Position numbers and translations under genes: made by a program
Assembly (NCBI GenBank): GCA_039815145.1
Contig: JBCBZW010000004.1
Location: 1-64,000, forward strand
DNA from: Pseudomonadota bacterium
Lineage (GTDB): Bacteria > Pseudomonadota > Gammaproteobacteria > Steroidobacterales > JBCBZW01
DNA length: 64,000 bases
Direction: 5' to 3'
Notes under the pieces: generated by a model
Databases searched by the model: none
The model's input: only the letters and a program-made list of their open reading frames with translations
Told to the model about the DNA's origin: nothing
Shown: positions 1 through 64,000 of the stretch, piece by piece
Position numbering within the stretch: the first letter of the stretch is position 1
Layout of the letters: the number at the start of each line of letters is the position of its first letter

Positions 1-1157
1 ACGATGTCCCCGCCGCGGCTCGCCTCGTCGCGCGCGTTGACCGCGAGTTCGCTCGCTTGCGAGGCGTTGTCCGCCGTCTGCTTCACGGTGGCGGTCATCT
101 GCTCCATGCTGGACGCGGTGGAGGCGAGGCTCGACGCTTGCTCCTCCGTGCGCTGGGCCAGGTTCACGTTGCCCTTGGAGATCTCCTCGGCGGAGGAGGT
201 GACCTCGTTGGCCGCGATTCGGATCTGCTCGATGACGTCCGAGTATGTGTCGAGCAGGGAGTTGACGCCCGCACCCAGGGTTTTGAAGAAGCCTGATTTG
301 CCATTGACGTCGATGCGCTGAGTAAGGTCGCCGCTGGCGGCTGCGTTGACGATGTTGCTGACGCCCGCCTCCATAGTCAGCTCGCCCGTGCGGTCGAGCC
401 ACTCGACCACGGTGCCCAGGCGCCGGCCCTTTTCGTCGACGATCGGGTTGGCGGTGAAGCCGAAGGTGCGCGAGCCGACGTTCAGCTGACTGGTCACGGC
501 TTCCTTCATGCCCGCCAGCATGCTGCGCTGGTGCGCCGGGTTGCGGTGGAAGTCGTCGATGTTCTGACCGATGAGCCGCTTAGCGTCGAAGTTCGGCAGG
601 CTCTGGCGGATGTCGTCGGCGGCGTCCTGGAATAGGTCGCGCGCGCGGTCGTTCATGTAGGTGATGTTGTGCGACTCGTCGGCCACCATCAGGTTGGTGC
701 TGGTGGTCTGCAGCGCCTGTAGGAGTCGCTCGTTGCGAGCGCGCTCGGTCAGAATACTGTCGGTCACGTAGGTGGCAATCTTGATCACCCGGGCCACCCT
801 GCCCGTGGCATCCGGCACGGGCAGGTAGGTAGCGTGAATCCACACCTCCTCGCCCTGCTTCGACACGCGCATGTAGCGACCGGAATCCTGCTCGCCGGCG
901 CCGAGCTTCGCCCAGAACTGGCGGTATTCGTCGGACGAGGCATAGCCCGGTTCGACAAACATCCGATGGTGCTTGCCCTGCACCTCGTGTGCCTGATAGC
1001 CCACCGCGTCCAGGAAGTTCTGGTTCGCGCCGATGATCGTGCCATCGGGTTCGAATTCGATGACGGCTTGGGCGGTGTTCAGGGCGCGTAGTACATCCGC
1101 GCCGGCCTCGGCGCTGTTGCACCAAGCGCGTTCGTCAGTGGAATTGGGCACAGTCAC
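1..1157 (-). CDS. Soluble PAS-PAS methyl-accepting chemotaxis protein (3' part missing)
   Basis: This gene runs off the left edge, so only about 385 N-terminal residues are visible. I place the start at GTG 1157-1155 because AGGA lies 8 bases upstream. Two PAS domains follow each other (about residues 28-133 and 150-255; the first contains GYQAHEVQGKHHRMFVEP), then a HAMP-like stretch (about 257-310) and the beginning of the methyl-accepting coiled coil, rich in EEIS, QRTEEQASSLE and SMEQMTATV. No transmembrane segment is seen, so the receptor is probably cytoplasmic, sensing redox, ligand or energy state through PAS and signalling to CheA. The signalling tip, which would fix the chemotaxis class, lies outside the window. 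Confidence 0.9.
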   Translation of the reverse strand, partial: MTVPNSTDERAWCNSAEAGADVLRALNTAQAVIEFEPDGTIIGANQNFLDAVGYQAHEVQGKHHRMFVEPGYASSDEYRQFWAKLGAGEQDSGRYMRVSKQGEEVWIHATYLPVPDATGRVARVIKIATYVTDSILTERARNERLLQALQTTSTNLMVADESHNITYMNDRARDLFQDAADDIRQSLPNFDAKRLIGQNIDDFHRNPAHQRSMLAGMKEAVTSQLNVGSRTFGFTANPIVDEKGRRLGTVVEWLDRTGELTMEAGVSNIVNAAASGDLTQRIDVNGKSGFFKTLGAGVNSLLDTYSDVIEQIRIAANEVTSSAEEISKGNVNLAQRTEEQASSLASTASSMEQMTATVKQTADNASQASELAVNARDEASRGGDI

Positions 1158-1256
1158 GTTGGTCCTCGTAGATGACTTGGGCTCAACGCCTGCATCGGGG
1201 GCGTGCAGCGCACCTTGAGGGATCAGCGCTTCGGGGGAGTAGAAGTGAGAACTGGT

Positions 1257-1607
1257 CTACGAAGGGGACGGCGTATCGTCGTGTGTTGCCCTCGCCGCGT
1301 CCGCTGATGAGTCCTGCAGGAGCGGGTCCGTCTTGCGGATCGGCGCGCGCAGCCAGCCGGGAATTTTCGGTTCCGTGCGCCGCAGGGCGGCGTCGAAGCG
1401 CGGGTAGCGGCGGCGGATTCGCGTCATCAATTCAGCGCTGGCATCGCTCGAGGAGATGAGCAACGCCAGGCCGATCACGATGAGGGGCAGGCCGAGCGGA
1501 ATGGGGAAGGGGAACAGGATCAGCCCCGCCACCAGCAGCACCAGCGCGAGGGAGGTGACGAACCAGGCCTTCACCACTCGCTGTAAGCGTGCGAGGGCCT
1601 CCCTCAC
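1257..1607 (-). CDS. Small inner-membrane protein, PGPGW-like
   Basis: A 116-residue protein beginning at GTG 1607. Residues about 17-52 form a hydrophobic hairpin broken by FPFPIPLGLP, which resembles the proline/glycine turn of the PGPGW family of small transmembrane proteins of unknown function. The C-terminal half is basic and soluble (ELMTRIRRRYPRFDAALRR), so it probably lies in the cytoplasm. It sits 48 bases downstream of msrA on the same strand and may be cotranscribed with it. The ribosome-binding site is weak. Function unknown; the family call is tentative. Confidence 0.6.
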   Translation of the reverse strand: MREALARLQRVVKAWFVTSLALVLLVAGLILFPFPIPLGLPLIVIGLALLISSSDASAELMTRIRRRYPRFDAALRRTEPKIPGWLRAPIRKTDPLLQDSSADAARATHDDTPSPS

Positions 1608-1655
1608 GACATCGCTTCTACGTCGCGCGGGAGGCCTCGCGGCACCAGCGTCGCC

Positions 1656-2306
1656 TCAGGCGCTAGCGGTGGGGAGGGGACAGCTGACACCCGTTCCTGC
1701 AAGCCCGCAATAGCCGTTTGGGTTCTTCGCCAGGTATTGCTGGTGATACTGCTCGGCGTAGTAAAAGGTTGGCGCGGGGGCCAGCTCCGTTGTGATGGCG
1801 GGGAAGCCCTTGGCGGCGAGTTGGGCGGCGTAGGCCTCACGTGAGGTGCGGGCTGTCGCGGCCTGCCCCTCGCTCGTGGTGTATACGGCGGAGCGATACT
1901 GGGTGCCCACATCGTTGCCCTGGCGCATGCCCTGGGTGGGGTCGTGGGCCTCCCAGAAGGTCTGCAGGAGCTGGTCGTAGCGGATCACCTGGGGGTCGTA
2001 GACCACGAGTACCACCTCCGTGTGGCCCGTGCGGCCGCTGCACACCTCTTCGTAGGTGGGGTTGGGTGTGATGCCCCCGGCGTAGCCGACGGCGGTGGAG
2101 TGCACGCCCTCTAGTTGCCAGAACAGGCGCTCGGCACCCCAGAAGCAGCCGAGGCCGAAGACGGCCGACTCCAGGCCCTGCGGGAAGGGGCCGCGCAGGG
2201 CGTTGCCGTTAACGAAGTGGCGGTTGTCCAGGGGGATCGCCTGCTCGCGTCCGGGCAGGGCGTCCTGGGCCGTGGGGAGAGTGGTCTTCTTGCCGATTCC
2301 GAACAT
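1656..2306 (-). CDS. msrA: Peptide-methionine (S)-S-oxide reductase MsrA
   Basis: Reduces the S epimer of methionine sulfoxide in proteins using thioredoxin. The ATG at 2306 is chosen because AGGAG lies 7 bases upstream; the frame stays open 24 codons further but without a better site. The 216-residue product carries the catalytic GCFWG motif with Cys54, followed by [20 protein letters not shown], the family's signature region, and a C-terminal [10 protein letters not shown] segment holding the resolving cysteine. The first 45 residues ([19 protein letters not shown]) form an extension typical of the longer MsrA form. Cytoplasmic; no export signal. Confidence 0.95.
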
Positions 2307-2423
2307 CGTGCGCTCCTGCGTTTCTCCGAACCCCCTCAGATCGGGCCGAAGGGACGGCATTTCAACATCCCCTCCCACGGCGATCCACCCGCTGGCGAGG
2401 TCCGGTAACGCGTAGCGGCGAGG

Positions 2424-3035
2424 TCAGTCGGCCTCGACGATCTCCGTCTGGTAGTCGGCCAGGGCGGCCTCGATCACGCGGTAGGCCTGCTCACGGCCGT
2501 AGGGCTCGCGGATCTCGACCTTCTTCTCACCGCCCGGAATCCACTTGTAGGTCTCGAAGTAGTGCACGAGGCGCTCGACGAGCACACCGGGGAGTTGGGA
2601 GAGGGTCTGCACACCGCCGTACATGTTGTCCTTGACGAAGACGCCGATGATCTTGTCGTCCACCTCGCCGCCGTCAATCATCGTCAGCCCGCCGATCACC
2701 CTCACGTCGAGGATGATGTTGGCGCGCTCGATCGGGCGCTCGGAGATGATGCAGATGTCCAGCGGGTCGTTGTCGCCGGGTAGGTTGAGGCCCGTGACCT
2801 TCGACACCTGATGCGAGCAGAGGGTGCGCGGGATGAAGCCGTAGAGCGCCGGCGGGATGGACGCGCTGCGCTGGGGACGATCGACGCGGATGTAGCCGTA
2901 CTTCTTGTCGATCTCGTACTTCACCAGGTCGTAAGGCGTCATCTCGACGTAGGCCGTGACCACCTCGGGGCACTGATCTCCGGGTTCGATGCCGTGCCAG
3001 GGGTGCGGGCGCCAGGCCAGATAGTCTTTGCTCAT
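2424..3035 (-). CDS. ppa: Inorganic pyrophosphatase, family I
   Basis: Hydrolyses pyrophosphate to phosphate in the cytoplasm, pulling biosynthetic reactions forward. The 203-residue product contains the metal-binding family I signature DNDPLDI and the conserved KYGYIRVDRP and VKDNMYGGVQTL segments. The ATG at 3035 follows GAGGAAC with normal spacing; the same frame is open far upstream into the neighbouring ligase gene, but that extension is not homologous to pyrophosphatase and should not be used. It lies directly downstream of the acyl-CoA ligase on the same strand. Since that ligase releases pyrophosphate, the pairing may be functional, though this is inference. Confidence 0.93.
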   Translation of the reverse strand: MSKDYLAWRPHPWHGIEPGDQCPEVVTAYVEMTPYDLVKYEIDKKYGYIRVDRPQRSASIPPALYGFIPRTLCSHQVSKVTGLNLPGDNDPLDICIISERPIERANIILDVRVIGGLTMIDGGEVDDKIIGVFVKDNMYGGVQTLSQLPGVLVERLVHYFETYKWIPGGEKKVEIREPYGREQAYRVIEAALADYQTEIVEAD

Positions 3036-3181
3036 CGTGTCGTTCCTCGCCTGGGGGGGCGTCCGCGCACGGAGCGCATCGCCCGCCGATGGCTCTTGCA
3101 GCGGACCAAAAGGGGGAGTTGGGGGCGGGAAGTATCGAGACCTTAGGTGCGCTGCGTCAACCGACTGACCGGCACTTTTGC

Positions 3182-4822
3182 TCAGCCGCCGTCGGCGGGG
3201 AGCTGATAGTCGGCGAACTGCTCGCGCAGCTGACGTTTGGAGATCTTGCCCGTGCTCGTGTGGGGGATGTCCTGCACGAAGGCCACGGCATCGGGAATCC
3301 ACCAGCTGGCCACCTGGCCCTTGTAGCTCGCGAGCAGGGCCTTCGCGTCGATCTCGGCGCCTGCCTCGGGCCGTACGATGAGCAGCGGGCGCTCGAACCA
3401 CTTGGGGTGGGCGACGCCGATCACCGCCGCTTCCGCGACGCCCTCGAAGCCCACCGCGAGGTTCTCGAGCTCGATGGAGCTGATCCACTCGCCGCCTGAT
3501 TTGATCACGTCCTTGGTGCGGTCGGTGATCTGCATGTAGCCGTAGTCGTCGACGGTGGCCACATCCCCCGTGTCGAACCAGCCGTCTGCCGTGTGCGACT
3601 GCTGCTCCTCGCTCTGGCGGTAGTAGGCCGAGCACACCCAGGGGCCGCGCACCTGGAGGGGGCCGAAGGCTTCGCCGTCCCAGGGCAGTTCCTTGCCCTC
3701 ATCGTCCACGATGCGCATCTCGATCCCGAAGGTGCCGCGACCCTGCTTGAGGGCGAGCGCCTGGCGGGTCTCCTCGGGCAGATCCGCCACGCGACGGCTC
3801 TCCGTGTTGATCGTGCCCATGGGGCTGGTCTCGGTCATGCCCCACGCGTGGCCCACGCGCACGTCGTGCACGTCGCGGAACTCGTCCATGATCGCCTTCG
3901 GGCAGGCGGAGCCGCCCACCACCGTACGGTCGAGGCTGGCCAGCTTGCCGCCGGCCTTGCGCGCGTACTCCAGCAGGGAGAGCCACACGGTGGGCACGCC
4001 GAGGGCGCAAGTCACCTGATGCCCTTCGATCAGTTCGAACAGTGCTTGCCCGTCGCCCATCTTCGGCCCCGGCAGGACCAGGTCCGCGCCCGCCATGGGC
4101 GCCGCGTAGGGCACGCCCCAGGCGTTCACATGAAACATCGGCACCACCGGCAGCAGGCGGTCCTTGCTGCTCACGCCCATCGCGTCGGTCATGCAGCAGC
4201 CCATGGCGTGCAGGACGGTGGAGCGATGGCTGTAGAGCACGCCCTTCGGGTTACCGGTGGTGCCCGAGGTGTAGCACATGGAGCTCGCCGTATCCTCGTC
4301 GAGCTCGGGCCAGTCGAACGAGGTCGGGTGGCCGGCCATGAAGGACTCGTAGCTCTGGGCGCCCGGCAGTGGGGTCTGCGGCATGTGGGCGTCGTCGGTG
4401 AGCACGACGTAGCGCTCCACCGTGGGCAGCTTGTCGGCGAGCTTCTCCAGCAACGGCAGGAACATCGGATCGATGAACAGGATGCGGTCTTCGGCGTGGT
4501 TGATGACGTAGACCACCTGCTCGGGGAACAGGCGCGGGTTCATCATGTGCAGCACGTAACCGCTGCAGGAAACGCCGTAGTAAAGTTCGAAGTGGCGGTG
4601 GTCGTTCCAGGCCAGGGTGGCCACGCGGTCCGTTGCGTTCAGGCCGCAGCCCTGGAGGGCGTGCGCGAGTTGCGCCGTGCGTTCGAAGGCCTCGCGGTAG
4701 GTGTAGTGATGGGTCGGGTTGTCCATCGTGATGTCCGCGATGGTGGCGTGCGGATGGTTGATCTGCGCGTGCCGCATGATGGAGGTGATCGTGAGCGGCG
4801 TGCGCATCATCAGTCCGTGCAT
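3182..4822 (-). CDS. AlkK-type medium/long-chain acyl-CoA synthetase
   Basis: Activates fatty acids to acyl-CoA via an acyl-adenylate. The 546-residue protein shows the AMP-binding loop [12 protein letters not shown], the downstream [13 protein letters not shown] region, the A5 motif [10 protein letters not shown] and the hinge/C-terminal motif [15 protein letters not shown], with the catalytic lysine near [15 protein letters not shown]. The pattern closely resembles AlkK of Pseudomonas, suggesting medium- to long-chain substrates. The ATG at 4822 has AGGAG 9 bases upstream; an earlier in-frame ATG at 4876 lacks a good site. Ppa lies downstream. It could supply acyl-CoA for beta-oxidation or for the wax ester synthase at 36.9-38.3 kb. 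Confidence 0.92.
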
Positions 4823-4973
4823 GGCGCTGGCTCCTCTTAAGCCTGGGCGATGGCGATGACCGCCCGTGGTCATCACCGTTGAAGAAACATCCGCGAACTC
4901 AACACCAACGGCGTCGCGGCCGCAAGCGTTCCGTGCTTGTGGCGCAGTGCCGCATAGCTGAACGGAGGGTGGC

Positions 4974-5663
4974 GTGAGAAAGCCGGAAGAAACCCGTGTC
5001 TGTGTCTTCGATGCCTACGGCACGCTCTTCGATCTTGCGAGTGCTACTCGCGAGCACCTGCCGCTGCTCGGTGAACATGCGAATCAGGTGGCGTCTGTCT
5101 GGCGAGCCAAGCAGCTCGAGTACAGTTGGCTACGAAGTTTGATGGGTGCTTGGGTGCCCTTCGCGCAGGTGGTGGAGGAAGCGCTGGACTACGCGCTCGA
5201 TAGCGTTGGGCTAAGCGGGCGTCGCGATGACATCGCACCGGCCCTGTTGTCGTCCTTCGCGACCCTTGCGACCTACCCCGAGGTGCCCGGCGTGCTGCGC
5301 ACCCTGCGCGCGGCCGGCGTGCACACGGCCGTGCTCTCGAATGGGTCGCGCGACATGCTCGATCAGGCGGTGCAGGGGGCGCAGATCGTCGATCTGCTGG
5401 ATGCCGTTATCAGCGTGGATGAGGTGCAGGTGTTCAAGCCTGATCCGCGGGTCTACCGCCTGGCCTTGGAGCGGTTCTCCGTCGAGGCGGATGAGGTCAG
5501 TTTTCAGTCATCGAACAGCTGGGATGTGGCGGGGGCTGCGCAGTTCGGGCTATTCGTTGTGTGGTGTAACCGTCTGGGTGCGCCGACCGAGCGCTTACCG
5601 CGCGGCGCTCATGCCGAGGTGGGTTCGCTGGATGCCTTGCCGGAGGTGCTTGGTCTGGTTTGA
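4974..5663 (+). CDS. Haloacid dehalogenase, type II (L-2-haloacid dehalogenase-like)
   Basis: A 229-residue HAD hydrolase. Asp13 in FDAYGTLFD is the nucleophile, followed by SNGS (motif II), KPDPRVY with the motif III lysine, and SSNSWDVAGA, which is characteristic of (S)-2-haloacid dehalogenases rather than phosphatases (phosphatases carry DxDx(T/V) with a second acid). It would convert L-2-haloalkanoates to D-2-hydroxyacids. The start is GTG 4974, preceded by GGAGGG. Divergent from the acyl-CoA ligase with 151 bases between starts. True substrates cannot be read from sequence; other HAD functions are possible. Confidence 0.88.
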   Translation: MRKPEETRVCVFDAYGTLFDLASATREHLPLLGEHANQVASVWRAKQLEYSWLRSLMGAWVPFAQVVEEALDYALDSVGLSGRRDDIAPALLSSFATLATYPEVPGVLRTLRAAGVHTAVLSNGSRDMLDQAVQGAQIVDLLDAVISVDEVQVFKPDPRVYRLALERFSVEADEVSFQSSNSWDVAGAAQFGLFVVWCNRLGAPTERLPRGAHAEVGSLDALPEVLGLV

Positions 5664-5826
5664 TCGACCGCACGTTGAGTAATCTCCTTGCATCATCAAT
5701 GAACCGTGGGTGAACGATTGAAAACAAATATCTGACAGGCGGGAGATGCGTTCCGCACCCAAAGCGTTGACACTTGTGGGCTGAATCCTCACGCGTCGTT
5801 CGCTGCCTTCGCAGCAAGGAACTCGG

Positions 5827-7311
5827 ATGGGCAAGCCCGCCACCCTAGCGGAGCGCTACGCGGATCTGTTTGCGCTCGCCCCCGTGCCTTTGGTGCTGGT
5901 CTCTCCCGACGGCATCATCCGGATGACCAACGAGCACTTGGATGCGACCTTCGAGTACGGGCAGGGCGAACTCGTCGGGCAACCGGTCGAACGTCTGCTA
6001 CCTCCCGATGATCGAGAACATCATCCCGCCCTGCGGGCCGCCTACCATCGGGTGCCCGTCAGACGTGCCATGGGGCAGGGGCGTGAGCTACGCGGTCGTA
6101 CGCGCTCGGGGGCCACGATTCCGCTGGAACTCGCCCTGAACCCGGTGGAGTGGGAGGGGGAGCGTTGGGCCTTGGTCACGGCGATCGACATCAGTGCGCG
6201 CAAGGCTAACGAGTCCCTGGCGCAAACCGCCCTGGAGGCGGCCGCGACGGCCACGCTGATGGTGCGCCCGGACGGGGAGATCGTGTACGCCAACCGCCAG
6301 GCGCTGCTGCTCTTCGACTACGAACGCTCGCAGATGATCGGCGCCCCCATCGAAGATCTCGTACCGGCGGACGTCGCTGATCGCCACCATCGCTACCGCG
6401 AAGGCTTCTTGCACGAAGAGAGATCCCGCGCCATGGGCGAGGGCAAGCAACTCCATGGTCGTCGACGCGATGGCAGCGAGTTCCGTCTCGAGGTGGCGCT
6501 CACGCCGATCACCTGGGAGGGTGAGCGCATGGTGCTGGCCACCGTGGTCGACCTGGCTGAGCGGCTGGCCATCGAACGAGAACAGGCCGCGCGCGAAGCG
6601 GCTGAGGCGCAGGCTCGGGAGTTGCGTCGCCTGAACGATGAACTCACCCAGTTCTCCTACTCCGCGAGCCACGATCTAAAGGCGCCCTTCGCCTCGATCC
6701 AGGGTATGGCGGATGTCTGTCTGGAGGATCTGAACGCGCAGGACGAGCCGTCTCTGCGTCACAACCTCCGGCGTATCGCCGAGATCGCCGAACGTAGCGC
6801 CAACAAGGTGGAAGCGGTGCTGCGTCTGGCCACAGCGGGCGATGAGCCACTGGGGCGCGCGGCGATCGATCTCGAGGCAGTGGTCCAGCACCTCTGGCGG
6901 GCCCTGCCCTCGAACGCCTTGAGCCCGTCCAGTCTGGTGTTGGACATCGGCCACCACGCGCCCTTCTTCTGCGACCGCGAGGCGCTGATGGTCGTGCTCC
7001 ACCAGTTGCTCGCAAATGCGGTACGCTTTCGCGCCCACGATCGCCCCTCGTGGGTCAGGGTGTGCAGCTGGCAGGTGCGTGAATCCATCGTGATCACCGT
7101 GAACGACAATGGCGTGGGGATCGACGGGGAGCAGGCCGAGCAGATGTTTCAGCCCTTCTCCCGCTTGCATCCTCGCGCCGGCGATGGACTCGGCCTCGCC
7201 CTGGTGCGCCGCTACGTGCAACGGATGGGGGGTGTGGTGAGGGCCCGGGTGGTCGAGGAGGGCATCACGGAGGTTCGGGTGAGGCTGCCATTGGAAGGAG
7301 TGGGTGATTGA
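5827..7311 (+). CDS. PAS-PAS sensor histidine kinase, first gene of the Kai cluster
   Basis: A 494-residue soluble histidine kinase. Two related PAS domains (about residues 12-125 and 133-245) both end in an EWEGERW/TWEGERM-like strand, so they look like an internal duplication. A coiled coil leads to the HisKA domain with H282 in SASHDLKAPFAS, and a HATPase_c domain with LLANAVRF, NDNGVGID and GDGLGLALV. There is no transmembrane segment, nor the KaiB-like thioredoxin domain found in cyanobacterial SasA. The ATG has AAGGA just upstream. Its stop overlaps the following receiver gene, its likely phosphotransfer partner. Placement at the head of the kai genes suggests it feeds into, or reads from, the KaiC cycle. 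Confidence 0.9.
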   Translation: MGKPATLAERYADLFALAPVPLVLVSPDGIIRMTNEHLDATFEYGQGELVGQPVERLLPPDDREHHPALRAAYHRVPVRRAMGQGRELRGRTRSGATIPLELALNPVEWEGERWALVTAIDISARKANESLAQTALEAAATATLMVRPDGEIVYANRQALLLFDYERSQMIGAPIEDLVPADVADRHHRYREGFLHEERSRAMGEGKQLHGRRRDGSEFRLEVALTPITWEGERMVLATVVDLAERLAIEREQAAREAAEAQARELRRLNDELTQFSYSASHDLKAPFASIQGMADVCLEDLNAQDEPSLRHNLRRIAEIAERSANKVEAVLRLATAGDEPLGRAAIDLEAVVQHLWRALPSNALSPSSLVLDIGHHAPFFCDREALMVVLHQLLANAVRFRAHDRPSWVRVCSWQVRESIVITVNDNGVGIDGEQAEQMFQPFSRLHPRAGDGLGLALVRRYVQRMGGVVRARVVEEGITEVRVRLPLEGVGD

Positions 7312-7715
7312 AGATCACGACCGTTGTCGTCGACGACGATGAGGTGGATCGCTACGTCGTCAAACGCAAGCTCGGGCGTCGCGACGAGTTCGGCAAGGTG
7401 CTGGAAGCCCGCTCGGGCCAACAGTTCATCGATCAAGTCGACCAGGGGTTGCTGGCCGGCGAGCCGGAGAATCCGCTCGTACTCATGGACATCAACATGC
7501 CTGGCCTGAACGGCTTCGAAACGGTCAGCGCTCTGCAGGCACGGGTCGAAGACGGGACCCTTCCGTCCACGCTCGTGGTGATGATGTTCACCTCCTCTTC
7601 GAACCCCAGCGACCGAGCCCGGGCCGAGAGTCTGCCCATCGTCGCCGGCTACGTCGTCAAGCCCCTCGACGACACCGACGTGGCTGAGATCCTTCGGCTC
7701 TACGAAGCACGCTGA
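7308..7715 (+). CDS. Single-domain response regulator (CheY/Rcp1-like)
   Basis: A 135-residue receiver domain with no output domain. The acidic pocket is at D9-D11 (VVVDDDEVDRY), the phosphoacceptor is D61 (LVLMDINMPGLNG), the conserved Thr is in MMFTSSS and the Lys is K118 in YVVKPL. The extended beta4-alpha4 region (SSSNPSDRARAESL) resembles phytochrome-linked Rcp1-type regulators. Translation starts at TTG 7308, which overlaps the kinase stop codon; AAGGAG sits 8 bases upstream, so the two are translationally coupled. It probably receives phosphate from the upstream kinase and acts by protein-protein contact or as a phosphate shuttle. Confidence 0.92.
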   Translation: MKITTVVVDDDEVDRYVVKRKLGRRDEFGKVLEARSGQQFIDQVDQGLLAGEPENPLVLMDINMPGLNGFETVSALQARVEDGTLPSTLVVMMFTSSSNPSDRARAESLPIVAGYVVKPLDDTDVAEILRLYEAR

Positions 7716-7750
7716 ACGAACGATTCGATTAGCATCGCCGCCAGCAAGCT

Positions 7751-7785
7751 GCGGCACAATTTTGGTCAATCGAAATTGTTGCCGC
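7751..7785. promoter_or_regulatory. Inverted repeat in the gap before the kaiA-like gene
   Basis: GCGGCACAATTT (7751-7762) pairs with AAATTGTTGCCGC (7773-7785), giving 12 base pairs with a single bulged T and a 10-base loop. It lies 36 bases after the receiver stop and 90 before the kaiA-like start. No run of T follows, so it is not a standard terminator; the AT-rich centre of an otherwise GC-rich dyad could be a protein-binding site or an RNA stem that separates expression of the two halves of the cluster. Confidence 0.5.
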
Positions 7786-7874
7786 GTGCGCCGGCAGGTG
7801 GGTCAGGATTTGTCCACAATGCGTCCTTGAGATTTCATTGACGCGGCGCGCGGAGCCCCGCCCCGGAGACGCTC

Positions 7875-8723
7875 TTGCCCACACTCGCCGTGCTCGCGAT
7901 CGACGATGAGGATGTCCAGCACATGTTGCTGTCGCGCTTGCTGCGCGACGGCTCGGATGGCTACTCGTACTCGTTGGTGTCCTGCGCCACGATGGAAGCT
8001 GCTTTCGATCGAATGGATGCGGAACCGCCGGTGGGCGTGGTGCTGCTCGACTTGGGCCTTCCGGGGAGCCAGGGTATCGAGACCGTGTCACGCTTCGGCG
8101 ATCGAATCAGGATCTACCCCACGATCATCCTCACAGGCAACGCTGACCAGGACGTGGCGCGCCGTGCCCTGCACATGGGCGTGGAGGACTACCTGGACAA
8201 GGGCGACCTCACAGCAGAGATCTTGCAGCGCTCCATCCGCTACTCGGTGGAACGCTTCAGCCTGAAGCGTGATCTCGAGCGCGCCCGCTACGAGCGAGAG
8301 ATCGCGTTCACCGAGGAGGTCGGCTCCGACGGGAGCAGTCCGGTCAGCTCGCAGCTCTACGGGCAGCGGGCCTTGCGCCTGGCTGTACCGAGCGCGTTCG
8401 AGCAACTGGTCACGGCGTACGCTGAGGTGGTGGGTGATGCGATCGAGCAGCGCGCGTTCCATGTGGATCATCGCTTGAGCGACCGCCTGCGGAGCATGGC
8501 AGACACGATGGGGCGCCTGCTGGCCAAGCCACGCGATGTGGTGGAAATACACACCGAGGCATTACGCATGCAGGGCAGCGGCGGCGCGCCGGAGAAAATG
8601 CGTGCGCGGGTGGAGGAGTCGCGTTACCTGCTGCTGGAACTGATCGGCAACTTGTGCTCGTACTACCGCAGGCAGTCCGTGGGAGCGAGCGGGATCAACG
8701 ACGAGAGGGCGGCAGGTCGATGA
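7875..8723 (+). CDS. KaiA-like protein: intact receiver domain plus KaiA C-terminal domain
   Basis: A 282-residue protein. Residues 3-125 are a canonical receiver: acidic pair D10-D11, phosphoacceptor D59 in VVLLDLGLPG, T87 in ILTGNAD and K109 in DYLDKGD. Residues 173-268 match the all-helical KaiA C-terminal domain by eye: AYAEVV against YREIV, VVEIHTEAL against VVEIHMELM, and YLLLELIGNLCSYYRR against LTLIDVIAHLCEMYRR. In cyanobacteria this domain binds the KaiC tail and stimulates KaiC autophosphorylation, whereas the N-terminal domain is a pseudo-receiver. Start TTG 7875 has GGAG 6 bases upstream. The stop codon shares ATGA with the kaiB start. The role as KaiC activator, gated by phosphorylation of D59, is inferred. 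Confidence 0.8.
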   Translation: MPTLAVLAIDDEDVQHMLLSRLLRDGSDGYSYSLVSCATMEAAFDRMDAEPPVGVVLLDLGLPGSQGIETVSRFGDRIRIYPTIILTGNADQDVARRALHMGVEDYLDKGDLTAEILQRSIRYSVERFSLKRDLERARYEREIAFTEEVGSDGSSPVSSQLYGQRALRLAVPSAFEQLVTAYAEVVGDAIEQRAFHVDHRLSDRLRSMADTMGRLLAKPRDVVEIHTEALRMQGSGGAPEKMRARVEESRYLLLELIGNLCSYYRRQSVGASGINDERAAGR

Positions 8724-9025
8724 ACGAGTTTCACCTAAGGCTCTTCATTACGGGGCGCAGCCATCGCGGCGAAACGGCGGCCCGCAACGTTCGGCAGCTG
8801 TTCGGCGAAACTCTGCGTCAGCCGTACCAACTGACAGTGGTGGACGTGCTGGAGACGCCCGAGCTCGCGGAAGCCTCGAGGGTGATGGCCACGCCCACGC
8901 TCATTAAAGAATCGCCGGGCCCGATTCGCAGAGTCATCGGTGATCTATCCGATCACGCAGCGGTGCTTAGGGCTATCGGCGTCGAGCCGCGGCAGGAAGC
9001 AGAGGGAGGTAATGCGGGTGAGTAA
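8720..9025 (+). CDS. kaiB: Circadian clock protein KaiB
   Basis: A 101-residue thioredoxin-like protein, the usual KaiB length. It opens with HLRLFITGRS and contains VDVLETPELAEASRVMATPTLIKESPGPIRRVIGDLSD (residues 41-78), which matches the most conserved block of KaiB almost position for position, including the cis-proline ATPTL. In known clocks KaiB fold-switches, binds phosphorylated KaiC and sequesters KaiA. The ATG overlaps the kaiA-like stop by ATGA, and the 3' end overlaps the kaiC start, indicating coupled translation and a fixed stoichiometry. Confidence 0.95.
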   Translation: MNEFHLRLFITGRSHRGETAARNVRQLFGETLRQPYQLTVVDVLETPELAEASRVMATPTLIKESPGPIRRVIGDLSDHAAVLRAIGVEPRQEAEGGNAGE

Positions 9026-10532
9026 TGCAAACGCTGGCGCGGTGACCAAGCTGAAGACCGGCATCGACGGCTTCGACTCGATTTCCAACGGCGGTTTGCC
9101 CGTTGGTCGCACCACGTTGGTGTCGGGCACGGCAGGCAGTTCAAAGACAGTATTCGCCGTCCAGTTCCTGGCGCGCGGGTTGCTGGACTACGAAGAGGCA
9201 GGTGTCTTCGTGACCTTCGAGGAGACGCCAGCGGACATCAAAAAGAACATGCTCAGCTTCGGCTGGGATCTCGCGTCTTGGGAGGCCGAAGGCAAGCTCG
9301 CCATCGTCGATGCCTCGCCGGTGGTCGAAGAGGAGTCGGTGATAACCGGTGAGTTCGATTTCGGGGCGCTGATGGCGCGCCTGGAGAACGCCGTACAGCG
9401 TGTCGGCGCCAGGCGCGTATCGCTGGACTCCCTGGGCGCCGTGTTCACCAAGTTCGACAATCACATCATCGTGCGCTCGGAGCTGTTGAGGATTGCTGCC
9501 TCCTTGCGCAGCATCGGAGTGACGGCAGTCATGACCGCCGAGCGAACCGATGAGTACGGCGAGATCGCCCGCCATGGGGTCGAGGAGTTCGTGGCGGATA
9601 ACGTCGTCGTGTTGCGCAACGTGCTGGAGAACGAGAAGCGCCGTCGCACGATGGAGATCCTGAAGTTCCGCGGTACCGATCACCAGAAGGGTGAGTATCC
9701 GTTCTCGGTGATCGCCGATGAGGGCATCGTGGGCGTGCCCCTCTCGGCGGAGATGCTCAATCAGAAGACGTCCAATGTACGTACCACCTCCGGCAACGGC
9801 GAGCTCAACGAGATGTGTGGTGGCGGCTTCTTCCGCGACTCCATTGTGCTCGTGTCGGGCGCCACGGGAACAGGCAAGACCCTCATGGCCTCCCAGTTCC
9901 TGGCGGGCGGTGGCGCCGATGATCGTTGCCTGCTCTTCGCCTACGAGGAGAGTCGAGATCAGCTGATCCGCAACGCTGACGGTTGGGGCTTCGACTTTGT
10001 CACCATGGAGCGTCAAGGGCGCCTCAAGGTGGTGTGTGACTATCCGGAGGTGATGGGGCTCGAGGAACATCTGGTGCGGATGCGCTCCCTGATCGAGGAG
10101 TTCAAGCCGACGCGTATTGCGGTGGACAGCTTGTCGGCGCTGGAGCGCGGAGCTTCCCCGAAGAGTTTCCGCGAATTCGTGTTGGGACTGACCGCTGCCA
10201 TCAAACGCGAACAAGTCGTCGGGCTGTTCACGTCGGTGACTCCCTCCCTGATGGGAGGTACGTCGATCACCGAAGCGCACATCTCGACCATCACCGACTC
10301 GATCATTCTGCTGCGTTACGTGGAGCTCTTCGGGGAAATTACCCGCGGTATCGCGGTGCTCAAGATGCGTGGTTCGCGGCACGACAGGGACATCCGAGAG
10401 TTCGCGATCGACCAGACAGGGATGCAGATCGGCAAGACCTTCCGCACGGTCACCGGCATCATGGCGGGCAATCCCACCCACGTGGCAGCGAGCGAGCAAG
10501 AGCGTGTCGCCGATCTGTTCCGAGATCCTTAA
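9012..10532 (+). CDS. kaiC: Circadian clock ATPase KaiC (double domain)
   Basis: A 506-residue RecA-like protein with CI and CII domains. CI has a Walker A at residues 39-46 (GTAGSSKT, with Ser instead of the usual Gly before Lys) and the catalytic pair E70-E71 (FVTFEETP). CII has Walker A 283-290 (GATGTGKT) and E312-E313 (AYEES). The autophosphorylation residues are kept as S425-T426 in HISTITDS, followed by MRGSRHD and a C-terminal tail after MAGNPTH of the kind KaiA binds. It therefore should both hydrolyse ATP and autophosphorylate. Either ATG 9012 or GTG 9018 could be the start; GTG has better spacing from GGAGG. It overlaps kaiB by 8-14 bases. Confidence 0.95.
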   Translation: MRVSNANAGAVTKLKTGIDGFDSISNGGLPVGRTTLVSGTAGSSKTVFAVQFLARGLLDYEEAGVFVTFEETPADIKKNMLSFGWDLASWEAEGKLAIVDASPVVEEESVITGEFDFGALMARLENAVQRVGARRVSLDSLGAVFTKFDNHIIVRSELLRIAASLRSIGVTAVMTAERTDEYGEIARHGVEEFVADNVVVLRNVLENEKRRRTMEILKFRGTDHQKGEYPFSVIADEGIVGVPLSAEMLNQKTSNVRTTSGNGELNEMCGGGFFRDSIVLVSGATGTGKTLMASQFLAGGGADDRCLLFAYEESRDQLIRNADGWGFDFVTMERQGRLKVVCDYPEVMGLEEHLVRMRSLIEEFKPTRIAVDSLSALERGASPKSFREFVLGLTAAIKREQVVGLFTSVTPSLMGGTSITEAHISTITDSIILLRYVELFGEITRGIAVLKMRGSRHDRDIREFAIDQTGMQIGKTFRTVTGIMAGNPTHVAASEQERVADLFRDP

Positions 10533-10538
10533 GCCCTA

Positions 10539-11570
10539 ATGGATCCCGATGGCAGTGGGGTATTAGGCAAGGCGCAAGGGCATGAGCTCTTGGCGGCAAT
10601 GGCGGATGGGTTGGTGGTCATCGACCCGGCCGGTGTCGTTTGCTTTGCTAACACCGCTGCTCATCGGCTGTTCGGTCACGCTCGTGACGAGGGGATGGTC
10701 GGTCGCCTGTTCGGTGTGCCCGTGGCGGCCTCGGGCTTGGCGGAGATCGAACTCGTCAGCGGCACGTCCATACGGCTTGCTGAACTGAACGCTAGCAGGA
10801 TCAGCTGGGGCAACACGCCGGCTTGGTTGGTAGTGTTGCGGGACGTGACCTCTCGACGGGAACGCGAGCGTGGTGTGTTCCGCAAGGCGCAGGAATTCGA
10901 AGAATTCGCATACACCGTCTCCCACGACCTCCAAGAGCCGTTGCGTACGATCGAACAGCTGGCCCTGGCCTACCTTGAGGACTTCGCAAAGCCGGAGCCC
11001 ACCGAGGCTCAGAAGCTCGTGCAGATGATGCAGGACATCGCCGCGCGTGGCCGGGGCATGGTGAGCTCCCTGATCGATTACGCCGCCTTGGGTGGCGATA
11101 TGGACACGCAGGTGCCGTGCGATCTGGGGCGTGTGTTCGAAGACGTACTTGCCAACCTCGGTGCCGAGATCCGAGCGACGGACGCCGTGGTGATGGCGGA
11201 GACGCCGTTACCGACCGTCGTGGCCAACCCGGTGCACATGGTGCAGCTGCTGCAGAACCTGGTGGCCAATTCGCTGAAGTTCCGTTCCTACACTGCCCCT
11301 GAGGTGACCGTTAACGCCACGGAGCGCCAGGTGGACTGGCGTATCGACGTCTGTGATAACGGCGTGGGAATTCCCGATGGGCAGGGCGACTACGTGTTCG
11401 GCGTATTCGCCCAACTGGCCCACTCCGAAGCTGCGATCGGCAGCAAGGGGTTGGGGCTGGCGGTCTGCAAGAAGATCGTGGACTACCACGGAGGGATGAT
11501 CTGGGTCGATCCCGCCTACCGCAAGGGGTGCAAGGTGTCGTTCACTCTCCCGCACTCGCCGCCTGAGTAG
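10539..11570 (+). CDS. PAS sensor histidine kinase, last gene of the Kai cluster
   Basis: A 343-residue soluble kinase starting 6 bases after kaiC. Residues 14-105 form one PAS domain; the HisKA domain carries H129 in YTVSHDLQEPLRTI, and the HATPase_c domain carries LLQNLVANSLKF, CDNGVGIPD and GSKGLGLAVCKKIVDYHGG. The DLQEPLR type of H-box is typical of phytochrome-like and SasA-like kinases. No membrane segment and no KaiB-like domain. As the gene directly behind kaiC it is the best candidate for reading out the KaiC state, possibly phosphorylating the receivers at 7308 or 7875. The stop lies 2 bases from the convergent PII gene. Confidence 0.9.
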   Translation: MDPDGSGVLGKAQGHELLAAMADGLVVIDPAGVVCFANTAAHRLFGHARDEGMVGRLFGVPVAASGLAEIELVSGTSIRLAELNASRISWGNTPAWLVVLRDVTSRRERERGVFRKAQEFEEFAYTVSHDLQEPLRTIEQLALAYLEDFAKPEPTEAQKLVQMMQDIAARGRGMVSSLIDYAALGGDMDTQVPCDLGRVFEDVLANLGAEIRATDAVVMAETPLPTVVANPVHMVQLLQNLVANSLKFRSYTAPEVTVNATERQVDWRIDVCDNGVGIPDGQGDYVFGVFAQLAHSEAAIGSKGLGLAVCKKIVDYHGGMIWVDPAYRKGCKVSFTLPHSPPE

Positions 11571-11572
11571 GG

Positions 11573-12211
<639 letters not shown>

Positions 12212-12901
12212 ATGACCATCGCCTCCCTCGTCCGGCCACTGCTCGCCGCGCTCGTTCTGGCTCTCAGCGTTCCCGCCCACGCCGTCGTGGCCGAGTCGGC
12301 GGAAGGGGTGTCGCCCGTGCTGGTGGGTAGCCAGGCACCGGCCTTCACCCTGCGCACCTCGGAAGGTGAGGCCTACGAGTTCAACCCCGAGCAGCTCGAG
12401 CGGCCCGTGCTCCTGGCCTTCTACCGCGGCGGCTGGTGCCCCTACTGCAACGCCCAGCTGATGGGGATGCGCGCCATCGAAGACGACCTCCAGGCCCTCG
12501 GCTACGACCTGCTCTTCGCCAGCGCCGACAGCGTGAAGACCCTGGCCGCGGCCGTGGCTGAGATGGCGATCGAGGGCGAGGACGATGCGCCAGCCCCCGG
12601 CTACGCCCTCCTGTCGGACGCCAGCATGGAAGTCGCTGAAGCCTTCGGTGTGGCCTTCCGCATGGCGGATGAGGACGTGGAGAAGTACAAGGGCTACGGC
12701 ATCGACCTCGAGGCCGCTTCCGGTTACGACCACCACACCTTGCCCGTGCCGGCCGTGTTCCTGATCGACGCCGAAGGCGTGATCCGCTTCAGCTACGTCA
12801 ATCCGAACTTCCGCTACCGTGTGGACCCGCGCCTGCTGCTCACCGCCGCCGAGGTGGTGCTGACGCAAAAGCCTCTGGCTCCCCTGCGCAACAGTCGCTA
12901 A
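12212..12901 (+). CDS. Exported peroxiredoxin-like (AhpC/TSA) protein
   Basis: A 229-residue protein with a signal peptide (LVRPLLAALVLALSVPAHA, residues about 5-23), then a thioredoxin-fold AhpC/TSA domain beginning GSQAPAFTLRTSEG. The active site reads FYRGGWCPYCNAQL, a CxxC form typical of peroxiredoxin-like proteins of the PRX_like2 type instead of the TxxC of classical peroxiredoxins. VPAVFLIDAEGVIRFSYVNPN forms the usual later strands. It probably acts in the periplasm as a thiol peroxidase or reductase. The ATG at 12212 follows GGAG; an upstream in-frame start would disrupt the signal peptide. Monocistronic, with a hairpin after the stop. Confidence 0.85.
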   Translation: MTIASLVRPLLAALVLALSVPAHAVVAESAEGVSPVLVGSQAPAFTLRTSEGEAYEFNPEQLERPVLLAFYRGGWCPYCNAQLMGMRAIEDDLQALGYDLLFASADSVKTLAAAVAEMAIEGEDDAPAPGYALLSDASMEVAEAFGVAFRMADEDVEKYKGYGIDLEAASGYDHHTLPVPAVFLIDAEGVIRFSYVNPNFRYRVDPRLLLTAAEVVLTQKPLAPLRNSR

Positions 12902-12911
12902 CGGGAATTCT

Positions 12912-12940
12912 AGGCGCTGTCCACTAGGGGGCTAGCGCCT
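12912..12940. terminator. Hairpin between convergent genes
   Basis: AGGCGCT (12912-12918) pairs with AGCGCCT (12934-12940). It lies just past the stop of the peroxiredoxin-like gene and includes the last codons of the convergent esterase. No T-tract follows, so termination efficiency is uncertain. Confidence 0.45.
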
Positions 12941-14066
12941 TGTAGAGGTAGGGGAGGCTGCGGTCCAGGCGGTAGTCGATCCCCGAGTGGGTGCCGTCGA
13001 ACTCCTCGTACACGTGCTCAATGGCCGCGTCGTGCAGCTTTGCCGAGAGTTGGCGGGCGCCGAAGTGGATGTGGTACTGGTCGCGCCAGCCGCAGTCGAT
13101 CCACAGCCCGTGCAGGTTTTGCAGGCCCTTGCGGTAGCGGCTCACCATGTTCACCGGATCGTGCGTGAGCCATTGGCGCCAGCGCGCCTTGAGCAGCTCG
13201 CCCGTGTCCAGGTGGAAGGGCAGGCGGAAGCCGTTCGGGGCGGTGGGGTCCGGATCGTAGGTCGCGGCCATGCAGAGATTCATGAGCGTATGGATCTCAT
13301 GGCCGGTCAGACGCGGTTGCTGCCAGGCGTATTCGAGGAAGCGTGCGACGCGACCATCATCGAAGCCTTCCGCGAGCGCCTTGTCTCGCGCGTTCTTGCC
13401 GGCCAGTGGCTTCTTCTTGCCGCGCGCCGATGCCTTCGCTTTCTCCGCCGGCGATGATTGCTCGCGGTAGCGCGCCAGCAGCGTGAGGGTCTCCGGCCAA
13501 CCGCTGCGGTACACGAAGTCGAAGTAGGCATCCCCGGCGTGGCTGGCTACCGCGCCCCAGGTGCGCCAGTACTTCATGCCTTGCACCAGTGCGCCGTAGC
13601 CCCCCGAGGATTTGCCGAAGCAACCGCGGTGGTCGCGGTCGGCGAGCGTACGCAGCTCTTCATCGATGAAGGGTACGATCTCCCGGGTCAGGTAGTCGGC
13701 GTAGGGGCCGATCGCGCTCGAGTTGACGTATTGGTTGCCGCCGAGGCCCGTGAAGCAATCGGGGAACACCAGGATGCACGGGCCGATCTTCTTCTCATGG
13801 AGCAGGCGCGCCACCCGCTCGGGGATGGTCTCCTCAAAGCCACGCCAGCTCACGTGGGCGGGGCCGGCCGAGGTGTAGGCGGCGAGGTCGTAGAGCACCG
13901 GCAGGGGGCGAGGTCGGGCGCGGCCCGCGTCGCGGTCGTACTGCGGCGGGAGCCAGACGTGCACCTTGCGCGTGGTCGGGTCGCCCAGGGGGTTGTCCGC
14001 CAGTAGCGTCGAGGTGTGTTCGAGCGTCAACAGGCGACCCTCGAGCCAGTTGGGGCGTTTCAGCAA
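12924..14066 (-). CDS. Esterase of the esterase D/enterochelin-esterase superfamily
   Basis: A 380-residue alpha/beta hydrolase without a signal peptide. The nucleophile is probably S153 in GCFGKSSGGYGAL (GxSxG form), preceded by LTREIVPFIDEELRT, a hallmark of the putative esterase family, and the catalytic His is in EEFDGTHSGIDYR near the C terminus. VHVWLPPQYD near the N terminus is the first core strand. A basic insert around residues 215-235 (KASARGKKKPLAGKN) is unusual and probably a surface loop. The substrate cannot be predicted. Confidence 0.82.
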   Translation of the reverse strand: MLKRPNWLEGRLLTLEHTSTLLADNPLGDPTTRKVHVWLPPQYDRDAGRARPRPLPVLYDLAAYTSAGPAHVSWRGFEETIPERVARLLHEKKIGPCILVFPDCFTGLGGNQYVNSSAIGPYADYLTREIVPFIDEELRTLADRDHRGCFGKSSGGYGALVQGMKYWRTWGAVASHAGDAYFDFVYRSGWPETLTLLARYREQSSPAEKAKASARGKKKPLAGKNARDKALAEGFDDGRVARFLEYAWQQPRLTGHEIHTLMNLCMAATYDPDPTAPNGFRLPFHLDTGELLKARWRQWLTHDPVNMVSRYRKGLQNLHGLWIDCGWRDQYHIHFGARQLSAKLHDAAIEHVYEEFDGTHSGIDYRLDRSLPYLYKALAP

Positions 14067-14195
14067 GCGCTGCTCTCCTTTGCTAGGCCGGCGAGTTCGT
14101 CCGGGCGTGAACCGTGTGCTGGCGGCTCGCCGGGGACGCCGTGGTAAATTCCGGTGTCCCCACCGAACGCTTCAGCACTCCTCGCCCAGCTCGTC

Positions 14196-15056
14196 ATGAT
14201 AATTCAGTGTCCCGCCTGCAAACTGCGGTACGACGTCAGCAATCGTGCTCCGGGTACGCGTGCCCGATGCCGCTGCGGCTGCACCTTCGAGGTGCCGGCC
14301 CGGGACGCGCAGTCCTCGCACGGCGTGCGCTGTGGTGGCTGCGGAGCGCAGAACCCTTCCACGGCTCGTCGCTGCGGATATTGCGACGCAGCGATGTCGA
14401 CGGTCAGCTGCCCCGCCTGCCTCACGCTCAATCCTGCCCATTACAAGCACTGCTCCCAGTGCGGTGGCGACCTGCAGGCCCCGGCGAGGGTGATGGAGGA
14501 CGAACGCGAGAAGCCCCTGGAGTGTCCGCGCTGCGAGGAAAAGCCGCTGGAGGCGCGCTTGCTGGCCGACACCTTGGTGGACCAGTGCACCGACTGCGGC
14601 GGCGTCTTCCTCGATCACGAGGTGCTAGGCGCGCTGTTGAACGATCGTACGCGCCAGTCGCCCCTGCGCGAACGCATGCTCAAGCTGCCAAGTGCCGGGC
14701 CCCTGCCGGATCAGCGAAAGGTGGTGTACCTGCGTTGCCCCGAGTGCGCCACCATCATGACGCGCCGTAACCCCGCCCACCGATCGGGCATCATCGTAGA
14801 TGTGTGCACCGCTCACGGCGTGTGGTTCGACGATCGAGAACTGGCCATCCTGATGCAGCTGGCCGGAGCCGGCGCCGAGCTGAACGTGCTGCCCAAGCCA
14901 AACCCACTGGCCGGGGTGGGGCCCGGGGATGCCGGCCCGGGCCGCAGTTCGCTGCCGCACATGCCCGATGGCGGTCTGGGGTCGCCACCGCGTGATATCG
15001 ATGTGAGCATCGGCGATGTCGTCGACTTGTTAAGCATCGTAGGTCGGCTGTTCTGA
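14196..15056 (+). CDS. Multi-zinc-ribbon protein with two TFIIB-type zinc fingers
   Basis: A 286-residue cysteine-rich protein. It begins with an MJ0042-like finger (IIQCPACKLRYDVSN, then CRCGC), followed by a double zinc ribbon (CGGCGAQN, CGYCDAAM, CPACLTLN, CSQCGGDL) and two copies of a TFIIB-type ribbon: ECPRCEEKPL...QCTDCGGVFLDHEVL and RCPECATIMTR...CTAHGVWFDDREL. In the last copy the second CxxC has become CxxH. The C-terminal 60 residues are Gly/Pro-rich. Such proteins often act as small metal-binding adaptors; no catalytic domain is present. The start ATG 14196 begins the first finger but has a poor ribosome-binding site. Confidence 0.75.
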   Translation: MIIQCPACKLRYDVSNRAPGTRARCRCGCTFEVPARDAQSSHGVRCGGCGAQNPSTARRCGYCDAAMSTVSCPACLTLNPAHYKHCSQCGGDLQAPARVMEDEREKPLECPRCEEKPLEARLLADTLVDQCTDCGGVFLDHEVLGALLNDRTRQSPLRERMLKLPSAGPLPDQRKVVYLRCPECATIMTRRNPAHRSGIIVDVCTAHGVWFDDRELAILMQLAGAGAELNVLPKPNPLAGVGPGDAGPGRSSLPHMPDGGLGSPPRDIDVSIGDVVDLLSIVGRLF

Positions 15057-15201
15057 GCGGCCCAGGGGTGTAGGCGCCGCGGTTTCGCCTGTGCCTCGAT
15101 CCGCGTTATCGTCGGGATATAGGCCCTGAGTGTTGCCCGGACCCTAGCGTTGGGTGCCGCTCAACTGGGGTCGGCCCATCACCATTCGGAGGGTGAAAGC
15201 C

Positions 15202-15711
15202 ATGAATGCTAAATCGCGTGCCGCGCTACTCATCAGCACCTTGGGGCTCGGCCTCGCCGCCGGACCTTTGTCGGCGCAGCTGGCGGAGTCAGACGATGCG
15301 CCCGCCGCTGACCTGTCCCTGCCCTCGAGCAGCGAAATCGCCGCTCCTGCGCCCCCGGCGCGTCCGCAGGTGCCCTTCGCCTCCGCGGTGGAAGACGAGG
15401 TGGTCGTGTACGGGCGCCGCGATCCTCTGGGACTGCCGGACAGCGTGCGCACGGACATCTGGCGCTCTCAGCGCCGTGAGATGCAGGCGATGCTGCTCGA
15501 ACGCGAACGCATGTCGAACAAGGTCGCCCTCGAGGGCTTCGATGCGCTGCTCGGCACTAGCCTGCGCATCCTGCCCACCTACGATCCGGCCAACGAGCGT
15601 CGCATCGAGTATGGCGTAAACGACAGTGCTCCCGTCGGCCTAATTAATATCTTCGGCGGTAGTTTCGGCAAGAAGAACAACAAGTCCTCGGATCGCCAGC
15701 GAGACTATTGA
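15202..15711 (+). CDS. Exported protein of unknown function
   Basis: A 169-residue protein with a clear signal peptide (SRAALLISTLGLGLAAGPLSA). The mature part starts with an Ala/Pro-rich acidic linker, then EDEVVVYGRRDPLGLPDSVRTDIWRSQRREMQAMLLERERM, a helix rich in Arg and Glu, and ends with a basic KKNNKSSDRQRD tail. I do not recognise a family. GGAGG lies upstream of the ATG. The stop overlaps the next start (TGATG), so it is cotranslated with the DUF885 protein. Confidence 0.65.
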   Translation: MNAKSRAALLISTLGLGLAAGPLSAQLAESDDAPAADLSLPSSSEIAAPAPPARPQVPFASAVEDEVVVYGRRDPLGLPDSVRTDIWRSQRREMQAMLLERERMSNKVALEGFDALLGTSLRILPTYDPANERRIEYGVNDSAPVGLINIFGGSFGKKNNKSSDRQRDY

Positions 15712-17378
15712 TGCCCCATTCCCCGCGCCGGGGCGTCGCAGTGCTGGCGTGGTGCGCTCTGTCGATGGGGATGTTTTCCTCGTGGGTGAGCGCGCAACCC
15801 TCGCCGGCGTTGACCGTTGAGCGAGCCTACGCTGAACTCCTCGAGGTGCATTCCAGCACCCGCGCCCTCATGGAGCCCGTGCGGGACGAGGGCGGCGTGG
15901 CCGATTGGTCTGCCGGCACGATCGCCGCCACCCTGAGCACCCTGCGCGGCCTGCGCCAGCGCCACGGAGCGCTCGCGGAGGTGTCCTGGGATCGCAGCCA
16001 ACGGGTCGATTGGCTGCTCGTGCGCAGCCTGCTGGATGGGCTCGAGTTTCGCCTGCGCGTGTCCCGCCCCTGGGCGCGTGACCCAGGCCACTACGTCGAT
16101 CGGATCCAACGACTCCCCTTCGTACAATTCCCGGCGAGCGGAGAAGACCTGCAGCGTTTGCGCGATGGACTCGAGCGCGTCCCCGCGCTGCTCGCCAGTG
16201 CACGCGCGCAGCTAGATGATCCCGCCGCGGACTACGTCACCCTGGCCCTGTACAACCTCACCCATCACGATGGGGTGGGTCACGGCCAGGCCTATCGGGC
16301 CGAACCACCGGCCGGGGTGATCGGGTGGTACGAGGATTTGCTGGCCCGGGTCGCGGAAGACCAGGCGGAGCTGGTGCCCCAGGCCAGGAAGGCGCGCGAT
16401 GCCGTCGTCCAGTTCCATGCCTGGCTCGATGAGCACAGGGCCGAATGGCAGGGCACGGCGGGGGTCGGGCGAGCGCAGTTCGACTGGTACGTGCGCCAGG
16501 TAAAACTGATCCCCCTCAACACCGATGCCTTGCTGACCCTGGGCGAGCGTGAGTACGAGCGCCTGGTCGCCTACCTCACCCTGGAGCGTCATCGCAATCG
16601 CCACCTGCCGGTGCTGCAACCCGCCCAGAGCGCTGAAGAGTACGAGGCCCGCATTCGGGCGGCCGATGAGCAGATCCGCGCGTTCATCGTCGAGCGCGAC
16701 ATCATCACGGTGCCGCCCTACGTGGGGGAGTTGGCCACCAACGTGCCCTGGATGGTGCGCGCCCAGGGCCGCAACTTCTGGGAGGAGATTCAGTATCGCG
16801 ATCCCCGCCCGGATCATGTGCACGCCGTGATCCCCGGCCACCGCTTCGACTGGCTGTACGCCGCCAATCAGCAGGACCCGATCCGCTCGCCCTACTGGGA
16901 GGGCGCGCGCGTGGAAGGGTGGGCCGTGTACCTGGAGGAGATGTTCCTGAACGCGGGCCTGCTGGACGAGCTGCCGCGCACCCGCGAACTCTTCCACATC
17001 TTCGGCATCAAGCGAGCGGTGCGCGTGCGCGCCGACATCGAGATGCAACAGCATCGCATGAGCGTGGAAGAGGCCACCCGCTACATGGTCGAGCGCGTGC
17101 CTTTTCTCGACGAGAACGTGGCGCGGGTGGACGCGGAGATCTACCTGCGCCGCCCCCCGGGCTACGGCATGGGCTACCTCATCGGCATGGTGCAGATGGA
17201 GGCCCTGCTCGCCGACCGCGCCCGCCAGCTCGGCGATGACTTCGAGCTGAGGGCCTTTCACGATGAGTTTCTGGCGGCAGGTCGCATACCTATATCCCTC
17301 ATTCGCTACGAGATGACGGGGCACGACGACGAGCTGCGTCAGCTCTTACCCTACGTGCCCTTGTTGGCCACCCACTGA
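15711..17378 (+). CDS. DUF885 family protein with altered metal-binding motif
   Basis: A 555-residue exported protein (signal peptide ending near FSSWVSAQ). The C-terminal half carries DUF885 landmarks: VEGWAVYLEEMFLNAGL, RVRADIEMQQHRMSVEEA, PPGYGMGYLIG and FHDEFLAAGRIPISLIRYEM. DUF885 proteins normally have a HExxPGH zinc-peptidase-like motif; here the corresponding residues 371-377 read HAVIPGH, so the catalytic Glu is Ala. The related gene at 52189-54000 keeps HEARPGH. This copy may be inactive, or may have a changed role. It follows the small exported protein with overlapping stop and start, and is followed 7 bases later by the ureohydrolase. Confidence 0.8.
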   Translation: MPHSPRRGVAVLAWCALSMGMFSSWVSAQPSPALTVERAYAELLEVHSSTRALMEPVRDEGGVADWSAGTIAATLSTLRGLRQRHGALAEVSWDRSQRVDWLLVRSLLDGLEFRLRVSRPWARDPGHYVDRIQRLPFVQFPASGEDLQRLRDGLERVPALLASARAQLDDPAADYVTLALYNLTHHDGVGHGQAYRAEPPAGVIGWYEDLLARVAEDQAELVPQARKARDAVVQFHAWLDEHRAEWQGTAGVGRAQFDWYVRQVKLIPLNTDALLTLGEREYERLVAYLTLERHRNRHLPVLQPAQSAEEYEARIRAADEQIRAFIVERDIITVPPYVGELATNVPWMVRAQGRNFWEEIQYRDPRPDHVHAVIPGHRFDWLYAANQQDPIRSPYWEGARVEGWAVYLEEMFLNAGLLDELPRTRELFHIFGIKRAVRVRADIEMQQHRMSVEEATRYMVERVPFLDENVARVDAEIYLRRPPGYGMGYLIGMVQMEALLADRARQLGDDFELRAFHDEFLAAGRIPISLIRYEMTGHDDELRQLLPYVPLLATH

Positions 17379-17385
17379 GGCGGCG

Positions 17386-18348
17386 ATGACCAAGCACCAC
17401 ATCGATCACGCCATCAGCGATGGCCCGCTGCGCGGCGAACGCGTCGAGCCCACCTACTCTGGCATCCAGAGCTTCCTGCGCCGCAAGTACACGCGGGATC
17501 TCACGGGCGCTGAGCTCGCCGTGGTGGGCGTGCCCTTCGATCTTGCCACCACCAATCGCCCCGGCGCCCGCGGTGGACCGGCGGCCGTGCGCGCCGCCTC
17601 GGCGGTGATGGCCTGGGAGCGCCCGTACGGCATGGCCTTCGATCCGCGCACGGCCCTGGCGATGGTCGACTACGGCGACGTGCTCTTCGACTTCGGGCGC
17701 CCGGCGCAGATACAGGCGCGCATCACGGAGCAGTTCGCCAGCATCCTCGATGCCGGCGTCGCCACCCTCGCCCTCGGCGGTGATCACTACGTCACCTATC
17801 CGATCCTGAAGGCGATGCACGCCAAGCACGGCACCCTGTCCCTGCTGCACTTCGATGCCCACAGCGACACCTGGGAGGACGAGCCTGGTCGTGTGCACGA
17901 TCACGGCACCATGTTCCGTCACGCCGTCAACGAGGGTCTGGTCGATCCGGCCCGATCCGTGCAGATCGGCATCCGTACCCACAACCCGGACACCATGGGC
18001 TTTACGATTCTCGATGCCCCCTACGTGCACCGCGAGGGCGTGGCTGCCACCGCTGCGCGAGCGCGCGAGATCCTGCAGGGCCACAGGGTGTACCTGAGCT
18101 TCGACATCGACTGTCTCGACCCGGCCTTTGCGCCCGGCACGGGCACACCCGTGAGCGGCGGCCTCAGCAGCGCCCAGGCGTTGGCGATCCTGCGCGCCCT
18201 GATGGGACTCGATGTGGTGGGTGGCGATGTGGTTGAGGTGGCGCCCGCGTACGACCAAGCGCAGATGACGGCCCTGGCGGCCGCGCACATCGCCTACGAG
18301 TTCACGGGGCTGTACGCGGCTCGCCCCGGCGGGCCTGCGTCGTCGTGA
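17386..18348 (+). CDS. speB: Agmatinase/ureohydrolase family enzyme
   Basis: A 320-residue arginase-superfamily enzyme. The binuclear manganese site is complete: GGDHYVTYP, LLHFDAHSDTWED and YLSFDIDCLDPAFAPGTGTP, and GVPFDLATTNRPGARGGPAAVR is the usual N-terminal substrate region. The length and the WED sequence after DAHSDT fit agmatinase, which turns agmatine into putrescine and urea; related guanidino-acid hydrolases cannot be excluded. The gene is 7 bases behind the DUF885 gene and probably in the same transcript. The symbol is provisional. Confidence 0.88.
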   Translation: MTKHHIDHAISDGPLRGERVEPTYSGIQSFLRRKYTRDLTGAELAVVGVPFDLATTNRPGARGGPAAVRAASAVMAWERPYGMAFDPRTALAMVDYGDVLFDFGRPAQIQARITEQFASILDAGVATLALGGDHYVTYPILKAMHAKHGTLSLLHFDAHSDTWEDEPGRVHDHGTMFRHAVNEGLVDPARSVQIGIRTHNPDTMGFTILDAPYVHREGVAATAARAREILQGHRVYLSFDIDCLDPAFAPGTGTPVSGGLSSAQALAILRALMGLDVVGGDVVEVAPAYDQAQMTALAAAHIAYEFTGLYAARPGGPASS

Positions 18349-18381
18349 AGATGATCGCGTACGGCGTTCTGGTGTGCTGCC

Positions 18382-20295
18382 GTGACGACTGAGGGCGATG
18401 TCGCCCAGGGGCTCATCGACGCCCAGGCCGCGCATCGCTCAGGGCGGCTGGACATCGCTTGCCAACTCTACGGAGCGGTCACGGCAGCGACCTCTGCCAG
18501 CGCTGCGCAGCGCGCCGACGCCCACTATGGCCTGGGCACCGTACGCCTTCAGCAAGGCCAGCTAAGCGAGGCGTTGATTGCCCTCGATGCGGCGCTCGCC
18601 ATCGATGCCCACGTGCCCGAGTACCACTTCAACCGCGCGCTCGTGCTGGAGCGCCTCGCGCGACGCGAAGAGGCTGTCGGCGGGTTCGTGAACGCCGCGC
18701 AGGCCGCAGCCGGCGACGCCGCCGTGCTGCGCCCCGCCGCCGAGCGGCTGCTGCGCTTGAAGGCGTTCCAGGAGACGTCGACCGTGCTCGCCATGGCAGC
18801 GGCGGACAGCACCTTGGACGGCTTGCGCGCGCAGGCCTTAGCCGGTGCCGGCGATTGGGCCGGCGGCCGCGCCCTGGCGAAACGCATGACCCAGGCACAG
18901 CCGCAGGACCCGGAGCGCTGGCGGTGGCGCAGCCAGGCGGCCGCTGCGCTACGCGACTACGACGACGCGGTGAGTGCGCACGAGCGCTATCTCAGCCTGC
19001 TCCGCCCCGCCCGCCCCGAGGACTACCTCGCTCATGCGGATCTACTGCTGTCGGCTCGCCGCCCCAAGCCCGCCCGCGAGGCTCTCGAGACGGCGAAGGC
19101 CCAAGGCGCGGCGGGTATCGAGTGCGACCTGTTGGAAGCGCGAGTCTCGCGGCTGGAGGATGCGCTTGCCGAGGCCTCGAGCGCCTTGAGGCGGGTGCTG
19201 AGCGTGCGCCCGGACGACGGCCGTGCCTGGCAGCTGTTAGCGGATCTGTTGCCCGCGCCTGAGGTAGCAGGCGCGGCGCAAACGCTGGCGACCCTCCTCG
19301 AAGCGCAGCAGGCGTTTCGTCCCGGCCACGAGATCTTGCTTCGCTTCGCTTACGCCCGGTTGGAGGAGCGGGCGGGCGCGATGGACAGGGCCTGGCAGGG
19401 ACTCTCGGCCGCCAACCGCGTCCAGCACGCGGAGCTCCTCGCGCGAGGGGCCGCCTACGACAGCGCCCAGGAGTCTCGGATCAACGGCCAGCGCCTAGCG
19501 CATTACGGAGGTGTCCTCGGCGGCGCTCCTCAGCCGACGCCAACGCCGCCCACCATGGTCTTCATCCTGGGGATGCCACGCAGCGGCACCACCTTGATGG
19601 AGCGTATCCTCGGCGGTCTGCCGGGCGTGCACATGGGCGGGGAAAACGAGGCCATGGCCTTCATCGCCGCCGGGTACGAGCACGCCCTCGCGCGCGGCAC
19701 GCTGCCCGCACCGCAAGCGATGAGTGCCGCCCAATGGGCTGTGTTGGCCGCGGACTACAAGGCGCGCAGCGTGCCTGGGACGCTCTCGCGGGCGCCAACA
19801 GCGCTCACGGACAAGATGCCCCACAACATGCAACACGTGGGCCTCATCGCCGGCATGTTCGGGGCTCGGGCCCGCGTGATCTGGATGCGTCGCCACCCGC
19901 TCGACGTGTGCCTGTCGATCTACTCCCGTCGCTTCCCGGACGGCCACCGCTACGCCTGCCAGCTAGCGGATCTGGCGCATTTCTACGCCGAGAGTGAGCG
20001 GCTCATGGAAGGTTGGAAAAGCGCTTTCCCCTCGCTGGTACACGAGGTGCGCTACGAAGCCCTGGCAGGCGATCCCGAGCCCCACGCGCGAGCGGCGATC
20101 GAGCACGCCGGGCTGGCGTGGGACCCGGCGTGCCTGGATACATCGACCCGTCGCGAAGCCGCCTTCACCTTCAGCGAGTTGCAGGTGCGCGAGGCGATCA
20201 GTGCGCGCCACGTGCATCGCCACCAGGCTTGGGGCTCGCTGCTCGATCCCCTGCGCGACGCGCTTCGCGATGCGGGCGTGACGTGGGACGAGTGA
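18382..20295 (+). CDS. TPR-sulfotransferase
   Basis: A 637-residue cytoplasmic protein. The N-terminal two-thirds are tetratricopeptide-like helical repeats (for example ADAHYGLGTVRLQQGQLSEA and PEYHFNRALVLERLARREEA). The C-terminal part (about residues 390-620) is a sulfotransferase domain: FILGMPRSGTTLMERIL is the 5'-PAPS loop, LTDKMPHN and RARVIWMRRHPLDVCLSIYS the 3'-phosphate region. The layout matches the bacterial TPR-sulfotransferases related to tyrosylprotein sulfotransferases; the acceptor is unknown. Start GTG 18382 lacks a strong ribosome-binding site. Its stop overlaps the start of the next exported protein. Confidence 0.9.
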   Translation: MTTEGDVAQGLIDAQAAHRSGRLDIACQLYGAVTAATSASAAQRADAHYGLGTVRLQQGQLSEALIALDAALAIDAHVPEYHFNRALVLERLARREEAVGGFVNAAQAAAGDAAVLRPAAERLLRLKAFQETSTVLAMAAADSTLDGLRAQALAGAGDWAGGRALAKRMTQAQPQDPERWRWRSQAAAALRDYDDAVSAHERYLSLLRPARPEDYLAHADLLLSARRPKPAREALETAKAQGAAGIECDLLEARVSRLEDALAEASSALRRVLSVRPDDGRAWQLLADLLPAPEVAGAAQTLATLLEAQQAFRPGHEILLRFAYARLEERAGAMDRAWQGLSAANRVQHAELLARGAAYDSAQESRINGQRLAHYGGVLGGAPQPTPTPPTMVFILGMPRSGTTLMERILGGLPGVHMGGENEAMAFIAAGYEHALARGTLPAPQAMSAAQWAVLAADYKARSVPGTLSRAPTALTDKMPHNMQHVGLIAGMFGARARVIWMRRHPLDVCLSIYSRRFPDGHRYACQLADLAHFYAESERLMEGWKSAFPSLVHEVRYEALAGDPEPHARAAIEHAGLAWDPACLDTSTRREAAFTFSELQVREAISARHVHRHQAWGSLLDPLRDALRDAGVTWDE

Positions 20296-20933
20296 GCGCT
20301 TTGGCGCGTCTATTGGCTCACGCCGCCTCTGCCGCCGCCGGCCTGTTGTTATTCCCCGTGATAGGTGGCACGGCACCGTGCGCGTGCGATTGGGAGCAGG
20401 CCTTGGATGCGTTGGGCACCGCGCGGATAATCGTCGAGGGTAAGGTCCAGTCAGCGCAGCGCAGAGACGACGGCACGATCGAGTTCACCTTGGCGGTGGA
20501 GCGGGTGCTGCGCGGCGAGGCGGTCGACACCTTGTCGCTCGTCGCTATGGCGCCGGAAGACTGCGGCGCGCCGGTACGCCTGGCGTACGGCGACACCTAC
20601 TTCCTGCGCGAGCCCCAAGCCACACTCACCACGTGTGACTCCCTGCGTCTGATCCAGGAGCAGGAGGGTGGCCGGGCGTACCGCCTGAACGAGGCGTTGG
20701 ATCTCGTGACCTCTCGGAAGCCTTTCCCGGGCGACGAGCTGAAGCAACGCGTAGAGCGTACCTTGCGCAGCCTCGATCCGGCCGAGCTTCGCGAGTTCTT
20801 CGACATCGTTGACCGACTCGACCCTGCCTACGGGGTACGAGCGGGCGCGGACGGTGCCTTCAGCTACCGCGATCTTCGCGTACGCCTCAGCCCCGAAGGT
20901 ACCTACCTGGCGCTGGAGGAGGTGTCCGAATGA
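20292..20933 (+). CDS. Exported Cys-x-Cys protein, possibly NTR/TIMP-like
   Basis: A 213-residue protein from GTG 20292, which overlaps the TPR-sulfotransferase stop. A signal peptide (RLLAHAASAAAGLLLFPVIGG) ends just before CACDWEQALDALGTA. The mature protein starts with Cys-Ala-Cys and continues with ARIIVEGKV, GTIEFTLAVERVLRGE, EDCG, YGDTYFL and TTCDS. That order of Cys-x-Cys start, EGKV strand, hydrophobic FTLAVERVLRG strand and later Cys residues is like the netrin/TIMP (NTR) fold and like the next gene. The similarity is by eye only. Function unknown. Confidence 0.6.
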   Translation: MSALARLLAHAASAAAGLLLFPVIGGTAPCACDWEQALDALGTARIIVEGKVQSAQRRDDGTIEFTLAVERVLRGEAVDTLSLVAMAPEDCGAPVRLAYGDTYFLREPQATLTTCDSLRLIQEQEGGRAYRLNEALDLVTSRKPFPGDELKQRVERTLRSLDPAELREFFDIVDRLDPAYGVRAGADGAFSYRDLRVRLSPEGTYLALEEVSE

Positions 20934-21832
20934 GGACGAGGGTAGGCGCGCTGTCGCCGCTTGCACTCCTTCTGCTAGGGATGCTCGCGGCGCCCGCCTG
21001 GGGCTGTTCGTGTGCGGCGACGTCGCTGGCGGGGATCTACGAGCGGGCGGACAACGTGTTTCGCGCACGTATCACGGGCGGGGAGATGCTGCCTCCTGGC
21101 GAGCGCTTTCGCGACGCCGTGCTGATGCGCTTCGAGTTGATCGATCGCTTCAAAGGGACATTGCCCTTCCAAGCCCTGCAAAGCGGTGGCTTCGGCGGTG
21201 CCTGTGGCGTCTCTCTGCAGGTCGGCATGGAGTTTCTGGTGTTCGTCGATGACGACGGTTGGGTCAACACCTGTGCCGGCACGCAGGCGCTTGGCGGCGA
21301 GTACGGGCGCTACGGCCGCATGTCGTTGGCGTTGTTGGAACGCTATCGGCGCGGTGAGCTCGCCGAGCTGCAAGATCCTTGGCTCTTCGCCACCTACGGG
21401 GATCGTTGCCTGCTGCGAACGCATGTGGACTTTCCAGCCTTTTCGACGCCCGCGGAGTTGGCGATCAGCTTCCGTCCTGGGCCACGGCAGGAGTCGCCAG
21501 GGCGCGCGCAGCTGGCGCTCTCGCTGCCGACGCAGCGTGAAGACCCGGCGGCGGGGCCACTCCTACTCCAGGTGGGTAGCGCCCAGTGGTCCGCGCCGTG
21601 GACCGCCGCAGCCAGTCGGCGGGGCTCCGGTGGCTACGCCCTCGAGGGGGATGCGGTGCTGGCCTTGGTCGAGTCCTTGGCGCAGTCCGCGGCTTTGCAC
21701 CTGCGCTTTGAGGACCCGCAGCACGGCCCGATCGCGCGCGAGCTATGGACGGGGCACGCGCGGGAGTCCTCGGCGCAATTCAGCGCCTGCGTCGGTCACC
21801 TCCGGGAGCGAACGGCCGCGGAGAGGCGCTAG
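20930..21832 (+). CDS. Exported Cys-x-Cys protein, NTR/TIMP-like N-terminal domain
   Basis: A 300-residue protein. The signal peptide (LSPLALLLLGMLAAPAWG) is followed directly by CSCAATSLAGIYERADNVFRA, then MRFELIDRFKGTLPFQ, GGACGVSLQVGMEFLVFVDDDG and NTCAGTQAL. This order (Cys-x-Cys start, VFRARI strand, FKG strand, ACG, GxxFLVF, final Cys) is that of the NTR/TIMP-like domain of secreted bacterial proteins. The C-terminal half is not recognised. The ATG overlaps the stop of the preceding related gene by ATGA. With the sulfotransferase this forms a three-gene overlapping operon. Confidence 0.65.
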   Translation: MRTRVGALSPLALLLLGMLAAPAWGCSCAATSLAGIYERADNVFRARITGGEMLPPGERFRDAVLMRFELIDRFKGTLPFQALQSGGFGGACGVSLQVGMEFLVFVDDDGWVNTCAGTQALGGEYGRYGRMSLALLERYRRGELAELQDPWLFATYGDRCLLRTHVDFPAFSTPAELAISFRPGPRQESPGRAQLALSLPTQREDPAAGPLLLQVGSAQWSAPWTAAASRRGSGGYALEGDAVLALVESLAQSAALHLRFEDPQHGPIARELWTGHARESSAQFSACVGHLRERTAAERR

Positions 21833-21860
21833 CCGCCTGAGGCTCTTCAACAGGCGGCTA
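21830..21860. terminator. Perfect hairpin containing the stop codons of two convergent genes
   Basis: TAGCCGCCTG (21830-21839) pairs perfectly with CAGGCGGCTA (21851-21860) around an 11-base loop. The first three bases are the TAG of the plus-strand gene and the last three are the TAG of the minus-strand gene, read on the other strand. A strong 10-base GC-rich stem at a convergent junction suggests a bidirectional terminator or 3'-end stabiliser, although no T-tract follows. Confidence 0.7.
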
Positions 21861-22391
21861 GTGGGCCTGCACGGCCTCCAGGCGACGTAGGGCGTGCTCG
21901 AACTGCACCTGCGCCTTATCGAGGTATGTCGATACCTCATCCAGATAGCCGTCTGCGGAGGCCGACCACACGCGGTTGATGTAGCGCTCGCCCGCCGCGA
22001 ACTCGCTCACGATGTCCGCGTAGGCCTGCAGGCCGTAGAGCTGTGCCAGCGTGTCGCGCGCGTCGGCGAAGCGCATGAGGTCACCGCGGAAGAGGCGATC
22101 GATTTCGAAGCGCAGCTCGAAGGGCGGCACCGCATCGCCAGCGCTGCGCAGCTCCGTCAGGTTGCTCACGATGCTCGAGAGCGCCTGCTCCAGCTCCGCG
22201 CGATCGGCCGTGAGCCGCGTCGAGTTGCGGGCGGCGCTCGCCTGCGCCTGCTTGATCTGCTGCACGCCGAGGGCGGCGATGACCACCGCCGGGACGAACC
22301 AGCGCCAGTTCGTGCTGTCCGGGTCGAGGGCGGCCACGTAGGTGCCGGCGAGGAATCCGATGATCAGCAGTACGTATCCACGTCCAATCAT
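21858..22391 (-). CDS. Membrane-anchored coiled-coil protein of unknown function
   Basis: A 177-residue protein. The ATG at 22391 follows GGGAGA. Two hydrophobic segments lie near the N terminus (GYVLLIIGFLAGTYVAAL and WRWFVPAVVIAALGV), then a long helical, probably coiled-coil region (LTADRAELEQALSSIVSNLTELRS) and a helical C terminus. It starts 16 bases after the OPT transporter stop and is very likely in the same operon, perhaps as an accessory subunit. No recognised family. Confidence 0.65.
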   Translation of the reverse strand: MIGRGYVLLIIGFLAGTYVAALDPDSTNWRWFVPAVVIAALGVQQIKQAQASAARNSTRLTADRAELEQALSSIVSNLTELRSAGDAVPPFELRFEIDRLFRGDLMRFADARDTLAQLYGLQAYADIVSEFAAGERYINRVWSASADGYLDEVSTYLDKAQVQFEHALRRLEAVQAH

Positions 22392-22407
22392 TGCTAGTTC
22401 TCCCGGC

Positions 22408-24153
<1,746 letters not shown>

Positions 24154-24322
24154 GCGCTGCACTCCTTCGCTTTGCAGTCGTCCTGAACAGTCCGCCTGCG
24201 GGCGTGAGAGCAGGCGTGGATGCTGGCTGATGGAACCACAACCGGTCGGGTCTGTCATCCACCGCGGCAGCGAACATCGGGTGCTGGCGCCGCCGGGGCG
24301 TGCTTATGGCAGACTATGGTGC

Positions 24323-24676
24323 GTGGCGCGCAAACTTCACACCGCAGACAACCTGATGACCATCGTCCACCTCAAGAACATCCTCGAGGGCGAAGGCATC
24401 GGCTGCACCATCCGCAACCAGTTCCTCTCCGGCGCCCTCGGTGAGATTCCCGCCTTCGAATGCTGGCCGCAGCTGTGGGTGACCAAGCCGGCCGACTGGC
24501 TGCGGGCGAAGGGCTTGCTGAGCGAGTTCCTCGCCCAGCCGGACGGCGAAGAGGCCGCGTGGCATTGCACCCAGTGCGGTGAGCACATCGACGGCCAGTT
24601 CGCCGAGTGTTGGCAGTGCGGCGCGCCGTGTCCGAGCGATAGCGTCGAGCCGGCCCTGCAGCGCCCCGCGCGCTGA
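24323..24676 (+). CDS. DUF2007-like signal-transducing protein with C-terminal zinc ribbon
   Basis: A 117-residue protein. The first 70 residues (LHTADNLMTIVHLKNILEGEGI, then NQFLSGALGEIPAFECWPQLWV) follow the DUF2007 pattern of an ACT-like small domain. The C terminus is a zinc ribbon: WHCTQCGEHIDGQFAECWQCGAPCP. GTG 24323 is the likely start, since it precedes the first DUF2007 strand; ATG 24356 is an alternative. It is divergent from the OPT gene. DUF2007 proteins are thought to bind a partner or small ligand, but the function is not established. Confidence 0.75.
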   Translation: MARKLHTADNLMTIVHLKNILEGEGIGCTIRNQFLSGALGEIPAFECWPQLWVTKPADWLRAKGLLSEFLAQPDGEEAAWHCTQCGEHIDGQFAECWQCGAPCPSDSVEPALQRPAR

Positions 24677-24678
24677 GC

Positions 24679-25605
24679 TCACTCGAGGGCCATGCCGCTC
24701 AGCTCGAAGTCGTACTTCGCGTTGATCTCCACCAACCGCTGGGCTTTGTAGTTCAGTCGACGCAGGCGCTGGAACAGGCGATGGCCAATCGCGTCGATAT
24801 CGAGTGCTACGAAGGAATCGGATCTCGCTTCATCCTCCACGCGGCGTGCGGTCTCCGGGTTCTGGAAGGCGGTGCCGATGATTGAGCTCGCACCGATCTT
24901 GTGATCGGGGTTGAGTCCGGAGAACACCTGCTCCTCGATCACGTCGTCCACGTCGAGTCGGATGGCTTCAGCGGCCCGCTCTGCGATGTTGAACGCAATG
25001 CCCGGGATGTCGGTGAGCGTCTCGCTGGTCAGCGTGGCGAAGCCGACCTCTTCCCTCAGCAACTGCACGAACGTGTCGTCAGCCGCCTCGCGTGTGGCGT
25101 CCAGGATGGCATTGGGCGACAGGCTGGGGTTGCGCTCCAACACCATGACGATGATCCCGAACAGCATGGGTTGCTCCTCGTCCGCAACGAACTCCACGTC
25201 GGGCACCAGCATCGTCGGGTCGTCTGGTTTGCGCGAGAACACGTAGTCACCAAAGGGGTTCAACTGGACCTGACCCGGCCCGTTGAAGGGATAGTCGCGA
25301 GTGTCGCGGACGTCCACGAAGATGCTGGCCGGGTCACCGAAGCGCGCGCGGAAAGCGATGCCGATGTAGTAGATCTGGTCGGGCGCCGAGCAGAACCAGC
25401 AGTCTTCGACGATGTTGAAGGTGGTGTTGCTGGTGTAAACGAAGCGAACGGGTACGGTCGGATTCTGGGCGAGCGCCGGCGCAGCGCCGATGAGGGTGCC
25501 GAGGAGTGCGCAGCACAGCAGCAACGCGGTGCGCGCACTTCGCAGCGCGTCCTCGTGCGCGGCAAGGTGGAGTGGGCGGTAAGAAGGTCGTTGGTTCGTA
25601 GGCAT
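24679..25605 (-). CDS. Exported protein of unknown function
   Basis: A 308-residue protein; the ATG at 25605 has GGAG 8 bases upstream. A long N-region precedes a signal peptide (TALLLCCALLGTLIGAAPALA). The mature protein begins VPVRFVYTSNTTFNIVEDCWFC, a strand-rich region with a CxxC pair, and later reads FGIIVMVLERNPSLSPNAILDATREAADD, then an alpha-helical C terminus (ETARRVEDEARSDSFVALDI). I do not recognise a family. Convergent with the DUF2007 gene, with only 2 bases between the stops. Confidence 0.65.
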   Translation of the reverse strand: MPTNQRPSYRPLHLAAHEDALRSARTALLLCCALLGTLIGAAPALAQNPTVPVRFVYTSNTTFNIVEDCWFCSAPDQIYYIGIAFRARFGDPASIFVDVRDTRDYPFNGPGQVQLNPFGDYVFSRKPDDPTMLVPDVEFVADEEQPMLFGIIVMVLERNPSLSPNAILDATREAADDTFVQLLREEVGFATLTSETLTDIPGIAFNIAERAAEAIRLDVDDVIEEQVFSGLNPDHKIGASSIIGTAFQNPETARRVEDEARSDSFVALDIDAIGHRLFQRLRRLNYKAQRLVEINAKYDFELSGMALE

Positions 25606-25806
25606 TGCGTGTCTCCGGCGCCCTGTTGGCGTTCTGTGCGGGTCGTCGGCGAGCCCATGACTCGCCCTTATCGGTTGACCGCTATCAGGCGGCTCATTGA
25701 GTACACGTAAGAAACCCACGAAAGGGCTCAAGCGAGGTGCTTTCCCCGCCCGTCAGGGTGCCGGCAAGTGCGAAGGGAGGGCGCGATCGGGGGCGCGAGC
25801 GCCCGC

Positions 25807-26718
25807 TCAGCTGTCCAGCGATCGTCCCAGGAGGGAGAGCGAGAGCACCGCTGCGCTGTCGCGAATCGCACTCGCCTGCCAGTCCGGGTTGGAACGATCG
25901 TAGGCGACGATGGCGAGGTCGAGGAGGTTGCTGGGGGGCAACTGCGCGTCGCGCGCAAGGATGAGCAACAACGGTTTCTCCATCCCCTGCGCCATGCCCA
26001 CTTCGTGGAGCACATTGGCGTTGGCGCTCGTCAGGTCCGCCAGCACCGTGCCCGACTTGCGTATGAGCAAGCCGATCAACGCCTGATAGCTCTCTCGGGC
26101 GAGGCCGCCCCAGGCGCGCAGTGCGTGTAACCCGAGTTCCCTCAGCAAGGGTCGATAGAAGTCGCTGAAGTAGGTGTCGAAGGGGGGCTGGAAAGGCATG
26201 GCGACGAAGGCCGTGCGCGCTGCTGTCGCCACCGGCGCGATGACGGCGTGCAGGAACTGTAGCCCCGCGGTGTGCAGTTCATCCGCTGACACCCAGCCGT
26301 TTTCTTCGGGCGTGACGGCCGTTGCGAACGCATCCAGCGCCTCGTCGGCAACGCCCATGTTCTGAAGGAGCCCTCGCGCCGTCTGCTCCGCCTTCGCTGC
26401 CGCGTCCGGATCGACGTCACGCAGGATCACGCCGTGGAACGCCGTCGCGGTCATCAGGGCGGCATCGCGTATCGCCTCCGACGCCAGGGCGACCTGGAAC
26501 AGGGTCTCCTGCATCACGCGCGGTGTCGCGTCGGGCGCGGGCGGCGTCGGCGGGAGGATGGGCAGGCAACCGATCTCCTCGAGGAACGCGTTCATCCGAC
26601 CCGCCAGCACCGGGTAGTACGCCGCCGCGTAGCGCGCGGGCGCGCCGGACAGAAAGTACCCGAGCATGCCGCCGTTGTAGCGTACGTACAGGGGATCCAG
26701 ATCGTCCGGGTGTTCCAC
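25807..26718 (-). CDS. TIR/nucleoside-deoxyribosyltransferase-like domain protein
   Basis: A 303-residue cytoplasmic protein. GTG 26718 is preferred because GGAGGG lies 7 bases upstream. Residues about 168-255 form a Rossmann-like domain with FVAMPF (171-176) and VLADLTSANANVLHEVGMAQG (225-245), the layout of nucleoside 2-deoxyribosyltransferase/TIR-like nucleotide-hydrolysing domains, where the Glu in the NxNVxxE(L/V)G motif is catalytic (here E239). The N-terminal 165 residues are helical and unrecognised and could be a sensing domain. Such domains occur in NAD-consuming defence and signalling proteins, but here there is no obvious defence neighbour, so the role is open. Confidence 0.6.
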   Translation of the reverse strand: MEHPDDLDPLYVRYNGGMLGYFLSGAPARYAAAYYPVLAGRMNAFLEEIGCLPILPPTPPAPDATPRVMQETLFQVALASEAIRDAALMTATAFHGVILRDVDPDAAAKAEQTARGLLQNMGVADEALDAFATAVTPEENGWVSADELHTAGLQFLHAVIAPVATAARTAFVAMPFQPPFDTYFSDFYRPLLRELGLHALRAWGGLARESYQALIGLLIRKSGTVLADLTSANANVLHEVGMAQGMEKPLLLILARDAQLPPSNLLDLAIVAYDRSNPDWQASAIRDSAAVLSLSLLGRSLDS

Positions 26719-26765
26719 CTGATCGCCCTCCAAGTTGCTATGGCCAAGCCAAGGGGTAAGCCCCT

Positions 26766-27551
26766 CTAGGGGCCTGCCTTCTCCGCCGACGCCCCCACCA
26801 CCGTGAACAACGCCTTCGAGGCCTCCCGTATCTCGCGCTTCTTGGTACTCAACGCCCGACGCGCCTCCACACACGCCTCCGACCGATACCGCGCCTCCGA
26901 TCGCCCACAGGAGCGGTCTTTGCGCGCCTCCAATACAAGCTGCTCCTCGAATAGCGCCACGCGAGGATCGATCGACTCGGTCGCGCCTTCTCCCTCCGGC
27001 GCCAACGCCAGTACCACGGGGTTAGGGAACAGGTTCTGCCCCGCCCCCGTCGACAGGTCGATGACCGCCATGCTGGCCACGACGCCACCTGCCAGGGGCA
27101 CGGAGGCTGCGGCGAAAGCCCCCGAGAAGCCAGATCCGCCAAACCCCAAGGTCACCACCTCGCCCGCCCAGGCTCCGACGAGCGCGGCGCTGGCGACGGT
27201 CAAGCCGCCACCCACCACGGTGTTGCCGATGACCGTGCCGTTCAAGGATGCACGCTGCGTGCTGTGCAGCACCAGCAGCTCCACAGGCTCATAACCGTCG
27301 TAGGTAATGGTGGCGACAAACTCGTCGGCGCGGGGGCGCGCGATGGCGCACGGCGTGCTCGGACACTCGGCGGGCTTCCCGGCGGTCGTTCGCGTGATGC
27401 TCACCTGCGCACCCTGCGGCACCGTATCGACGAAGAAATAGTCCGTCGTACCTCGGTTCACCGTGGTGCACGCGGCGAGCTGCGTGAGGAGCACGGCAAG
27501 CAGCGCTGCGCGCAGCGTCGCGGCCTTAAGGAACTGCGGGCATCGTGTCAT
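26766..27551 (-). CDS. Putative lipoprotein with PEGA-like domain and membrane hairpin
   Basis: A 261-residue protein with a lipobox (LLTQLAAC, Cys28). The mature part opens TTVNRGTTDYFFVDTVPQGAQVSITRT, then CPSTPCAIARPR and ATITYDGYEPVEL, a PEGA-like beta module. Gly-rich hydrophobic stretches follow (VIGNTVVGGGLTVASAALVGAWAG), then a charged C-terminal helix with four Cys. The module is clearly related to the upstream lipoprotein gene, with which it overlaps by 26 bases; both look like products of tandem duplication. Function unknown. Confidence 0.7.
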   Translation of the reverse strand: MTRCPQFLKAATLRAALLAVLLTQLAACTTVNRGTTDYFFVDTVPQGAQVSITRTTAGKPAECPSTPCAIARPRADEFVATITYDGYEPVELLVLHSTQRASLNGTVIGNTVVGGGLTVASAALVGAWAGEVVTLGFGGSGFSGAFAAASVPLAGGVVASMAVIDLSTGAGQNLFPNPVVLALAPEGEGATESIDPRVALFEEQLVLEARKDRSCGRSEARYRSEACVEARRALSTKKREIREASKALFTVVGASAEKAGP

Positions 27552-28092
27552 CGGTGGACTCGCCTCCTGTGGCCGCCGTGGTCGGCGCGAGAAACACGGT
27601 CACCGATCGCGGGGCCACGTTCAGATTGGCACCGCTCACCGCGTCGATGACGCTGCCCGCGCCGTAGGTGGCGAGGCCCGTGAGGCCGCTCGCGCCGCGC
27701 AGGCCGACCTGGCCTCCCTGGGGCGTACCGACGACCACGTAGCTGCCCGGCGGCAGGCCGGCGATGAGCGTACCCGGGGGCACGACATCGTTGCTCGTGG
27801 TGGCGGAGGAGACGACTCGGTAGCTGATCGTTTGGTACCCCTCGAGCGATACCGTGAGGCGACCGACCGAACGCCGGGGCACCTCGATCGAGCAGGGCGT
27901 AGGGTTGCAACCGTAAACGCCACCAGACGCGCTAGCGGACGCGTCGTCAGTTGACACGGGGATGTCCGAGACCACCCTTGCGCCTTCAGGGAAGGTGGTC
28001 ACCGTAAGCGTATCGGTCGTGCCTCGCACGACGGTGGCGCACCCGACGAGGGCCGTAAGCGCGAGGGCGAGCAAGAGGGCTTTGCGCATCAT
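27526..28092 (-). CDS. Putative lipoprotein with PEGA-like domain
   Basis: A 188-residue protein with lipobox LTALVGC. After the cysteine comes ATVVRGTTDTLTVTTFPEGA, then CNPTPCSIEVPRRS and LTVSLEGYQTISYRVV, the same order of elements as the downstream lipoprotein (VxRGTTD, P.GA.V, C.(S/P)TPC, GY(E/Q)). The C terminus is Thr/Gly-rich. It is probably the first gene of a two-gene lipoprotein operon. Confidence 0.7.
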   Translation of the reverse strand: MMRKALLLALALTALVGCATVVRGTTDTLTVTTFPEGARVVSDIPVSTDDASASASGGVYGCNPTPCSIEVPRRSVGRLTVSLEGYQTISYRVVSSATTSNDVVPPGTLIAGLPPGSYVVVGTPQGGQVGLRGASGLTGLATYGAGSVIDAVSGANLNVAPRSVTVFLAPTTAATGGESTDDTMPAVP

Positions 28093-28291
28093 GCGCGCAT
28101 ACTGACCACGAGGGTCTCGCGGATCAACTGCCTGCGCAAAGTGATCAAACCGTGACGGACGCGGCGTGGTCGGTGTCTTCGCTCGTGCCGCGCCACCTTC
28201 GCTGGCGCGCTATATGGTCCGGCGCCCGAGGGTGTTCTCGGCCAAGCAAGGGAGTGCGGATCGCTGAGGGCGACCCGCACTAAGCAGTTGA

Positions 28292-30421
28292 CTAGCCCGC
28301 GGCCACCTGCACCAGGTTATCGGAGAAGGTAGGTGCGTGGCCCATGTTCACGAACTCGGCCGAGCTGATCGAGTTCACCGTGCCCGGCCGGTTCAGCTGA
28401 CGCCAGTAGCCGAGCGTGGCCACCACCACCCCCGCGTTCACGTCATCGCTCACCCGCGCCACGCCTTCGAAGGCGCCACGGTCATTGAATACGCGGACCT
28501 TCGCGCCGTCCGCGATCCCCCGGCTCGACGCGTCGGCCGGGTTGATGATCACGAACTGCTCGCCCTGGCCTTTGATCTTCCAGTCGAGGTTGGCGTAGCA
28601 GGAATTCAAGAAGCCGTGGCTCTTCGGCGACACGATGTTCAACGGGTATTTCGCTGCCAACTCCGGGTTGGTGGCCGGGCTCTCGCGTGGCGGTACGTAG
28701 TCGGGCAAGGGATCGATCTCCGTGCCCGGCTGCTTGTGGTCGTACATCTGGCGGAAGGGGCCAGCCACGAAGTCACCGCCCGCCGCCCCTGAGGCCTTTA
28801 GCTCCGCCTTGCCCGAGGGCGTGGGGAAGTTGCCTTGCGCGTGGGGCGCGCGATCGTCCCGCCCGCCGATGCTGAGGTGGGCGTAGCCCTGCTCGCGGAG
28901 CAGGTCGAGGGTGATGCCTTCGCAAGCAGGGGAGTTCCAGTCGATGTAGTGCTCCAGGCACTCGCTGTCCGACCACTTGAAGTTCTCTTCCTCGTAGCCC
29001 ATCCGTGCGGCCAGGCGACGGAAGATCTCCTGGTTGGGGATGGCCTCCCCCGGCGGCTCGGCGCACTTGGCGTTGTAGGTGAGGTAGTTGTGGCCCCAGG
29101 AGAGGATGATGTCCTCCATCTCCGCCCCCATGGCGGCGGGCAGGAGGATGTCGGCGTAAGCCGCCGTGTCCGAGATGAAGTGCTCGGCGGACACCACGAA
29201 CATGTCGTCGCGCTTCAGGCCCTCGATGATCTTGTTCGTCTCCGGCGCCTGGGTGACCGGGTTGGCGTTCCAGCACATAAAGGACTTGATTGGTGGATCC
29301 AGGGGCGTCTCGCCCACTAGCGCGCGGCCGAGCTGCAGGGCGTTGACCACGCGCGTGCCCTCGGGGATCAGGTCCGGGCGGCAGATGACGTCGAAGGCGT
29401 AGGGGTGCTCCCACACGGGCATCTGGTAGATGCCGCCGCCTACATTGCGCCAGGCGCCGGTGATCGCGGCCAGGCAACACACGGCGCGGATGGTCTGACC
29501 ACCGCCCGCGTGACGCTCCAGGGCGACGCCGATGCGAATAGCGGCGGGCTGGGTCTTGGCGTACTCGCGGGCGAGCTGGCGGATGGTGTCGGCGTCGACG
29601 CCGGTGATCTCGGCGGCCCACTCCGGTGTGCGGGTACGGGCGCGTTGGGCGAGTTCGTCGAAGCCCTCCGTGTAGTTGGCCACGTAGTCCTTATCGATGA
29701 GGTCTTCTTCGATGATGACGTTGAGCATGGCCATTGCCAGAGCGCCGTCCGTGCCCGGCTTGGGCGCCACGTGCCAATCGGCTTCCTTCGCCGTGCGCGA
29801 GCGATAGGCATCGATCACCACCACCTTGGCGCCGGCCTTCTGCGCGTCCTTCACCACGTGCCAGTGGTGCAGGTTGGTGCTGACGGAGTTGCAGGCCCAA
29901 ATTACGATGAACTTCGAGTGGATGAAGCTCTCCGGGTCCATGCCGCCGCTCGGGCCGTGGGTGAGCAGCCAGGCGGTGGCGGAGCCTTCGCCGCAGAAGG
30001 TGCGCTCGCACACGGTGGCGCCCATGCGGTTGAAGAAGGCGTCGGCGCCGTTCAGGCCGTGCACCAGGCCCTGATGGCCGAGATAGCTGTAGGGCAGGAT
30101 CGCCTCGGGGCCATGCTCGTCGATGATCGCCTTCCAGCGGTCGGTGATCTCATCGAGGGCGGCATCCCAGGTGATGCGCTCGAACTTGCCTTCGCCCTTG
30201 GCGCCCACGCGGCGCATCGGGTAGAGCACGCGATCGGGATGGTAGTGGCGCTTCTCGTAGTCCTTGAGCTTGACGCAAAGACCGCCGCGCGTGAGCGGAT
30301 GCTCCGGATTGCCCCGTACGCCCGTGAGCTTGCCGTCTTCCACCTCGAACAGCATGGAACAGGTGTCAGGGCAATCGTGCGGACAACCCCCGAAATGCGT
30401 TTCCTTCTTGACTGCGACCAC
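28292..30421 (-). CDS. Molybdopterin oxidoreductase (DMSO reductase superfamily)
   Basis: A 709-residue cytoplasmic catalytic subunit. An N-terminal 4Fe-4S site is formed by GGCPHDCPDTC (C13, C17, C21) and C49 in RGGLCVK, followed by YHPDRVLYPMRRVG and the bis-MGD binding regions (KFIVIWACNSVSTNLHH, VVVIDAYRSRTAKEADWH, MCWNANPVTQAPE). The last 150 residues are the molydopterin dinucleotide-binding domain (LNIVSPKSHGFLNSCYANLD). No Tat signal and no partner subunit adjoin it. The family includes many oxidoreductases of unassigned substrate. GTG 30421 preceded by GGGGGT is the likely start. Confidence 0.88.
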   Translation of the reverse strand: MVAVKKETHFGGCPHDCPDTCSMLFEVEDGKLTGVRGNPEHPLTRGGLCVKLKDYEKRHYHPDRVLYPMRRVGAKGEGKFERITWDAALDEITDRWKAIIDEHGPEAILPYSYLGHQGLVHGLNGADAFFNRMGATVCERTFCGEGSATAWLLTHGPSGGMDPESFIHSKFIVIWACNSVSTNLHHWHVVKDAQKAGAKVVVIDAYRSRTAKEADWHVAPKPGTDGALAMAMLNVIIEEDLIDKDYVANYTEGFDELAQRARTRTPEWAAEITGVDADTIRQLAREYAKTQPAAIRIGVALERHAGGGQTIRAVCCLAAITGAWRNVGGGIYQMPVWEHPYAFDVICRPDLIPEGTRVVNALQLGRALVGETPLDPPIKSFMCWNANPVTQAPETNKIIEGLKRDDMFVVSAEHFISDTAAYADILLPAAMGAEMEDIILSWGHNYLTYNAKCAEPPGEAIPNQEIFRRLAARMGYEEENFKWSDSECLEHYIDWNSPACEGITLDLLREQGYAHLSIGGRDDRAPHAQGNFPTPSGKAELKASGAAGGDFVAGPFRQMYDHKQPGTEIDPLPDYVPPRESPATNPELAAKYPLNIVSPKSHGFLNSCYANLDWKIKGQGEQFVIINPADASSRGIADGAKVRVFNDRGAFEGVARVSDDVNAGVVVATLGYWRQLNRPGTVNSISSAEFVNMGHAPTFSDNLVQVAAG

Positions 30422-30572
30422 GTTCGACCCCCAGCGAGTGCGTTGACGATGCAACTCACCGTACAGGAGTTCTCCGGGCGGTGGAACGTGGAGGGATGTT
30501 GCGCTGCGATCGCCCCTCCGGGCAAGGCGGTCAGGAACTCGGGCAGGCTAGCAAAGGCGGTTGGCGCAGGGC

Positions 30573-31427
30573 CTAGCGGAACAGCAGCACTGGCACGCGG
30601 CACAAGCGCATCATGGTGGTGGTGGTCGAACCGATGATGAGGGTGCGTATGCGTGAGTGGCCGTAGGCGCCCATCACGAGCAGGTTGGCACCACCCTCGT
30701 CGACGGCGCTCGCGATGACCTGTTCCGGCTGGCCGGCGCGGATGGCGGTGCTGACCTCGCGTCCTGCGGCCTGCAACCGTGCGACGGTGGCGTCGAGGTG
30801 CTCGCGCATCGCGTTGTTAGGCTCGCCCACGTACAGCAGCTCGCACGCCACGCCGTTGAAGATCGGGCTCTGCTCCATGTAAGCGATGGCCTTCATCACG
30901 CTCTCGCCGCCATCGAAGGCCACGACCGCGCGCTCGACGGGCGTGAACGCGCGGGCGGCCACCATCACCGGCTTGTGGCATGAACGCACGATACGCTCGA
31001 GGTTGGAGCCGAGGTGGGTGGAAGCGAAGTCCGCATCCTCGCCGCGCTTGCCGATCAACACCATGTCGGCCGTGGCCTCATCGGCGCCGACGGTCTCCAC
31101 GATATCGCCGAAGCGCAGGCGGGTGGTGATTTCATCCACGCCGGCGTCACTTAGGATCTGGCGGGCGTCGTCCAGGATGGCGCGACCGCGCTTTTGCTGC
31201 AGCTTGGCCATCTCGCCGTCCAGTTCGGTGAGCTCGTTCAGCAGGGTGGACTTGGCGCCGAGGCTGATGTTGCCGCTCAGGTTACCGCCGCCGCCTTCAT
31301 TGCGCCGACGAGCTAGCACGTGCAGTAGATCGACGGCAAAGCCCGCGCGCTGCGCGATCCACACGGCGTGTTCGCAGACGCTGCGCGAGTAGATCGAGCC
31401 GTCCACCAGGGCGAGTAGCTTAGACAT
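30573..31427 (-). CDS. Tandem universal stress protein
   Basis: A 284-residue protein made of two UspA domains: residues about 1-145 (LLALVDGSIYSRSVCEHAVWIA, then VLIGKRGEDADFASTHLGSNLERIVRSCHKPVMV) and about 155-284 (RAVVAFDGGESVMKAIAYM, then LVMGAYGHSRIRTLIIGSTTTTMMR...PVLLFR). The second keeps the ATP-binding pattern GxxxG-x9-GS. It starts 12 bases behind the SulP transporter gene, an arrangement consistent with regulation of the transporter by a USP. Confidence 0.9.
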   Translation of the reverse strand: MSKLLALVDGSIYSRSVCEHAVWIAQRAGFAVDLLHVLARRRNEGGGGNLSGNISLGAKSTLLNELTELDGEMAKLQQKRGRAILDDARQILSDAGVDEITTRLRFGDIVETVGADEATADMVLIGKRGEDADFASTHLGSNLERIVRSCHKPVMVAARAFTPVERAVVAFDGGESVMKAIAYMEQSPIFNGVACELLYVGEPNNAMREHLDATVARLQAAGREVSTAIRAGQPEQVIASAVDEGGANLLVMGAYGHSRIRTLIIGSTTTTMMRLCRVPVLLFR

Positions 31428-31439
31428 GGGTGAGGCTCC

Positions 31440-32924
31440 TCAAGTGTCCATGAGGGCGTCCACGCCGCCCGGTTTGTCGTGCAGGGCCAGCTTGTCGACG
31501 ATCGTCTCCGAGGCCTCGTTGAGGCCCACCAGCTCCACCTCCGCGCCCTCGCGGCGGAACTTCATGACGATCAGGTCGAGGGCGGCTACGCTGGAGACAT
31601 CCCAGATGTGCGCCCGGCTCACATCGATCACTACCTTCTCCAGTGCTTCGCGAAGATCGAAGGCCCGCGTGAAGGCTTCGGAGGAAGCGAAGAATAGCTG
31701 ACCTTCCACCTGGTACACGCGCTTCGTGCCGTCCGCCGAGAGCGTGGAGCTGACGCGGAAGATCTGGGCGATCTTGCCGGCGAAGAAGATCCCCGAAAGC
31801 AGTACGCCGAGGAGCACGCCGATGGCGAGGTTGTGGGTCAGTACCACACCCGCCACCGTGGCGAGCATCACGGTGGACGCGCTGCGCGGATGGCTGCGCA
31901 GGTTGCGCAGGGACGACCAACTGAAGGTGCCGATGGACACCATGATCATGATCGCCACCAAGGCGGCCATGGGGATGCGCGCCACCCAGTCGCCCAGCAC
32001 CACGATCATGAAGAGTAGGAACACGCCCGCGCAGAAGGTCGAGAGGCGCCCTCTGCCGCCGGACTTCACGTTGATCACCGACTGGCCGATCATCGCGCAC
32101 CCCGCCATGCCGCCGATGAAGCCGGTGGCGGTGTTGGCGAGGCCCTGGCCGATGCACTCCTGGTTGCGATCGCTACGCGTGTCGGTGAGATCGTCCACGA
32201 TGGTGGCGGTCATCAAGGACTCGAGCAGGCCGACGGCGGCCACGGACGCGGAGTAGGGCAGGATGATCTGGAGCGTCTCGAGCGTGAAGGGGATATCGGG
32301 GATGAGGAAGACGGGCAGCGTTGAGGGCAACTCCCCCATGTCGCCGACGGTGCGCAGATCGAGTCCCAAACTGATGGTGATGGCCGTCAATACCAGGATG
32401 CACACGAGGGGGGACGGCACCGCGCGGGTGAGCCGTGGGAAGAGGTAGATGATGGCAAGCCCTGCCGCCACCATGATGTAGGTGAGCGGCGGCACACCGA
32501 TCAGTTCCGGTAGCTGCGCGATGAAGATCAGGATGGCGAGGGCGTTGACGAAGCCCGTGATCACCGAGCGCGAGACGAAGCGCATGAGCGTGCCCACCTT
32601 GAGCAGGCCAGCGCCAATCTGGATCAAGCCGGCGAGTACCGTCGCGGCGAGCAGGTACTGCAGGCCATGCTCCTTCACCAAGGTCACCATCAGCACTGCC
32701 GTCGCTGCGGTGGCCGCCGAGATCATCCCCGGGCGCCCGCCGGTGATGGCGACGATGACGGCGATCGAGAAGCTGGCGTAGAGGCCGATCTTGGGGTCTA
32801 CCCCCGCGATGATCGAGAACGCGATGGCTTCGGGGATCAGGGCGAGGGCGACGACGAGGCCGGCGAGCACGTCGGCGCGCACGTTGCCGAACCACTGATC
32901 GCGATAGCGGTAGGGGGAGATCAT
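31440..32924 (-). CDS. SulP family anion transporter with STAS domain
   Basis: A 494-residue membrane protein. The transport domain begins [22 protein letters not shown], the classical SulP signature, and continues with [31 protein letters not shown] and [29 protein letters not shown]. The C-terminal STAS domain (from [20 protein letters not shown] to the end) includes [20 protein letters not shown]. It is likely a sodium- or proton-coupled sulfate or bicarbonate importer; the sequence resembles BicA-type more than plant sulfate transporters, but this is a visual judgement. ATG 32924 lacks a strong ribosome-binding site; TTG 32978 is an alternative. Confidence 0.9.
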
Positions 32925-33003
32925 GGGGGTGCCAGGTGGGGAGGGCGGCGTAGTGTGCCACAGGTCACGCGGCGCCAAGTGTCGACCAGGGCGCTAGGTG
33001 AGG

Positions 33004-33996
33004 CTACAGCGTGAGAAAGGGCAGGAGCTTGGGAATGACCTGCTCATGGGCGTCTTCCTGGATGTAGTGACCGGCATCGTCTATGCGATGTACTTGGGCG
33101 TCAGGAAAATCGCGTAGCCAGTAGTCGTCCAACATGTCGGGCGTGAACGCGACGTCCTTCATCGGCCACGCGATGAACACGGGCTTGTGCCTGAACGCGG
33201 GCACTAGCTCGCGGTGTATCTCATCGAGGTAGTCGCTCACCTTCCCCTGGGGCCCGCTCGGAATCTGCCGCGGGAATACCAGCATGGACGTGCGCGAGGC
33301 CCAGTTGGGGTGGGGCGCCAGGTAGGCAGCCTGGTCCTGCTTGCTCAGGCGTTGCGGATGCACCAATCCGGCCTTGAACAGAAAGACCTTCACGAAGGCG
33401 TTCATGCCCTTGACCATCACCTCGCCCACCCCTGGTGTGCAGAAGAGGGTGAGCGGCAGCGGCAATGCCGTCGCCATCTGCGGGCGATGGCAGAAGGTGT
33501 TGAGGATGGCCAGGCTGCGCACCCGTTCGGGATGGCGGGCGGCCCAGGTGAGGCCGATCGGGCCGCCCCAGTCCTGCACCACCAGGGTGGCATCTTGCAG
33601 GTCCAGCGCCTCGAGGAGGGCCTCGGCGCGGGCGCCGTGTGCCGGTATCTCGTACAGGGAAGGATGATCTGGCTTCTCCGACCGGCCGAAGCCGAGGTGG
33701 TCGAAGGCGATCGCCCGGTGGCCCTGCGCCACCAGCGCGTTGATGAAGCGTCGGTACAGGTAGCTCCAGGTGGGGTTGCCGTGCACCAGGATCACCGGGC
33801 GGGCATCGCGCGGCCCTTCGTCGATGTAGTGCATGCGCCCGTCGCCGCTCTCGAACCACTTCGGCGCGTAGGGCCAGCTGCCGCCGAAGGTCCAGTCATC
33901 GAGCTGAGCGTCCTCTCGCGTCCGCGCTTGGGTCGATGCCGAGGACGTTGTCGAGGCGGGTGTTCTCGTCTCCTTCACGAGGGCCAGGCGACTCAT
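33004..33996 (-). CDS. Haloalkane dehalogenase-like alpha/beta hydrolase
   Basis: A 330-residue hydrolase. The nucleophile is D142 in VVQDWGGPIG, the Asp-for-Ser form that defines haloalkane dehalogenases, and HGNPTWSYLYR supplies the oxyanion/halide-binding Asn74. Catalytic His is H310 in DDAGHYIQED. The first 35 residues are Thr/Ser-rich and probably disordered. ATG 33996 follows AGGGAG and overlaps the DUF1330 stop by ATGA, so the two are cotranslated and probably controlled by the TetR operator upstream. Conversion of haloalkanes to alcohols is the family reaction; the natural substrate is unknown. Confidence 0.85.
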   Translation of the reverse strand: MSRLALVKETRTPASTTSSASTQARTREDAQLDDWTFGGSWPYAPKWFESGDGRMHYIDEGPRDARPVILVHGNPTWSYLYRRFINALVAQGHRAIAFDHLGFGRSEKPDHPSLYEIPAHGARAEALLEALDLQDATLVVQDWGGPIGLTWAARHPERVRSLAILNTFCHRPQMATALPLPLTLFCTPGVGEVMVKGMNAFVKVFLFKAGLVHPQRLSKQDQAAYLAPHPNWASRTSMLVFPRQIPSGPQGKVSDYLDEIHRELVPAFRHKPVFIAWPMKDVAFTPDMLDDYWLRDFPDAQVHRIDDAGHYIQEDAHEQVIPKLLPFLTL

Positions 33997-34319
33997 GCGG
34001 GTTCTCCCTGCGCGGCCGGCACCACGATCAGCGTGGAGCCATCGGTATTGGTGAGTTCCTGGCGGCGCTGGATCAACGGTTGGTAGGCGGGGTCGTCGTA
34101 CCACGCTTGCTGGGCGGCAGCCGACGGGAACTTGAGCACCACCGTGAGGTTGCGGTCGTACTCCCCTTCGAGCACCTGGGCCTGTGCGGAGGCCGCGATC
34201 ACGGTCGCGCCGTGCTTCTCGTTCAGCGGCTGCAAGGGCCCCGCGTAGTCACGCATGAAGGTGTCGCGGTCCGACACCTCGAGTTGCGCGATCAAGTACA
34301 CCTCGTGGTCATCCGTCAT
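33993..34319 (-). CDS. DUF1330 family protein
   Basis: A 108-residue dimeric alpha/beta-barrel type protein: VYLIAQLEVSDRDTFMRDYAG, then ATVIAASAQAQVLEGEYDRNLTVVLKFPS and AAQQAWYDDPAYQPLIQRRQEL, the usual DUF1330 order. The ATG at 34319 has GGAG 6 bases upstream. First gene of the operon controlled by the palindrome at 34334-34349. DUF1330 proteins have no settled function. Confidence 0.85.
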   Translation of the reverse strand: MTDDHEVYLIAQLEVSDRDTFMRDYAGPLQPLNEKHGATVIAASAQAQVLEGEYDRNLTVVLKFPSAAAQQAWYDDPAYQPLIQRRQELTNTDGSTLIVVPAAQGEPA

Positions 34320-34333
34320 GGTCATCTCCAATC

Positions 34334-34349
34334 TTCACTGATCAGTGAA
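34334..34349. promoter_or_regulatory. TetR-type operator upstream of DUF1330-dehalogenase operon
   Basis: TTCACTGATCAGTGAA is a perfect 16-base palindrome located 15 bases before the DUF1330 start and 17 bases past the end of the TetR gene. It differs from the second site at 34961-34976 by one symmetrical substitution (T/C at position 6, A/G at position 11), so both are very likely bound by the TetR protein encoded between them. Confidence 0.85.
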
Positions 34350-34366
34350 TTAAATGCGAAAAAAAA

Positions 34367-34948
34367 TCAACCGAGCTTGGCCAGGGCCTCGCTGGTGAGG
34401 TCTCGCAGAACAGCCTTCGAGGCGCCACCCCGCCCGAGTACGCAAACGCTCACGTGGATCCCGAGGAAAAACCTCGCCAGGGTCCGCGAGTTGGTGTCTG
34501 GGGGCAGTTCGCCGAGGGTGAGCGCGCGGTGGATCGTCTTGCGGTAAGCGCCTTCCACCCGACGAAAGAAGCTATCGAGCTGCTCGCGGACGTCGGGGTC
34601 GCCCGCGATGGGTTCGCGCGAAGTGTTGCACATGAGGCAGCCGAGGCGTCCTTCGGCGGTGTCGGCACCGTCGACCATGCTCAGCAGGGTGCCGCGGATC
34701 GCGTCCGCGCCCAGGGCCGACCGCTCTAGCGGCTGTAGGATCGGCCCCACCACCGCCGTCTTGAAGTCCTGGATGGCTTGCAGCAGTAAGCTCCGCTTGT
34801 CGCCGAAGTCGTTGTAAATCTGTCGCCGGTTCAGGCCCGAACCCGCCTCCAGGTCTGCCAAGGAGGCCTCGGCGTAGCCCTTCTCCAGGAAGGTGGCGAG
34901 CAGGCCCGCGCGCGCGTCGGCCTCGTCGTACTGTTTGGTGCGTGCCAT
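34367..34948 (-). CDS. TetR family transcriptional repressor
   Basis: A 193-residue regulator. The N-terminal helix-turn-helix reads FLEKGYAEASLADLEAGSGLNRRQIYNDFGDKRSLLLQAI, close to the AcrR/NemR-type TetR pattern, and the C-terminal ligand domain carries LGCLMCNTSRE (with two Cys) and LARFFLGIHVSVCVLGRGGAS. The MCNTSRE segment resembles NemR-type sensors of electrophiles. Start ATG 34948. The two palindromic operators lie at its own promoter and before the downstream DUF1330-dehalogenase genes, indicating autorepression and control of that operon; ligand unknown. Confidence 0.92.
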   Translation of the reverse strand: MARTKQYDEADARAGLLATFLEKGYAEASLADLEAGSGLNRRQIYNDFGDKRSLLLQAIQDFKTAVVGPILQPLERSALGADAIRGTLLSMVDGADTAEGRLGCLMCNTSREPIAGDPDVREQLDSFFRRVEGAYRKTIHRALTLGELPPDTNSRTLARFFLGIHVSVCVLGRGGASKAVLRDLTSEALAKLG

Positions 34949-34960
34949 TCGCAGACCATA

Positions 34961-34976
34961 TTCACCGATCGGTGAA
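34961..34976. promoter_or_regulatory. TetR-type operator upstream of the tetR gene
   Basis: TTCACCGATCGGTGAA is a perfect 16-base palindrome, extended by an outer A...T pair (34960-34977), 12 bases before the tetR start codon. It is the partner of the site at 34334-34349 and supports autoregulation. Confidence 0.85.
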
Positions 34977-35019
34977 TTTGCAAGTGCGAACGGGCGAATC
35001 CGGGGCCCGCCATGAGGGT

Positions 35020-36192
35020 TCAGGCGGACTGACTGCTGGCTAGGGACTGTCTGGCGGGTGAGCTGTCGGCGGACATCACGACGCGGTCTCGACCCGCCGC
35101 TTTTGCCGCGTAGAGTGCCTTGTCGGCGGCACCCATCAGCGTGTCCGGATCGCTCGCGGGGCTGGCCACGGCGGTGGCGACACCGATGCTGACCGTGACG
35201 TGGGGCTGGGTCTGCGAACTTAGATGAGGCAGCTGCAACGCCGTGACCGCTTGGCGAACGCGCTCCGCGAACGCCTTGGCGCCGTCCGGGGTGGTGTCGC
35301 GCAACAGGATGAGGAATTCCTCGCCGCCAAGGCGGCAAGCGAGGGCATCACGGTTGTGGGTCAGCCCCTCGAAGAGCTCCGCGAGGCGACGCAAGCACTC
35401 ATCTCCGGCCTGATGCCCGAGCGCGTCGTTGTACTGCTTGAAGTGGTCGACATCGCACAGGAGCACGCCGACCTGCCCGCTGCTGCGGCCAGCCCAGGCG
35501 GCTTCGAAGGCGTCCGCCAGGGCCCGTCGGTTGGCGAGGCCTGTGAGAGGATCGCGATCGGCGAGCTTCTCCAGCTCGCCTACCAGGCGAGAGTTCTCCA
35601 GGCGGGATCGCTCCGCTGCCACCAATGCCGCATGCACGCCGCGACTGCTCTTGAGCAGGGTTGCGAAGTAAGCGTACCAAAGCAATAGGTAGCACCACTC
35701 GTCGAAGCTGGACGGCCTGATAGCGAAGGGCACCGTCACCATGAACGGGACGGCGAAGCAGATGAAGGCCAGCCGTGATCCGGCCAGCGAGGCCACCGAG
35801 GCGCCCACCAGGCCGGCGATGGACAGGTTGGCGAAGTGATTGCCGGCGAGATCGAGGTGTGTGGTGCTGACGATGGTCAAAAAACACCAACCGAGGCTGG
35901 CCACGAGGGTCGAGGCGGCGTAGAGCCGCTCCCACATCAGCCTCGGCAGGCGTTGTTGGTGGAAGCGCCGCGCAAGGAAGAGGCCGTAGCGAAAGCTGAG
36001 TCCCGCCCCGATCAGCGATAGCCAGCCCGCGATCGATGCCATGGGCAGGCGAGACCAGTAGTACGCGAGGTCGATTGCCGCCAGCACCAGCGATCCGGTG
36101 ATGGCAGGCAGAGTCTGCGAATAGAGCACCGCGACGAGCCGCTCGTGGAGCTGGCCATCGATTCGTGCGTCAATTGTTGCGTACTCAGCCAT
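35020..36192 (-). CDS. Membrane diguanylate cyclase (GGDEF)
   Basis: A 390-residue protein that makes cyclic di-GMP. The first 185 residues contain about six hydrophobic segments and form a membrane sensor domain. The GGDEF domain starts at DRDPLTGLANRRAL and has the active-site motif CRLGGEEF (GGEEF at residues 289-293) and GVATAVASPASDPDTLMGAADKALYAAKAAGRD. The RxxD inhibitory site that normally lies five residues before the motif is not present (the residues are N280 and A283), so product inhibition at that site is unlikely. Predicted catalytically active. Signal unknown. Confidence 0.92.
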   Translation of the reverse strand: MAEYATIDARIDGQLHERLVAVLYSQTLPAITGSLVLAAIDLAYYWSRLPMASIAGWLSLIGAGLSFRYGLFLARRFHQQRLPRLMWERLYAASTLVASLGWCFLTIVSTTHLDLAGNHFANLSIAGLVGASVASLAGSRLAFICFAVPFMVTVPFAIRPSSFDEWCYLLLWYAYFATLLKSSRGVHAALVAAERSRLENSRLVGELEKLADRDPLTGLANRRALADAFEAAWAGRSSGQVGVLLCDVDHFKQYNDALGHQAGDECLRRLAELFEGLTHNRDALACRLGGEEFLILLRDTTPDGAKAFAERVRQAVTALQLPHLSSQTQPHVTVSIGVATAVASPASDPDTLMGAADKALYAAKAAGRDRVVMSADSSPARQSLASSQSA

Positions 36193-36373
36193 GACCGATC
36201 TTCCTGCGAGACCTGCGTAGTGTCTACGCGCTGCGTTGCGCGATCAGGAACACCGGCACACTTCGTGCACCGAGGTTTCGTTTGGAGCGGGCACCGCGGT
36301 CGATCCGAGACGCAGGTCGCGCTTTGAGGGCGGGCAGCCCCGGGGTGTTGAGCAGCTGGCGCTCGGGCAGTCC

Positions 36374-36796
36374 CTAATTGTCGGGATCGTCCGTATCCAC
36401 CTGCCCGGTGATACGCCGCCGCACGTGTGACCACGACAGCCCCGTCGCCAGCAGCGCAGCCAAGGACAGCTCCGCTGTCCAGATCATCTGGCCGCGCCCG
36501 GACGGCATCACGAAACCGCGATCGACCAGTAGCCAGACGAAGGTGCCGAAGAATCCGGCCGTGAGCAGCACCCCGAGGGGCCCTAGGGAGCGCCAGGTGG
36601 CGCGGAAGAAGATCACCCATCCGATCAGCAGCACCACCAGCACGAACCAGTGCTCGGGACCGGTCGTGCCCGCCGTGAGGTTCGCTCGCAGCCACTCGAT
36701 GTAGTTGTACGGCGTGGGGTTGTAGGTGGCGATGACGAGGCCGAAGGCGGCGATGAAGCGCAGCAGCACGCCTTGCAGGGTGAACGAGTTTGCCAT
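36374..36796 (-). CDS. Small four-helix membrane protein (DUF6524-like)
   Basis: A 140-residue membrane protein with four hydrophobic segments: GVLLRFIAAFGLVIATYNP, HWFVLVVLLIGWVIFFRATW, GVLLTAGFFGTFVWLLVDRG and IWTAELSLAALLATGLSW. The NPTPYNYIEWL after the first segment recalls the DUF6524 family. ATG 36796 follows GGAAGAG. Lies between the cyclase and the wax ester synthase without an overlap. Function unknown. Confidence 0.65.
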   Translation of the reverse strand: MANSFTLQGVLLRFIAAFGLVIATYNPTPYNYIEWLRANLTAGTTGPEHWFVLVVLLIGWVIFFRATWRSLGPLGVLLTAGFFGTFVWLLVDRGFVMPSGRGQMIWTAELSLAALLATGLSWSHVRRRITGQVDTDDPDN

Positions 36797-36930
36797 GGGG
36801 GAGCTCTTCCGGTGAGTGGGCACGGCCGGACCTGGCGGGCGCCGACGCTGGCGCGATGATGGCGGGCGCCGGCACAGGGGGTCAAGCGCCGTTCCGGCTA
36901 ACGCCGAACGTGCGATGCAGCAGGCGTGGC

Positions 36931-38319
36931 TCAGTCGGCGAGGCGACGTCGCAGGCGAGCGAACTCCTCGGTGAAGCGGGTGGTGATCGTCTGCGGGTCG
37001 GGCACGAGGCCTGCGTCCGTGATCACGCCGAGGCGTACCGAGCCCGCGTAGCTCATGATCGATACGCCCATTCCGAGGCGGCCGGACTGCGGCACCCAGA
37101 AAGTCATGTCCTTCACCGCGCTCCCGGCGAAACGCAGCGGCTCGGCCGGGCCTTTCACGTTGGTCATCACCAGGGTGGCCTTGCTGCCGAACAGGTTGAC
37201 GATCTGCGTCTCCATCACGTCCGGCGCCATACCGAATATATTCAATAAGCTGAAGAATACATACGGTTCGGGGGAGGCCTTGAGCTCGTCCATGGCGTGC
37301 TTGACGGCGTAGAGGCGCTGCAGGGGATTCTCGATGCCGATGGGAAGCGCGAGGAACACGACGCCAAACTCGTTGCCGAGCTTGGTGCTCGGGTGGCGTC
37401 GCAGGTCCACCGGGACCACCGCACGTACGCTGGCGTTGGCCACATCGACGCCGCGTTCCTCGGTCAGGTAGTGCCCGAGGGCGCCCGCCATGGCGCTCAG
37501 GAGTACATCGTTCACCTTGGTGCCCGTGGCGGCACCGATGTCCTTGACCGTCTGCAAGGCCACCGGCGCGGACATCGCCACGTGCTTGGCCTTGCCCAGC
37601 CGGCCCTTGAAGGGCGTGTCGTGATCCGGCGCCATGGCCAGGGCGTTGCCGAGCACGGCGGCGCCCTGGCCCAGGGTCTGCCCGATCTCGAGCGCTCGGG
37701 CCGGCCGGCGCAGGCTCTCTCGAAGTTCGCGCGAGAGCACGTCGGCCACCTGGCCGCCCACCTTCAGGGCGTGTCGGGCGGGCTCGAGCAGCGCAGGGCC
37801 TGGCAAGGGTGAGTGACGATCCTCGGCGCGCGGGGCCTGCGCGGACGGCGCGGCGTCCGGCGTTGGATCCATCAGGTCGTACATCACCCGCACCATCGCC
37901 GAGCCATCTGCGATGGCGTGGTGGAAACGCATCACGGCCAGGCTGTCGCCGCGGAACGCCTCGATGAGGTGCACCTCCCAGAGCGGGCGGTCGAAGTCGA
38001 GTCCCGTGCTCGCCAGTTCGCCGATGAGACGCATCAGCTCGTCGTGATCTTGGGGGTCGTCGAGGGCGATCGCGTGCACGTGGGCGTCCACGGCGAGAGT
38101 CGGATCCGTGCGCCAGCGGGGACGCTGCAGAGGCGTCGGCCCCGGCACCACGCGTTGACGGAAGCGCTCGTAGCGAAGCAGACGCTCGCAGAAGGTGTGC
38201 TTGAAGGTGGCGAGGTCGAGCTTGCCGGTGAAGGTGAGCACGCCCGTCACCATCATGAGGTTGCTCGGATCCTCCATGTGCAACCAGGCCGTGTCGATCG
38301 GTGTCAGCGTCTCACTCAT
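36931..38319 (-). CDS. Wax ester synthase/diacylglycerol O-acyltransferase (WS/DGAT)
   Basis: A 462-residue bifunctional acyltransferase making wax esters and/or triacylglycerol from acyl-CoA. The catalytic motif HHAIADG is at residues 133-139, preceded by RPLWEVHLIE (PLWE motif) and followed further on by KVNDVLLSAMAGAL, PVDLRRHPSTKLGNEFGVVFLALPIG and VMTNVKGPAEPLRFAG, all typical of the Acinetobacter AtfA family. N-terminal LTPIDTAWLHMEDPSNLMMV is also characteristic. Presence implies storage of neutral lipid. The AlkK-type ligase in this window could supply substrate. Confidence 0.95.
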   Translation of the reverse strand: MSETLTPIDTAWLHMEDPSNLMMVTGVLTFTGKLDLATFKHTFCERLLRYERFRQRVVPGPTPLQRPRWRTDPTLAVDAHVHAIALDDPQDHDELMRLIGELASTGLDFDRPLWEVHLIEAFRGDSLAVMRFHHAIADGSAMVRVMYDLMDPTPDAAPSAQAPRAEDRHSPLPGPALLEPARHALKVGGQVADVLSRELRESLRRPARALEIGQTLGQGAAVLGNALAMAPDHDTPFKGRLGKAKHVAMSAPVALQTVKDIGAATGTKVNDVLLSAMAGALGHYLTEERGVDVANASVRAVVPVDLRRHPSTKLGNEFGVVFLALPIGIENPLQRLYAVKHAMDELKASPEPYVFFSLLNIFGMAPDVMETQIVNLFGSKATLVMTNVKGPAEPLRFAGSAVKDMTFWVPQSGRLGMGVSIMSYAGSVRLGVITDAGLVPDPQTITTRFTEEFARLRRRLAD

Positions 38320-38481
38320 CTAGCCTGTGCCTAACGAGGACCTGGGCGGGCCGTTACGGTGGCGCGCAGCGGGCGACGGCGCTGATGGCGTCGCGAGGGC
38401 GGTTGGGAGCCGGGTGATGCCGGCTCGCCTGGTGCACGCCCGCCGCGCGCGGCGGGCCGCAAAGAGGGATAGGCAGTCGGC

Positions 38482-40614
38482 CTACTGTACGCAGTCGCAG
38501 CCCGTGCCCGTGTCCGGATCCACCGGCAGCGTCGTGCCGTTGGTCACCGCGAAGGTCACCGCCTGGGTCTGCAGTTCCACCGTGACCAGCGGATTCGGCC
38601 CTTGAATCACCTCGCCCGTATCGAGGTCGGTGATGAGGCTGTTCGGATCGAGGTAGGACACGTGGCCCCCGTCGGTCATACGCACGATGCCGCGCACGCC
38701 TGCCGCATCCACCGCCGTCATCGACACATCCAGCAGGCCGGCCACCTCAGCGAAGCGGTCGGTGGAGTTATCCGGCACCGTGTTGTCGTTGAGGATCTCG
38801 ATCACGTGCAGGGGATGCAGCGCGGCGGCGGCGATGGCGCCATTCAGGGCGTCGACGGCGTCGAGGCCGTGCTGCCAGTCGCGCACGTAGTAGTCGAAGC
38901 TCACGGTGCCTTCGATGATGCCGGAGGCGGCGAGGCCCGCCACCAGGCCGCGTCCGAAGAAGCTGTCATCGTCGGTCAGGAACAGGGTGAAGTTACCGCC
39001 AGGGCTGCTGAGCGTGGAGGTGGTGATTTCGTCGTTGACGGCGAGCAGCGTCGCGCTCTCGATGGCACCCAGGGACACCGACGTGTGATGGATGCGGGAG
39101 GTGTCGAGATCCGGTTCGCCGTCCGCGTCGAGGTCGATCGTCGGCAGCGTGCGGATCAGGGTGGTGAAGTCGGCGGTGGTCTGGCGCACGTAGTCGCGGG
39201 CCGTGAGCGGGTCCGTCAAGCTGATCGTGAACACCTGCCCGCCCGTGTCCGTGATGCCGTCGGCGCCGGGGACGAACGTGGTGTTGCTGAACAGGTCGAG
39301 GAAGAAGTGGCGCTCGTTATCGCCGAAGGGATTGAGCGGGTTGCCCGGGCCCTGGAACAGGGGATTGGCCGGATCGATGATGCCCTGCAAGGGCAGATCG
39401 ATGCCGATCACGAAGTAGCCGGCGGCGGCGAAGGAGTCGGACAGCGCCAGCATGGACGAGCGATCGCTGTTCACCCCCGAGAGGTACACCAGCACGGGCC
39501 AACCCGTGTCCGGCTTGGTTTGACCACTGAAGGCATTAGGCGCCGTGGCGAGCACGGGAATGGTCAGAGTGGTGCGCGGCACCGGCACCGGGTTGAAGCG
39601 GTTCAGGTCCGTGCCGCCAGCGCCTTGCCAGGTCGAGCCGTAGGGGTCGGCCGGATCGAGGTAGTAGGGTACATCCAGCGTGCCCACGAAGATGTCGGCC
39701 ACGCCGGGGACGCCGGGGATGACGTCGGCGGTGGTAAATCCGGAGGGCGCGAGCACCGCGGTGCTGGGGCCCTGAGTCTCGTCGATCACTTCCAGCGAGT
39801 TGCGCAGGGACATGGTCGACATGCTGAAGGCCATGGCGATCGCCTCGCCCGGGATGCCGAGCAGCGCGGACTGGTCCAGCAGCGGCCCGATGGCGGCGGC
39901 GCGCAGGCCTTCCAGGATCGCGTTCTCCACCGCCTCGCCGGCGAAGTGAGCGTCGCGGATGGTGGCGAACTCAACGTCTGCAGAGAGTGCGGAGCCGTTG
40001 ACGTCCGTGATGCTCGAGAGCAGGTAGATGGCGTAGGTGGTGTCCGGCAGGAACGGCTTCAGGGGCACGATCTCGAGGATGTTGCTCGGCTGGCCCGAGG
40101 CGTCCACGGACGGCGACACGCGTACCGTGTAGTCGGCGATCGCATCGGTGATGCCCGGCACCAGCGGGATGGCCGCGAAGCCGCCCGGGAAGTCGGCGTT
40201 GACGAAAGTGACGAAGAGGTTCGGGTTGGGGATGCTCGGCAAGCCCGTGGTGGGGTCCGGCAGGAACGGCACGATGCTGGTGAGGTCCGTCTCCGTCGTC
40301 ATCGGGATGCTGACGTTGGCGGTGAGCGGATAGCCGTCGAGGCGATTGACCTGCGGAATCAGCGCACCTTGGGTGGTCAGGGGCGACAGCGGCAGGTTCA
40401 GGGTGCCATCTTCGCTGCCGGCGAAGTAGATGTCGTTCGGGTACGGGGCCTGTAGCCGGTCGGCGTCGGTGAGCGCCTCGGTGGCTACGTACTTGGCAGC
40501 GAAGACCGGCCGTGTCACCTGCACTGGCTCGATGCCGATATCCCCGTCGGTCTCACAACCCCCGAGCGCGGCGACGGCTGCTAGGCCCAAGACTGCACGG
40601 CAACGACTTCCCAT
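38482..40614 (-). CDS. VolA/Pla-1/Cef-type extracellular lipase lipoprotein
   Basis: A 710-residue lipoprotein: the signal ends in lipobox VAALGGC. The N-terminal domain reads ALTDADRLQAPYPNDIYFAGSEDGTLNLPLSP, typical of the virulence factor lipase N-terminal domain, and the alpha/beta hydrolase domain contains WPVLVYLSGVNSDRSSMLALSD and IHHTSVSLGAIESATLLAV, where the Ser before Leu-Gly is the probable nucleophile; DGGHVSYLD holds the His. It would act at the cell surface releasing fatty acids from phospholipids or esters, as VolA does in Vibrio. ATG 40614 has AAGGA 8 bases upstream. Confidence 0.85.
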   Translation of the reverse strand: MGSRCRAVLGLAAVAALGGCETDGDIGIEPVQVTRPVFAAKYVATEALTDADRLQAPYPNDIYFAGSEDGTLNLPLSPLTTQGALIPQVNRLDGYPLTANVSIPMTTETDLTSIVPFLPDPTTGLPSIPNPNLFVTFVNADFPGGFAAIPLVPGITDAIADYTVRVSPSVDASGQPSNILEIVPLKPFLPDTTYAIYLLSSITDVNGSALSADVEFATIRDAHFAGEAVENAILEGLRAAAIGPLLDQSALLGIPGEAIAMAFSMSTMSLRNSLEVIDETQGPSTAVLAPSGFTTADVIPGVPGVADIFVGTLDVPYYLDPADPYGSTWQGAGGTDLNRFNPVPVPRTTLTIPVLATAPNAFSGQTKPDTGWPVLVYLSGVNSDRSSMLALSDSFAAAGYFVIGIDLPLQGIIDPANPLFQGPGNPLNPFGDNERHFFLDLFSNTTFVPGADGITDTGGQVFTISLTDPLTARDYVRQTTADFTTLIRTLPTIDLDADGEPDLDTSRIHHTSVSLGAIESATLLAVNDEITTSTLSSPGGNFTLFLTDDDSFFGRGLVAGLAASGIIEGTVSFDYYVRDWQHGLDAVDALNGAIAAAALHPLHVIEILNDNTVPDNSTDRFAEVAGLLDVSMTAVDAAGVRGIVRMTDGGHVSYLDPNSLITDLDTGEVIQGPNPLVTVELQTQAVTFAVTNGTTLPVDPDTGTGCDCVQ

Positions 40615-40966
40615 ACGAACGTTCCTTAACCACTGGATGGATCGAGGGCGGCTCTCCACCCCCGGTATAGAATACCGCGGAGCGTACGCTGCTTGTTCAA
40701 AGCATGGCAAGGCGATCGCCGAGGGAGGACGGCGCCCGCCACCTCAAGTCACCTAATGTTGCATCGCCGGAAAAGCGATCGATGCTTTTAGCGTCGTCTG
40801 GGCGTTCTCACGCTTTGGGTCAAGTGCTAGCATTCGCGAGGGTTTTAGTCGTTCGGTCGATAGCTGGGGAAGCGTCGTCGAGGGGGTGGACGATGGATGC
40901 GGTGTCCACGACCACGCTCGCGAGGACGTCCGGGCTGCGCCCGCCACCGTCCTTCGGGGATTCCAT
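40615..40966. promoter_or_regulatory. Divergent intergenic region with a small dyad
   Basis: This 352-base gap separates the divergent lipase and DUF1302 genes, so it should hold both promoters. CGGTAT (40663-40668) and ATACCG (40672-40677) form a 6-base inverted repeat around AGA, about 50 bases before the lipase start; it could be an operator. I see no convincing pair of sigma-70 hexamers and no coding frame with normal codon use. Confidence 0.4.
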
Positions 40967-42832
40967 ATGCTCATGAACCAGCGCCTGCGCCATCCGATTT
41001 CGGCGTGCCTTCTTTCCACGCCGTTAGTGCTCGCTCTGCCCGCGACCGCCGGGGAATTTCGCATCGGGGAGATCGAGGGTAGTTTCACCTCGAACATCTC
41101 CATCGGCTCGAGCTGGCGTACGGAGGGGGTCGATCCCGCGCTGGTCTTTTCCGGCAACTTCGAGGGCGGCCGGGCCTCCACCTCGGTGACCGACGATGGC
41201 AACCTCAACTTCGAGAAGGGCGCCCAGACCTCCTTCATCGTGAAGGGCCTGCACCAGCTGGAGCTGCAGACCGACAACATCGGCGTCTTCACCCGCTTCA
41301 AGTACTGGTACGACATCGAGTTGACCGAGGGCGATCGACCCTTCGGCAACTCCCTCAACGCCTACACGCCGAACCAGCCCCTGGAGGACAGCGGCTTCAA
41401 CGACTTCGCGCGAACCCGTGGCGCGCAGCTCCTGGACGCGTACGTGTACGGTGACTTCAACCTCGGCTCCATGCCCGGCGAGCTGCGCATCGGTGAGCAG
41501 GTGGTGAGCTGGGGTGAGAGCACGTTCATCCAGAACGGCATCAACATCATCAACCCGGTCGACGTGACCGCCTTCCGCCGGCCCGGCGTGGAGATCAAGG
41601 AAGGCCTGCTGCCCGTCGGCATGGTCTACACCTCCTTGGGCCTCACCGAGACCCTCAACGTCGAAGCCTTCTACCAGTGGGAGTGGCAGAAGAGCCCGAT
41701 CGACGGTTGCGGCACCTTCTTCTCGACCGTGGATGTGGCCGCCGACGGCTGTAACTTCGTGACCGTGCAACCGGTGAACGTGTCCGACCAGGCCGCCTTG
41801 GCCAACGGCCTGTTCATCACCCGCACGGACGACCGCGAACCGGACAACCAGGGCCAGTTCGGTATCTCCCTGAAGTACTTCGCCGAGGAGTTGAACTTCA
41901 CCGAGTTCGGCCTGTACTTCGTGAACTACCACAGCCGCCTGCCGCTGCTCGGCGGCACCACCTCGAGCAACGTGCTGCTCGGGGGCGAGGCTGGCACCGG
42001 CGGCTTCTTTATCCCTGGCGATCCCCTCGGCGGCAACCCGCAGTACTTCGCGGAGTTCCCGGACGACATCAAGCTCTACGGCTTTAGCTTCAACACCAAC
42101 GTCGGCGGCTTCGCCCTGTCCGGTGAGGCGAGCTATCGCCAGGACCTGCCAGCGCAGATCAACACTACCGAGCTGCTCCAAGCCGGCGTCGCCGGCGCGC
42201 CCTGGAGCACCTTGACGCCGACCGTGTTGACCACGGCGCCGGGTCAGGACTTCGCCGGCTTCGAACGCTTCGACATGCTTCAGCTGCAAGCCACGGTTGT
42301 GAAGTTTTTTGAACGGGTGATGGGGGCGGATCGCCTGAGCGTGGTGGCGGAAGTGGGCTTTGCCTCGGTGCAGGACGTGCCCGATCAGTCAGAGCTGCGC
42401 TTCGGTCGTTCGGCCACCTTCGGCATCGGCGACTTCGGCGACCTGGAACTCGCGCCGGGCCTATCGGTCAACTGTGAAGGCAACGAGGCACTCGGGTTGG
42501 TCCCGAATCCGTCGCCGGAGAACTGCACCCGGGACGGTTTCCTGACCGATACCTCCTGGGGCTATCGCCTGCGCCTGGAGTGGCAGTACCTCAACGCGTT
42601 CAAGGGCATCAACCTGCGCCCGAGCATCGCCTGGTCCCACGACGTGGACGGTTACTACCCGGAGCCTGCGCCCATCTTCGTGGAGGGTCGCCAGGTGCTG
42701 GGTCTGCGCCTCGCCGGTGACTACAACAACCGTTACTTTGGCGACATTGCCTACACCCGTTTCTCGGGCGGCGACTACAACGTGTCCCGCGACCGAGACT
42801 TCTTCTCGCTCAGCTTCGGCGTGAGCTTCTGA
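40967..42832 (+). CDS. DUF1302 outer-membrane beta-barrel protein
   Basis: A 621-residue exported protein. ATG 40967 is preferred over ATG 40973 for spacing to GGGGA. After the signal peptide (SACLLSTPLVLALPATAG) the mature chain begins EFRIGEIEGSFTSNISIGSSWR, then shows alternating beta strands throughout, ELRIGEQVVSWGESTFIQNGIN, which is a DUF1302 hallmark, and ends in an aromatic residue (DFFSLSFGVSF), as outer-membrane barrels do. First gene of the DUF1302-DUF1329-Ycf48-RND set. Confidence 0.9.
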   Translation: MLMNQRLRHPISACLLSTPLVLALPATAGEFRIGEIEGSFTSNISIGSSWRTEGVDPALVFSGNFEGGRASTSVTDDGNLNFEKGAQTSFIVKGLHQLELQTDNIGVFTRFKYWYDIELTEGDRPFGNSLNAYTPNQPLEDSGFNDFARTRGAQLLDAYVYGDFNLGSMPGELRIGEQVVSWGESTFIQNGINIINPVDVTAFRRPGVEIKEGLLPVGMVYTSLGLTETLNVEAFYQWEWQKSPIDGCGTFFSTVDVAADGCNFVTVQPVNVSDQAALANGLFITRTDDREPDNQGQFGISLKYFAEELNFTEFGLYFVNYHSRLPLLGGTTSSNVLLGGEAGTGGFFIPGDPLGGNPQYFAEFPDDIKLYGFSFNTNVGGFALSGEASYRQDLPAQINTTELLQAGVAGAPWSTLTPTVLTTAPGQDFAGFERFDMLQLQATVVKFFERVMGADRLSVVAEVGFASVQDVPDQSELRFGRSATFGIGDFGDLELAPGLSVNCEGNEALGLVPNPSPENCTRDGFLTDTSWGYRLRLEWQYLNAFKGINLRPSIAWSHDVDGYYPEPAPIFVEGRQVLGLRLAGDYNNRYFGDIAYTRFSGGDYNVSRDRDFFSLSFGVSF

Positions 42833-42870
42833 GCTAACAACGCCGATCACCTCGAGGGGGTTCCCAAACA

Positions 42871-44232
42871 ATGCTGAACGTCAAATTCTCCACCACCGTG
42901 GCAGCCGCGGTGCTGTCCGTCTTCGCGCATCCGCTGGCGGCCGCCGTGTCCGCCGACGACGCGGCCCGCCTGGGCGGCGACGAGCTCACACCGATCGGCG
43001 CCGAGCGTGCCGGCAACGCTGATGGCTCCATTCCGGCCTGGGAGCCGCTGGCGAGTCCTCCGTCGGACTTCGTTGCGGGCAAGCCCCTGGTAGATCCCTT
43101 CGCAGACGAGGCACCGCTGTTCACCATCACGGCGGCCAACCATGAGGAGTACAAGGACAAGCTCTCCGCAGGCCAGATCGGCATGCTGAAGCGCTATCCG
43201 GACACCTACCGTATCCCCGTCTATCCGAGCCATCGCATCGCCGAGTATCCGGCCGAGGTGTACGCGAAGATCAAGGCGAACGCTACCGTGGTGGAAACCG
43301 TGGAAGGCGGCAACGGCATCACCAACAACGAGTCCGATTGCCCGTTCCCGATTCCCGCCAACGGCACCGAAGTGATCTGGAACCACATCCTGCGTTACCG
43401 CGGTGGCAGCGTGAAGCGCACCTACACCCAGATCCCGGTGCAGAAGAACGCCAGCTTCAGCCCGATCGTGTTCGAAGACCAGGTCAGCTGGGCCAACCAG
43501 CTGGACGGCGACATCGACGCCAACCGCCTGTTCTTCTACAAGCAGCGCATCGACGCGCCGGCGCGCCTGGAGGGCAACGTGCTGCTGGTGCACGAGAACC
43601 TGAACCAAGTGGCGGAACCTCGTGCTGCTTGGCTCTACAACGCGGGTCAGCGTCGCGTGCGTCGCGCCCCGGACGTGGCCTACGACGGCCCTGGCACGGC
43701 GGCGGACGGTCTGCGCACCTCCGATGATCTCGACCTCTTCAACGGCGCCCTCGATCGCTACGACTGGGAGCTGGTGGGCAAGCGTGAGATGTACATCGGC
43801 GGCAACAACTACAAGCTGCTGAACAAGGACGTGCGCTACAAGGACATGCTGGGCAAAGGCCACATCAACCCTGACTACCTGCGCTACGAGCTGCGTCGCG
43901 TCTGGGTGGTCGATGCCAAGCTCAAGGATGGCAAGCGCCACGTGTACTCGCGCCGCACCTTCTACATCGACGAGGACACCTGGCAGATCGTCGCCGTCGA
44001 CCAGTACGACGGTCGCGGTGAGCTGTGGCGCGTGAAGGAAGCGCACAGCATGACTCACTACCACGTGAAGGTGCCCTGGTACGCCGTGGAAGTGCAGTAC
44101 GATCTCGTCAACGGTCGCTACCTGCCGATCGGCCTCGAGAACGAGCTCTCCGGTTACACCTACGAGTGGAACTACAAGACCAACGCGACCGAGTACACGC
44201 CGTCGGCCCTGCGCCGCGCTGGGCGTGGCTAA
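42871..44232 (+). CDS. DUF1329 family periplasmic protein (LolB-like fold)
   Basis: A 453-residue exported protein. A signal peptide (FSTTVAAAVLSVFAHPLAA) precedes ARLGGDELTPIGAERAGNADGSIPAW, the family start motif. RVWVVDAKLKDGKRHVYSRRTFYIDEDTWQIVAVDQYDGRGELWRV is the usual C-terminal signature. The DUF1329 family is structurally related to LolA/LolB lipoprotein carriers, so a periplasmic lipid- or hydrophobic-ligand shuttle is plausible. It follows DUF1302 by 38 bases. Confidence 0.9.
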   Translation: MLNVKFSTTVAAAVLSVFAHPLAAAVSADDAARLGGDELTPIGAERAGNADGSIPAWEPLASPPSDFVAGKPLVDPFADEAPLFTITAANHEEYKDKLSAGQIGMLKRYPDTYRIPVYPSHRIAEYPAEVYAKIKANATVVETVEGGNGITNNESDCPFPIPANGTEVIWNHILRYRGGSVKRTYTQIPVQKNASFSPIVFEDQVSWANQLDGDIDANRLFFYKQRIDAPARLEGNVLLVHENLNQVAEPRAAWLYNAGQRRVRRAPDVAYDGPGTAADGLRTSDDLDLFNGALDRYDWELVGKREMYIGGNNYKLLNKDVRYKDMLGKGHINPDYLRYELRRVWVVDAKLKDGKRHVYSRRTFYIDEDTWQIVAVDQYDGRGELWRVKEAHSMTHYHVKVPWYAVEVQYDLVNGRYLPIGLENELSGYTYEWNYKTNATEYTPSALRRAGRG

Positions 44233-44259
44233 GTCGTTCGCTCGGTGAGGGAGCGATCC

Positions 44260-45429
44260 TTGTTGTCTATCTCTGAAGAAGCGGGCGTTCGGCGCCCGCT
44301 TCGCCTTTCACCCCTCAGTGCCTTGTTGGCGGCGGCCCTGGTGGCCATGGCGCCGGCGAAGGCGCAAGAGTCCGTCGACTTCACTCATCTGCCGGCGCTC
44401 GAGAATCCGACCGTCGCAGAGGCCTTGATGCTCGCGGTGACGCGTGCCGGCGACCGTCTGGTGGCTGTCGGCGAGCGCGGGTTGATCGCTTATTCCGAGG
44501 ACGGCGGCGACTCCTGGACCCAGGCGACGGTGCCCTTGTCGGTCAACCTTACGAGCGTTGCCTTCATCGATGACCAGCGCGGTGCCGCCGGCGGGCATGA
44601 GGGTATGGTGCTGACCACCGAGGACGGTGGCGCCACCTGGGCCGAGCGCTTCGATGGCGTGAAGGCCACCCAGCAGGAGATCGCCTTCGCCGAGGAGAAG
44701 ATCACCAGCGCCCAAGCGGCCCTCGACGCCCTGGAAGAGGGGGCTGACGATATGGACGCCTCCCTCGCCGTGGAAGATGCCCAGTGGGCCCTGGAAGATC
44801 TCCAGACAGCCCTCGATGAGGGGCCCTCCAATCCCTTCCTGGCCCTGTGGTTCGACGATGGCGGGAAAGGCGTGGCCGCGGGCGCCTACGGCACCTTGTT
44901 CGCGACGGCCAACGGCGGCGAGGCGTGGACCCTTGCGGCGCGCAACATCGAGAACCCGGACAAGTATCACTATTACGGCATCGATCAGGCCGGCGACGGC
45001 ACGCTCTATCTCGTTGGCGAAGCGGGTCTGCTGTACCGCTCCGATGACGGCGGCGCCACCTGGATCACCCTGGACAGCCCCTACGAGGGCTCCTACTTCA
45101 GTGTGCTCACCGGCACGGACGGTGATGAGGCTTACGTGCTCGCCTTCGGCCTGCGCGGCAACATCTATCGCTCGACGGACCGTGGTGAGCAGTGGCAGCG
45201 CATCGACGTCGCCAACCAGGCCTCGCTCACCGCCGGCACGCACCTGGCCGATGGTCGGGTGGTCCTGGTGGGCAACTCGGGCGCCATCCTGGTGAGCGCC
45301 GATCACGGGCGCACCTTCTCGGTGAGCTACCGAGAGGATCGCCTGTCGTTGAGCGGTGTGGCGGCGGCGGACCCGTCGCATGTGGTGGTGGTCGGTGCAG
45401 CCGGCATCCACCGAGTGGAAATTCCCTAA
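44260..45429 (+). CDS. Ycf48/BNR-repeat beta-propeller exported protein
   Basis: A 389-residue protein. I prefer TTG 44260 because GAGGGAG lies 6 bases upstream; GTG 44245 in the same frame is the alternative. The signal peptide (LSALLAAALVAMAPAKAQES) is followed by Asp-box/BNR repeats: YSEDGGDSWTQATV, TTEDGGATWAERF, ATANGGEAWTLAA, RSDDGGATWITLD, RSTDRGEQWQRID and VSADHGRTFSV. A helical insert (residues about 135-185, AEEKITSAQAALDALEEGAD) interrupts the propeller. This Ycf48-type protein is a regular partner of the following RND transporter. Confidence 0.85.
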   Translation: MLSISEEAGVRRPLRLSPLSALLAAALVAMAPAKAQESVDFTHLPALENPTVAEALMLAVTRAGDRLVAVGERGLIAYSEDGGDSWTQATVPLSVNLTSVAFIDDQRGAAGGHEGMVLTTEDGGATWAERFDGVKATQQEIAFAEEKITSAQAALDALEEGADDMDASLAVEDAQWALEDLQTALDEGPSNPFLALWFDDGGKGVAAGAYGTLFATANGGEAWTLAARNIENPDKYHYYGIDQAGDGTLYLVGEAGLLYRSDDGGATWITLDSPYEGSYFSVLTGTDGDEAYVLAFGLRGNIYRSTDRGEQWQRIDVANQASLTAGTHLADGRVVLVGNSGAILVSADHGRTFSVSYREDRLSLSGVAAADPSHVVVVGAAGIHRVEIP

Positions 45430-45445
45430 GCTAAGGAAGGCCAGC

Positions 45446-47863
45446 TTGGCTACGCAAGACGACCAGGCGAACGAATTGCCTGAGCAGCCCACGGGCGCCC
45501 TCGTGAGCTTCTTCGAGAAGCTCTTCTTCGGTAACCGCCCCCTGTGGCTGATCGCCTTCGTCATCGCCACCCTGGCGCTCGGCTATCAGGCCTCTCAGCT
45601 GCGCGCCGATGCCAGCTTCCTGAAGATGATCCCCACGGGTCATCCCTTCATCGAGAACTACATCGAGAACCGCGCCGCTCTGGCCGCCCTCGGCAACACG
45701 ATTCGTATCGTGGTGGCCGCGGAGGATGGCGATATCTTCAGCGCCGAGTACCAGGAGGCGCTGAAGCAGATCACCGACGAGGTGTTCCTGAACGTGGAGG
45801 GCGTCGATAAGGGCGGCCTCGAATCGCTGTGGACGCCCAACGTGCGCTGGAGCGAGGTCACGGAGGAGGGCTTCGTCGGCGGCACGGTGGTGCCCGACTC
45901 CTACGACGGCTCGCCCGAGAGCCTGGAAGAGCTGCGCGCGAACGTGCTGCGCTCGGGTACCGTGGGCCGACTCGTCGCCAACGACTTCAAGTCCTCGATC
46001 ATCCTGGCGCCGATCGTCGATGAGAACCCGACCACGGGCGAGCGTCTCGACTACCGCCAGCTCTCCCGCGAGCTGGAGACGCGCGTTCGCGACATCTACC
46101 AGACCGACAACATCCGCATCCACATGGTGGGCTTCGCCAAAGTGGTCGGCGATCTGATCGAGGGCTCCAGCCAGGTGGCCACCTTCTTCGCCATCGCCTT
46201 CCTGATCACCATGGTGCTGCTCTTCGCCTACTCGCGCTGCCCCTACGCCACGGGCATCACCTTGCTCTGCTCGACGGTGGCCGTGGTCTGGCAGCTGGGC
46301 CTCCTGCGTGCTCTCGGCTTCGGCCTGGATCCGTACTCCATGCTGGTGCCGTTCCTGGTGTTCGCCATCGGCATCTCCCACGGCGTGCAGATGGTCAACA
46401 CGATCGCCATCCAGTCCACCTTCGGCGCGCCGTGTGAGAAGGCGTGCCGGGAGACCTTCCGGCGCCTGTGCACGCCCGGCATCATCGCCCTGGTGAGCGA
46501 TGGCATCGGCTTCTTCACCCTGCGGGTGATCGATATTCCGGTGATCAAGGAGCTCGCGGTCACGGCCAGCCTCGGCATCGCCGTGCTGATCCTCACCAAC
46601 CTCGTGCTCCTGCCCCTGCTCATGTCCTTCTCGGGCGTCTCCAAGGGGTGCATCAACTTCTACGCCTCGCGCAGCGGCAAGCCGCAGCCGTTGTGGCGCT
46701 TCGTCTCCAACTTCTCCCATCCCACGACGGCTCGGATCACCGTGGGGGTGGCGGCGCTGCTCTTCGTGGTGGGGCTGATCGGCGGCCGCGGGCTGCAGAT
46801 CGGCGATCTCGATCCCGGCGCGCCGGAACTGCGCCCGGACTCGCGCTACAACCAGGACAACGCCTACCTCACGGCGCACTACTCCACCAGCACGGACGTG
46901 TTCGTGGTGATGGTGCAGACCGAGAGCCAGCAGTGCGGCAGCTACGAGGCCGTGACGGCTATGGATCGCCTGCAGTCGGAGCTGGCGACGGTGGCCGGCG
47001 TGCAGTCGGCGCTCTCGTTGGTGAACGTGGCCAAGCTGGTGAACGCCGGCATGAACGAGGGCAACCTCAAGTGGGCCGTGCTCAGTCGCAATCGACTCGT
47101 GCTGAACAACAGCACCAGCCGTGCGCCCAGCACGCTCATGAACACGGACTGCAGCATGGCGCCCGTGCTGGTGTTCCTGGACGATCACAAGGCGGCCACC
47201 CTCGAGCGGGTCGTGGCGGCGACGTCGGACTTCGCCGAACGCTACGACAGCGAGACCGTGCGCTTCGAGCTCGCCGCCGGTAACGCGGGGGTCGAGGCCG
47301 CGACCAACATGGTGATCGCCCGCGCCCAATACGAGATGCTCGCCTGGGTGTACGGCGTGGTGGCCGTGCTCTGCTTGATCACCTTCCGTTCCGTGCGCGT
47401 GGTGCTCTGTATCATCCTGCCGCTGGCGCTGACCTCCGTGTTGGCCCAGGCGCTCATGGCGTGGCTCGGTATCGGCGTGAAGGTGGCGACCTTGCCCGTG
47501 ATCGCCCTAGGCGTGGGCATCGGCGTGGACTACGGCATATACATCTACAGTCGCCTGGAGCGCTACCTCGAGCGCGGTATCCGCCTGCGTGAGGCCTACT
47601 ACAAGACCCTGAAGACCACCGGCACCGCGGTGGCCTTCACAGGCTTTACCCTGGCCGTGGGCGTGGGCACCTGGATCTTCTCACCCATCAAGTTCCAGGC
47701 CGACATGGGCGTGATGCTCACCTTCATGTTCCTGTGGAACATGCTCGGTGCCCTGGTCCTGCTGCCCGCCTTGGCGCGGATGCTGATCAAGCTCGACAAG
47801 TACTACGATACGGGCAAGCAGGCCAGCGCGGACGAGGCCGTGCCGGCGGGATCCACCGCGTAG
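45446..47863 (+). CDS. RND/MMPL superfamily lipid transporter
   Basis: An 805-residue membrane protein with two sets of transmembrane helices and two periplasmic loops. Start TTG 45446 follows AAGGAAGG. The first helix is LWLIAFVIATLALGYQASQL, followed by loop ADASFLKMIPTGHPFIENY and the helix clusters ATFFAIAFLITMVLLFAYSR and MLVPFLVFAIGISHGVQMVN; the second half repeats this with VIALGVGIGVDYGIYIYSRLER and FTGFTLAVGVGTWIFSPIKFQADMG. This MMPL-type pattern resembles hopanoid/lipid exporters. With DUF1302 in the outer membrane and DUF1329 in the periplasm it would form an envelope-spanning pathway for a hydrophobic compound (inference). Confidence 0.92.
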   Translation: MATQDDQANELPEQPTGALVSFFEKLFFGNRPLWLIAFVIATLALGYQASQLRADASFLKMIPTGHPFIENYIENRAALAALGNTIRIVVAAEDGDIFSAEYQEALKQITDEVFLNVEGVDKGGLESLWTPNVRWSEVTEEGFVGGTVVPDSYDGSPESLEELRANVLRSGTVGRLVANDFKSSIILAPIVDENPTTGERLDYRQLSRELETRVRDIYQTDNIRIHMVGFAKVVGDLIEGSSQVATFFAIAFLITMVLLFAYSRCPYATGITLLCSTVAVVWQLGLLRALGFGLDPYSMLVPFLVFAIGISHGVQMVNTIAIQSTFGAPCEKACRETFRRLCTPGIIALVSDGIGFFTLRVIDIPVIKELAVTASLGIAVLILTNLVLLPLLMSFSGVSKGCINFYASRSGKPQPLWRFVSNFSHPTTARITVGVAALLFVVGLIGGRGLQIGDLDPGAPELRPDSRYNQDNAYLTAHYSTSTDVFVVMVQTESQQCGSYEAVTAMDRLQSELATVAGVQSALSLVNVAKLVNAGMNEGNLKWAVLSRNRLVLNNSTSRAPSTLMNTDCSMAPVLVFLDDHKAATLERVVAATSDFAERYDSETVRFELAAGNAGVEAATNMVIARAQYEMLAWVYGVVAVLCLITFRSVRVVLCIILPLALTSVLAQALMAWLGIGVKVATLPVIALGVGIGVDYGIYIYSRLERYLERGIRLREAYYKTLKTTGTAVAFTGFTLAVGVGTWIFSPIKFQADMGVMLTFMFLWNMLGALVLLPALARMLIKLDKYYDTGKQASADEAVPAGSTA

Positions 47864-47954
47864 GGATACACCCGGCCCATGAGCATCTCCATGGGTTTGG
47901 GTCTGCTCGCCGCCTCCGCCGCAGCGCTCGCAGCGATGCCTGATCGTCGCGCCG

Positions 47955-48710
47955 GTGTGGATCGCCGAGGGTGCCTTCTGTGAGCCCGAGACCGTATTGC
48001 CGATGCCGGGCGATCGCCTGCTGGTCTCGAACGTCTGCGACTACGGTACCGACGGTACGGGCTACCTAACGGAACTCTCGGCTGACGGTCAGGTGGTGAC
48101 GGAACGGCTGATCGACAGCCTGGACGCGCCGCTGGGGATGGCGCGTCACGATGAGCGCCTTTACGTCGTCGACCGCAACACGGTCCGCGTGTACGTCCTG
48201 GCAGATCTATCAGCGGAAGCCACCATTGCGTTGCCGTCTCGTGTCGCCAACGACATCGCCGTCCGCGAGGACGGCACGCTGCTCGTCACAGATACCGCCG
48301 CCGGCCACGTCTACGTCGTGTCTCCCTCATCGGCAATCTCCACGCTGACACCGCAGCCCGCCTTCCCGGGCGCCAACGGTATCGCCGTGGATCACGACGT
48401 GCTGTGGGTCGGGGGCGAGCGCCTGTGGCGCATCGACCTTGAGTCTCTGGGCGTCGAGGTGATCGGCCCCGCCTGGCTCACCGATATCGATGGCATCGAA
48501 GTGGTCGACGCGCACGTGCTCCAGGTGACGCCGGTCGACGGCCCATTGGTGCAGTTGGTCGACGGCGTGGTGACCTCGGTCACCGCCGTGGAGGGCGTTG
48601 GCAGCGCTAACCACGGCTATCAGGCAAGTACCGGACTCGTCCTGATCCCGACGGGATACGACAACCAGGTGGTCGCCTTTCGAGTCGCCGGATACAACTC
48701 CACGCCGTAA
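47955..48710 (+). CDS. Exported beta-propeller protein, possibly frameshifted at its 5' end
   Basis: A 251-residue stretch with repeated strands (LPMPGDRLLVSNVCDYG, MARHDERLYVVDRNTVRVYVL, IAVREDGTLLVTDTAAGHVYVV, IAVDHDVLWVGGERLWRID), consistent with a four- to six-bladed SMP-30/NHL-type propeller. The in-frame GTG at 47955 has no ribosome-binding site. A good signal peptide (MSISMGLGLLAASAAALAAM) is encoded at 47879-47938 in another frame, 16 bases after the RND stop. One base shift near 47938-47950 would join it to VAPVWIAEGAF. Function unknown. Confidence 0.6.
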   Translation: MWIAEGAFCEPETVLPMPGDRLLVSNVCDYGTDGTGYLTELSADGQVVTERLIDSLDAPLGMARHDERLYVVDRNTVRVYVLADLSAEATIALPSRVANDIAVREDGTLLVTDTAAGHVYVVSPSSAISTLTPQPAFPGANGIAVDHDVLWVGGERLWRIDLESLGVEVIGPAWLTDIDGIEVVDAHVLQVTPVDGPLVQLVDGVVTSVTAVEGVGSANHGYQASTGLVLIPTGYDNQVVAFRVAGYNSTP

Positions 48711-48820
48711 CTTATGCTGCATCTTGGGGTGTATCGTCGTTCGGCAACAGCGTGGTTTCTACAAATCACCGAGCGAACCCGCTGGTTTGCTATCGTAGGC
48801 GCAACACAAGGAGGTGTCCC

Positions 48821-50728
48821 ATGGGCGGCAGCGTCAAGTTGAGCTGGGCGGCCGGTTGGGTGGCGCTCGCGAGCACCCTCGCACAGGCGGCCGTATTTCC
48901 CCCGGAGATCGAGGTGAGTAGCTTCCTCTCGCAGAACGGTGGAGATGGGAGCGTAGGACTTGCGATCCTCGGCGCGGTGGATGAGGACGCCGTCGGCGAG
49001 GCGGTGACTTCGGGCGGTGACATCAATGGCGATGGCGTCGCGGACATCGCCCTCGGCGCCCCGGGGTTCGATTTCGACGGCAACAACCGTAGCGGTGGCG
49101 TCTTCGTGCTCTACGGCGATGATGCGCTCGGCGCGGATATCGATCTCACTCAACTCACCCCTGCGGCGAATCCGGACGGCAGCGCGGGTTTTCTGATCAC
49201 GACGTTCTTCGGCTCCGTGCGTCTCGGCGAGACGGCCGCGGACATCGGTGATCTCAGCGGTGATGGCACGGACGATCTGCTGTTCGCGGCGCCCTCGCTC
49301 GGTGCGGGCGTCGCCTACCTGCTGGAGGGGCGCCTCGGCGCCGCCCCCTTCCCGGCGATCTTCGATGTCGACGAACTGACCTTCAATGGCGTGGGGGCCA
49401 ACTTCGTCGGCTCCGTGGAACCGGAGTCCCCGCCCGGGCTGCCCGATGAGGAGGCAGGACGGGCGCTGGCCGCCGCCGGCGATGTAAACGGTGATGGGAT
49501 CTCCGACCTGATCATCGGCGGCCCTGCAGCTTCCCTGCCCGACCTCGCTCGTCCCAAGGGAGTCGGACGAAGCTACGTCGTCTACGGCCCCACCGATCGC
49601 CTGCGCAACAACAACGATCTGCTCGACTGGACCGCCGGCGGCGGCAACGACGGCACGCTGGGGTTCGTCCTGGATGGTTTCGAGCAGGACAGCCGCGTCG
49701 GCACCGCCGTGAGCACCGCTGGCGATTTGAACGGAGACGGTCTGGATGACGTGGCGATCGTCGCCCTCGGCCTCGGCCAAGTGGTGGTGATCTACGGCCG
49801 CACGGAGCTCTTCCCGGTGGAGTACGACATGCGCGCCTTCGCGCCCCAGGTCGCGGACGGCGCCCTCGGTTTCGTTATCGAGACAGGTCGGGACGTCTCG
49901 CTTGTCGGGTCGAAGCTGTTGGGTGGCGTGGACTGGAACGGCGATGGCCGGGACGATCTCGTCGTCACGGACTTCGGGACGCCCCCTCAGGTGTTCATCA
50001 TCTACGGCCGCGGCGACAACTTCGAACCGCAGTTCGATCTGAACCAGCTACGCGATGGCGACGGCAGCGCCGGCGTGCAGATCATCCCCGCCCGCGACGA
50101 GCGCAACTCGCTGACGGCCCTGACCAGTGGGGATCTGAATCACGACGGCCTGACCGATCTGGTGATCGGCGCCGCCTCGAACGAGCGTGCCTACCTGCTC
50201 TTCGGCCGCCAAGGCGGATTCCCGGCCCAGGTCGATCTCGAGAACTTGTTCGCGGCCAACGGCGGAGACGGCAGCCGCGGCGTCGTGCTGACCTTGGACG
50301 ACGGTGGCAACAATACCTTCGGGTTGACGATGTCGGCCGGTGGGGACGTCAACGGCGATGGCACCGACGACTTGACCATCGGTGCCCCGAACGCGTTCAC
50401 GGCAGGTGCCGCCTTCGTCCTCTACGGCCGCGCGGACAGCGACGCCGACGGCATCGCCGATCGACTCGACAACTGCATCGACGTGCCCAATGGCGATCAG
50501 CGAGACACGAACGGCGATGGCTACGGCAACGCCTGCGACGCCGACCTCGATGATGACTGCATCGTGCTGGCGCAGGACTGGTTCATCATGCGCGACGTGC
50601 TCGGTACGGACGACGGGGACGCGGATCTCGACGGCAACGGGGTCGTCGACATCGGTGACGCCCTGACGCTCTTCCAGCGCCGGTTGCAGCCGCCTGGACC
50701 GTCCGGCGTCAGCGACACCTGCCCCTGA
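48821..50728 (+). CDS. Secreted FG-GAP/integrin-alpha-like protein with calcium-binding tail
   Basis: A 635-residue exported protein; ATG 48821 has an ideal AAGGAGG site. About six FG-GAP repeats form an integrin alpha-like propeller, each with a Ca-binding loop, e.g. GGDINGDGVADIALGAPGFD, AAGDVNGDGISDLIIGGPA, TAGDLNGDGLDDVAIV, TSGDLNHDGLTDLVIGAAS and AGGDVNGDGTDDLTIGAPN. The C terminus carries a thrombospondin type 3-like repeat (DSDADGIADRLDNCIDVPNGDQ) and a dockerin-like EF loop (DADLDGNGVVDIGDALTLFQRR). It is probably calcium-dependent and extracellular or surface bound. Confidence 0.85.
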   Translation: MGGSVKLSWAAGWVALASTLAQAAVFPPEIEVSSFLSQNGGDGSVGLAILGAVDEDAVGEAVTSGGDINGDGVADIALGAPGFDFDGNNRSGGVFVLYGDDALGADIDLTQLTPAANPDGSAGFLITTFFGSVRLGETAADIGDLSGDGTDDLLFAAPSLGAGVAYLLEGRLGAAPFPAIFDVDELTFNGVGANFVGSVEPESPPGLPDEEAGRALAAAGDVNGDGISDLIIGGPAASLPDLARPKGVGRSYVVYGPTDRLRNNNDLLDWTAGGGNDGTLGFVLDGFEQDSRVGTAVSTAGDLNGDGLDDVAIVALGLGQVVVIYGRTELFPVEYDMRAFAPQVADGALGFVIETGRDVSLVGSKLLGGVDWNGDGRDDLVVTDFGTPPQVFIIYGRGDNFEPQFDLNQLRDGDGSAGVQIIPARDERNSLTALTSGDLNHDGLTDLVIGAASNERAYLLFGRQGGFPAQVDLENLFAANGGDGSRGVVLTLDDGGNNTFGLTMSAGGDVNGDGTDDLTIGAPNAFTAGAAFVLYGRADSDADGIADRLDNCIDVPNGDQRDTNGDGYGNACDADLDDDCIVLAQDWFIMRDVLGTDDGDADLDGNGVVDIGDALTLFQRRLQPPGPSGVSDTCP

Positions 50729-50795
50729 GGCGACCTGCCGTCGCGCGAGATGCTCTACACTCGGGTCGCCGCACGCCGTTGATCTCGCCGAACCT

Positions 50796-51512
50796 ATGTC
50801 ACCGACACTCGCCTACCGCGCCCGCCCAGGTGCGCTCCTGTTTACGCTCACGACGCTGCTGCTACTGCTCGGCGCCGCGGCCCCGAGCTTCGGCCACGGC
50901 GTGGACGAGGGCACGCGCGACTTCCTGAGCCAGGCGAGCGGCTTGCTGATCGGGCCGTTTCTCTACATCGGCGCCAAGCACATGGTGACCGGTTACGACC
51001 ATCTGCTGTTCCTCTTCGGCGTGATGTTCCTGCTGGTGCGCAGCCGCGACGTGTTGACCTACGTGACCTTGTTCACCCTCGGTCACAGCACCACCTTGCT
51101 TCTCGGCGTGCTCGCGGGCCTATCGCTGAACGCCTACCTGGTGGACGCGGTCATCGGCCTGTCAGTGCTCTACAAGGGCTTTGATAACCTCAGCGGGTTT
51201 CCAGCGCTCGGTCTGCCTCGTCCGGAACCGAAGCTCATGGTGGCGTTGTTCGGCCTGGTGCACGGCTTCGGTCTTGCGACCAAGCTGCAGGACTTCGAGC
51301 TGCCGCGCGAGCATCTGTTCGGCAACCTGCTGGCCTTCAACGTGGGCGTTGAGATCGGCCAGCTGTTGGCGCTCGGCGTGATCCTCATGTTGCTCAATCT
51401 GTGGCGCCGCCACCGCTCCTTCGCCGGCGCAGCATTGCTGACCAATACCCTGCTGATGACCGCAGGTGTCGTGTTGATCGGTTTGCAACTCGGCGGCTAT
51501 TACTTCTCCTAG
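50796..51512 (+). CDS. HupE/UreJ family membrane protein
   Basis: A 238-residue membrane protein with a signal-like first helix (ALLFTLTTLLLLLGAAAPSFG) and about six further helices. GAKHMVTGYDHLLFLFGVMFLL, with the Gx2H...GxDHLLF pattern, and TLGHSTTLLLGVLAGL carry His/Asp residues typical of the HupE/UreJ nickel-permease-like family, as does LFGLVHGFGLATKLQDFEL. The next gene follows 12 bases later, a pairing seen for a HupE/UreJ_2 protein and a transmembrane anchor protein. A metal-ion role is a family guess. Confidence 0.85.
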   Translation: MSPTLAYRARPGALLFTLTTLLLLLGAAAPSFGHGVDEGTRDFLSQASGLLIGPFLYIGAKHMVTGYDHLLFLFGVMFLLVRSRDVLTYVTLFTLGHSTTLLLGVLAGLSLNAYLVDAVIGLSVLYKGFDNLSGFPALGLPRPEPKLMVALFGLVHGFGLATKLQDFELPREHLFGNLLAFNVGVEIGQLLALGVILMLLNLWRRHRSFAGAALLTNTLLMTAGVVLIGLQLGGYYFS

Positions 51513-51524
51513 GAGGGATTATCC

Positions 51525-52064
51525 ATGACAGCCTCTGCAGGTAGCCCTCGCAACGCGCTGGGCGCGCTGGCCGCGGCGCTCGTGCTCGGCGTCACGATCG
51601 TGCTCACCGCCGTCTTGCCCGCGGAGTACGGGGTCGATCCGACCGGCATCGGCCAGCGTCTCGGCTTGCTCCAGCTGGCGGGGCCCGCTCCCGCCGCCGC
51701 CGCCGAGGCTGGCGACGAGCCGCCGGCGGTGGCCGCAAGTGCCCCGGGAAGCCACGTCGTGACCCTGGCTCCCGATGAGGGGATCGAGTACAAGCTGATC
51801 ATGACCTCAGGTCAGCGCTTGGAGTATCGCTGGATCGCCAGTGCCGTCGTGCACGTAGACCTGCACGGGGAGCCGGAGGGAGATACGACCGGGTACTACG
51901 AGAGCTACGCGGTCAGCAATGCGCGGGAGATGCAGGGCAAGTTCTCCGCCCTCTTCGATGGCACCCACGGCTGGTACTGGCGCAACGATGGTGAAGAAGC
52001 GGTGACCATCGACCTGAGCTTCGGCGGGCAGTACGTCGGCATCAAAGACATGGATGCACCGTAG
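51525..52064 (+). CDS. Transmembrane anchor protein partnering the HupE/UreJ protein
   Basis: A 179-residue protein with one N-terminal membrane segment (ALGALAAALVLGVTIVLTAVLP), then GVDPTGIGQRLGLLQL, a motif characteristic of these anchor proteins, an Ala/Pro-rich linker and a periplasmic domain (EYKLIMTSGQRLEYRWIASA, VHVDLHGEP, TTGYYESYAV, FDGTHGWYWRN). Strong TAGGAGGG ribosome-binding site. Cotranscribed with the HupE/UreJ gene. Function unknown. Confidence 0.85.
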   Translation: MTASAGSPRNALGALAAALVLGVTIVLTAVLPAEYGVDPTGIGQRLGLLQLAGPAPAAAAEAGDEPPAVAASAPGSHVVTLAPDEGIEYKLIMTSGQRLEYRWIASAVVHVDLHGEPEGDTTGYYESYAVSNAREMQGKFSALFDGTHGWYWRNDGEEAVTIDLSFGGQYVGIKDMDAP

Positions 52065-52130
52065 GCGTTCCGCCGTGGCGCCTCGATCCGCGGCCAAGTG
52101 AATCGATCAACTTCACCTAACTGAACCTTG

Positions 52131-52164
52131 GTCTCCCTGCCGGCAAGCGCCGGAACAGGGAGAC
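52131..52164. terminator. Long GC-rich hairpin after the anchor protein gene
   Basis: GTCTCCCTG (52131-52139) plus CCGGC (52140-52144) pairs with GCCGG (52149-52153) and CAGGGAGAC (52156-52164), a 14-base stem broken only by AA and closed by AAGC. It lies 67 bases after the anchor protein stop and 25 before the end of the convergent DUF885 gene. No T-tract follows; it is probably a bidirectional terminator or stable RNA end. Confidence 0.65.
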
Positions 52165-52188
52165 TCGGCTGCGGACGGGTTGAGCGGA

Positions 52189-54000
52189 TCAACGCCGCGC
52201 AGAGGCTGATCTCGCCGGTGCCTGCGAAGGCACGAAGGTCTCCATCACCGCCTGCTCCAGCAACTCCGGCGGCAGCAGGCCCTGGGCCAGGATGAAGTCG
52301 TGGAAGGCCTTGGCGTCGAAGCGATCGCGCAGCTTCAGCTCCGTGCGCGTGCGCAGGGATTGGAGCTTGGTGTAGCCGTAGTAGTAGGCGGTGGCCTGGC
52401 CGGGGATGCGGTAGGTGTAGCGCTCGATCTCGTTCTGGGCCCAGGACTCGCCCAGCACCACCTCGTCGGTGAGCACGGCCTTGGCCTCCTCGGGCGTGAT
52501 CACGCCGAGGTTCAACATGGGGTCCAGGAACATACGTGCGGCGCGCGCGAGGCGGTATTGGAGGCCGATCAGCTGGGCGTCGAGCGGCATGTAGGGCTTC
52601 ACGATGGCTTCAGCGTAGAGGGCCCAGCCCTCCACGTTGGCGCTGTTGAAGGCGAACACGGCCCGGGTGTAAGACACGCCGCCCTCGATCATGGCGGAGA
52701 ACTGCAGCTCGTGGCCGGGGCGCGCCTCGTGGGCGGTCAGGGTCCAGGCGCCGGCCTCGTAGTTGTCGTCGTGGCCGCCACCGTGGTTGGCGGTGGTCGC
52801 ATCGAGCTTGGGTAGCACGAAGTTGGGGTACTCGCCGGTGTTGCCCATGAGGCGCGGAATATCCAGGTGTGGGGCCGGCTGGGCCGCCGTCTCCGCGTCG
52901 GAGGCGATGCGGATACCCGCTTCGCGCTCGGGCAGGCTAACGAGATCGTTCTCTTCGATACGCGCTTCCAGCTCGCTCAGCACCTTGCGGTAGAAGGGCA
53001 GGATCTGGTCGGCGGGGATCTGCTGCTTCTTCAGCTCGCGGATGACATCGCGATAGTCCGTGCTGTCAAAGCCGTGCTCGGCGGCCACCAGGGGGGCGAG
53101 GGCGATCATCTCGTTCTTGATGTCGGCGAAGCCCTGGGTGGCGATGGCGATCAGCTCCTGCGGGGAGGCATCGACGCCCCAGTTGTGAAGGGCGTCGGCG
53201 TAGAGCTCAGGCGGCAGACGGTAGTCGTCGCGGGCGCGGGTGAGCAGTTCGTCGCGCAGCCATTGCTCGTAGACTTCCAGTTGTGCCTTGAGCTTGGCGT
53301 AAGGCTTCTCCCAGCCCGCCACCTCAGCCTTGATGAACAGTTGCTCGAGGCCTTCGACGAAGCGGCCGGCGCGTTGCAGATCTTGTTCCACCTGGCCCCG
53401 ATAGGGCCCCTGCAGACCGTCGACGTCGAAGCGAGCGGCCGTGTTTGCCTTGGCCAACTCCGTGAGCGGGGTGTAGCCATCCTCCATGCCGGCGTAGCGT
53501 CGCAGGCGGACCACGGCGGCGGGGTAGCGTTCGGCGGGGATCTGGTCATCGATCAGGGCGCGGATGCCCTGGAACACGGTTTGCGCCACGTTGTTGTAGG
53601 GGATCAGGTGAGCGCGGTTCAGGGCGTTGCTCTTGAGCGTGTCGTCGGTGGCTTTGAGGAGGATCTCCAGGTCCTGCCGCACCAGGGCGTGGGATTCCTG
53701 CTCGAGTCGTCGGGCGAGTTCCTCGCGGGCGGCGGCCACGTCGGCGTTGAAGCGCTCAGAGCGCTGTGGACGCAGATCGATGATCTTCTCATCGAGGCCG
53801 TCGACGCCGAGGGCACCGGCCCCTTCGGGGTTGTACTTGGCGAGGATCTCGAGCACGACGTTGGCGTGGGCGTTCGAGCGCTCCACCCAATCGTCATACT
53901 CCTCGGCGGCGTGAACGGTGCTGGCGAGTAGGCCGGTGGCGACGACAGCGGCGGCGGCCTTCGCGGCCAGGCGCGATGGCGGGTGGGAGAGGGCGAACAT
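52189..54000 (-). CDS. DUF885 family exported metallopeptidase-like protein
   Basis: A 603-residue exported protein (signal peptide KAAAAVVATGLLASTVHAAE). It keeps the putative zinc motif HEARPGH at residues 424-430 and the distal VEGWALYAEAIVKPYM, followed by RLARAARMFLDPMLNLGVITPEEA and PGQATAYYYGYTKL, all DUF885 features. It is predicted to be an active carboxypeptidase-like enzyme in the periplasm. The gene at 15711-17378 is a distant paralogue with a mutated motif. ATG 54000 follows GGGGA. Confidence 0.85.
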   Translation of the reverse strand: MFALSHPPSRLAAKAAAAVVATGLLASTVHAAEEYDDWVERSNAHANVVLEILAKYNPEGAGALGVDGLDEKIIDLRPQRSERFNADVAAAREELARRLEQESHALVRQDLEILLKATDDTLKSNALNRAHLIPYNNVAQTVFQGIRALIDDQIPAERYPAAVVRLRRYAGMEDGYTPLTELAKANTAARFDVDGLQGPYRGQVEQDLQRAGRFVEGLEQLFIKAEVAGWEKPYAKLKAQLEVYEQWLRDELLTRARDDYRLPPELYADALHNWGVDASPQELIAIATQGFADIKNEMIALAPLVAAEHGFDSTDYRDVIRELKKQQIPADQILPFYRKVLSELEARIEENDLVSLPEREAGIRIASDAETAAQPAPHLDIPRLMGNTGEYPNFVLPKLDATTANHGGGHDDNYEAGAWTLTAHEARPGHELQFSAMIEGGVSYTRAVFAFNSANVEGWALYAEAIVKPYMPLDAQLIGLQYRLARAARMFLDPMLNLGVITPEEAKAVLTDEVVLGESWAQNEIERYTYRIPGQATAYYYGYTKLQSLRTRTELKLRDRFDAKAFHDFILAQGLLPPELLEQAVMETFVPSQAPARSASARR

Positions 54001-54089
54001 GGGCGGCAGTCCCCTGTGTTGATGAGTTCCGTACGCCCGTTGATGCCCGGCTCACCGGGTTGGTTGCAGGCTACAACTCGCCCTGCGCT

Positions 54090-55385
54090 TCAACGGCGCC
54101 CGCCGGCCATGGCGGTGGCCTCCGGCAGGGCGCGAAGGCGCAGCATCGCCGCCACGCCGACGATCGGACCCAGCGCCAGCAGGGCCATGGCCATCGGCCA
54201 GCTCGCGCGCTCGGCCACCACGGGGAGGAGCTGGATGCTCACCATCGTGAGGAGAAAGCCCAGCGCCGTCTGCAGCGTGAGGGCGGTGCCGATGCGATGG
54301 GGTGGCGTGAGTTCGCTGACCGCGGCGCTGAACTGGGCGCTGTCGGCGATTACAGCCGCACCCCACACCAGGCAGATCGCCGAGAGCAGGGGCGGATGGG
54401 AGAAGCTCGCAGCGGCGCCGAGGGCGGCCAGCCCCGACAGACCCATCGCGATGGCGGTGACCGCCGTGCGACCGAGGCGGTCCGCAAACCAGCCGGCCAC
54501 GACGCAGGCAGGTGCGCCGATGGCGATCGTGGCGAAGGCGACCCAGCGTGCGTTGCTTTCCGGGAGTCCCTGCGAAGCGAAGGATAGCGATAGGTAAAGC
54601 GGCACCCAGGTCCACATGGCGTACAGCTCCCACATGTGGCCAAGGTAGCCGAGGTTGGCCAGGCGCACGTCACGGGCGCCGAGAAGGGCCGGCACCTCGC
54701 CCCAGCGAAAGGCACCGCTGCCGGGCGGGGCGGCGAAGGGGCCGAGCCGCAGGGGCAGGGCGAGGGCGGCGCCCAGGAGTGCCAGTAAGCTCGCACCGAG
54801 CACGATCATTCGCCAGGCCGGCAGGGCGCTGCCGCCGGCATCGGCGAGGGTGGCGTTGAGCAGGTGAGGCATGGAGGAGCCCACCGTGAGCGCCCCGATC
54901 AGCATGCCGACGAAGAGGCCGCGCCGCTTGCGCGTCCAGCTGGCGACCAGCTTCATGCCCGGGGGGTACACGCCCGCGAGGAGCATGCCCGTGAGGCCGC
55001 GCAGGACCAGCGCCCCTTCGAAGCCCGTGCCGGGCAGGGTGATCGCCGCGTTGGCCAGGGCCGCGAGGGCGGCACTCACGGCGATCAGCGTGCGCGTCGG
55101 CAGGCGATCGGCGAGCCCGGTGAATGCGCTCGCCAGGGCGCCCAGGACGAACCCCAGCTGCACGCTGGCCGTGAGCCAGCCCGACTGACCGCCAGCCAGG
55201 GCCCACTCCTCGGCGAGTTGCGGCACCACCGCCGAGGCGGAGAACCACAGTCCCATGGCGAGGAGCACGCTGGCCCCGAGCAGGGCGTACTGGCCCTCGG
55301 GTTCGGGCTGCTCCTCGGCTCGGGGGGCATCGAGTGGATCGGTCAGACGGGTGCCTCCGCTGGGATACGTGCAAAGCGATCGCAC
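54090..55385 (-). CDS. Major facilitator superfamily transporter
   Basis: A 431-residue protein with 12 predicted helices. MFS features include FTGLADRLPTRTLI (loop 2-3 motif A form), LRGLTGMLLAGVYPPGMKLVASWTRKRRGLFVGMLIGALTVGSS and the second-half loop AGWFADRLGRTAVTA. Substrate unknown. The frame opens at GTG 55385 with no ribosome-binding site; GGAGG lies 7 bases before a CTG codon (55346), which would give LTDPLDAPRAEEQ as the N terminus, so an unusual CTG start is possible. Confidence 0.88.
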   Translation of the reverse strand: MRSLCTYPSGGTRLTDPLDAPRAEEQPEPEGQYALLGASVLLAMGLWFSASAVVPQLAEEWALAGGQSGWLTASVQLGFVLGALASAFTGLADRLPTRTLIAVSAALAALANAAITLPGTGFEGALVLRGLTGMLLAGVYPPGMKLVASWTRKRRGLFVGMLIGALTVGSSMPHLLNATLADAGGSALPAWRMIVLGASLLALLGAALALPLRLGPFAAPPGSGAFRWGEVPALLGARDVRLANLGYLGHMWELYAMWTWVPLYLSLSFASQGLPESNARWVAFATIAIGAPACVVAGWFADRLGRTAVTAIAMGLSGLAALGAAASFSHPPLLSAICLVWGAAVIADSAQFSAAVSELTPPHRIGTALTLQTALGFLLTMVSIQLLPVVAERASWPMAMALLALGPIVGVAAMLRLRALPEATAMAGGRR

Positions 55386-55456
55386 GCGATCCTAGCATTC
55401 GCTAGGGTGAGTCATCGTCGGCCCCATCCATTCGCCGCCACGGTGCAGGAAGAGGG

Positions 55457-56677
55457 ATGCCCAACATCATGTCCAGCACACCACCGCCAGCGTCGCCTTC
55501 GCCGACCCCACAGGCGATGATCATTGCCCACCGCGGAGCAAGCGCGCGGGCCCCGGAGCACACGCTGGCGGCCTATCGCGAGGCGATTCGCGCAGGCGCC
55601 GACTTCATCGAGCCCGATCTGGTGCTCACGCGCGATGGCGTGCTGGTGGCACGCCATGAGAACAGCCTCGACGACACGACCAACGTGGCTGAGCTCGCGC
55701 ACTTCGCGAACCGCCGAACGACCAAGCGCGTGGACGGCGAGGCGCGCACCGACTGGTTCGCCGAAGACTTCACCCTGGCCGAGCTGCGCACCCTGCGCGC
55801 GCGCGAGCGCCTGCCCGAGCTTCGCCCTCAGAACGACGCTCGCTTCCCCGCCGAGACCATTCCCACCCTGGCTGAAATCATCGCCCTCGTGCGCGAGCTC
55901 GAAGGGGCGGACAGGGCGGTTGGAATCTACCCGGAGACCAAGCACCCCACCTATTTCTCCCATGAGGGGCACCACCTCGACGGCACCGCGATTGCACAGT
56001 CCATCAGCCAGATGCTCATCGATACGCTGAAGGCGGAGGACTTCGTCGACCCGGCTCGCGTCTACATCCAGTCCTTCGAAATCGAGAATCTGCTGCAGCT
56101 CGCCCATCGCATCATGCCAACGGCGGGGGTCAAGCTGCCGCTGGTGCAACTGCTCGGCGATCTGGGCAACGCGCCCGAGCCCCCCGCCCTCGCGTTTGCG
56201 CACCCCTGGGACACGGTCTACCACGCCCGCGCGGGCCACGATCCCGGCGAGGTGTACGGTGCATTGGCCGCCGCTGTGGGGATGCAACGCGGGGAGGCGC
56301 TCACCTACGCATCGATGGTGTCCTGTGACGCCCTGTCTGCCTTGGGCGATAGCTACGCGGATGCACTCGGACCGTGGCTTACGGCCCTGTTGCCGAGGGA
56401 GACTGCGGGACCCGGGTCACCGCTGCCGCGGTTGACCGGCGAGGTGCATCCGTTGCTCGCCGCCGCCAAGGGCCTGGGCCTCGCCGTACACGCCTACACG
56501 CTGCGTCCCGAGGCGCCCTTCCGCGTGCTGGGCGAGCACGGCGACGTGCTGAGTGCGGAGCGGGAGTTAGCAATCTTGTTGACGCACGGGGTGGATGGCG
56601 TCTTCGCGGATGATCCGGGCCCCGCTGTCCTCTCGCGTCGAGGGTTCGCAGACGACGGCGGGCCAACCACGCCCTAA
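55457..56677 (+). CDS. Glycerophosphodiester phosphodiesterase
   Basis: A 406-residue enzyme that splits glycerophosphodiesters to glycerol-3-phosphate and an alcohol. The GDPD domain begins IIAHRGASARAPEHTLAAY (catalytic HRG), continues ADFIEPDLVLTRDGVLVARHE and, near the C terminus, VHAYTLRPEAPF and ILLTHGVDGVFADDPG, typical of GlpQ. There is no convincing signal peptide; the N terminus is Pro/Ser-rich. ATG 55457 is used, with ATG 55469 an alternative. It may recycle the head groups left by phospholipases such as the VolA-like lipase. Confidence 0.9.
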   Translation: MPNIMSSTPPPASPSPTPQAMIIAHRGASARAPEHTLAAYREAIRAGADFIEPDLVLTRDGVLVARHENSLDDTTNVAELAHFANRRTTKRVDGEARTDWFAEDFTLAELRTLRARERLPELRPQNDARFPAETIPTLAEIIALVRELEGADRAVGIYPETKHPTYFSHEGHHLDGTAIAQSISQMLIDTLKAEDFVDPARVYIQSFEIENLLQLAHRIMPTAGVKLPLVQLLGDLGNAPEPPALAFAHPWDTVYHARAGHDPGEVYGALAAAVGMQRGEALTYASMVSCDALSALGDSYADALGPWLTALLPRETAGPGSPLPRLTGEVHPLLAAAKGLGLAVHAYTLRPEAPFRVLGEHGDVLSAERELAILLTHGVDGVFADDPGPAVLSRRGFADDGGPTTP

Positions 56678-56703
56678 CATGACAGGACACTAGCGCCACC
56701 GCC

Positions 56704-57954
56704 TCACCAGCGCATGGCCACCTTGATGTCCATGCGCTGATCGTGATCGCGGGGCCGGTCGGGGGTGCTGGAGACCGATCCCTGCCATTGCATGACGAGC
56801 GACGGCGCCGCGCGCGGCATGCGCTCGACGAGCCAACGCGAGAGATCCACGCCCAGGTGGAGCCGGTCGGTGCGCCCGACGGCCGGTGGGGCGTACAGGG
56901 GGGCAGCTGCGCTTGAGCTGCTCCAGCGGGCGAAGGCGGTGCCGCCGTTCAACTCGCGCGCGATGGAGGCGTTGGCCGCCCACTGCAAGGCGGAGTCCGT
57001 TGCGCGCAGGGTTGGATCAGTCGCCGCGGCACCCTGCTGGTGGCGCAGCGATGCCTGCGCGGCCGTGCGCCAGGCGCCGAGCCTGCGTTGATGTTGCCAT
57101 TGGAATCGATAGGTGTGCGTGGCGCGTGGCGCGCCGATGGGGCGGGCGGCGAGCTGCTCGAGACGAATCGTATCGCTGCCGACGGTATCTTCGCGACGGT
57201 AGCTGAGCTCGAGGGCGGACGCCGCGCCGTCGCTCCCGACGCCCTCGCCAGCGGACGCTGGCAGCTTGCAGCCCTTGGCCCGCAAGCGCACGGATCTCCC
57301 CTCGGCGCCGGGCTTGAGGGTCATCGACGCCGAGGTGTCACAGCGCAGCCCCGTGGCGCCGTCGACCTGGTCCGCGCGAGGCGCGCGCATGTGCAACTCG
57401 ATATCCGCGCGGGGCGATTGCCAGCGCAACTCCGTGCTTTCCTCGCCCTGCAGGCGCACGCCGTGGACGGTCCAGCGCTGCTGCGTCGTCAGGCGATGCT
57501 CGAGCACGGCGGGATGGCCGCCTATCGTGGCCAGGCGCAGGCCCCAGCGCTGCTCGCGCTGCTCCGCCGCGAGGGTGTGCAGGCGTGCCGCCTCGTCGGC
57601 CGGGGCGCGGAGGATGTCGCCGGTGTCGAAGGCGTATCGCAACTCGTAGCGCAGTCGCCCGTCGAGGCCCGTGAGGTTCAGTTGGCTGGCAAACAGCGGG
57701 GTCGTGCCGTTGGCGGCCCCGGCGGGCGCTTGGCCGGTCACGGTCAGATCGAGTTCGCCGAGCGTGTGGCGATGGGATTCGGCGAGTTCCAGGCGCAGGC
57801 ACGACGACGCGCCCGCGGGGACGGCGCAGCTTTGGGCGTGAGCGAAGGGAGGCGCGAGGGCCACGATCCCGATCGCAAGCAGGCCGCCAAGCCTTAGATG
57901 TCCAGCCATCGTGAGCGCGCGAGTCGGGTGGCTGCGGCGCGTGTGCCAGATCAT
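56704..57954 (-). CDS. Exported protein, probably periplasmic or outer membrane, unknown
   Basis: A 416-residue protein. ATG 57954 (GGAG 10 bases upstream) gives an Arg-rich N-region then the signal peptide LGGLLAIGIVALAPPFAHA. The mature part is strand-rich with many Arg and Gln (LHTLAAEQREQRWGLRLATIGG, HRLTTQQRWTVHGVRLQGEEST) and a C-terminal segment ending DQRMDIKVAMRW, an aromatic end as in outer-membrane barrels. A pair of cysteines near the N terminus (SCAVPAGASSC) may form a disulfide. Not recognised. Confidence 0.65.
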   Translation of the reverse strand: MIWHTRRSHPTRALTMAGHLRLGGLLAIGIVALAPPFAHAQSCAVPAGASSCLRLELAESHRHTLGELDLTVTGQAPAGAANGTTPLFASQLNLTGLDGRLRYELRYAFDTGDILRAPADEAARLHTLAAEQREQRWGLRLATIGGHPAVLEHRLTTQQRWTVHGVRLQGEESTELRWQSPRADIELHMRAPRADQVDGATGLRCDTSASMTLKPGAEGRSVRLRAKGCKLPASAGEGVGSDGAASALELSYRREDTVGSDTIRLEQLAARPIGAPRATHTYRFQWQHQRRLGAWRTAAQASLRHQQGAAATDPTLRATDSALQWAANASIARELNGGTAFARWSSSSAAAPLYAPPAVGRTDRLHLGVDLSRWLVERMPRAAPSLVMQWQGSVSSTPDRPRDHDQRMDIKVAMRW

Positions 57955-58129
57955 CCCTGCCGTTCTCCGAAGCGAGGTGTTTGCGAGCTTCGAGTTAACT
58001 ACTCCCCGTGGCCGGGAGTCGTGATGGTCGTCACATCGTGTGGTCGTGATTCGGCCGCTCAACCGGCTTGCGGCGCTGCTATGCGCCAGGCACTGTTCGG
58101 GGAAGGCGGCCGGGGATGGAGCGAGGCGG

Positions 58130-59362
58130 ATGGATAGGGAAGAGCACGCGCGAGAGGATGGCCTCAGCACCCTCGCCGTGGCCAACTATCGCTCCCTGCG
58201 TGAGTTGATCGCGCCCTTGGGCGGGCTGAACGTGGTCTGTGGCCCCAACGGCAGCGGTAAGTCCAATCTCTATCGCGCCCTGCGCCTGCTGGCCGCCGCG
58301 GCGAGCGATGGTCCCGTAGCCCCGCTCGCGCGTGAAGGTGGCCTGTCTTCCGTGCTGTGGGCCGGGCCGGAAACCGTCGGCGCCCGCATGCGCCGCGGCG
58401 AAGTGCCCGTGCAGGGGCAACCACGCCAGCACGTGGTGCGCCTTCGCCTGGGATTCGGCGGTGAGGACTTCGGCTACGCGATCGGTCTGGGCTTGCCCGA
58501 ATCCACCCCACAGGTGGTGCTGGCCGACGGCAGCCGACGCACGTCGCATTTCGGCCGGGATCCTCTGATCAAGCACGAGTGCATCTGGGCGGGGCCCGCC
58601 TGGCGTCCCGCCTCGACCTTGCTCGAACGGCGCGGTCCGATGGTGCGTGTTCGCCGCGGCCGCGAGTGGCACGTGGTGACCCAGCACATGAGCGGCTTCG
58701 ACAGCGTGCTCACGCACCTCGCCGATCCTGACCAGGCGCCCGAAGTACTCACCCTGCGAGAGCGCATGCGTGCGTGGCGCTTTTACGATCACCTTCGCAC
58801 CGACGCCGATGCCCCCGCGCGCCAGCCCCAGGTGGGCACGCGCACCACGGCGCTGGACGACGAGGGCCGCCACCTCGCCGCCGCCTTGGAGACGATTCGC
58901 GAGATCGGTGATGTCGCGGCCCTGGACGACGCCATCGACTACGCGTTCCCCGGAGCAGCGGTGGACGTGCAGGCGAGCGAGGCGGGTTGGCTGTCCGTGC
59001 GCCTCAACCAGCCGGGGCTGCTGCGCCCCCTCGACGCGAGCGAGCTGTCCGACGGCACGCTGCGCTACCTGCTACTGGTAGCGGCGCTGCTCACGCCACG
59101 ACCGCCGCCCCTGATGGTGCTGAACGAGCCGGAAACGAGTCTGCACCCGGACCTATTGCCTGCCTTAGCCAGACTGATCACCACCGCATCGGCGCGCACT
59201 CAGGTGTGGGTGGTCTCCCACGCCTCGCGTCTGATCGCCGCGCTGGAAGCCGCGCCGCACTGCCAGACCTTGCAGCTCGAGCGCGAGCTGGGTGAGACGG
59301 CGGTGTGCGGTCAGTCGATGCTCGATCAGCCGACCTGGCGCTGGCCCGAAGGGCGCAAGTAG
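58130..59362 (+). CDS. AAA ATPase of the RecF/OLD-like type
   Basis: A 410-residue ATPase of the ABC/SMC class. Walker A is GPNGSGKSN near residue 36, preceded by VANYRSLRELIAPLGGLNVV (the RecF-like start), the signature loop is ASELSDGTLRYLLLVAAL and Walker B is PPLMVLNEPETSLHPDLLP, with the H-loop VVSHASRLIAAL. No TOPRIM or nuclease domain follows, so it is not a full OLD protein. Such predicted ATPases occur alone or with nucleases in repair or defence; no such partner adjoins it here. Confidence 0.85.
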   Translation: MDREEHAREDGLSTLAVANYRSLRELIAPLGGLNVVCGPNGSGKSNLYRALRLLAAAASDGPVAPLAREGGLSSVLWAGPETVGARMRRGEVPVQGQPRQHVVRLRLGFGGEDFGYAIGLGLPESTPQVVLADGSRRTSHFGRDPLIKHECIWAGPAWRPASTLLERRGPMVRVRRGREWHVVTQHMSGFDSVLTHLADPDQAPEVLTLRERMRAWRFYDHLRTDADAPARQPQVGTRTTALDDEGRHLAAALETIREIGDVAALDDAIDYAFPGAAVDVQASEAGWLSVRLNQPGLLRPLDASELSDGTLRYLLLVAALLTPRPPPLMVLNEPETSLHPDLLPALARLITTASARTQVWVVSHASRLIAALEAAPHCQTLQLERELGETAVCGQSMLDQPTWRWPEGRK

Positions 59363-59394
59363 AGCTGGTCATCATCCGTGACGATGACCAGCTC
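59362..59394. terminator. Perfect 12-base hairpin after the AAA ATPase
   Basis: GAGCTGGTCATC (59362-59373) pairs perfectly with GATGACCAGCTC (59383-59394) across a 9-base loop. The stem begins in the last base of the ATPase stop codon. There is no T-tract. It separates the ATPase from the next operon and could be a terminator. Confidence 0.6.
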
Positions 59395-59396
59395 GC

Positions 59397-59416
59397 ACTT
59401 TATGGCGAAAAGTACT
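59397..59416. promoter_or_regulatory. Candidate operator box 1 (ACTYTRTRGYGMAAAGTACT)
   Basis: ACTTTATGGCGAAAAGTACT lies 44 bases before the start of the membrane protein gene. It is an imperfect dyad (ACTTT...AAAGT) followed by ACT, and matches the box at 60486-60505 at 15 of 20 positions, most differences being transitions. A shared box before the operon and before uppS suggests control by the winged-helix regulator encoded between them. Confidence 0.55.
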
Positions 59417-59460
59417 CTGTAGCATTGACCCCAGGTAGGCGTTTCGATAGGGTCGCGACC

Positions 59461-60066
59461 ATGGCTACCCCTCAGACTCAAGCCCCGACGGCGTTGCGCA
59501 GCGCGGCTGAAGTCAATCTGCGCTACATCCGCGCCACCATGGCGTCGGGCGGTGCCTTCACCTCCGTGTCCGGAGCGGCGACGGTCTTCGCTGGGGTGAT
59601 GGCGTGCGTGGCGGGTATCCTGACCCTCAGCATGGCCTCGCTCGCCGACTGGTGGCCGTTCATCTGGCTCGCTGCTGCCGCTATCGCCGGTCCGGCGGGC
59701 ATCTTCATGATGATGCGCAAGGCGGCACGCAATGGCGCGAGCATGGTGGCGCAGGGGGTAGGGCGACGCTTCCTGTTCGCGCTGCTGCCCGGCTTTTTGG
59801 CCTGTGGCACTTTGTCGATCGCGATGCTCTCGCGCGGACAGCTGACGCTGGTGGCGGCGACTTGGTTGTTGGGCTATGGCGCCAGCGTATGTGCCGCCGG
59901 CGCCGTGTCCGTGCGTGCGGTCCGCGTGCTCGGACTGCTGTGCCTCGCCTGTGGCCTGCCGTGCGTCGTGCTGGAGGTGCCTCAACAGCAGTATTGGCTA
60001 ATCGCCGGCTTCGGCCTGTCGCACATCGCTGTCGGCGCGTACATCTGGAGGGAGCACGGTGGCTGA
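59461..60066 (+). CDS. Six-helix inner-membrane protein of unknown function
   Basis: A 201-residue protein starting at ATG 59461. About six hydrophobic segments follow a polar N terminus (SAAEVNLRYIRATMASGGAF): VFAGVMACVAGILTLSMASL, WPFIWLAAAAIAGPAGIFMM, FALLPGFLACGTLSIAML, VAATWLLGYGASVCAAGAVS and others. The NLRYIR start is a small conserved pattern often found in genes that pair with a winged-helix regulator. It overlaps the regulator gene by 8 bases. Confidence 0.75.
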   Translation: MATPQTQAPTALRSAAEVNLRYIRATMASGGAFTSVSGAATVFAGVMACVAGILTLSMASLADWWPFIWLAAAAIAGPAGIFMMMRKAARNGASMVAQGVGRRFLFALLPGFLACGTLSIAMLSRGQLTLVAATWLLGYGASVCAAGAVSVRAVRVLGLLCLACGLPCVVLEVPQQQYWLIAGFGLSHIAVGAYIWREHGG

Positions 60067-60466
60067 GTCGAGCAAGCGTAGCGCCACGCGGAGATCGCCC
60101 GCAGAGGGAGAGGCGGGCGAGCGCAAGCGTGCAGCGCTCGATGCGGTGAGCAGCAGCATCGGCAAGGGGCCGGACAGCGATCACGACCGGCTGATCTACG
60201 AGCGTATTCGCCTCGGTATCGTCAGCGCGCTGGCAGTGCACGATATGCTGACGTTCTCCGAGTTGAAGCAACTGTTTGGTCTCACGGACGGCAATCTCGC
60301 CGGCCATGCGCGCAAGCTGGAACAGGCGGGCTACGTCTCCTGTCGCAAGGTGTTCGAGGGGCGCAGTCCGCGCAGCGAATACCGTCTGCTGGCGAAGGGC
60401 CGGCGGGCCCTCGAGCGCTACCTCGAGCACATGGAGTCACTGATCGCCGCGACCCGGCATAGCTGA
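60059..60466 (+). CDS. Winged-helix transcriptional regulator
   Basis: A 135-residue DNA-binding protein. The winged helix spans about residues 44-115: HDRLIYERIRLGIVSALAVH, LTFSELKQLFGLTDGNLAGHARKLEQAGYVSCRKVFEGRSPRSEYRLLAKGRRALERYL. The FGLTDGNLAGHARKL recognition helix and the SPRSEYRLL wing are characteristic of the HTH_27 type of MarR/ArsR-like regulators. It starts at GTG 60059 inside the membrane protein gene. Likely to act on the boxes at 59397-59416 and 60486-60505. Confidence 0.85.
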   Translation: MAESSKRSATRRSPAEGEAGERKRAALDAVSSSIGKGPDSDHDRLIYERIRLGIVSALAVHDMLTFSELKQLFGLTDGNLAGHARKLEQAGYVSCRKVFEGRSPRSEYRLLAKGRRALERYLEHMESLIAATRHS

Positions 60467-60485
60467 CCCCTTTCATTGCCTATTC

Positions 60486-60505
60486 ACTCTGTAGTGCAAA
60501 GTACT
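60486..60505. promoter_or_regulatory. Candidate operator box 2 (ACTYTRTRGYGMAAAGTACT)
   Basis: ACTCTGTAGTGCAAAGTACT ends immediately before the uppS ATG. The first 17 bases form an imperfect dyad (ACTCTG...CAAAGT). It matches box 1 before the membrane protein/regulator operon. Its position over the start codon, where no Shine-Dalgarno sequence is visible, suggests that binding would block uppS transcription or translation start. Confidence 0.55.
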
Positions 60506-61282
60506 ATGCGGAAAACACCGGCGCACGTCGCCATCATCATGGACGGCAACGGTCGCTGGGCCACCCGCCGAGGTCTGCCGCGAAGCGCCGGACACCGCCG
60601 GGGAGCCAAGGCCGTGCGCCGCATCGTCGAGTGTGCGGTCGAGCGGCAGGTGGCGGAACTCACCCTGTTCGCGTTCTCCAGTGACAACTGGCAGCGACCC
60701 CTCGGCGAGACGACCGTGCTCATGGCCCTGTTTCAGGAGTACCTGCGGCAGGAAGTGCGTACCTGCCTCGAGCAGGGGATCGCCCTCGAGGTGATCGGTC
60801 GACGCGATCGCCTGGGCAGGGCCTTGCGCGGCGCCATCGATGCGGCGGAGGCGGCCACCGCGGAGGGTGACCGTATGCGGCTGCGGATCGCCGTGGACTA
60901 CTCCAGCCGCGAGAGCGTCGAGCGCCTGGCGAGCGGCGGCGCGGTGGCCAACCGCCCGTCGATCCCCGGGCGACCGCCGTCGGAGAAATCCCATGACGCA
61001 TCTCACCTACGCGATCGCCTCGCCGCTCTCGTGCACGCCAGGCAGCCGATCAGCGATGTCGATCTGCTGATCCGCAGCGGCGGTGAGCGTCGTTTGAGTG
61101 ACTTTCTCCTGCTCGAGTGCGCCTACGCCGAGCTGCACTTCACCGACGTCCTGTGGCCGGATTTCACCGCACAAGACTTCGCCGACGCCATCGAGGCCTT
61201 CGCCCTGCGCAATCGGCGCTTTGGTCGCTTGGGCGACGCGCCCGCCACCGCCAAGGCTTCGAGGGTCCACCGCGCCCGCTGA
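60506..61282 (+). CDS. uppS: Isoprenyl transferase, UppS family
   Basis: A 258-residue cis-prenyltransferase making undecaprenyl or a related polyprenyl diphosphate from isopentenyl diphosphate. Conserved motifs: HVAIIMDGNGRWATRRGLPR, FAFSSDNWQRP, LRIAVDYSSRESV and RSGGERRLSDFLLLECAYAELHFTDVLWPDF. YSSR replaces the common YGGR of housekeeping UppS, a form seen in some second copies. It lacks the usual rpsB-tsf-frr-cdsA neighbours and stands behind the regulator genes, so it may be an additional, regulated copy. Confidence 0.9.
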   Translation: MRKTPAHVAIIMDGNGRWATRRGLPRSAGHRRGAKAVRRIVECAVERQVAELTLFAFSSDNWQRPLGETTVLMALFQEYLRQEVRTCLEQGIALEVIGRRDRLGRALRGAIDAAEAATAEGDRMRLRIAVDYSSRESVERLASGGAVANRPSIPGRPPSEKSHDASHLRDRLAALVHARQPISDVDLLIRSGGERRLSDFLLLECAYAELHFTDVLWPDFTAQDFADAIEAFALRNRRFGRLGDAPATAKASRVHRAR

Positions 61283-61311
61283 CCCTCGACCTGCTGCCGG
61301 CCGGGTGAAAA

Positions 61312-61343
61312 AAAGGGGCGAACCGCAAGCGGCTCGCCCCTTT
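61312..61343. terminator. Rho-independent terminator between uppS and the S8 protease
   Basis: AAAGGGGCGAACCGC pairs with GCGGCTCGCCCCTTT, a 15-base stem with one A-C mismatch. On the minus strand it is followed by a run of seven T bases, so it terminates the protease transcript; on the plus strand only TTT follows, giving a weaker signal for uppS. Confidence 0.9.
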
Positions 61344-61393
61344 GGTAACCGATGCCGGAACCTCGGGCTCCGACACCGGCCTATCGCTTCAGG

Positions 61394-64000
61394 CTACTCG
61401 GTCGCTTCCAGCAGCACCGCTGCCGTACGACGCGACGCCGCGCCCGGCAGTGCCCGCACCCCGTCGGTCATCAGCATGACGCCGATTTCCTGCGAGTTTT
61501 CGGGCAGTTTGCCGAAGTCGCTGATCTCCACCAGGCCCTGCGTGCGACCGGGGATGTCCTCGACGGCGCCGACGTACTGCTCACCGGCCGGCGTGATGGT
61601 GATGCCATCGATCGTGTCGGTGACGCCGGTGCCGAAGTAGAAGTCGATTGCTTCGAAGCGAGCGTCCACCGGCGTGACGCCGATGTCCTCCGCCGTGAGG
61701 CCCACCTGCTCACCGCAGATGAGCAGCTGCACGTTGCCGCTGTTCATCGAGTGCACGGTGAAGAAGAACGCTGACTGGGCGCCGGTGGCGAGATCTTCCA
61801 CGAAGGTCGCCTGGTTGCTGTTGGAGACGGCGGGATCGAGATCCTGGTTGAAGATGGCGAAGTCGTCGATGCCATCACGGTTCGTATCCAGCACCACCTG
61901 GTAGCGCACGGGGAACAGGTGCGTGGCGGTCTCCCAAGCGTTCACCCCGAAGGCCCATGTGAAGCCAGCGGCACAGGTGGACTCGAAGGTGGCCACACCG
62001 ACTGCGCGCAGGTCGGGCACCGGGCTCTGGGCACCCGCGTCGCCCTCCGGCAGGTCGTCGCTCGTGCCCAGGAGGGAGAACGTGTCGATCTGCGCGGTAC
62101 CGAAGGCGAAGTTGGTCAGACCCACCGTAGCGCCCTCGCCGCCGGTGCTGAACTCGAAGCTGTCGGGGATGGTGTGGGCCACCTTCAGCGGCAGCACGTG
62201 CCAGGGCACGGTGAGCTCGTGGTCTTCGGCGGTGAGCACCAGGTAACCGTCGATCTCCTGAGTGGTCAAGGGACCGGGATCGTTACCTGCCAGTCCTGAG
62301 TCCATGGCGTTGTCCGGCAGGTTGGCCGGCGTGATGCTCAAGGTCACAGGCACAGTCGCCGTGCTGCCCGGGGCCACGGTGATGGTCTCGGCCACTTCCA
62401 CGGCAGCGGCGCCGGAGGCGGCATCCTCTTCGTAGCGGAAGGTGGGCGTGACCGTGTAGCTCAAGGGCTCGTCGGAGATGTTCTTCACCGCGAGGTTGCG
62501 CACGCGGGTGGCCGTGGTACGCCCGGCGCGCACGACGCCGAAGCTCAGACCACCGCCGGCTTCGTCATCGGCGTCGTAGGCGACCGCCGGGAGGGCGAAG
62601 GAGCTGTCGACGCGAACCTCACCGCCGCCGATACGCGAGATCGGAGCGAGCAGGGAGAAGGTGTCATCGTTCTGGATGTCGGTCTCCGCACCGTTGATCA
62701 GCGCCTGCTTCAGATCCAGTGGGCTGGAGCCGGGGCTGGCCTGCAGGAGAAGAGCGGCGGAGCCGGCGACCATCGGTGCGGCGCCTGAGGTGCCACCGAA
62801 CACGCGGCGAGCGGTGCCGGTACCCGTGGCCACGGAGACGTTGGCACCCGGTGCGCCGATCTCCGGCTTGATGCGGTTATCGAAGCCCGAGGGACCACGC
62901 GAGGAAGAGGCCACCACGCTGCCGACCAGCGAGCGCACGTTGGCCGGGTCGAAGGTGACCACCGTGTCGCTGCCGCGCAGGGGATCGCCCGAGGTCTGGC
63001 CGATCATGAAGCCCGGGATGAGCGGTTCCGGCGTGTTGTCGCCGAAGCCACCGGGGAAGGGGGCGTCCGGCGTGTTCTGGGCGATGATGCCGAGGATGCC
63101 GCCGGCCTGTTCGATGTTGAAGATCTTCTCGGAGAAGAAGCAGACACCGCGGTCGACCATCACGATCTGCCCGTCGAGGGAGCCCGGCGGGAAGGGGTTG
63201 GACTCGGTGGGGTTATCCGGGTCGAGGCTGCAGCCGTCGAGGGCACCGCCCTCGCCGTCGCCGTACTGGACCACGCCGGAGATCACTTCCGTGAGTTCGC
63301 CGGACCAGGTCTGGAAGGACGCATCTACGTTGCCGAAGTCCTCGATCTCCGCCTGCTGGAAGCCGGCCGAGGGGACCTGGGTCTGGGCGACGGACAGGGC
63401 CGTGGCGGCTGCTGCCGGGGTGCCCGTGATGTAGGGATTGTCCGCGCTGTTACCTGCGGATGCGACGGTGAGCACGCCCGCTGCCGTAGCACTGTCGACG
63501 GCGGCCGAGAGGTCGTCATCGAAGGGCTGGCCGTAGTTGGCGCCGAGGGACATGTTGATGATGTCCACGCGGTCGTCCATGTTGCCATCGCCGTTAGGAT
63601 CGAGGGCGTACTCCATGCCCTGGATCAGGGCCGTGCCGCTGCAGGAGGAGGACACGGCGGAGCAGACCTTCACGGCGTAGAGATCCACGCCAGGTGCCAC
63701 CCCGATGTTGCCGCCGATGATGTCGGCCACGCTGCTGCCGTGACCTTCGAAGTCGATGGGATCGTCGTCCTGGATCAGGTCGCCGTTCGGCCACACTTCA
63801 CCCACGAAGTCGAAACCCTCCACCACGCGGTCGGTGGGGAAGAGGCCGTCGCGCGAGGTGTTGCGCGAATCGGAAGTGTCGGTGCCGTAGGCCGCCTCGT
63901 AGGCTTCCAAGGTGCCTTCGCCGCCGAGGTCGGCGTGGGTGTAGTCGATGCCGCTATCGAAGACGGCGACCTTGATGCCAGCGCCATCGAAGCCGAGCTC
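61394..64000 (-). CDS. Secreted subtilisin-like serine protease (S8), N terminus outside the window
   Basis: The visible 868 residues contain the whole S8 catalytic triad: VAVFDSGIDYTHADLGG (Asp), FEGHGSSVADIIGG (His) and FGGTSGAAPMVAGSAALLLQ (Ser). A PA domain is inserted between His and Ser (GQIVMVDRGVCFFSEKIFNIEQAGGILGIIAQNT). After the catalytic domain come beta-rich C-terminal domains with ISDEPLSYTVTPTF (Fn3-like) and a Ca-binding-like DTNRDGIDDFAIF. The chain is predicted to be secreted, with the signal and propeptide lying beyond 64000. The organisation resembles large extracellular proteases of marine gammaproteobacteria. Confidence 0.92.
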   Translation of the reverse strand, partial: ELGFDGAGIKVAVFDSGIDYTHADLGGEGTLEAYEAAYGTDTSDSRNTSRDGLFPTDRVVEGFDFVGEVWPNGDLIQDDDPIDFEGHGSSVADIIGGNIGVAPGVDLYAVKVCSAVSSSCSGTALIQGMEYALDPNGDGNMDDRVDIINMSLGANYGQPFDDDLSAAVDSATAAGVLTVASAGNSADNPYITGTPAAAATALSVAQTQVPSAGFQQAEIEDFGNVDASFQTWSGELTEVISGVVQYGDGEGGALDGCSLDPDNPTESNPFPPGSLDGQIVMVDRGVCFFSEKIFNIEQAGGILGIIAQNTPDAPFPGGFGDNTPEPLIPGFMIGQTSGDPLRGSDTVVTFDPANVRSLVGSVVASSSRGPSGFDNRIKPEIGAPGANVSVATGTGTARRVFGGTSGAAPMVAGSAALLLQASPGSSPLDLKQALINGAETDIQNDDTFSLLAPISRIGGGEVRVDSSFALPAVAYDADDEAGGGLSFGVVRAGRTTATRVRNLAVKNISDEPLSYTVTPTFRYEEDAASGAAAVEVAETITVAPGSTATVPVTLSITPANLPDNAMDSGLAGNDPGPLTTQEIDGYLVLTAEDHELTVPWHVLPLKVAHTIPDSFEFSTGGEGATVGLTNFAFGTAQIDTFSLLGTSDDLPEGDAGAQSPVPDLRAVGVATFESTCAAGFTWAFGVNAWETATHLFPVRYQVVLDTNRDGIDDFAIFNQDLDPAVSNSNQATFVEDLATGAQSAFFFTVHSMNSGNVQLLICGEQVGLTAEDIGVTPVDARFEAIDFYFGTGVTDTIDGITITPAGEQYVGAVEDIPGRTQGLVEISDFGKLPENSQEIGVMLMTDGVRALPGAASRRTAAVLLEATE

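What the first reader, a model, noticed from the sequence alone, without database searches (positions are those of the whole stretch)
20292..21832. Sulfotransferase followed by two overlapping secreted Cys-x-Cys proteins
Both mature proteins appear to start at Cys-x-Cys right after signal cleavage, as NTR/TIMP-type domains do, and both overlap their upstream neighbours by 4 bases. A TPR-sulfotransferase encoded in the same transcript could modify a secreted product. I know of no described operon like this.
Basis: inference. Interest (0 to 1): 0.5.

Follow-up and report, generated by a model that had tools for sequence, protein, structure and literature searches.

The report
Paired bacterial TIMP-like exported proteins
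Two neighbouring bacterial genes encode exported proteins related to animal metalloproteinase inhibitors (TIMPs), one of them joined to a domain resembling part of the flagellar protein MotY; the gene pair recurs in related bacteria, but the sulfotransferase beside it does not.

Summary
In detail: a TPR-sulfotransferase gene is followed by two exported Cys-x-Cys proteins, A and B, each overlapping its upstream neighbour by 4 bases. The NTR/TIMP inference is well supported for B. A 16-row profile of B and bacterial relatives finds TIMPs as its best PDB matches (TIMP-2, E 1.6e-9), first Cys on residue 1 of mature TIMP; the B model matches N-TIMP-3 (Z 8.8); six divergent B relatives lose cysteines in exactly the TIMP disulfide pairs. 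A is the same domain by profile comparison; its own model is weak. A-B order occurs at 7 loci in 6 genomes (window included), down to 20% (A) and 25% (B) identity. The sulfotransferase adjoins it only in the window and one same-genus genome, so the modification idea lacks support. Best reading: an envelope-associated NTR pair in which B may inhibit a metalloprotease in TIMP fashion and A, whose first Cys is probably not N-terminal, is its partner. Target unknown; inhibition inferred. A Listeria TIMP-like lipoprotein is published; the pair and the MotY-type fusion were not met in print.

The parts
18382..20295 (+). TPR-sulfotransferase (upstream neighbour; not part of the conserved unit)
   Evidence: Pfam Sulfotransfer_3 E 5e-34 and TPR; match at E<=1e-60 in 2 of 58 genomes, own and G001
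20292..20933 (+). gene A, exported NTR-type protein, 213 aa, GTG start, 4-base overlap with the sulfotransferase
20379..20678 (+). A: NTR-type domain, from Cys30, with C30/C32/C91/C115
   Evidence: hhalign to the B/standalone NTR profile prob 98.4, E 8.7e-15; weak fold matches
20679..20930 (+). A: C-terminal helical region plus beta hairpin, unassigned
   Evidence: model secondary structure; no convincing Pfam family in 7 A proteins (best E 0.00098, DUF4131)
20915..20922 (+). Shine-Dalgarno-like GGAGGAGG before B, inside the end of A
   Evidence: sequence
20930..21832 (+). gene B, exported two-domain protein, 300 aa, 4-base overlap with A
20930..21004 (+). B: signal peptide, likely ending just before Cys26
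   Evidence: (-3,-1) rule; alternative site two residues earlier
21005..21361 (+). B: NTR/TIMP-like domain with C26/C28/C92/C115
   Evidence: PDB profile TIMP-2 E 1.6e-9; VIA Z 8.8 to N-TIMP-3
21362..21829 (+). B: domain like the MotY N-terminal domain, with W151, C160 and C287
   Evidence: hhalign prob 95, E 2.9e-8; VIA Z 10.7 to MotY 2zf8

Best explanation
A and B are a co-inherited pair of exported NTR-family proteins (the domain of animal TIMPs), translated in tandem. Shown by computation: the shared four-cysteine NTR domain, the A-B gene order, and a second domain in B homologous to the MotY N-terminal domain. Inferred: after export and disulfide formation B begins at Cys1, whose free amine and carbonyl, followed by Ser2, can chelate the zinc of a metalloprotease as TIMPs do, while the MotY-N-like domain docks B to an envelope partner. 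A probably keeps residues before its Cys1, so it is less likely to chelate zinc the same way and is more likely the partner, regulator or specificity subunit of B. The sulfotransferase is a neighbour seen only in this genus.
For: NTR homology: profile A9 (B plus standalone bacterial domains, 16 rows) gives 17 PDB matches at E<=10, the first 15 all TIMPs, best TIMP-2 1.6e-9, aligned from TIMP residue 1; four B sequences alone give TIMP-2 at 3.3e-4. Fold: B residues 1-123 match N-TIMP-3 Z 8.8 (106 aligned, 3.2 A) and other NTR domains. Cysteines: 4 of 4 kept in 10 of 10 CxC B proteins; in the 6 B relatives without CxC the losses fall in exact TIMP disulfide pairs (C26 with C92 in 2, C28 with C115 in 4; the 4 look closely related). 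A: hhalign to A9 prob 98.4, E 8.7e-15. MotY-N: hhalign prob 95.2, E 2.9e-8 over 131 columns, reversed control 0.6; VIA Z 10.7 to MotY, 12.2 to the LPHT ring; its W and two Cys invariant in 16 of 16. Pairing: A directly upstream of B at 7 loci in 6 genomes, in differing surroundings; A and B identities co-vary, r 0.99 over 21 non-independent pairs. Cys1: exact site possible in 10 of 10 CxC B proteins against 1 of 7 A proteins; residue 2 Ser in 9 of these 10. TIMP mechanism, and loss of MMP inhibition by one added N-terminal residue: PMC7916773, PMC6349231 (passages). Metzincin link in the wider family: a distant NTR-like gene abuts a matrixin in L027; Listeria pairs a metzincin with a TIMP-like lipoprotein (PMC8235301, passages).
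Against: No metzincin motif (HExxHxxGxxH/D) in the 64 kb window or in the stretches held around A-B pairs (L016-L018; L104-L106). Many NTR domains are not known as protease inhibitors (complement C345C, agrin NtA, PCOLCE; recalled). The one NTR-like protein found beside a matrixin lacks the N-terminal CxC. Ala-extended TIMP-3 still inhibits ADAM17 and aggrecanases, so an extension in A does not exclude inhibition. 8 of 10 CxC B proteins have a possible earlier cleavage site. The 7-row A profile found no TIMP in the PDB and the 4-row one only at E 0.44; the B C-terminal profile did not find MotY there. Six of 16 B-type proteins lack CxC. The A model has pLDDT 61.6.
Confidence: 0.42

Rival explanations
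1. A and B are envelope assembly or adhesion proteins: the NTR domains act as binding modules (as in complement, agrin or PCOLCE), and the MotY-N-like domain docks to a ring or peptidoglycan-associated complex. No protease is involved.
For: The MotY N-terminal domain associates with the flagellar basal body (PMC3872333, passage); the genome has FlgI but no Pfam MotY_N match; the best Z values for the C-terminal domain are flagellar ring proteins; another NTR architecture of the order carries an SH3_3-like region (below cut-off in L014, L095 and L102); no metzincin nearby.
Against: A possible cleavage site exactly at Cys1, and Ser2, are retained in B as in inhibitory TIMPs, which pure binding modules do not need; none of the 14 neighbours of the other 5 pairs that I scanned with Pfam (part of the neighbours only) is a flagellar family.
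Confidence: 0.33
2. The sulfotransferase, A and B form one functional unit in which the sulfotransferase modifies A or B before export.
For: Co-directional with 4-base overlaps in the window and in G001.
Against: 5 of 7 A-B pairs, the paralogous pair of the same genome among them, have no tblastn match to it in the stretches held; the flanking genes are collinear too between the two same-genus genomes, so adjacency says little; one Tyr of A (Y205) and none of B has 3 or more acidic residues within 5 positions.
Confidence: 0.06
3. B is a pseudo-inhibitor, NTR-derived, with A and B serving as a competition factor and its immunity protein.
For: One pair lies between an HTH_17 gene and a phage-type integrase (L016); A diverges faster than B (mean identity 33 against 39).
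Against: No toxin family was found in A or B; the four NTR cysteines stay invariant in 7 of 7 A and 10 of 10 CxC B proteins.
Confidence: 0.1

Closest known systems
Animal TIMPs, N-terminal (NTR) domain (TIMP-2 1br9, N-TIMP-3 3cki)
   Same: CxC at the mature N-terminus, two later Cys at matching places (CGVSLQVG in B against CGVSLDVG in TIMP-2), OB-type fold
   Different: Third disulfide of the TIMP N-domain (recalled) and the TIMP C-terminal domain absent; different second domain; bacterial; inhibition untested
Listeria Tim (TIMP-like lipoprotein paired with the metzincin Mtz), PMC8235301
   Same: Bacterial exported TIMP-like protein in a two-gene unit
   Different: Tim is a lipoprotein, TIMP-like by structure and not by sequence according to the paper, and pairs with a protease; A-B pairs two NTR proteins with no metzincin beside it. 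Tim was not compared by sequence here
MotY N-terminal domain (PF18393; 2zf8) and the LPHT ring (8z5n)
   Same: Fold, and the W and two Cys positions of B's C-terminal domain
   Different: No OmpA-like C-terminal domain; an NTR domain in front; below Pfam detection
Bartonella IalB (3dtd, PF06776)
   Same: Fold similarity to B's C-terminal domain (Z 10.3)
   Different: No sequence-profile support (hhalign probability 0.14-0.25)
Pseudomonas alkaline protease inhibitor
   Same: Bacterial inhibitor of a metzincin acting by a zinc-NH2 bond (cited title and passage in PMC8235301)
   Different: Not TIMP-like in structure according to the same passage; not compared here

Membership tests
NTR/TIMP-like domain (B) | Sequence homology to TIMP N-domain | tested here: met
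   TIMP-2 E 1.6e-9 with A9, 3.3e-4 with four B sequences
NTR/TIMP-like domain (B) | NTR/OB fold | tested here: met
   VIA Z 8.8 to N-TIMP-3, 106 residues, 3.2 A; model pLDDT 74.7
NTR/TIMP-like domain (B) | Cys pattern C1, C3, C70, C99 of TIMP with pairs 1-70 and 3-99 | tested here: met
   4 of 4 in 10 of 10 CxC B proteins; paired losses in 6 of 6 others; aligned to TIMP. The 3-99 pairing in TIMP is recalled
NTR/TIMP-like domain (B) | Third disulfide of full TIMP N-domain (C13-C124; recalled) | tested here: not met
   mature B has C26, C28, C92, C115, C160, C287 only; C160 and C287 lie in the second domain
NTR domain (A) | Homology to the bacterial NTR domains | tested here: met
   hhalign prob 98.4, E 8.7e-15
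NTR domain (A) | NTR fold by its own model | tested here: inconclusive
   pLDDT 61.6; Foldseek rows 1-11 are C3/C5, PCOLCE NTR or TIMP-2 entries but E 0.23 at best; VIA Z up to 4.0
TIMP (functional inhibitor) | Mature N-terminus exactly at Cys1 | tested here: inconclusive
   B: possible in 10 of 10 CxC proteins, with earlier alternatives in 8; A: 1 of 7; rule-based only
TIMP (functional inhibitor) | Inhibition of metalloproteases | not testable with these tools
   needs protein
TIMP Pfam PF00965 | Score above Pfam cut-off | tested here: not met
   no match for B; 4 of 20 relatives weakly, best E 0.0041
MotY_N | Sequence-profile homology | tested here: met
   hhalign prob 95.2, E 2.9e-8 against 10 MotY proteins (of 11 loci), reversed 0.6
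MotY_N | Pfam MotY_N match | tested here: not met
   0 of 16 at E<=1; no MotY in the PDB profile search either
IalB | Sequence-profile homology | tested here: not met
   hhalign probability 0.14-0.25; fold similarity only

The most novel reading that the evidence does not exclude
Proteobacteria have true homologs of TIMPs that keep the free Cys1 zinc-binding wedge: an envelope-docked inhibitor (B, NTR plus MotY-N-like) working with a second, N-terminally extended NTR partner (A) to control an endogenous or foreign metzincin, making the TIMP mechanism older than animals or shared with bacteria by transfer.
Probability: 0.27. Interest if true: 0.75.

Novelty: new variant of a known kind. Interest (0 to 1): 0.52.

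Why it matters
Sequence-level TIMP relatives in bacteria would make the origin of a central animal protease-control domain testable, and would point to exported bacterial proteins, possibly protease inhibitors, that score below the cut-off of the present Pfam TIMP model. The NTR to MotY-N fusion also shows a MotY-N-like domain outside MotY itself. If the domains only bind partners, the find is still a conserved, unannotated two-gene envelope module.

Tried and rejected
Sulfotransferase as part of the system: rejected, since the stretches held around 5 of 7 A-B pairs have no match to it. Lipoprotein reading of B: the residues before Cys are A-W-G, A-L-A, S-F-A and the like, more typical of signal peptidase I than of a lipobox (rule recalled; sequences). 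IalB membership of B's C-terminal domain: suggested by Foldseek, no profile support. Viral, plasmid and phage relatives: no stretch encoding a relative in viral contigs, none for B in plasmids or phages, none for four relatives in plasmids. The scan of the 84,980-species collection found 1 locus for B, limited by its two short peptide patterns. Pfam TIMP over 58 genomes found nothing, but its controls rang nowhere, so this is no evidence of absence. Metzincin in the window: none by motif. Promoter and terminator consensus scans: 0 sites, uninformative.

Rows dropped before counts: the 20 rows of alignment A3 were chosen for a CxC near the N-terminus, so '20 of 20' for its first two Cys is by choice; left out were L011 (near-duplicate of L010), L025, L026 (no fourth Cys in its open frame), and L027 and L030 (no CxC). 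The 16 B-type proteins were picked by eye; L081 (interrupted frame) was dropped. Of the 41 places, 30 had loci and were examined; of the other 11, 4 were already held (own C166, C93, C7 and A of G055), one lies in L089, and 6 (three of G1055, one each of G892, G001 contig C7, G960) were not examined.

Papers: searches that bear on bacterial TIMP/NTR are (listings, some capped); the other three were on MotY, TIMP N-termini and sulfotransferases. In these listings only PMC8235301 describes a bacterial TIMP-like protein. Three TIMP papers searched for 'bacteri' gave no such mention (PMC9409782, PMC3679795, PMC10755359).
Full report
What is there. The window belongs to a 6.0 Mb assembly in 295 contigs. 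It is most likely a gammaproteobacterium: a genome of the same order, G055, has a contig of exactly the length of JAOTYE010000002.1, a Gammaproteobacteria MAG, with the same gene pair. Genes run on the + strand: DUF885 protein (15708-17378), agmatinase (17386-18348), TPR-sulfotransferase (18382-20295), A (20292-20933), B (20930-21832). The two 4-base overlaps are real. In the same-genus genome G001 they recur as TTGA (sulfotransferase to A) and GTGA (A to B), and the paralogous pair on contig C166 can use GTGA for A to B. In G055 and G813 the A-B gap is one base.

Homology of A and B. Single-sequence searches found no PDB match and no convincing Pfam or NCBIfam family. A search of 59 genomes gave the A-B pair in G001 and G055, a second A-B pair in the same genome, and shorter standalone relatives. 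The A and B profiles hit the same two standalone genes in a class scan of 369 genomes, and hhalign gives prob 98.0, E 2.1e-13 between the 4-row A domain and the 16-row B/standalone domain, 98.4 and 8.7e-15 with 7 A rows. C26, C28, C92 and C115 of B are invariant in the 20 rows of A3; the first two by choice of rows, the last two not.

Disulfide signature. Among 16 B-type proteins, 10 keep all four NTR cysteines. The other 6 lose them in pairs: own C93 and G019 lack the C26 and C92 positions, G854 (two copies), G858 and G825 lack C28 and C115. These are the pairs that TIMP disulfides 1-70 and 3-99 would join (1-70 stated in PMC3679795, passage; 3-99 recalled). The last four look closely related, so this may be two or three events.

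Relation to TIMP. The 20-row full alignment returned 15 PDB sequences at E<=10, all TIMPs, best TIMP-2 7.8e-8, with profile Cys on TIMP residue 1. The 16-row domain profile returned 17, the first 15 TIMPs and two unrelated at E 1 and 1.5; best 1.6e-9. The four B sequences alone returned 8, the first 4 TIMP-2 (best 3.3e-4), the rest unrelated from E 0.069. Against this, A alone gave TIMP-3 only at 0.44 with 4 rows and no TIMP with 7 rows. Pfam TIMP matched 4 of 20 members weakly.

Structure. Folding was limited to window proteins and L036, so alignments held four rows. B: pLDDT 74.7, pTM 0.64. A: pLDDT 61.6, pTM 0.48. For B, Foldseek ranked IalB first (E 9.4e-5) and TIMP-2 fifth (1.9e-4). VIA-align gave two domains: residues 1-123 with N-TIMP-3 Z 8.8, TIMP-1, meteorin NTR and complement C3b NTR; residues 122-271 with the LPHT ring Z 12.2 (131 aligned, 2.6 A) and MotY Z 10.7 (127, 2.8 A); IalB Z 10.3 (135, 3.8 A) over 104-265. 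The tool warns that Z under 8 can be a common arrangement. For A the best Foldseek E was 0.23, rows 1-11 being complement C3/C5, PCOLCE NTR and TIMP-2 entries; VIA Z was at most 4.0, which does not stand out.

Second domain of B. With 10 MotY proteins (of 11 loci), hhalign of the B C-terminal domain gave prob 95.8 (6 rows), 94.8 (5) and 87.9 (4), 95.2 with 16 rows and 79.8 with the 7 paired B proteins. Controls (reversed profiles, IalB, NTR, SH3-type) stayed at or below 0.65. These E-values are for one comparison each. The domain's W, first Cys and last Cys are invariant in 16 of 16 and align with MotY. Pfam and PDB sequence searches miss it. The same genome has FlgI but no MotY_N match.

Conservation of the pair. 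An order scan of 396 genomes matched 31. I examined the 30 loci it returned. A stands directly upstream of B in own C4 (the window), own C166, G001, G055, G813, G1049 and G973: 7 loci, 6 genomes. G019 has an eroded A-like reading frame before a B that lacks CxC. Of the 16 B-type proteins, 10 keep CxC (7 of them with A) and 6 do not; apart from G019 no second NTR frame was found beside them, other than the tandem of G854, in the short stretches held. Neighbours differ between loci: peptidase S41, CDGSH and NYN proteins, a helicase, MFS transporter, dehydrogenase, while A-B order stays. A and B identities co-vary (r 0.99 over 21 pairs that are not independent).

The sulfotransferase. At E<=1e-60 it matches 2 of 58 genomes, own and G001 (at most 21 candidates scored per genome), with agmatinase and DUF885 collinear too. 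tblastn at E<=1 finds it in none of the five stretches around the other pairs. The modification hypothesis is left without support, though not excluded for this genus.

Mature ends and mechanism. By a broad (-3,-1) rule, cleavage exactly before Cys1 is possible in 10 of 10 CxC B proteins and in 1 of 7 A proteins; 6 of 7 A proteins read AxA followed by 1-4 residues such as Q-D-T-P before CxC, and the window A has only a poorer site. In TIMP-3, Cys1 coordinates the catalytic zinc and residue 2 enters the S1' pocket; an added Ala abolishes MMP inhibition but keeps ADAM17 and aggrecanase inhibition (PMC7916773, PMC6349231, passages). Helminth TIMPs with Lys, Arg or Gln at position 2 are suggested to have other functions (PMC3679795, passages). 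B has Ser2 in 9 of 10. I therefore propose that B is the inhibitor and A its partner; this step is inference. The wider family offers one pointer to metzincins: in L027 a distant NTR-like protein (hhalign prob 94.4, E 9e-8, reversed at most 0.16) abuts a matrixin (PF00413 E 9e-8), though it lacks CxC. It was the weakest hit (E 8.8e-4) of a 369-genome scan.

Novelty. PMC8235301 (abstract, outline and passages seen) describes a Listeria metzincin and TIMP-like lipoprotein pair, and its authors had found no earlier record of bacterial TIMP-like proteins. The A-B pair, sequence-level TIMP homology in bacteria and the NTR to MotY-N fusion were not met in seven relevant searches of an open-access library (listings only), which misses most subscription journals. 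That InterPro groups bacterial proteins under a TIMP-like superfamily is my recollection, not a result.

Noticed in passing
L027 2-1896 (G306:C49): A distant NTR-like exported protein without CxC is immediately followed by a matrixin-type metzincin (HELGHLFGLDH), a possible protease-inhibitor pair in Proteobacteria.
   Followed up: partly
L014, L031, L095, L098-L103: A second conserved architecture: NTR-type domain (CRC start) followed by a region that matches SH3_3 below its cut-off in L014, L095 and L102 (not in L031, L101, L103), about 350 aa, most ending like WFYSRGC; in several genera of the order and in the window's own genome (contig C7).
   Followed up: partly
L016 6192-11075 (G055): The A-B pair of G055, with a HEAT-repeat protein behind it, lies between an HTH_17 gene and a phage-type integrase, so the pair may travel on a mobile island.
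   Followed up: partly
window 15708-17378: DUF885 protein upstream reads HAVIPGH where I recall HExxPGH in active relatives; the same letters occur in G001. Possibly catalytically changed.
   Followed up: no
L030 674-1573 (own genome, contig C93): A further B-type protein of the same genome keeps the MotY-N-like domain but has lost the first and third NTR Cys together; G019 shows the same loss, and G854, G858 and G825 the complementary pair.
   Followed up: partly
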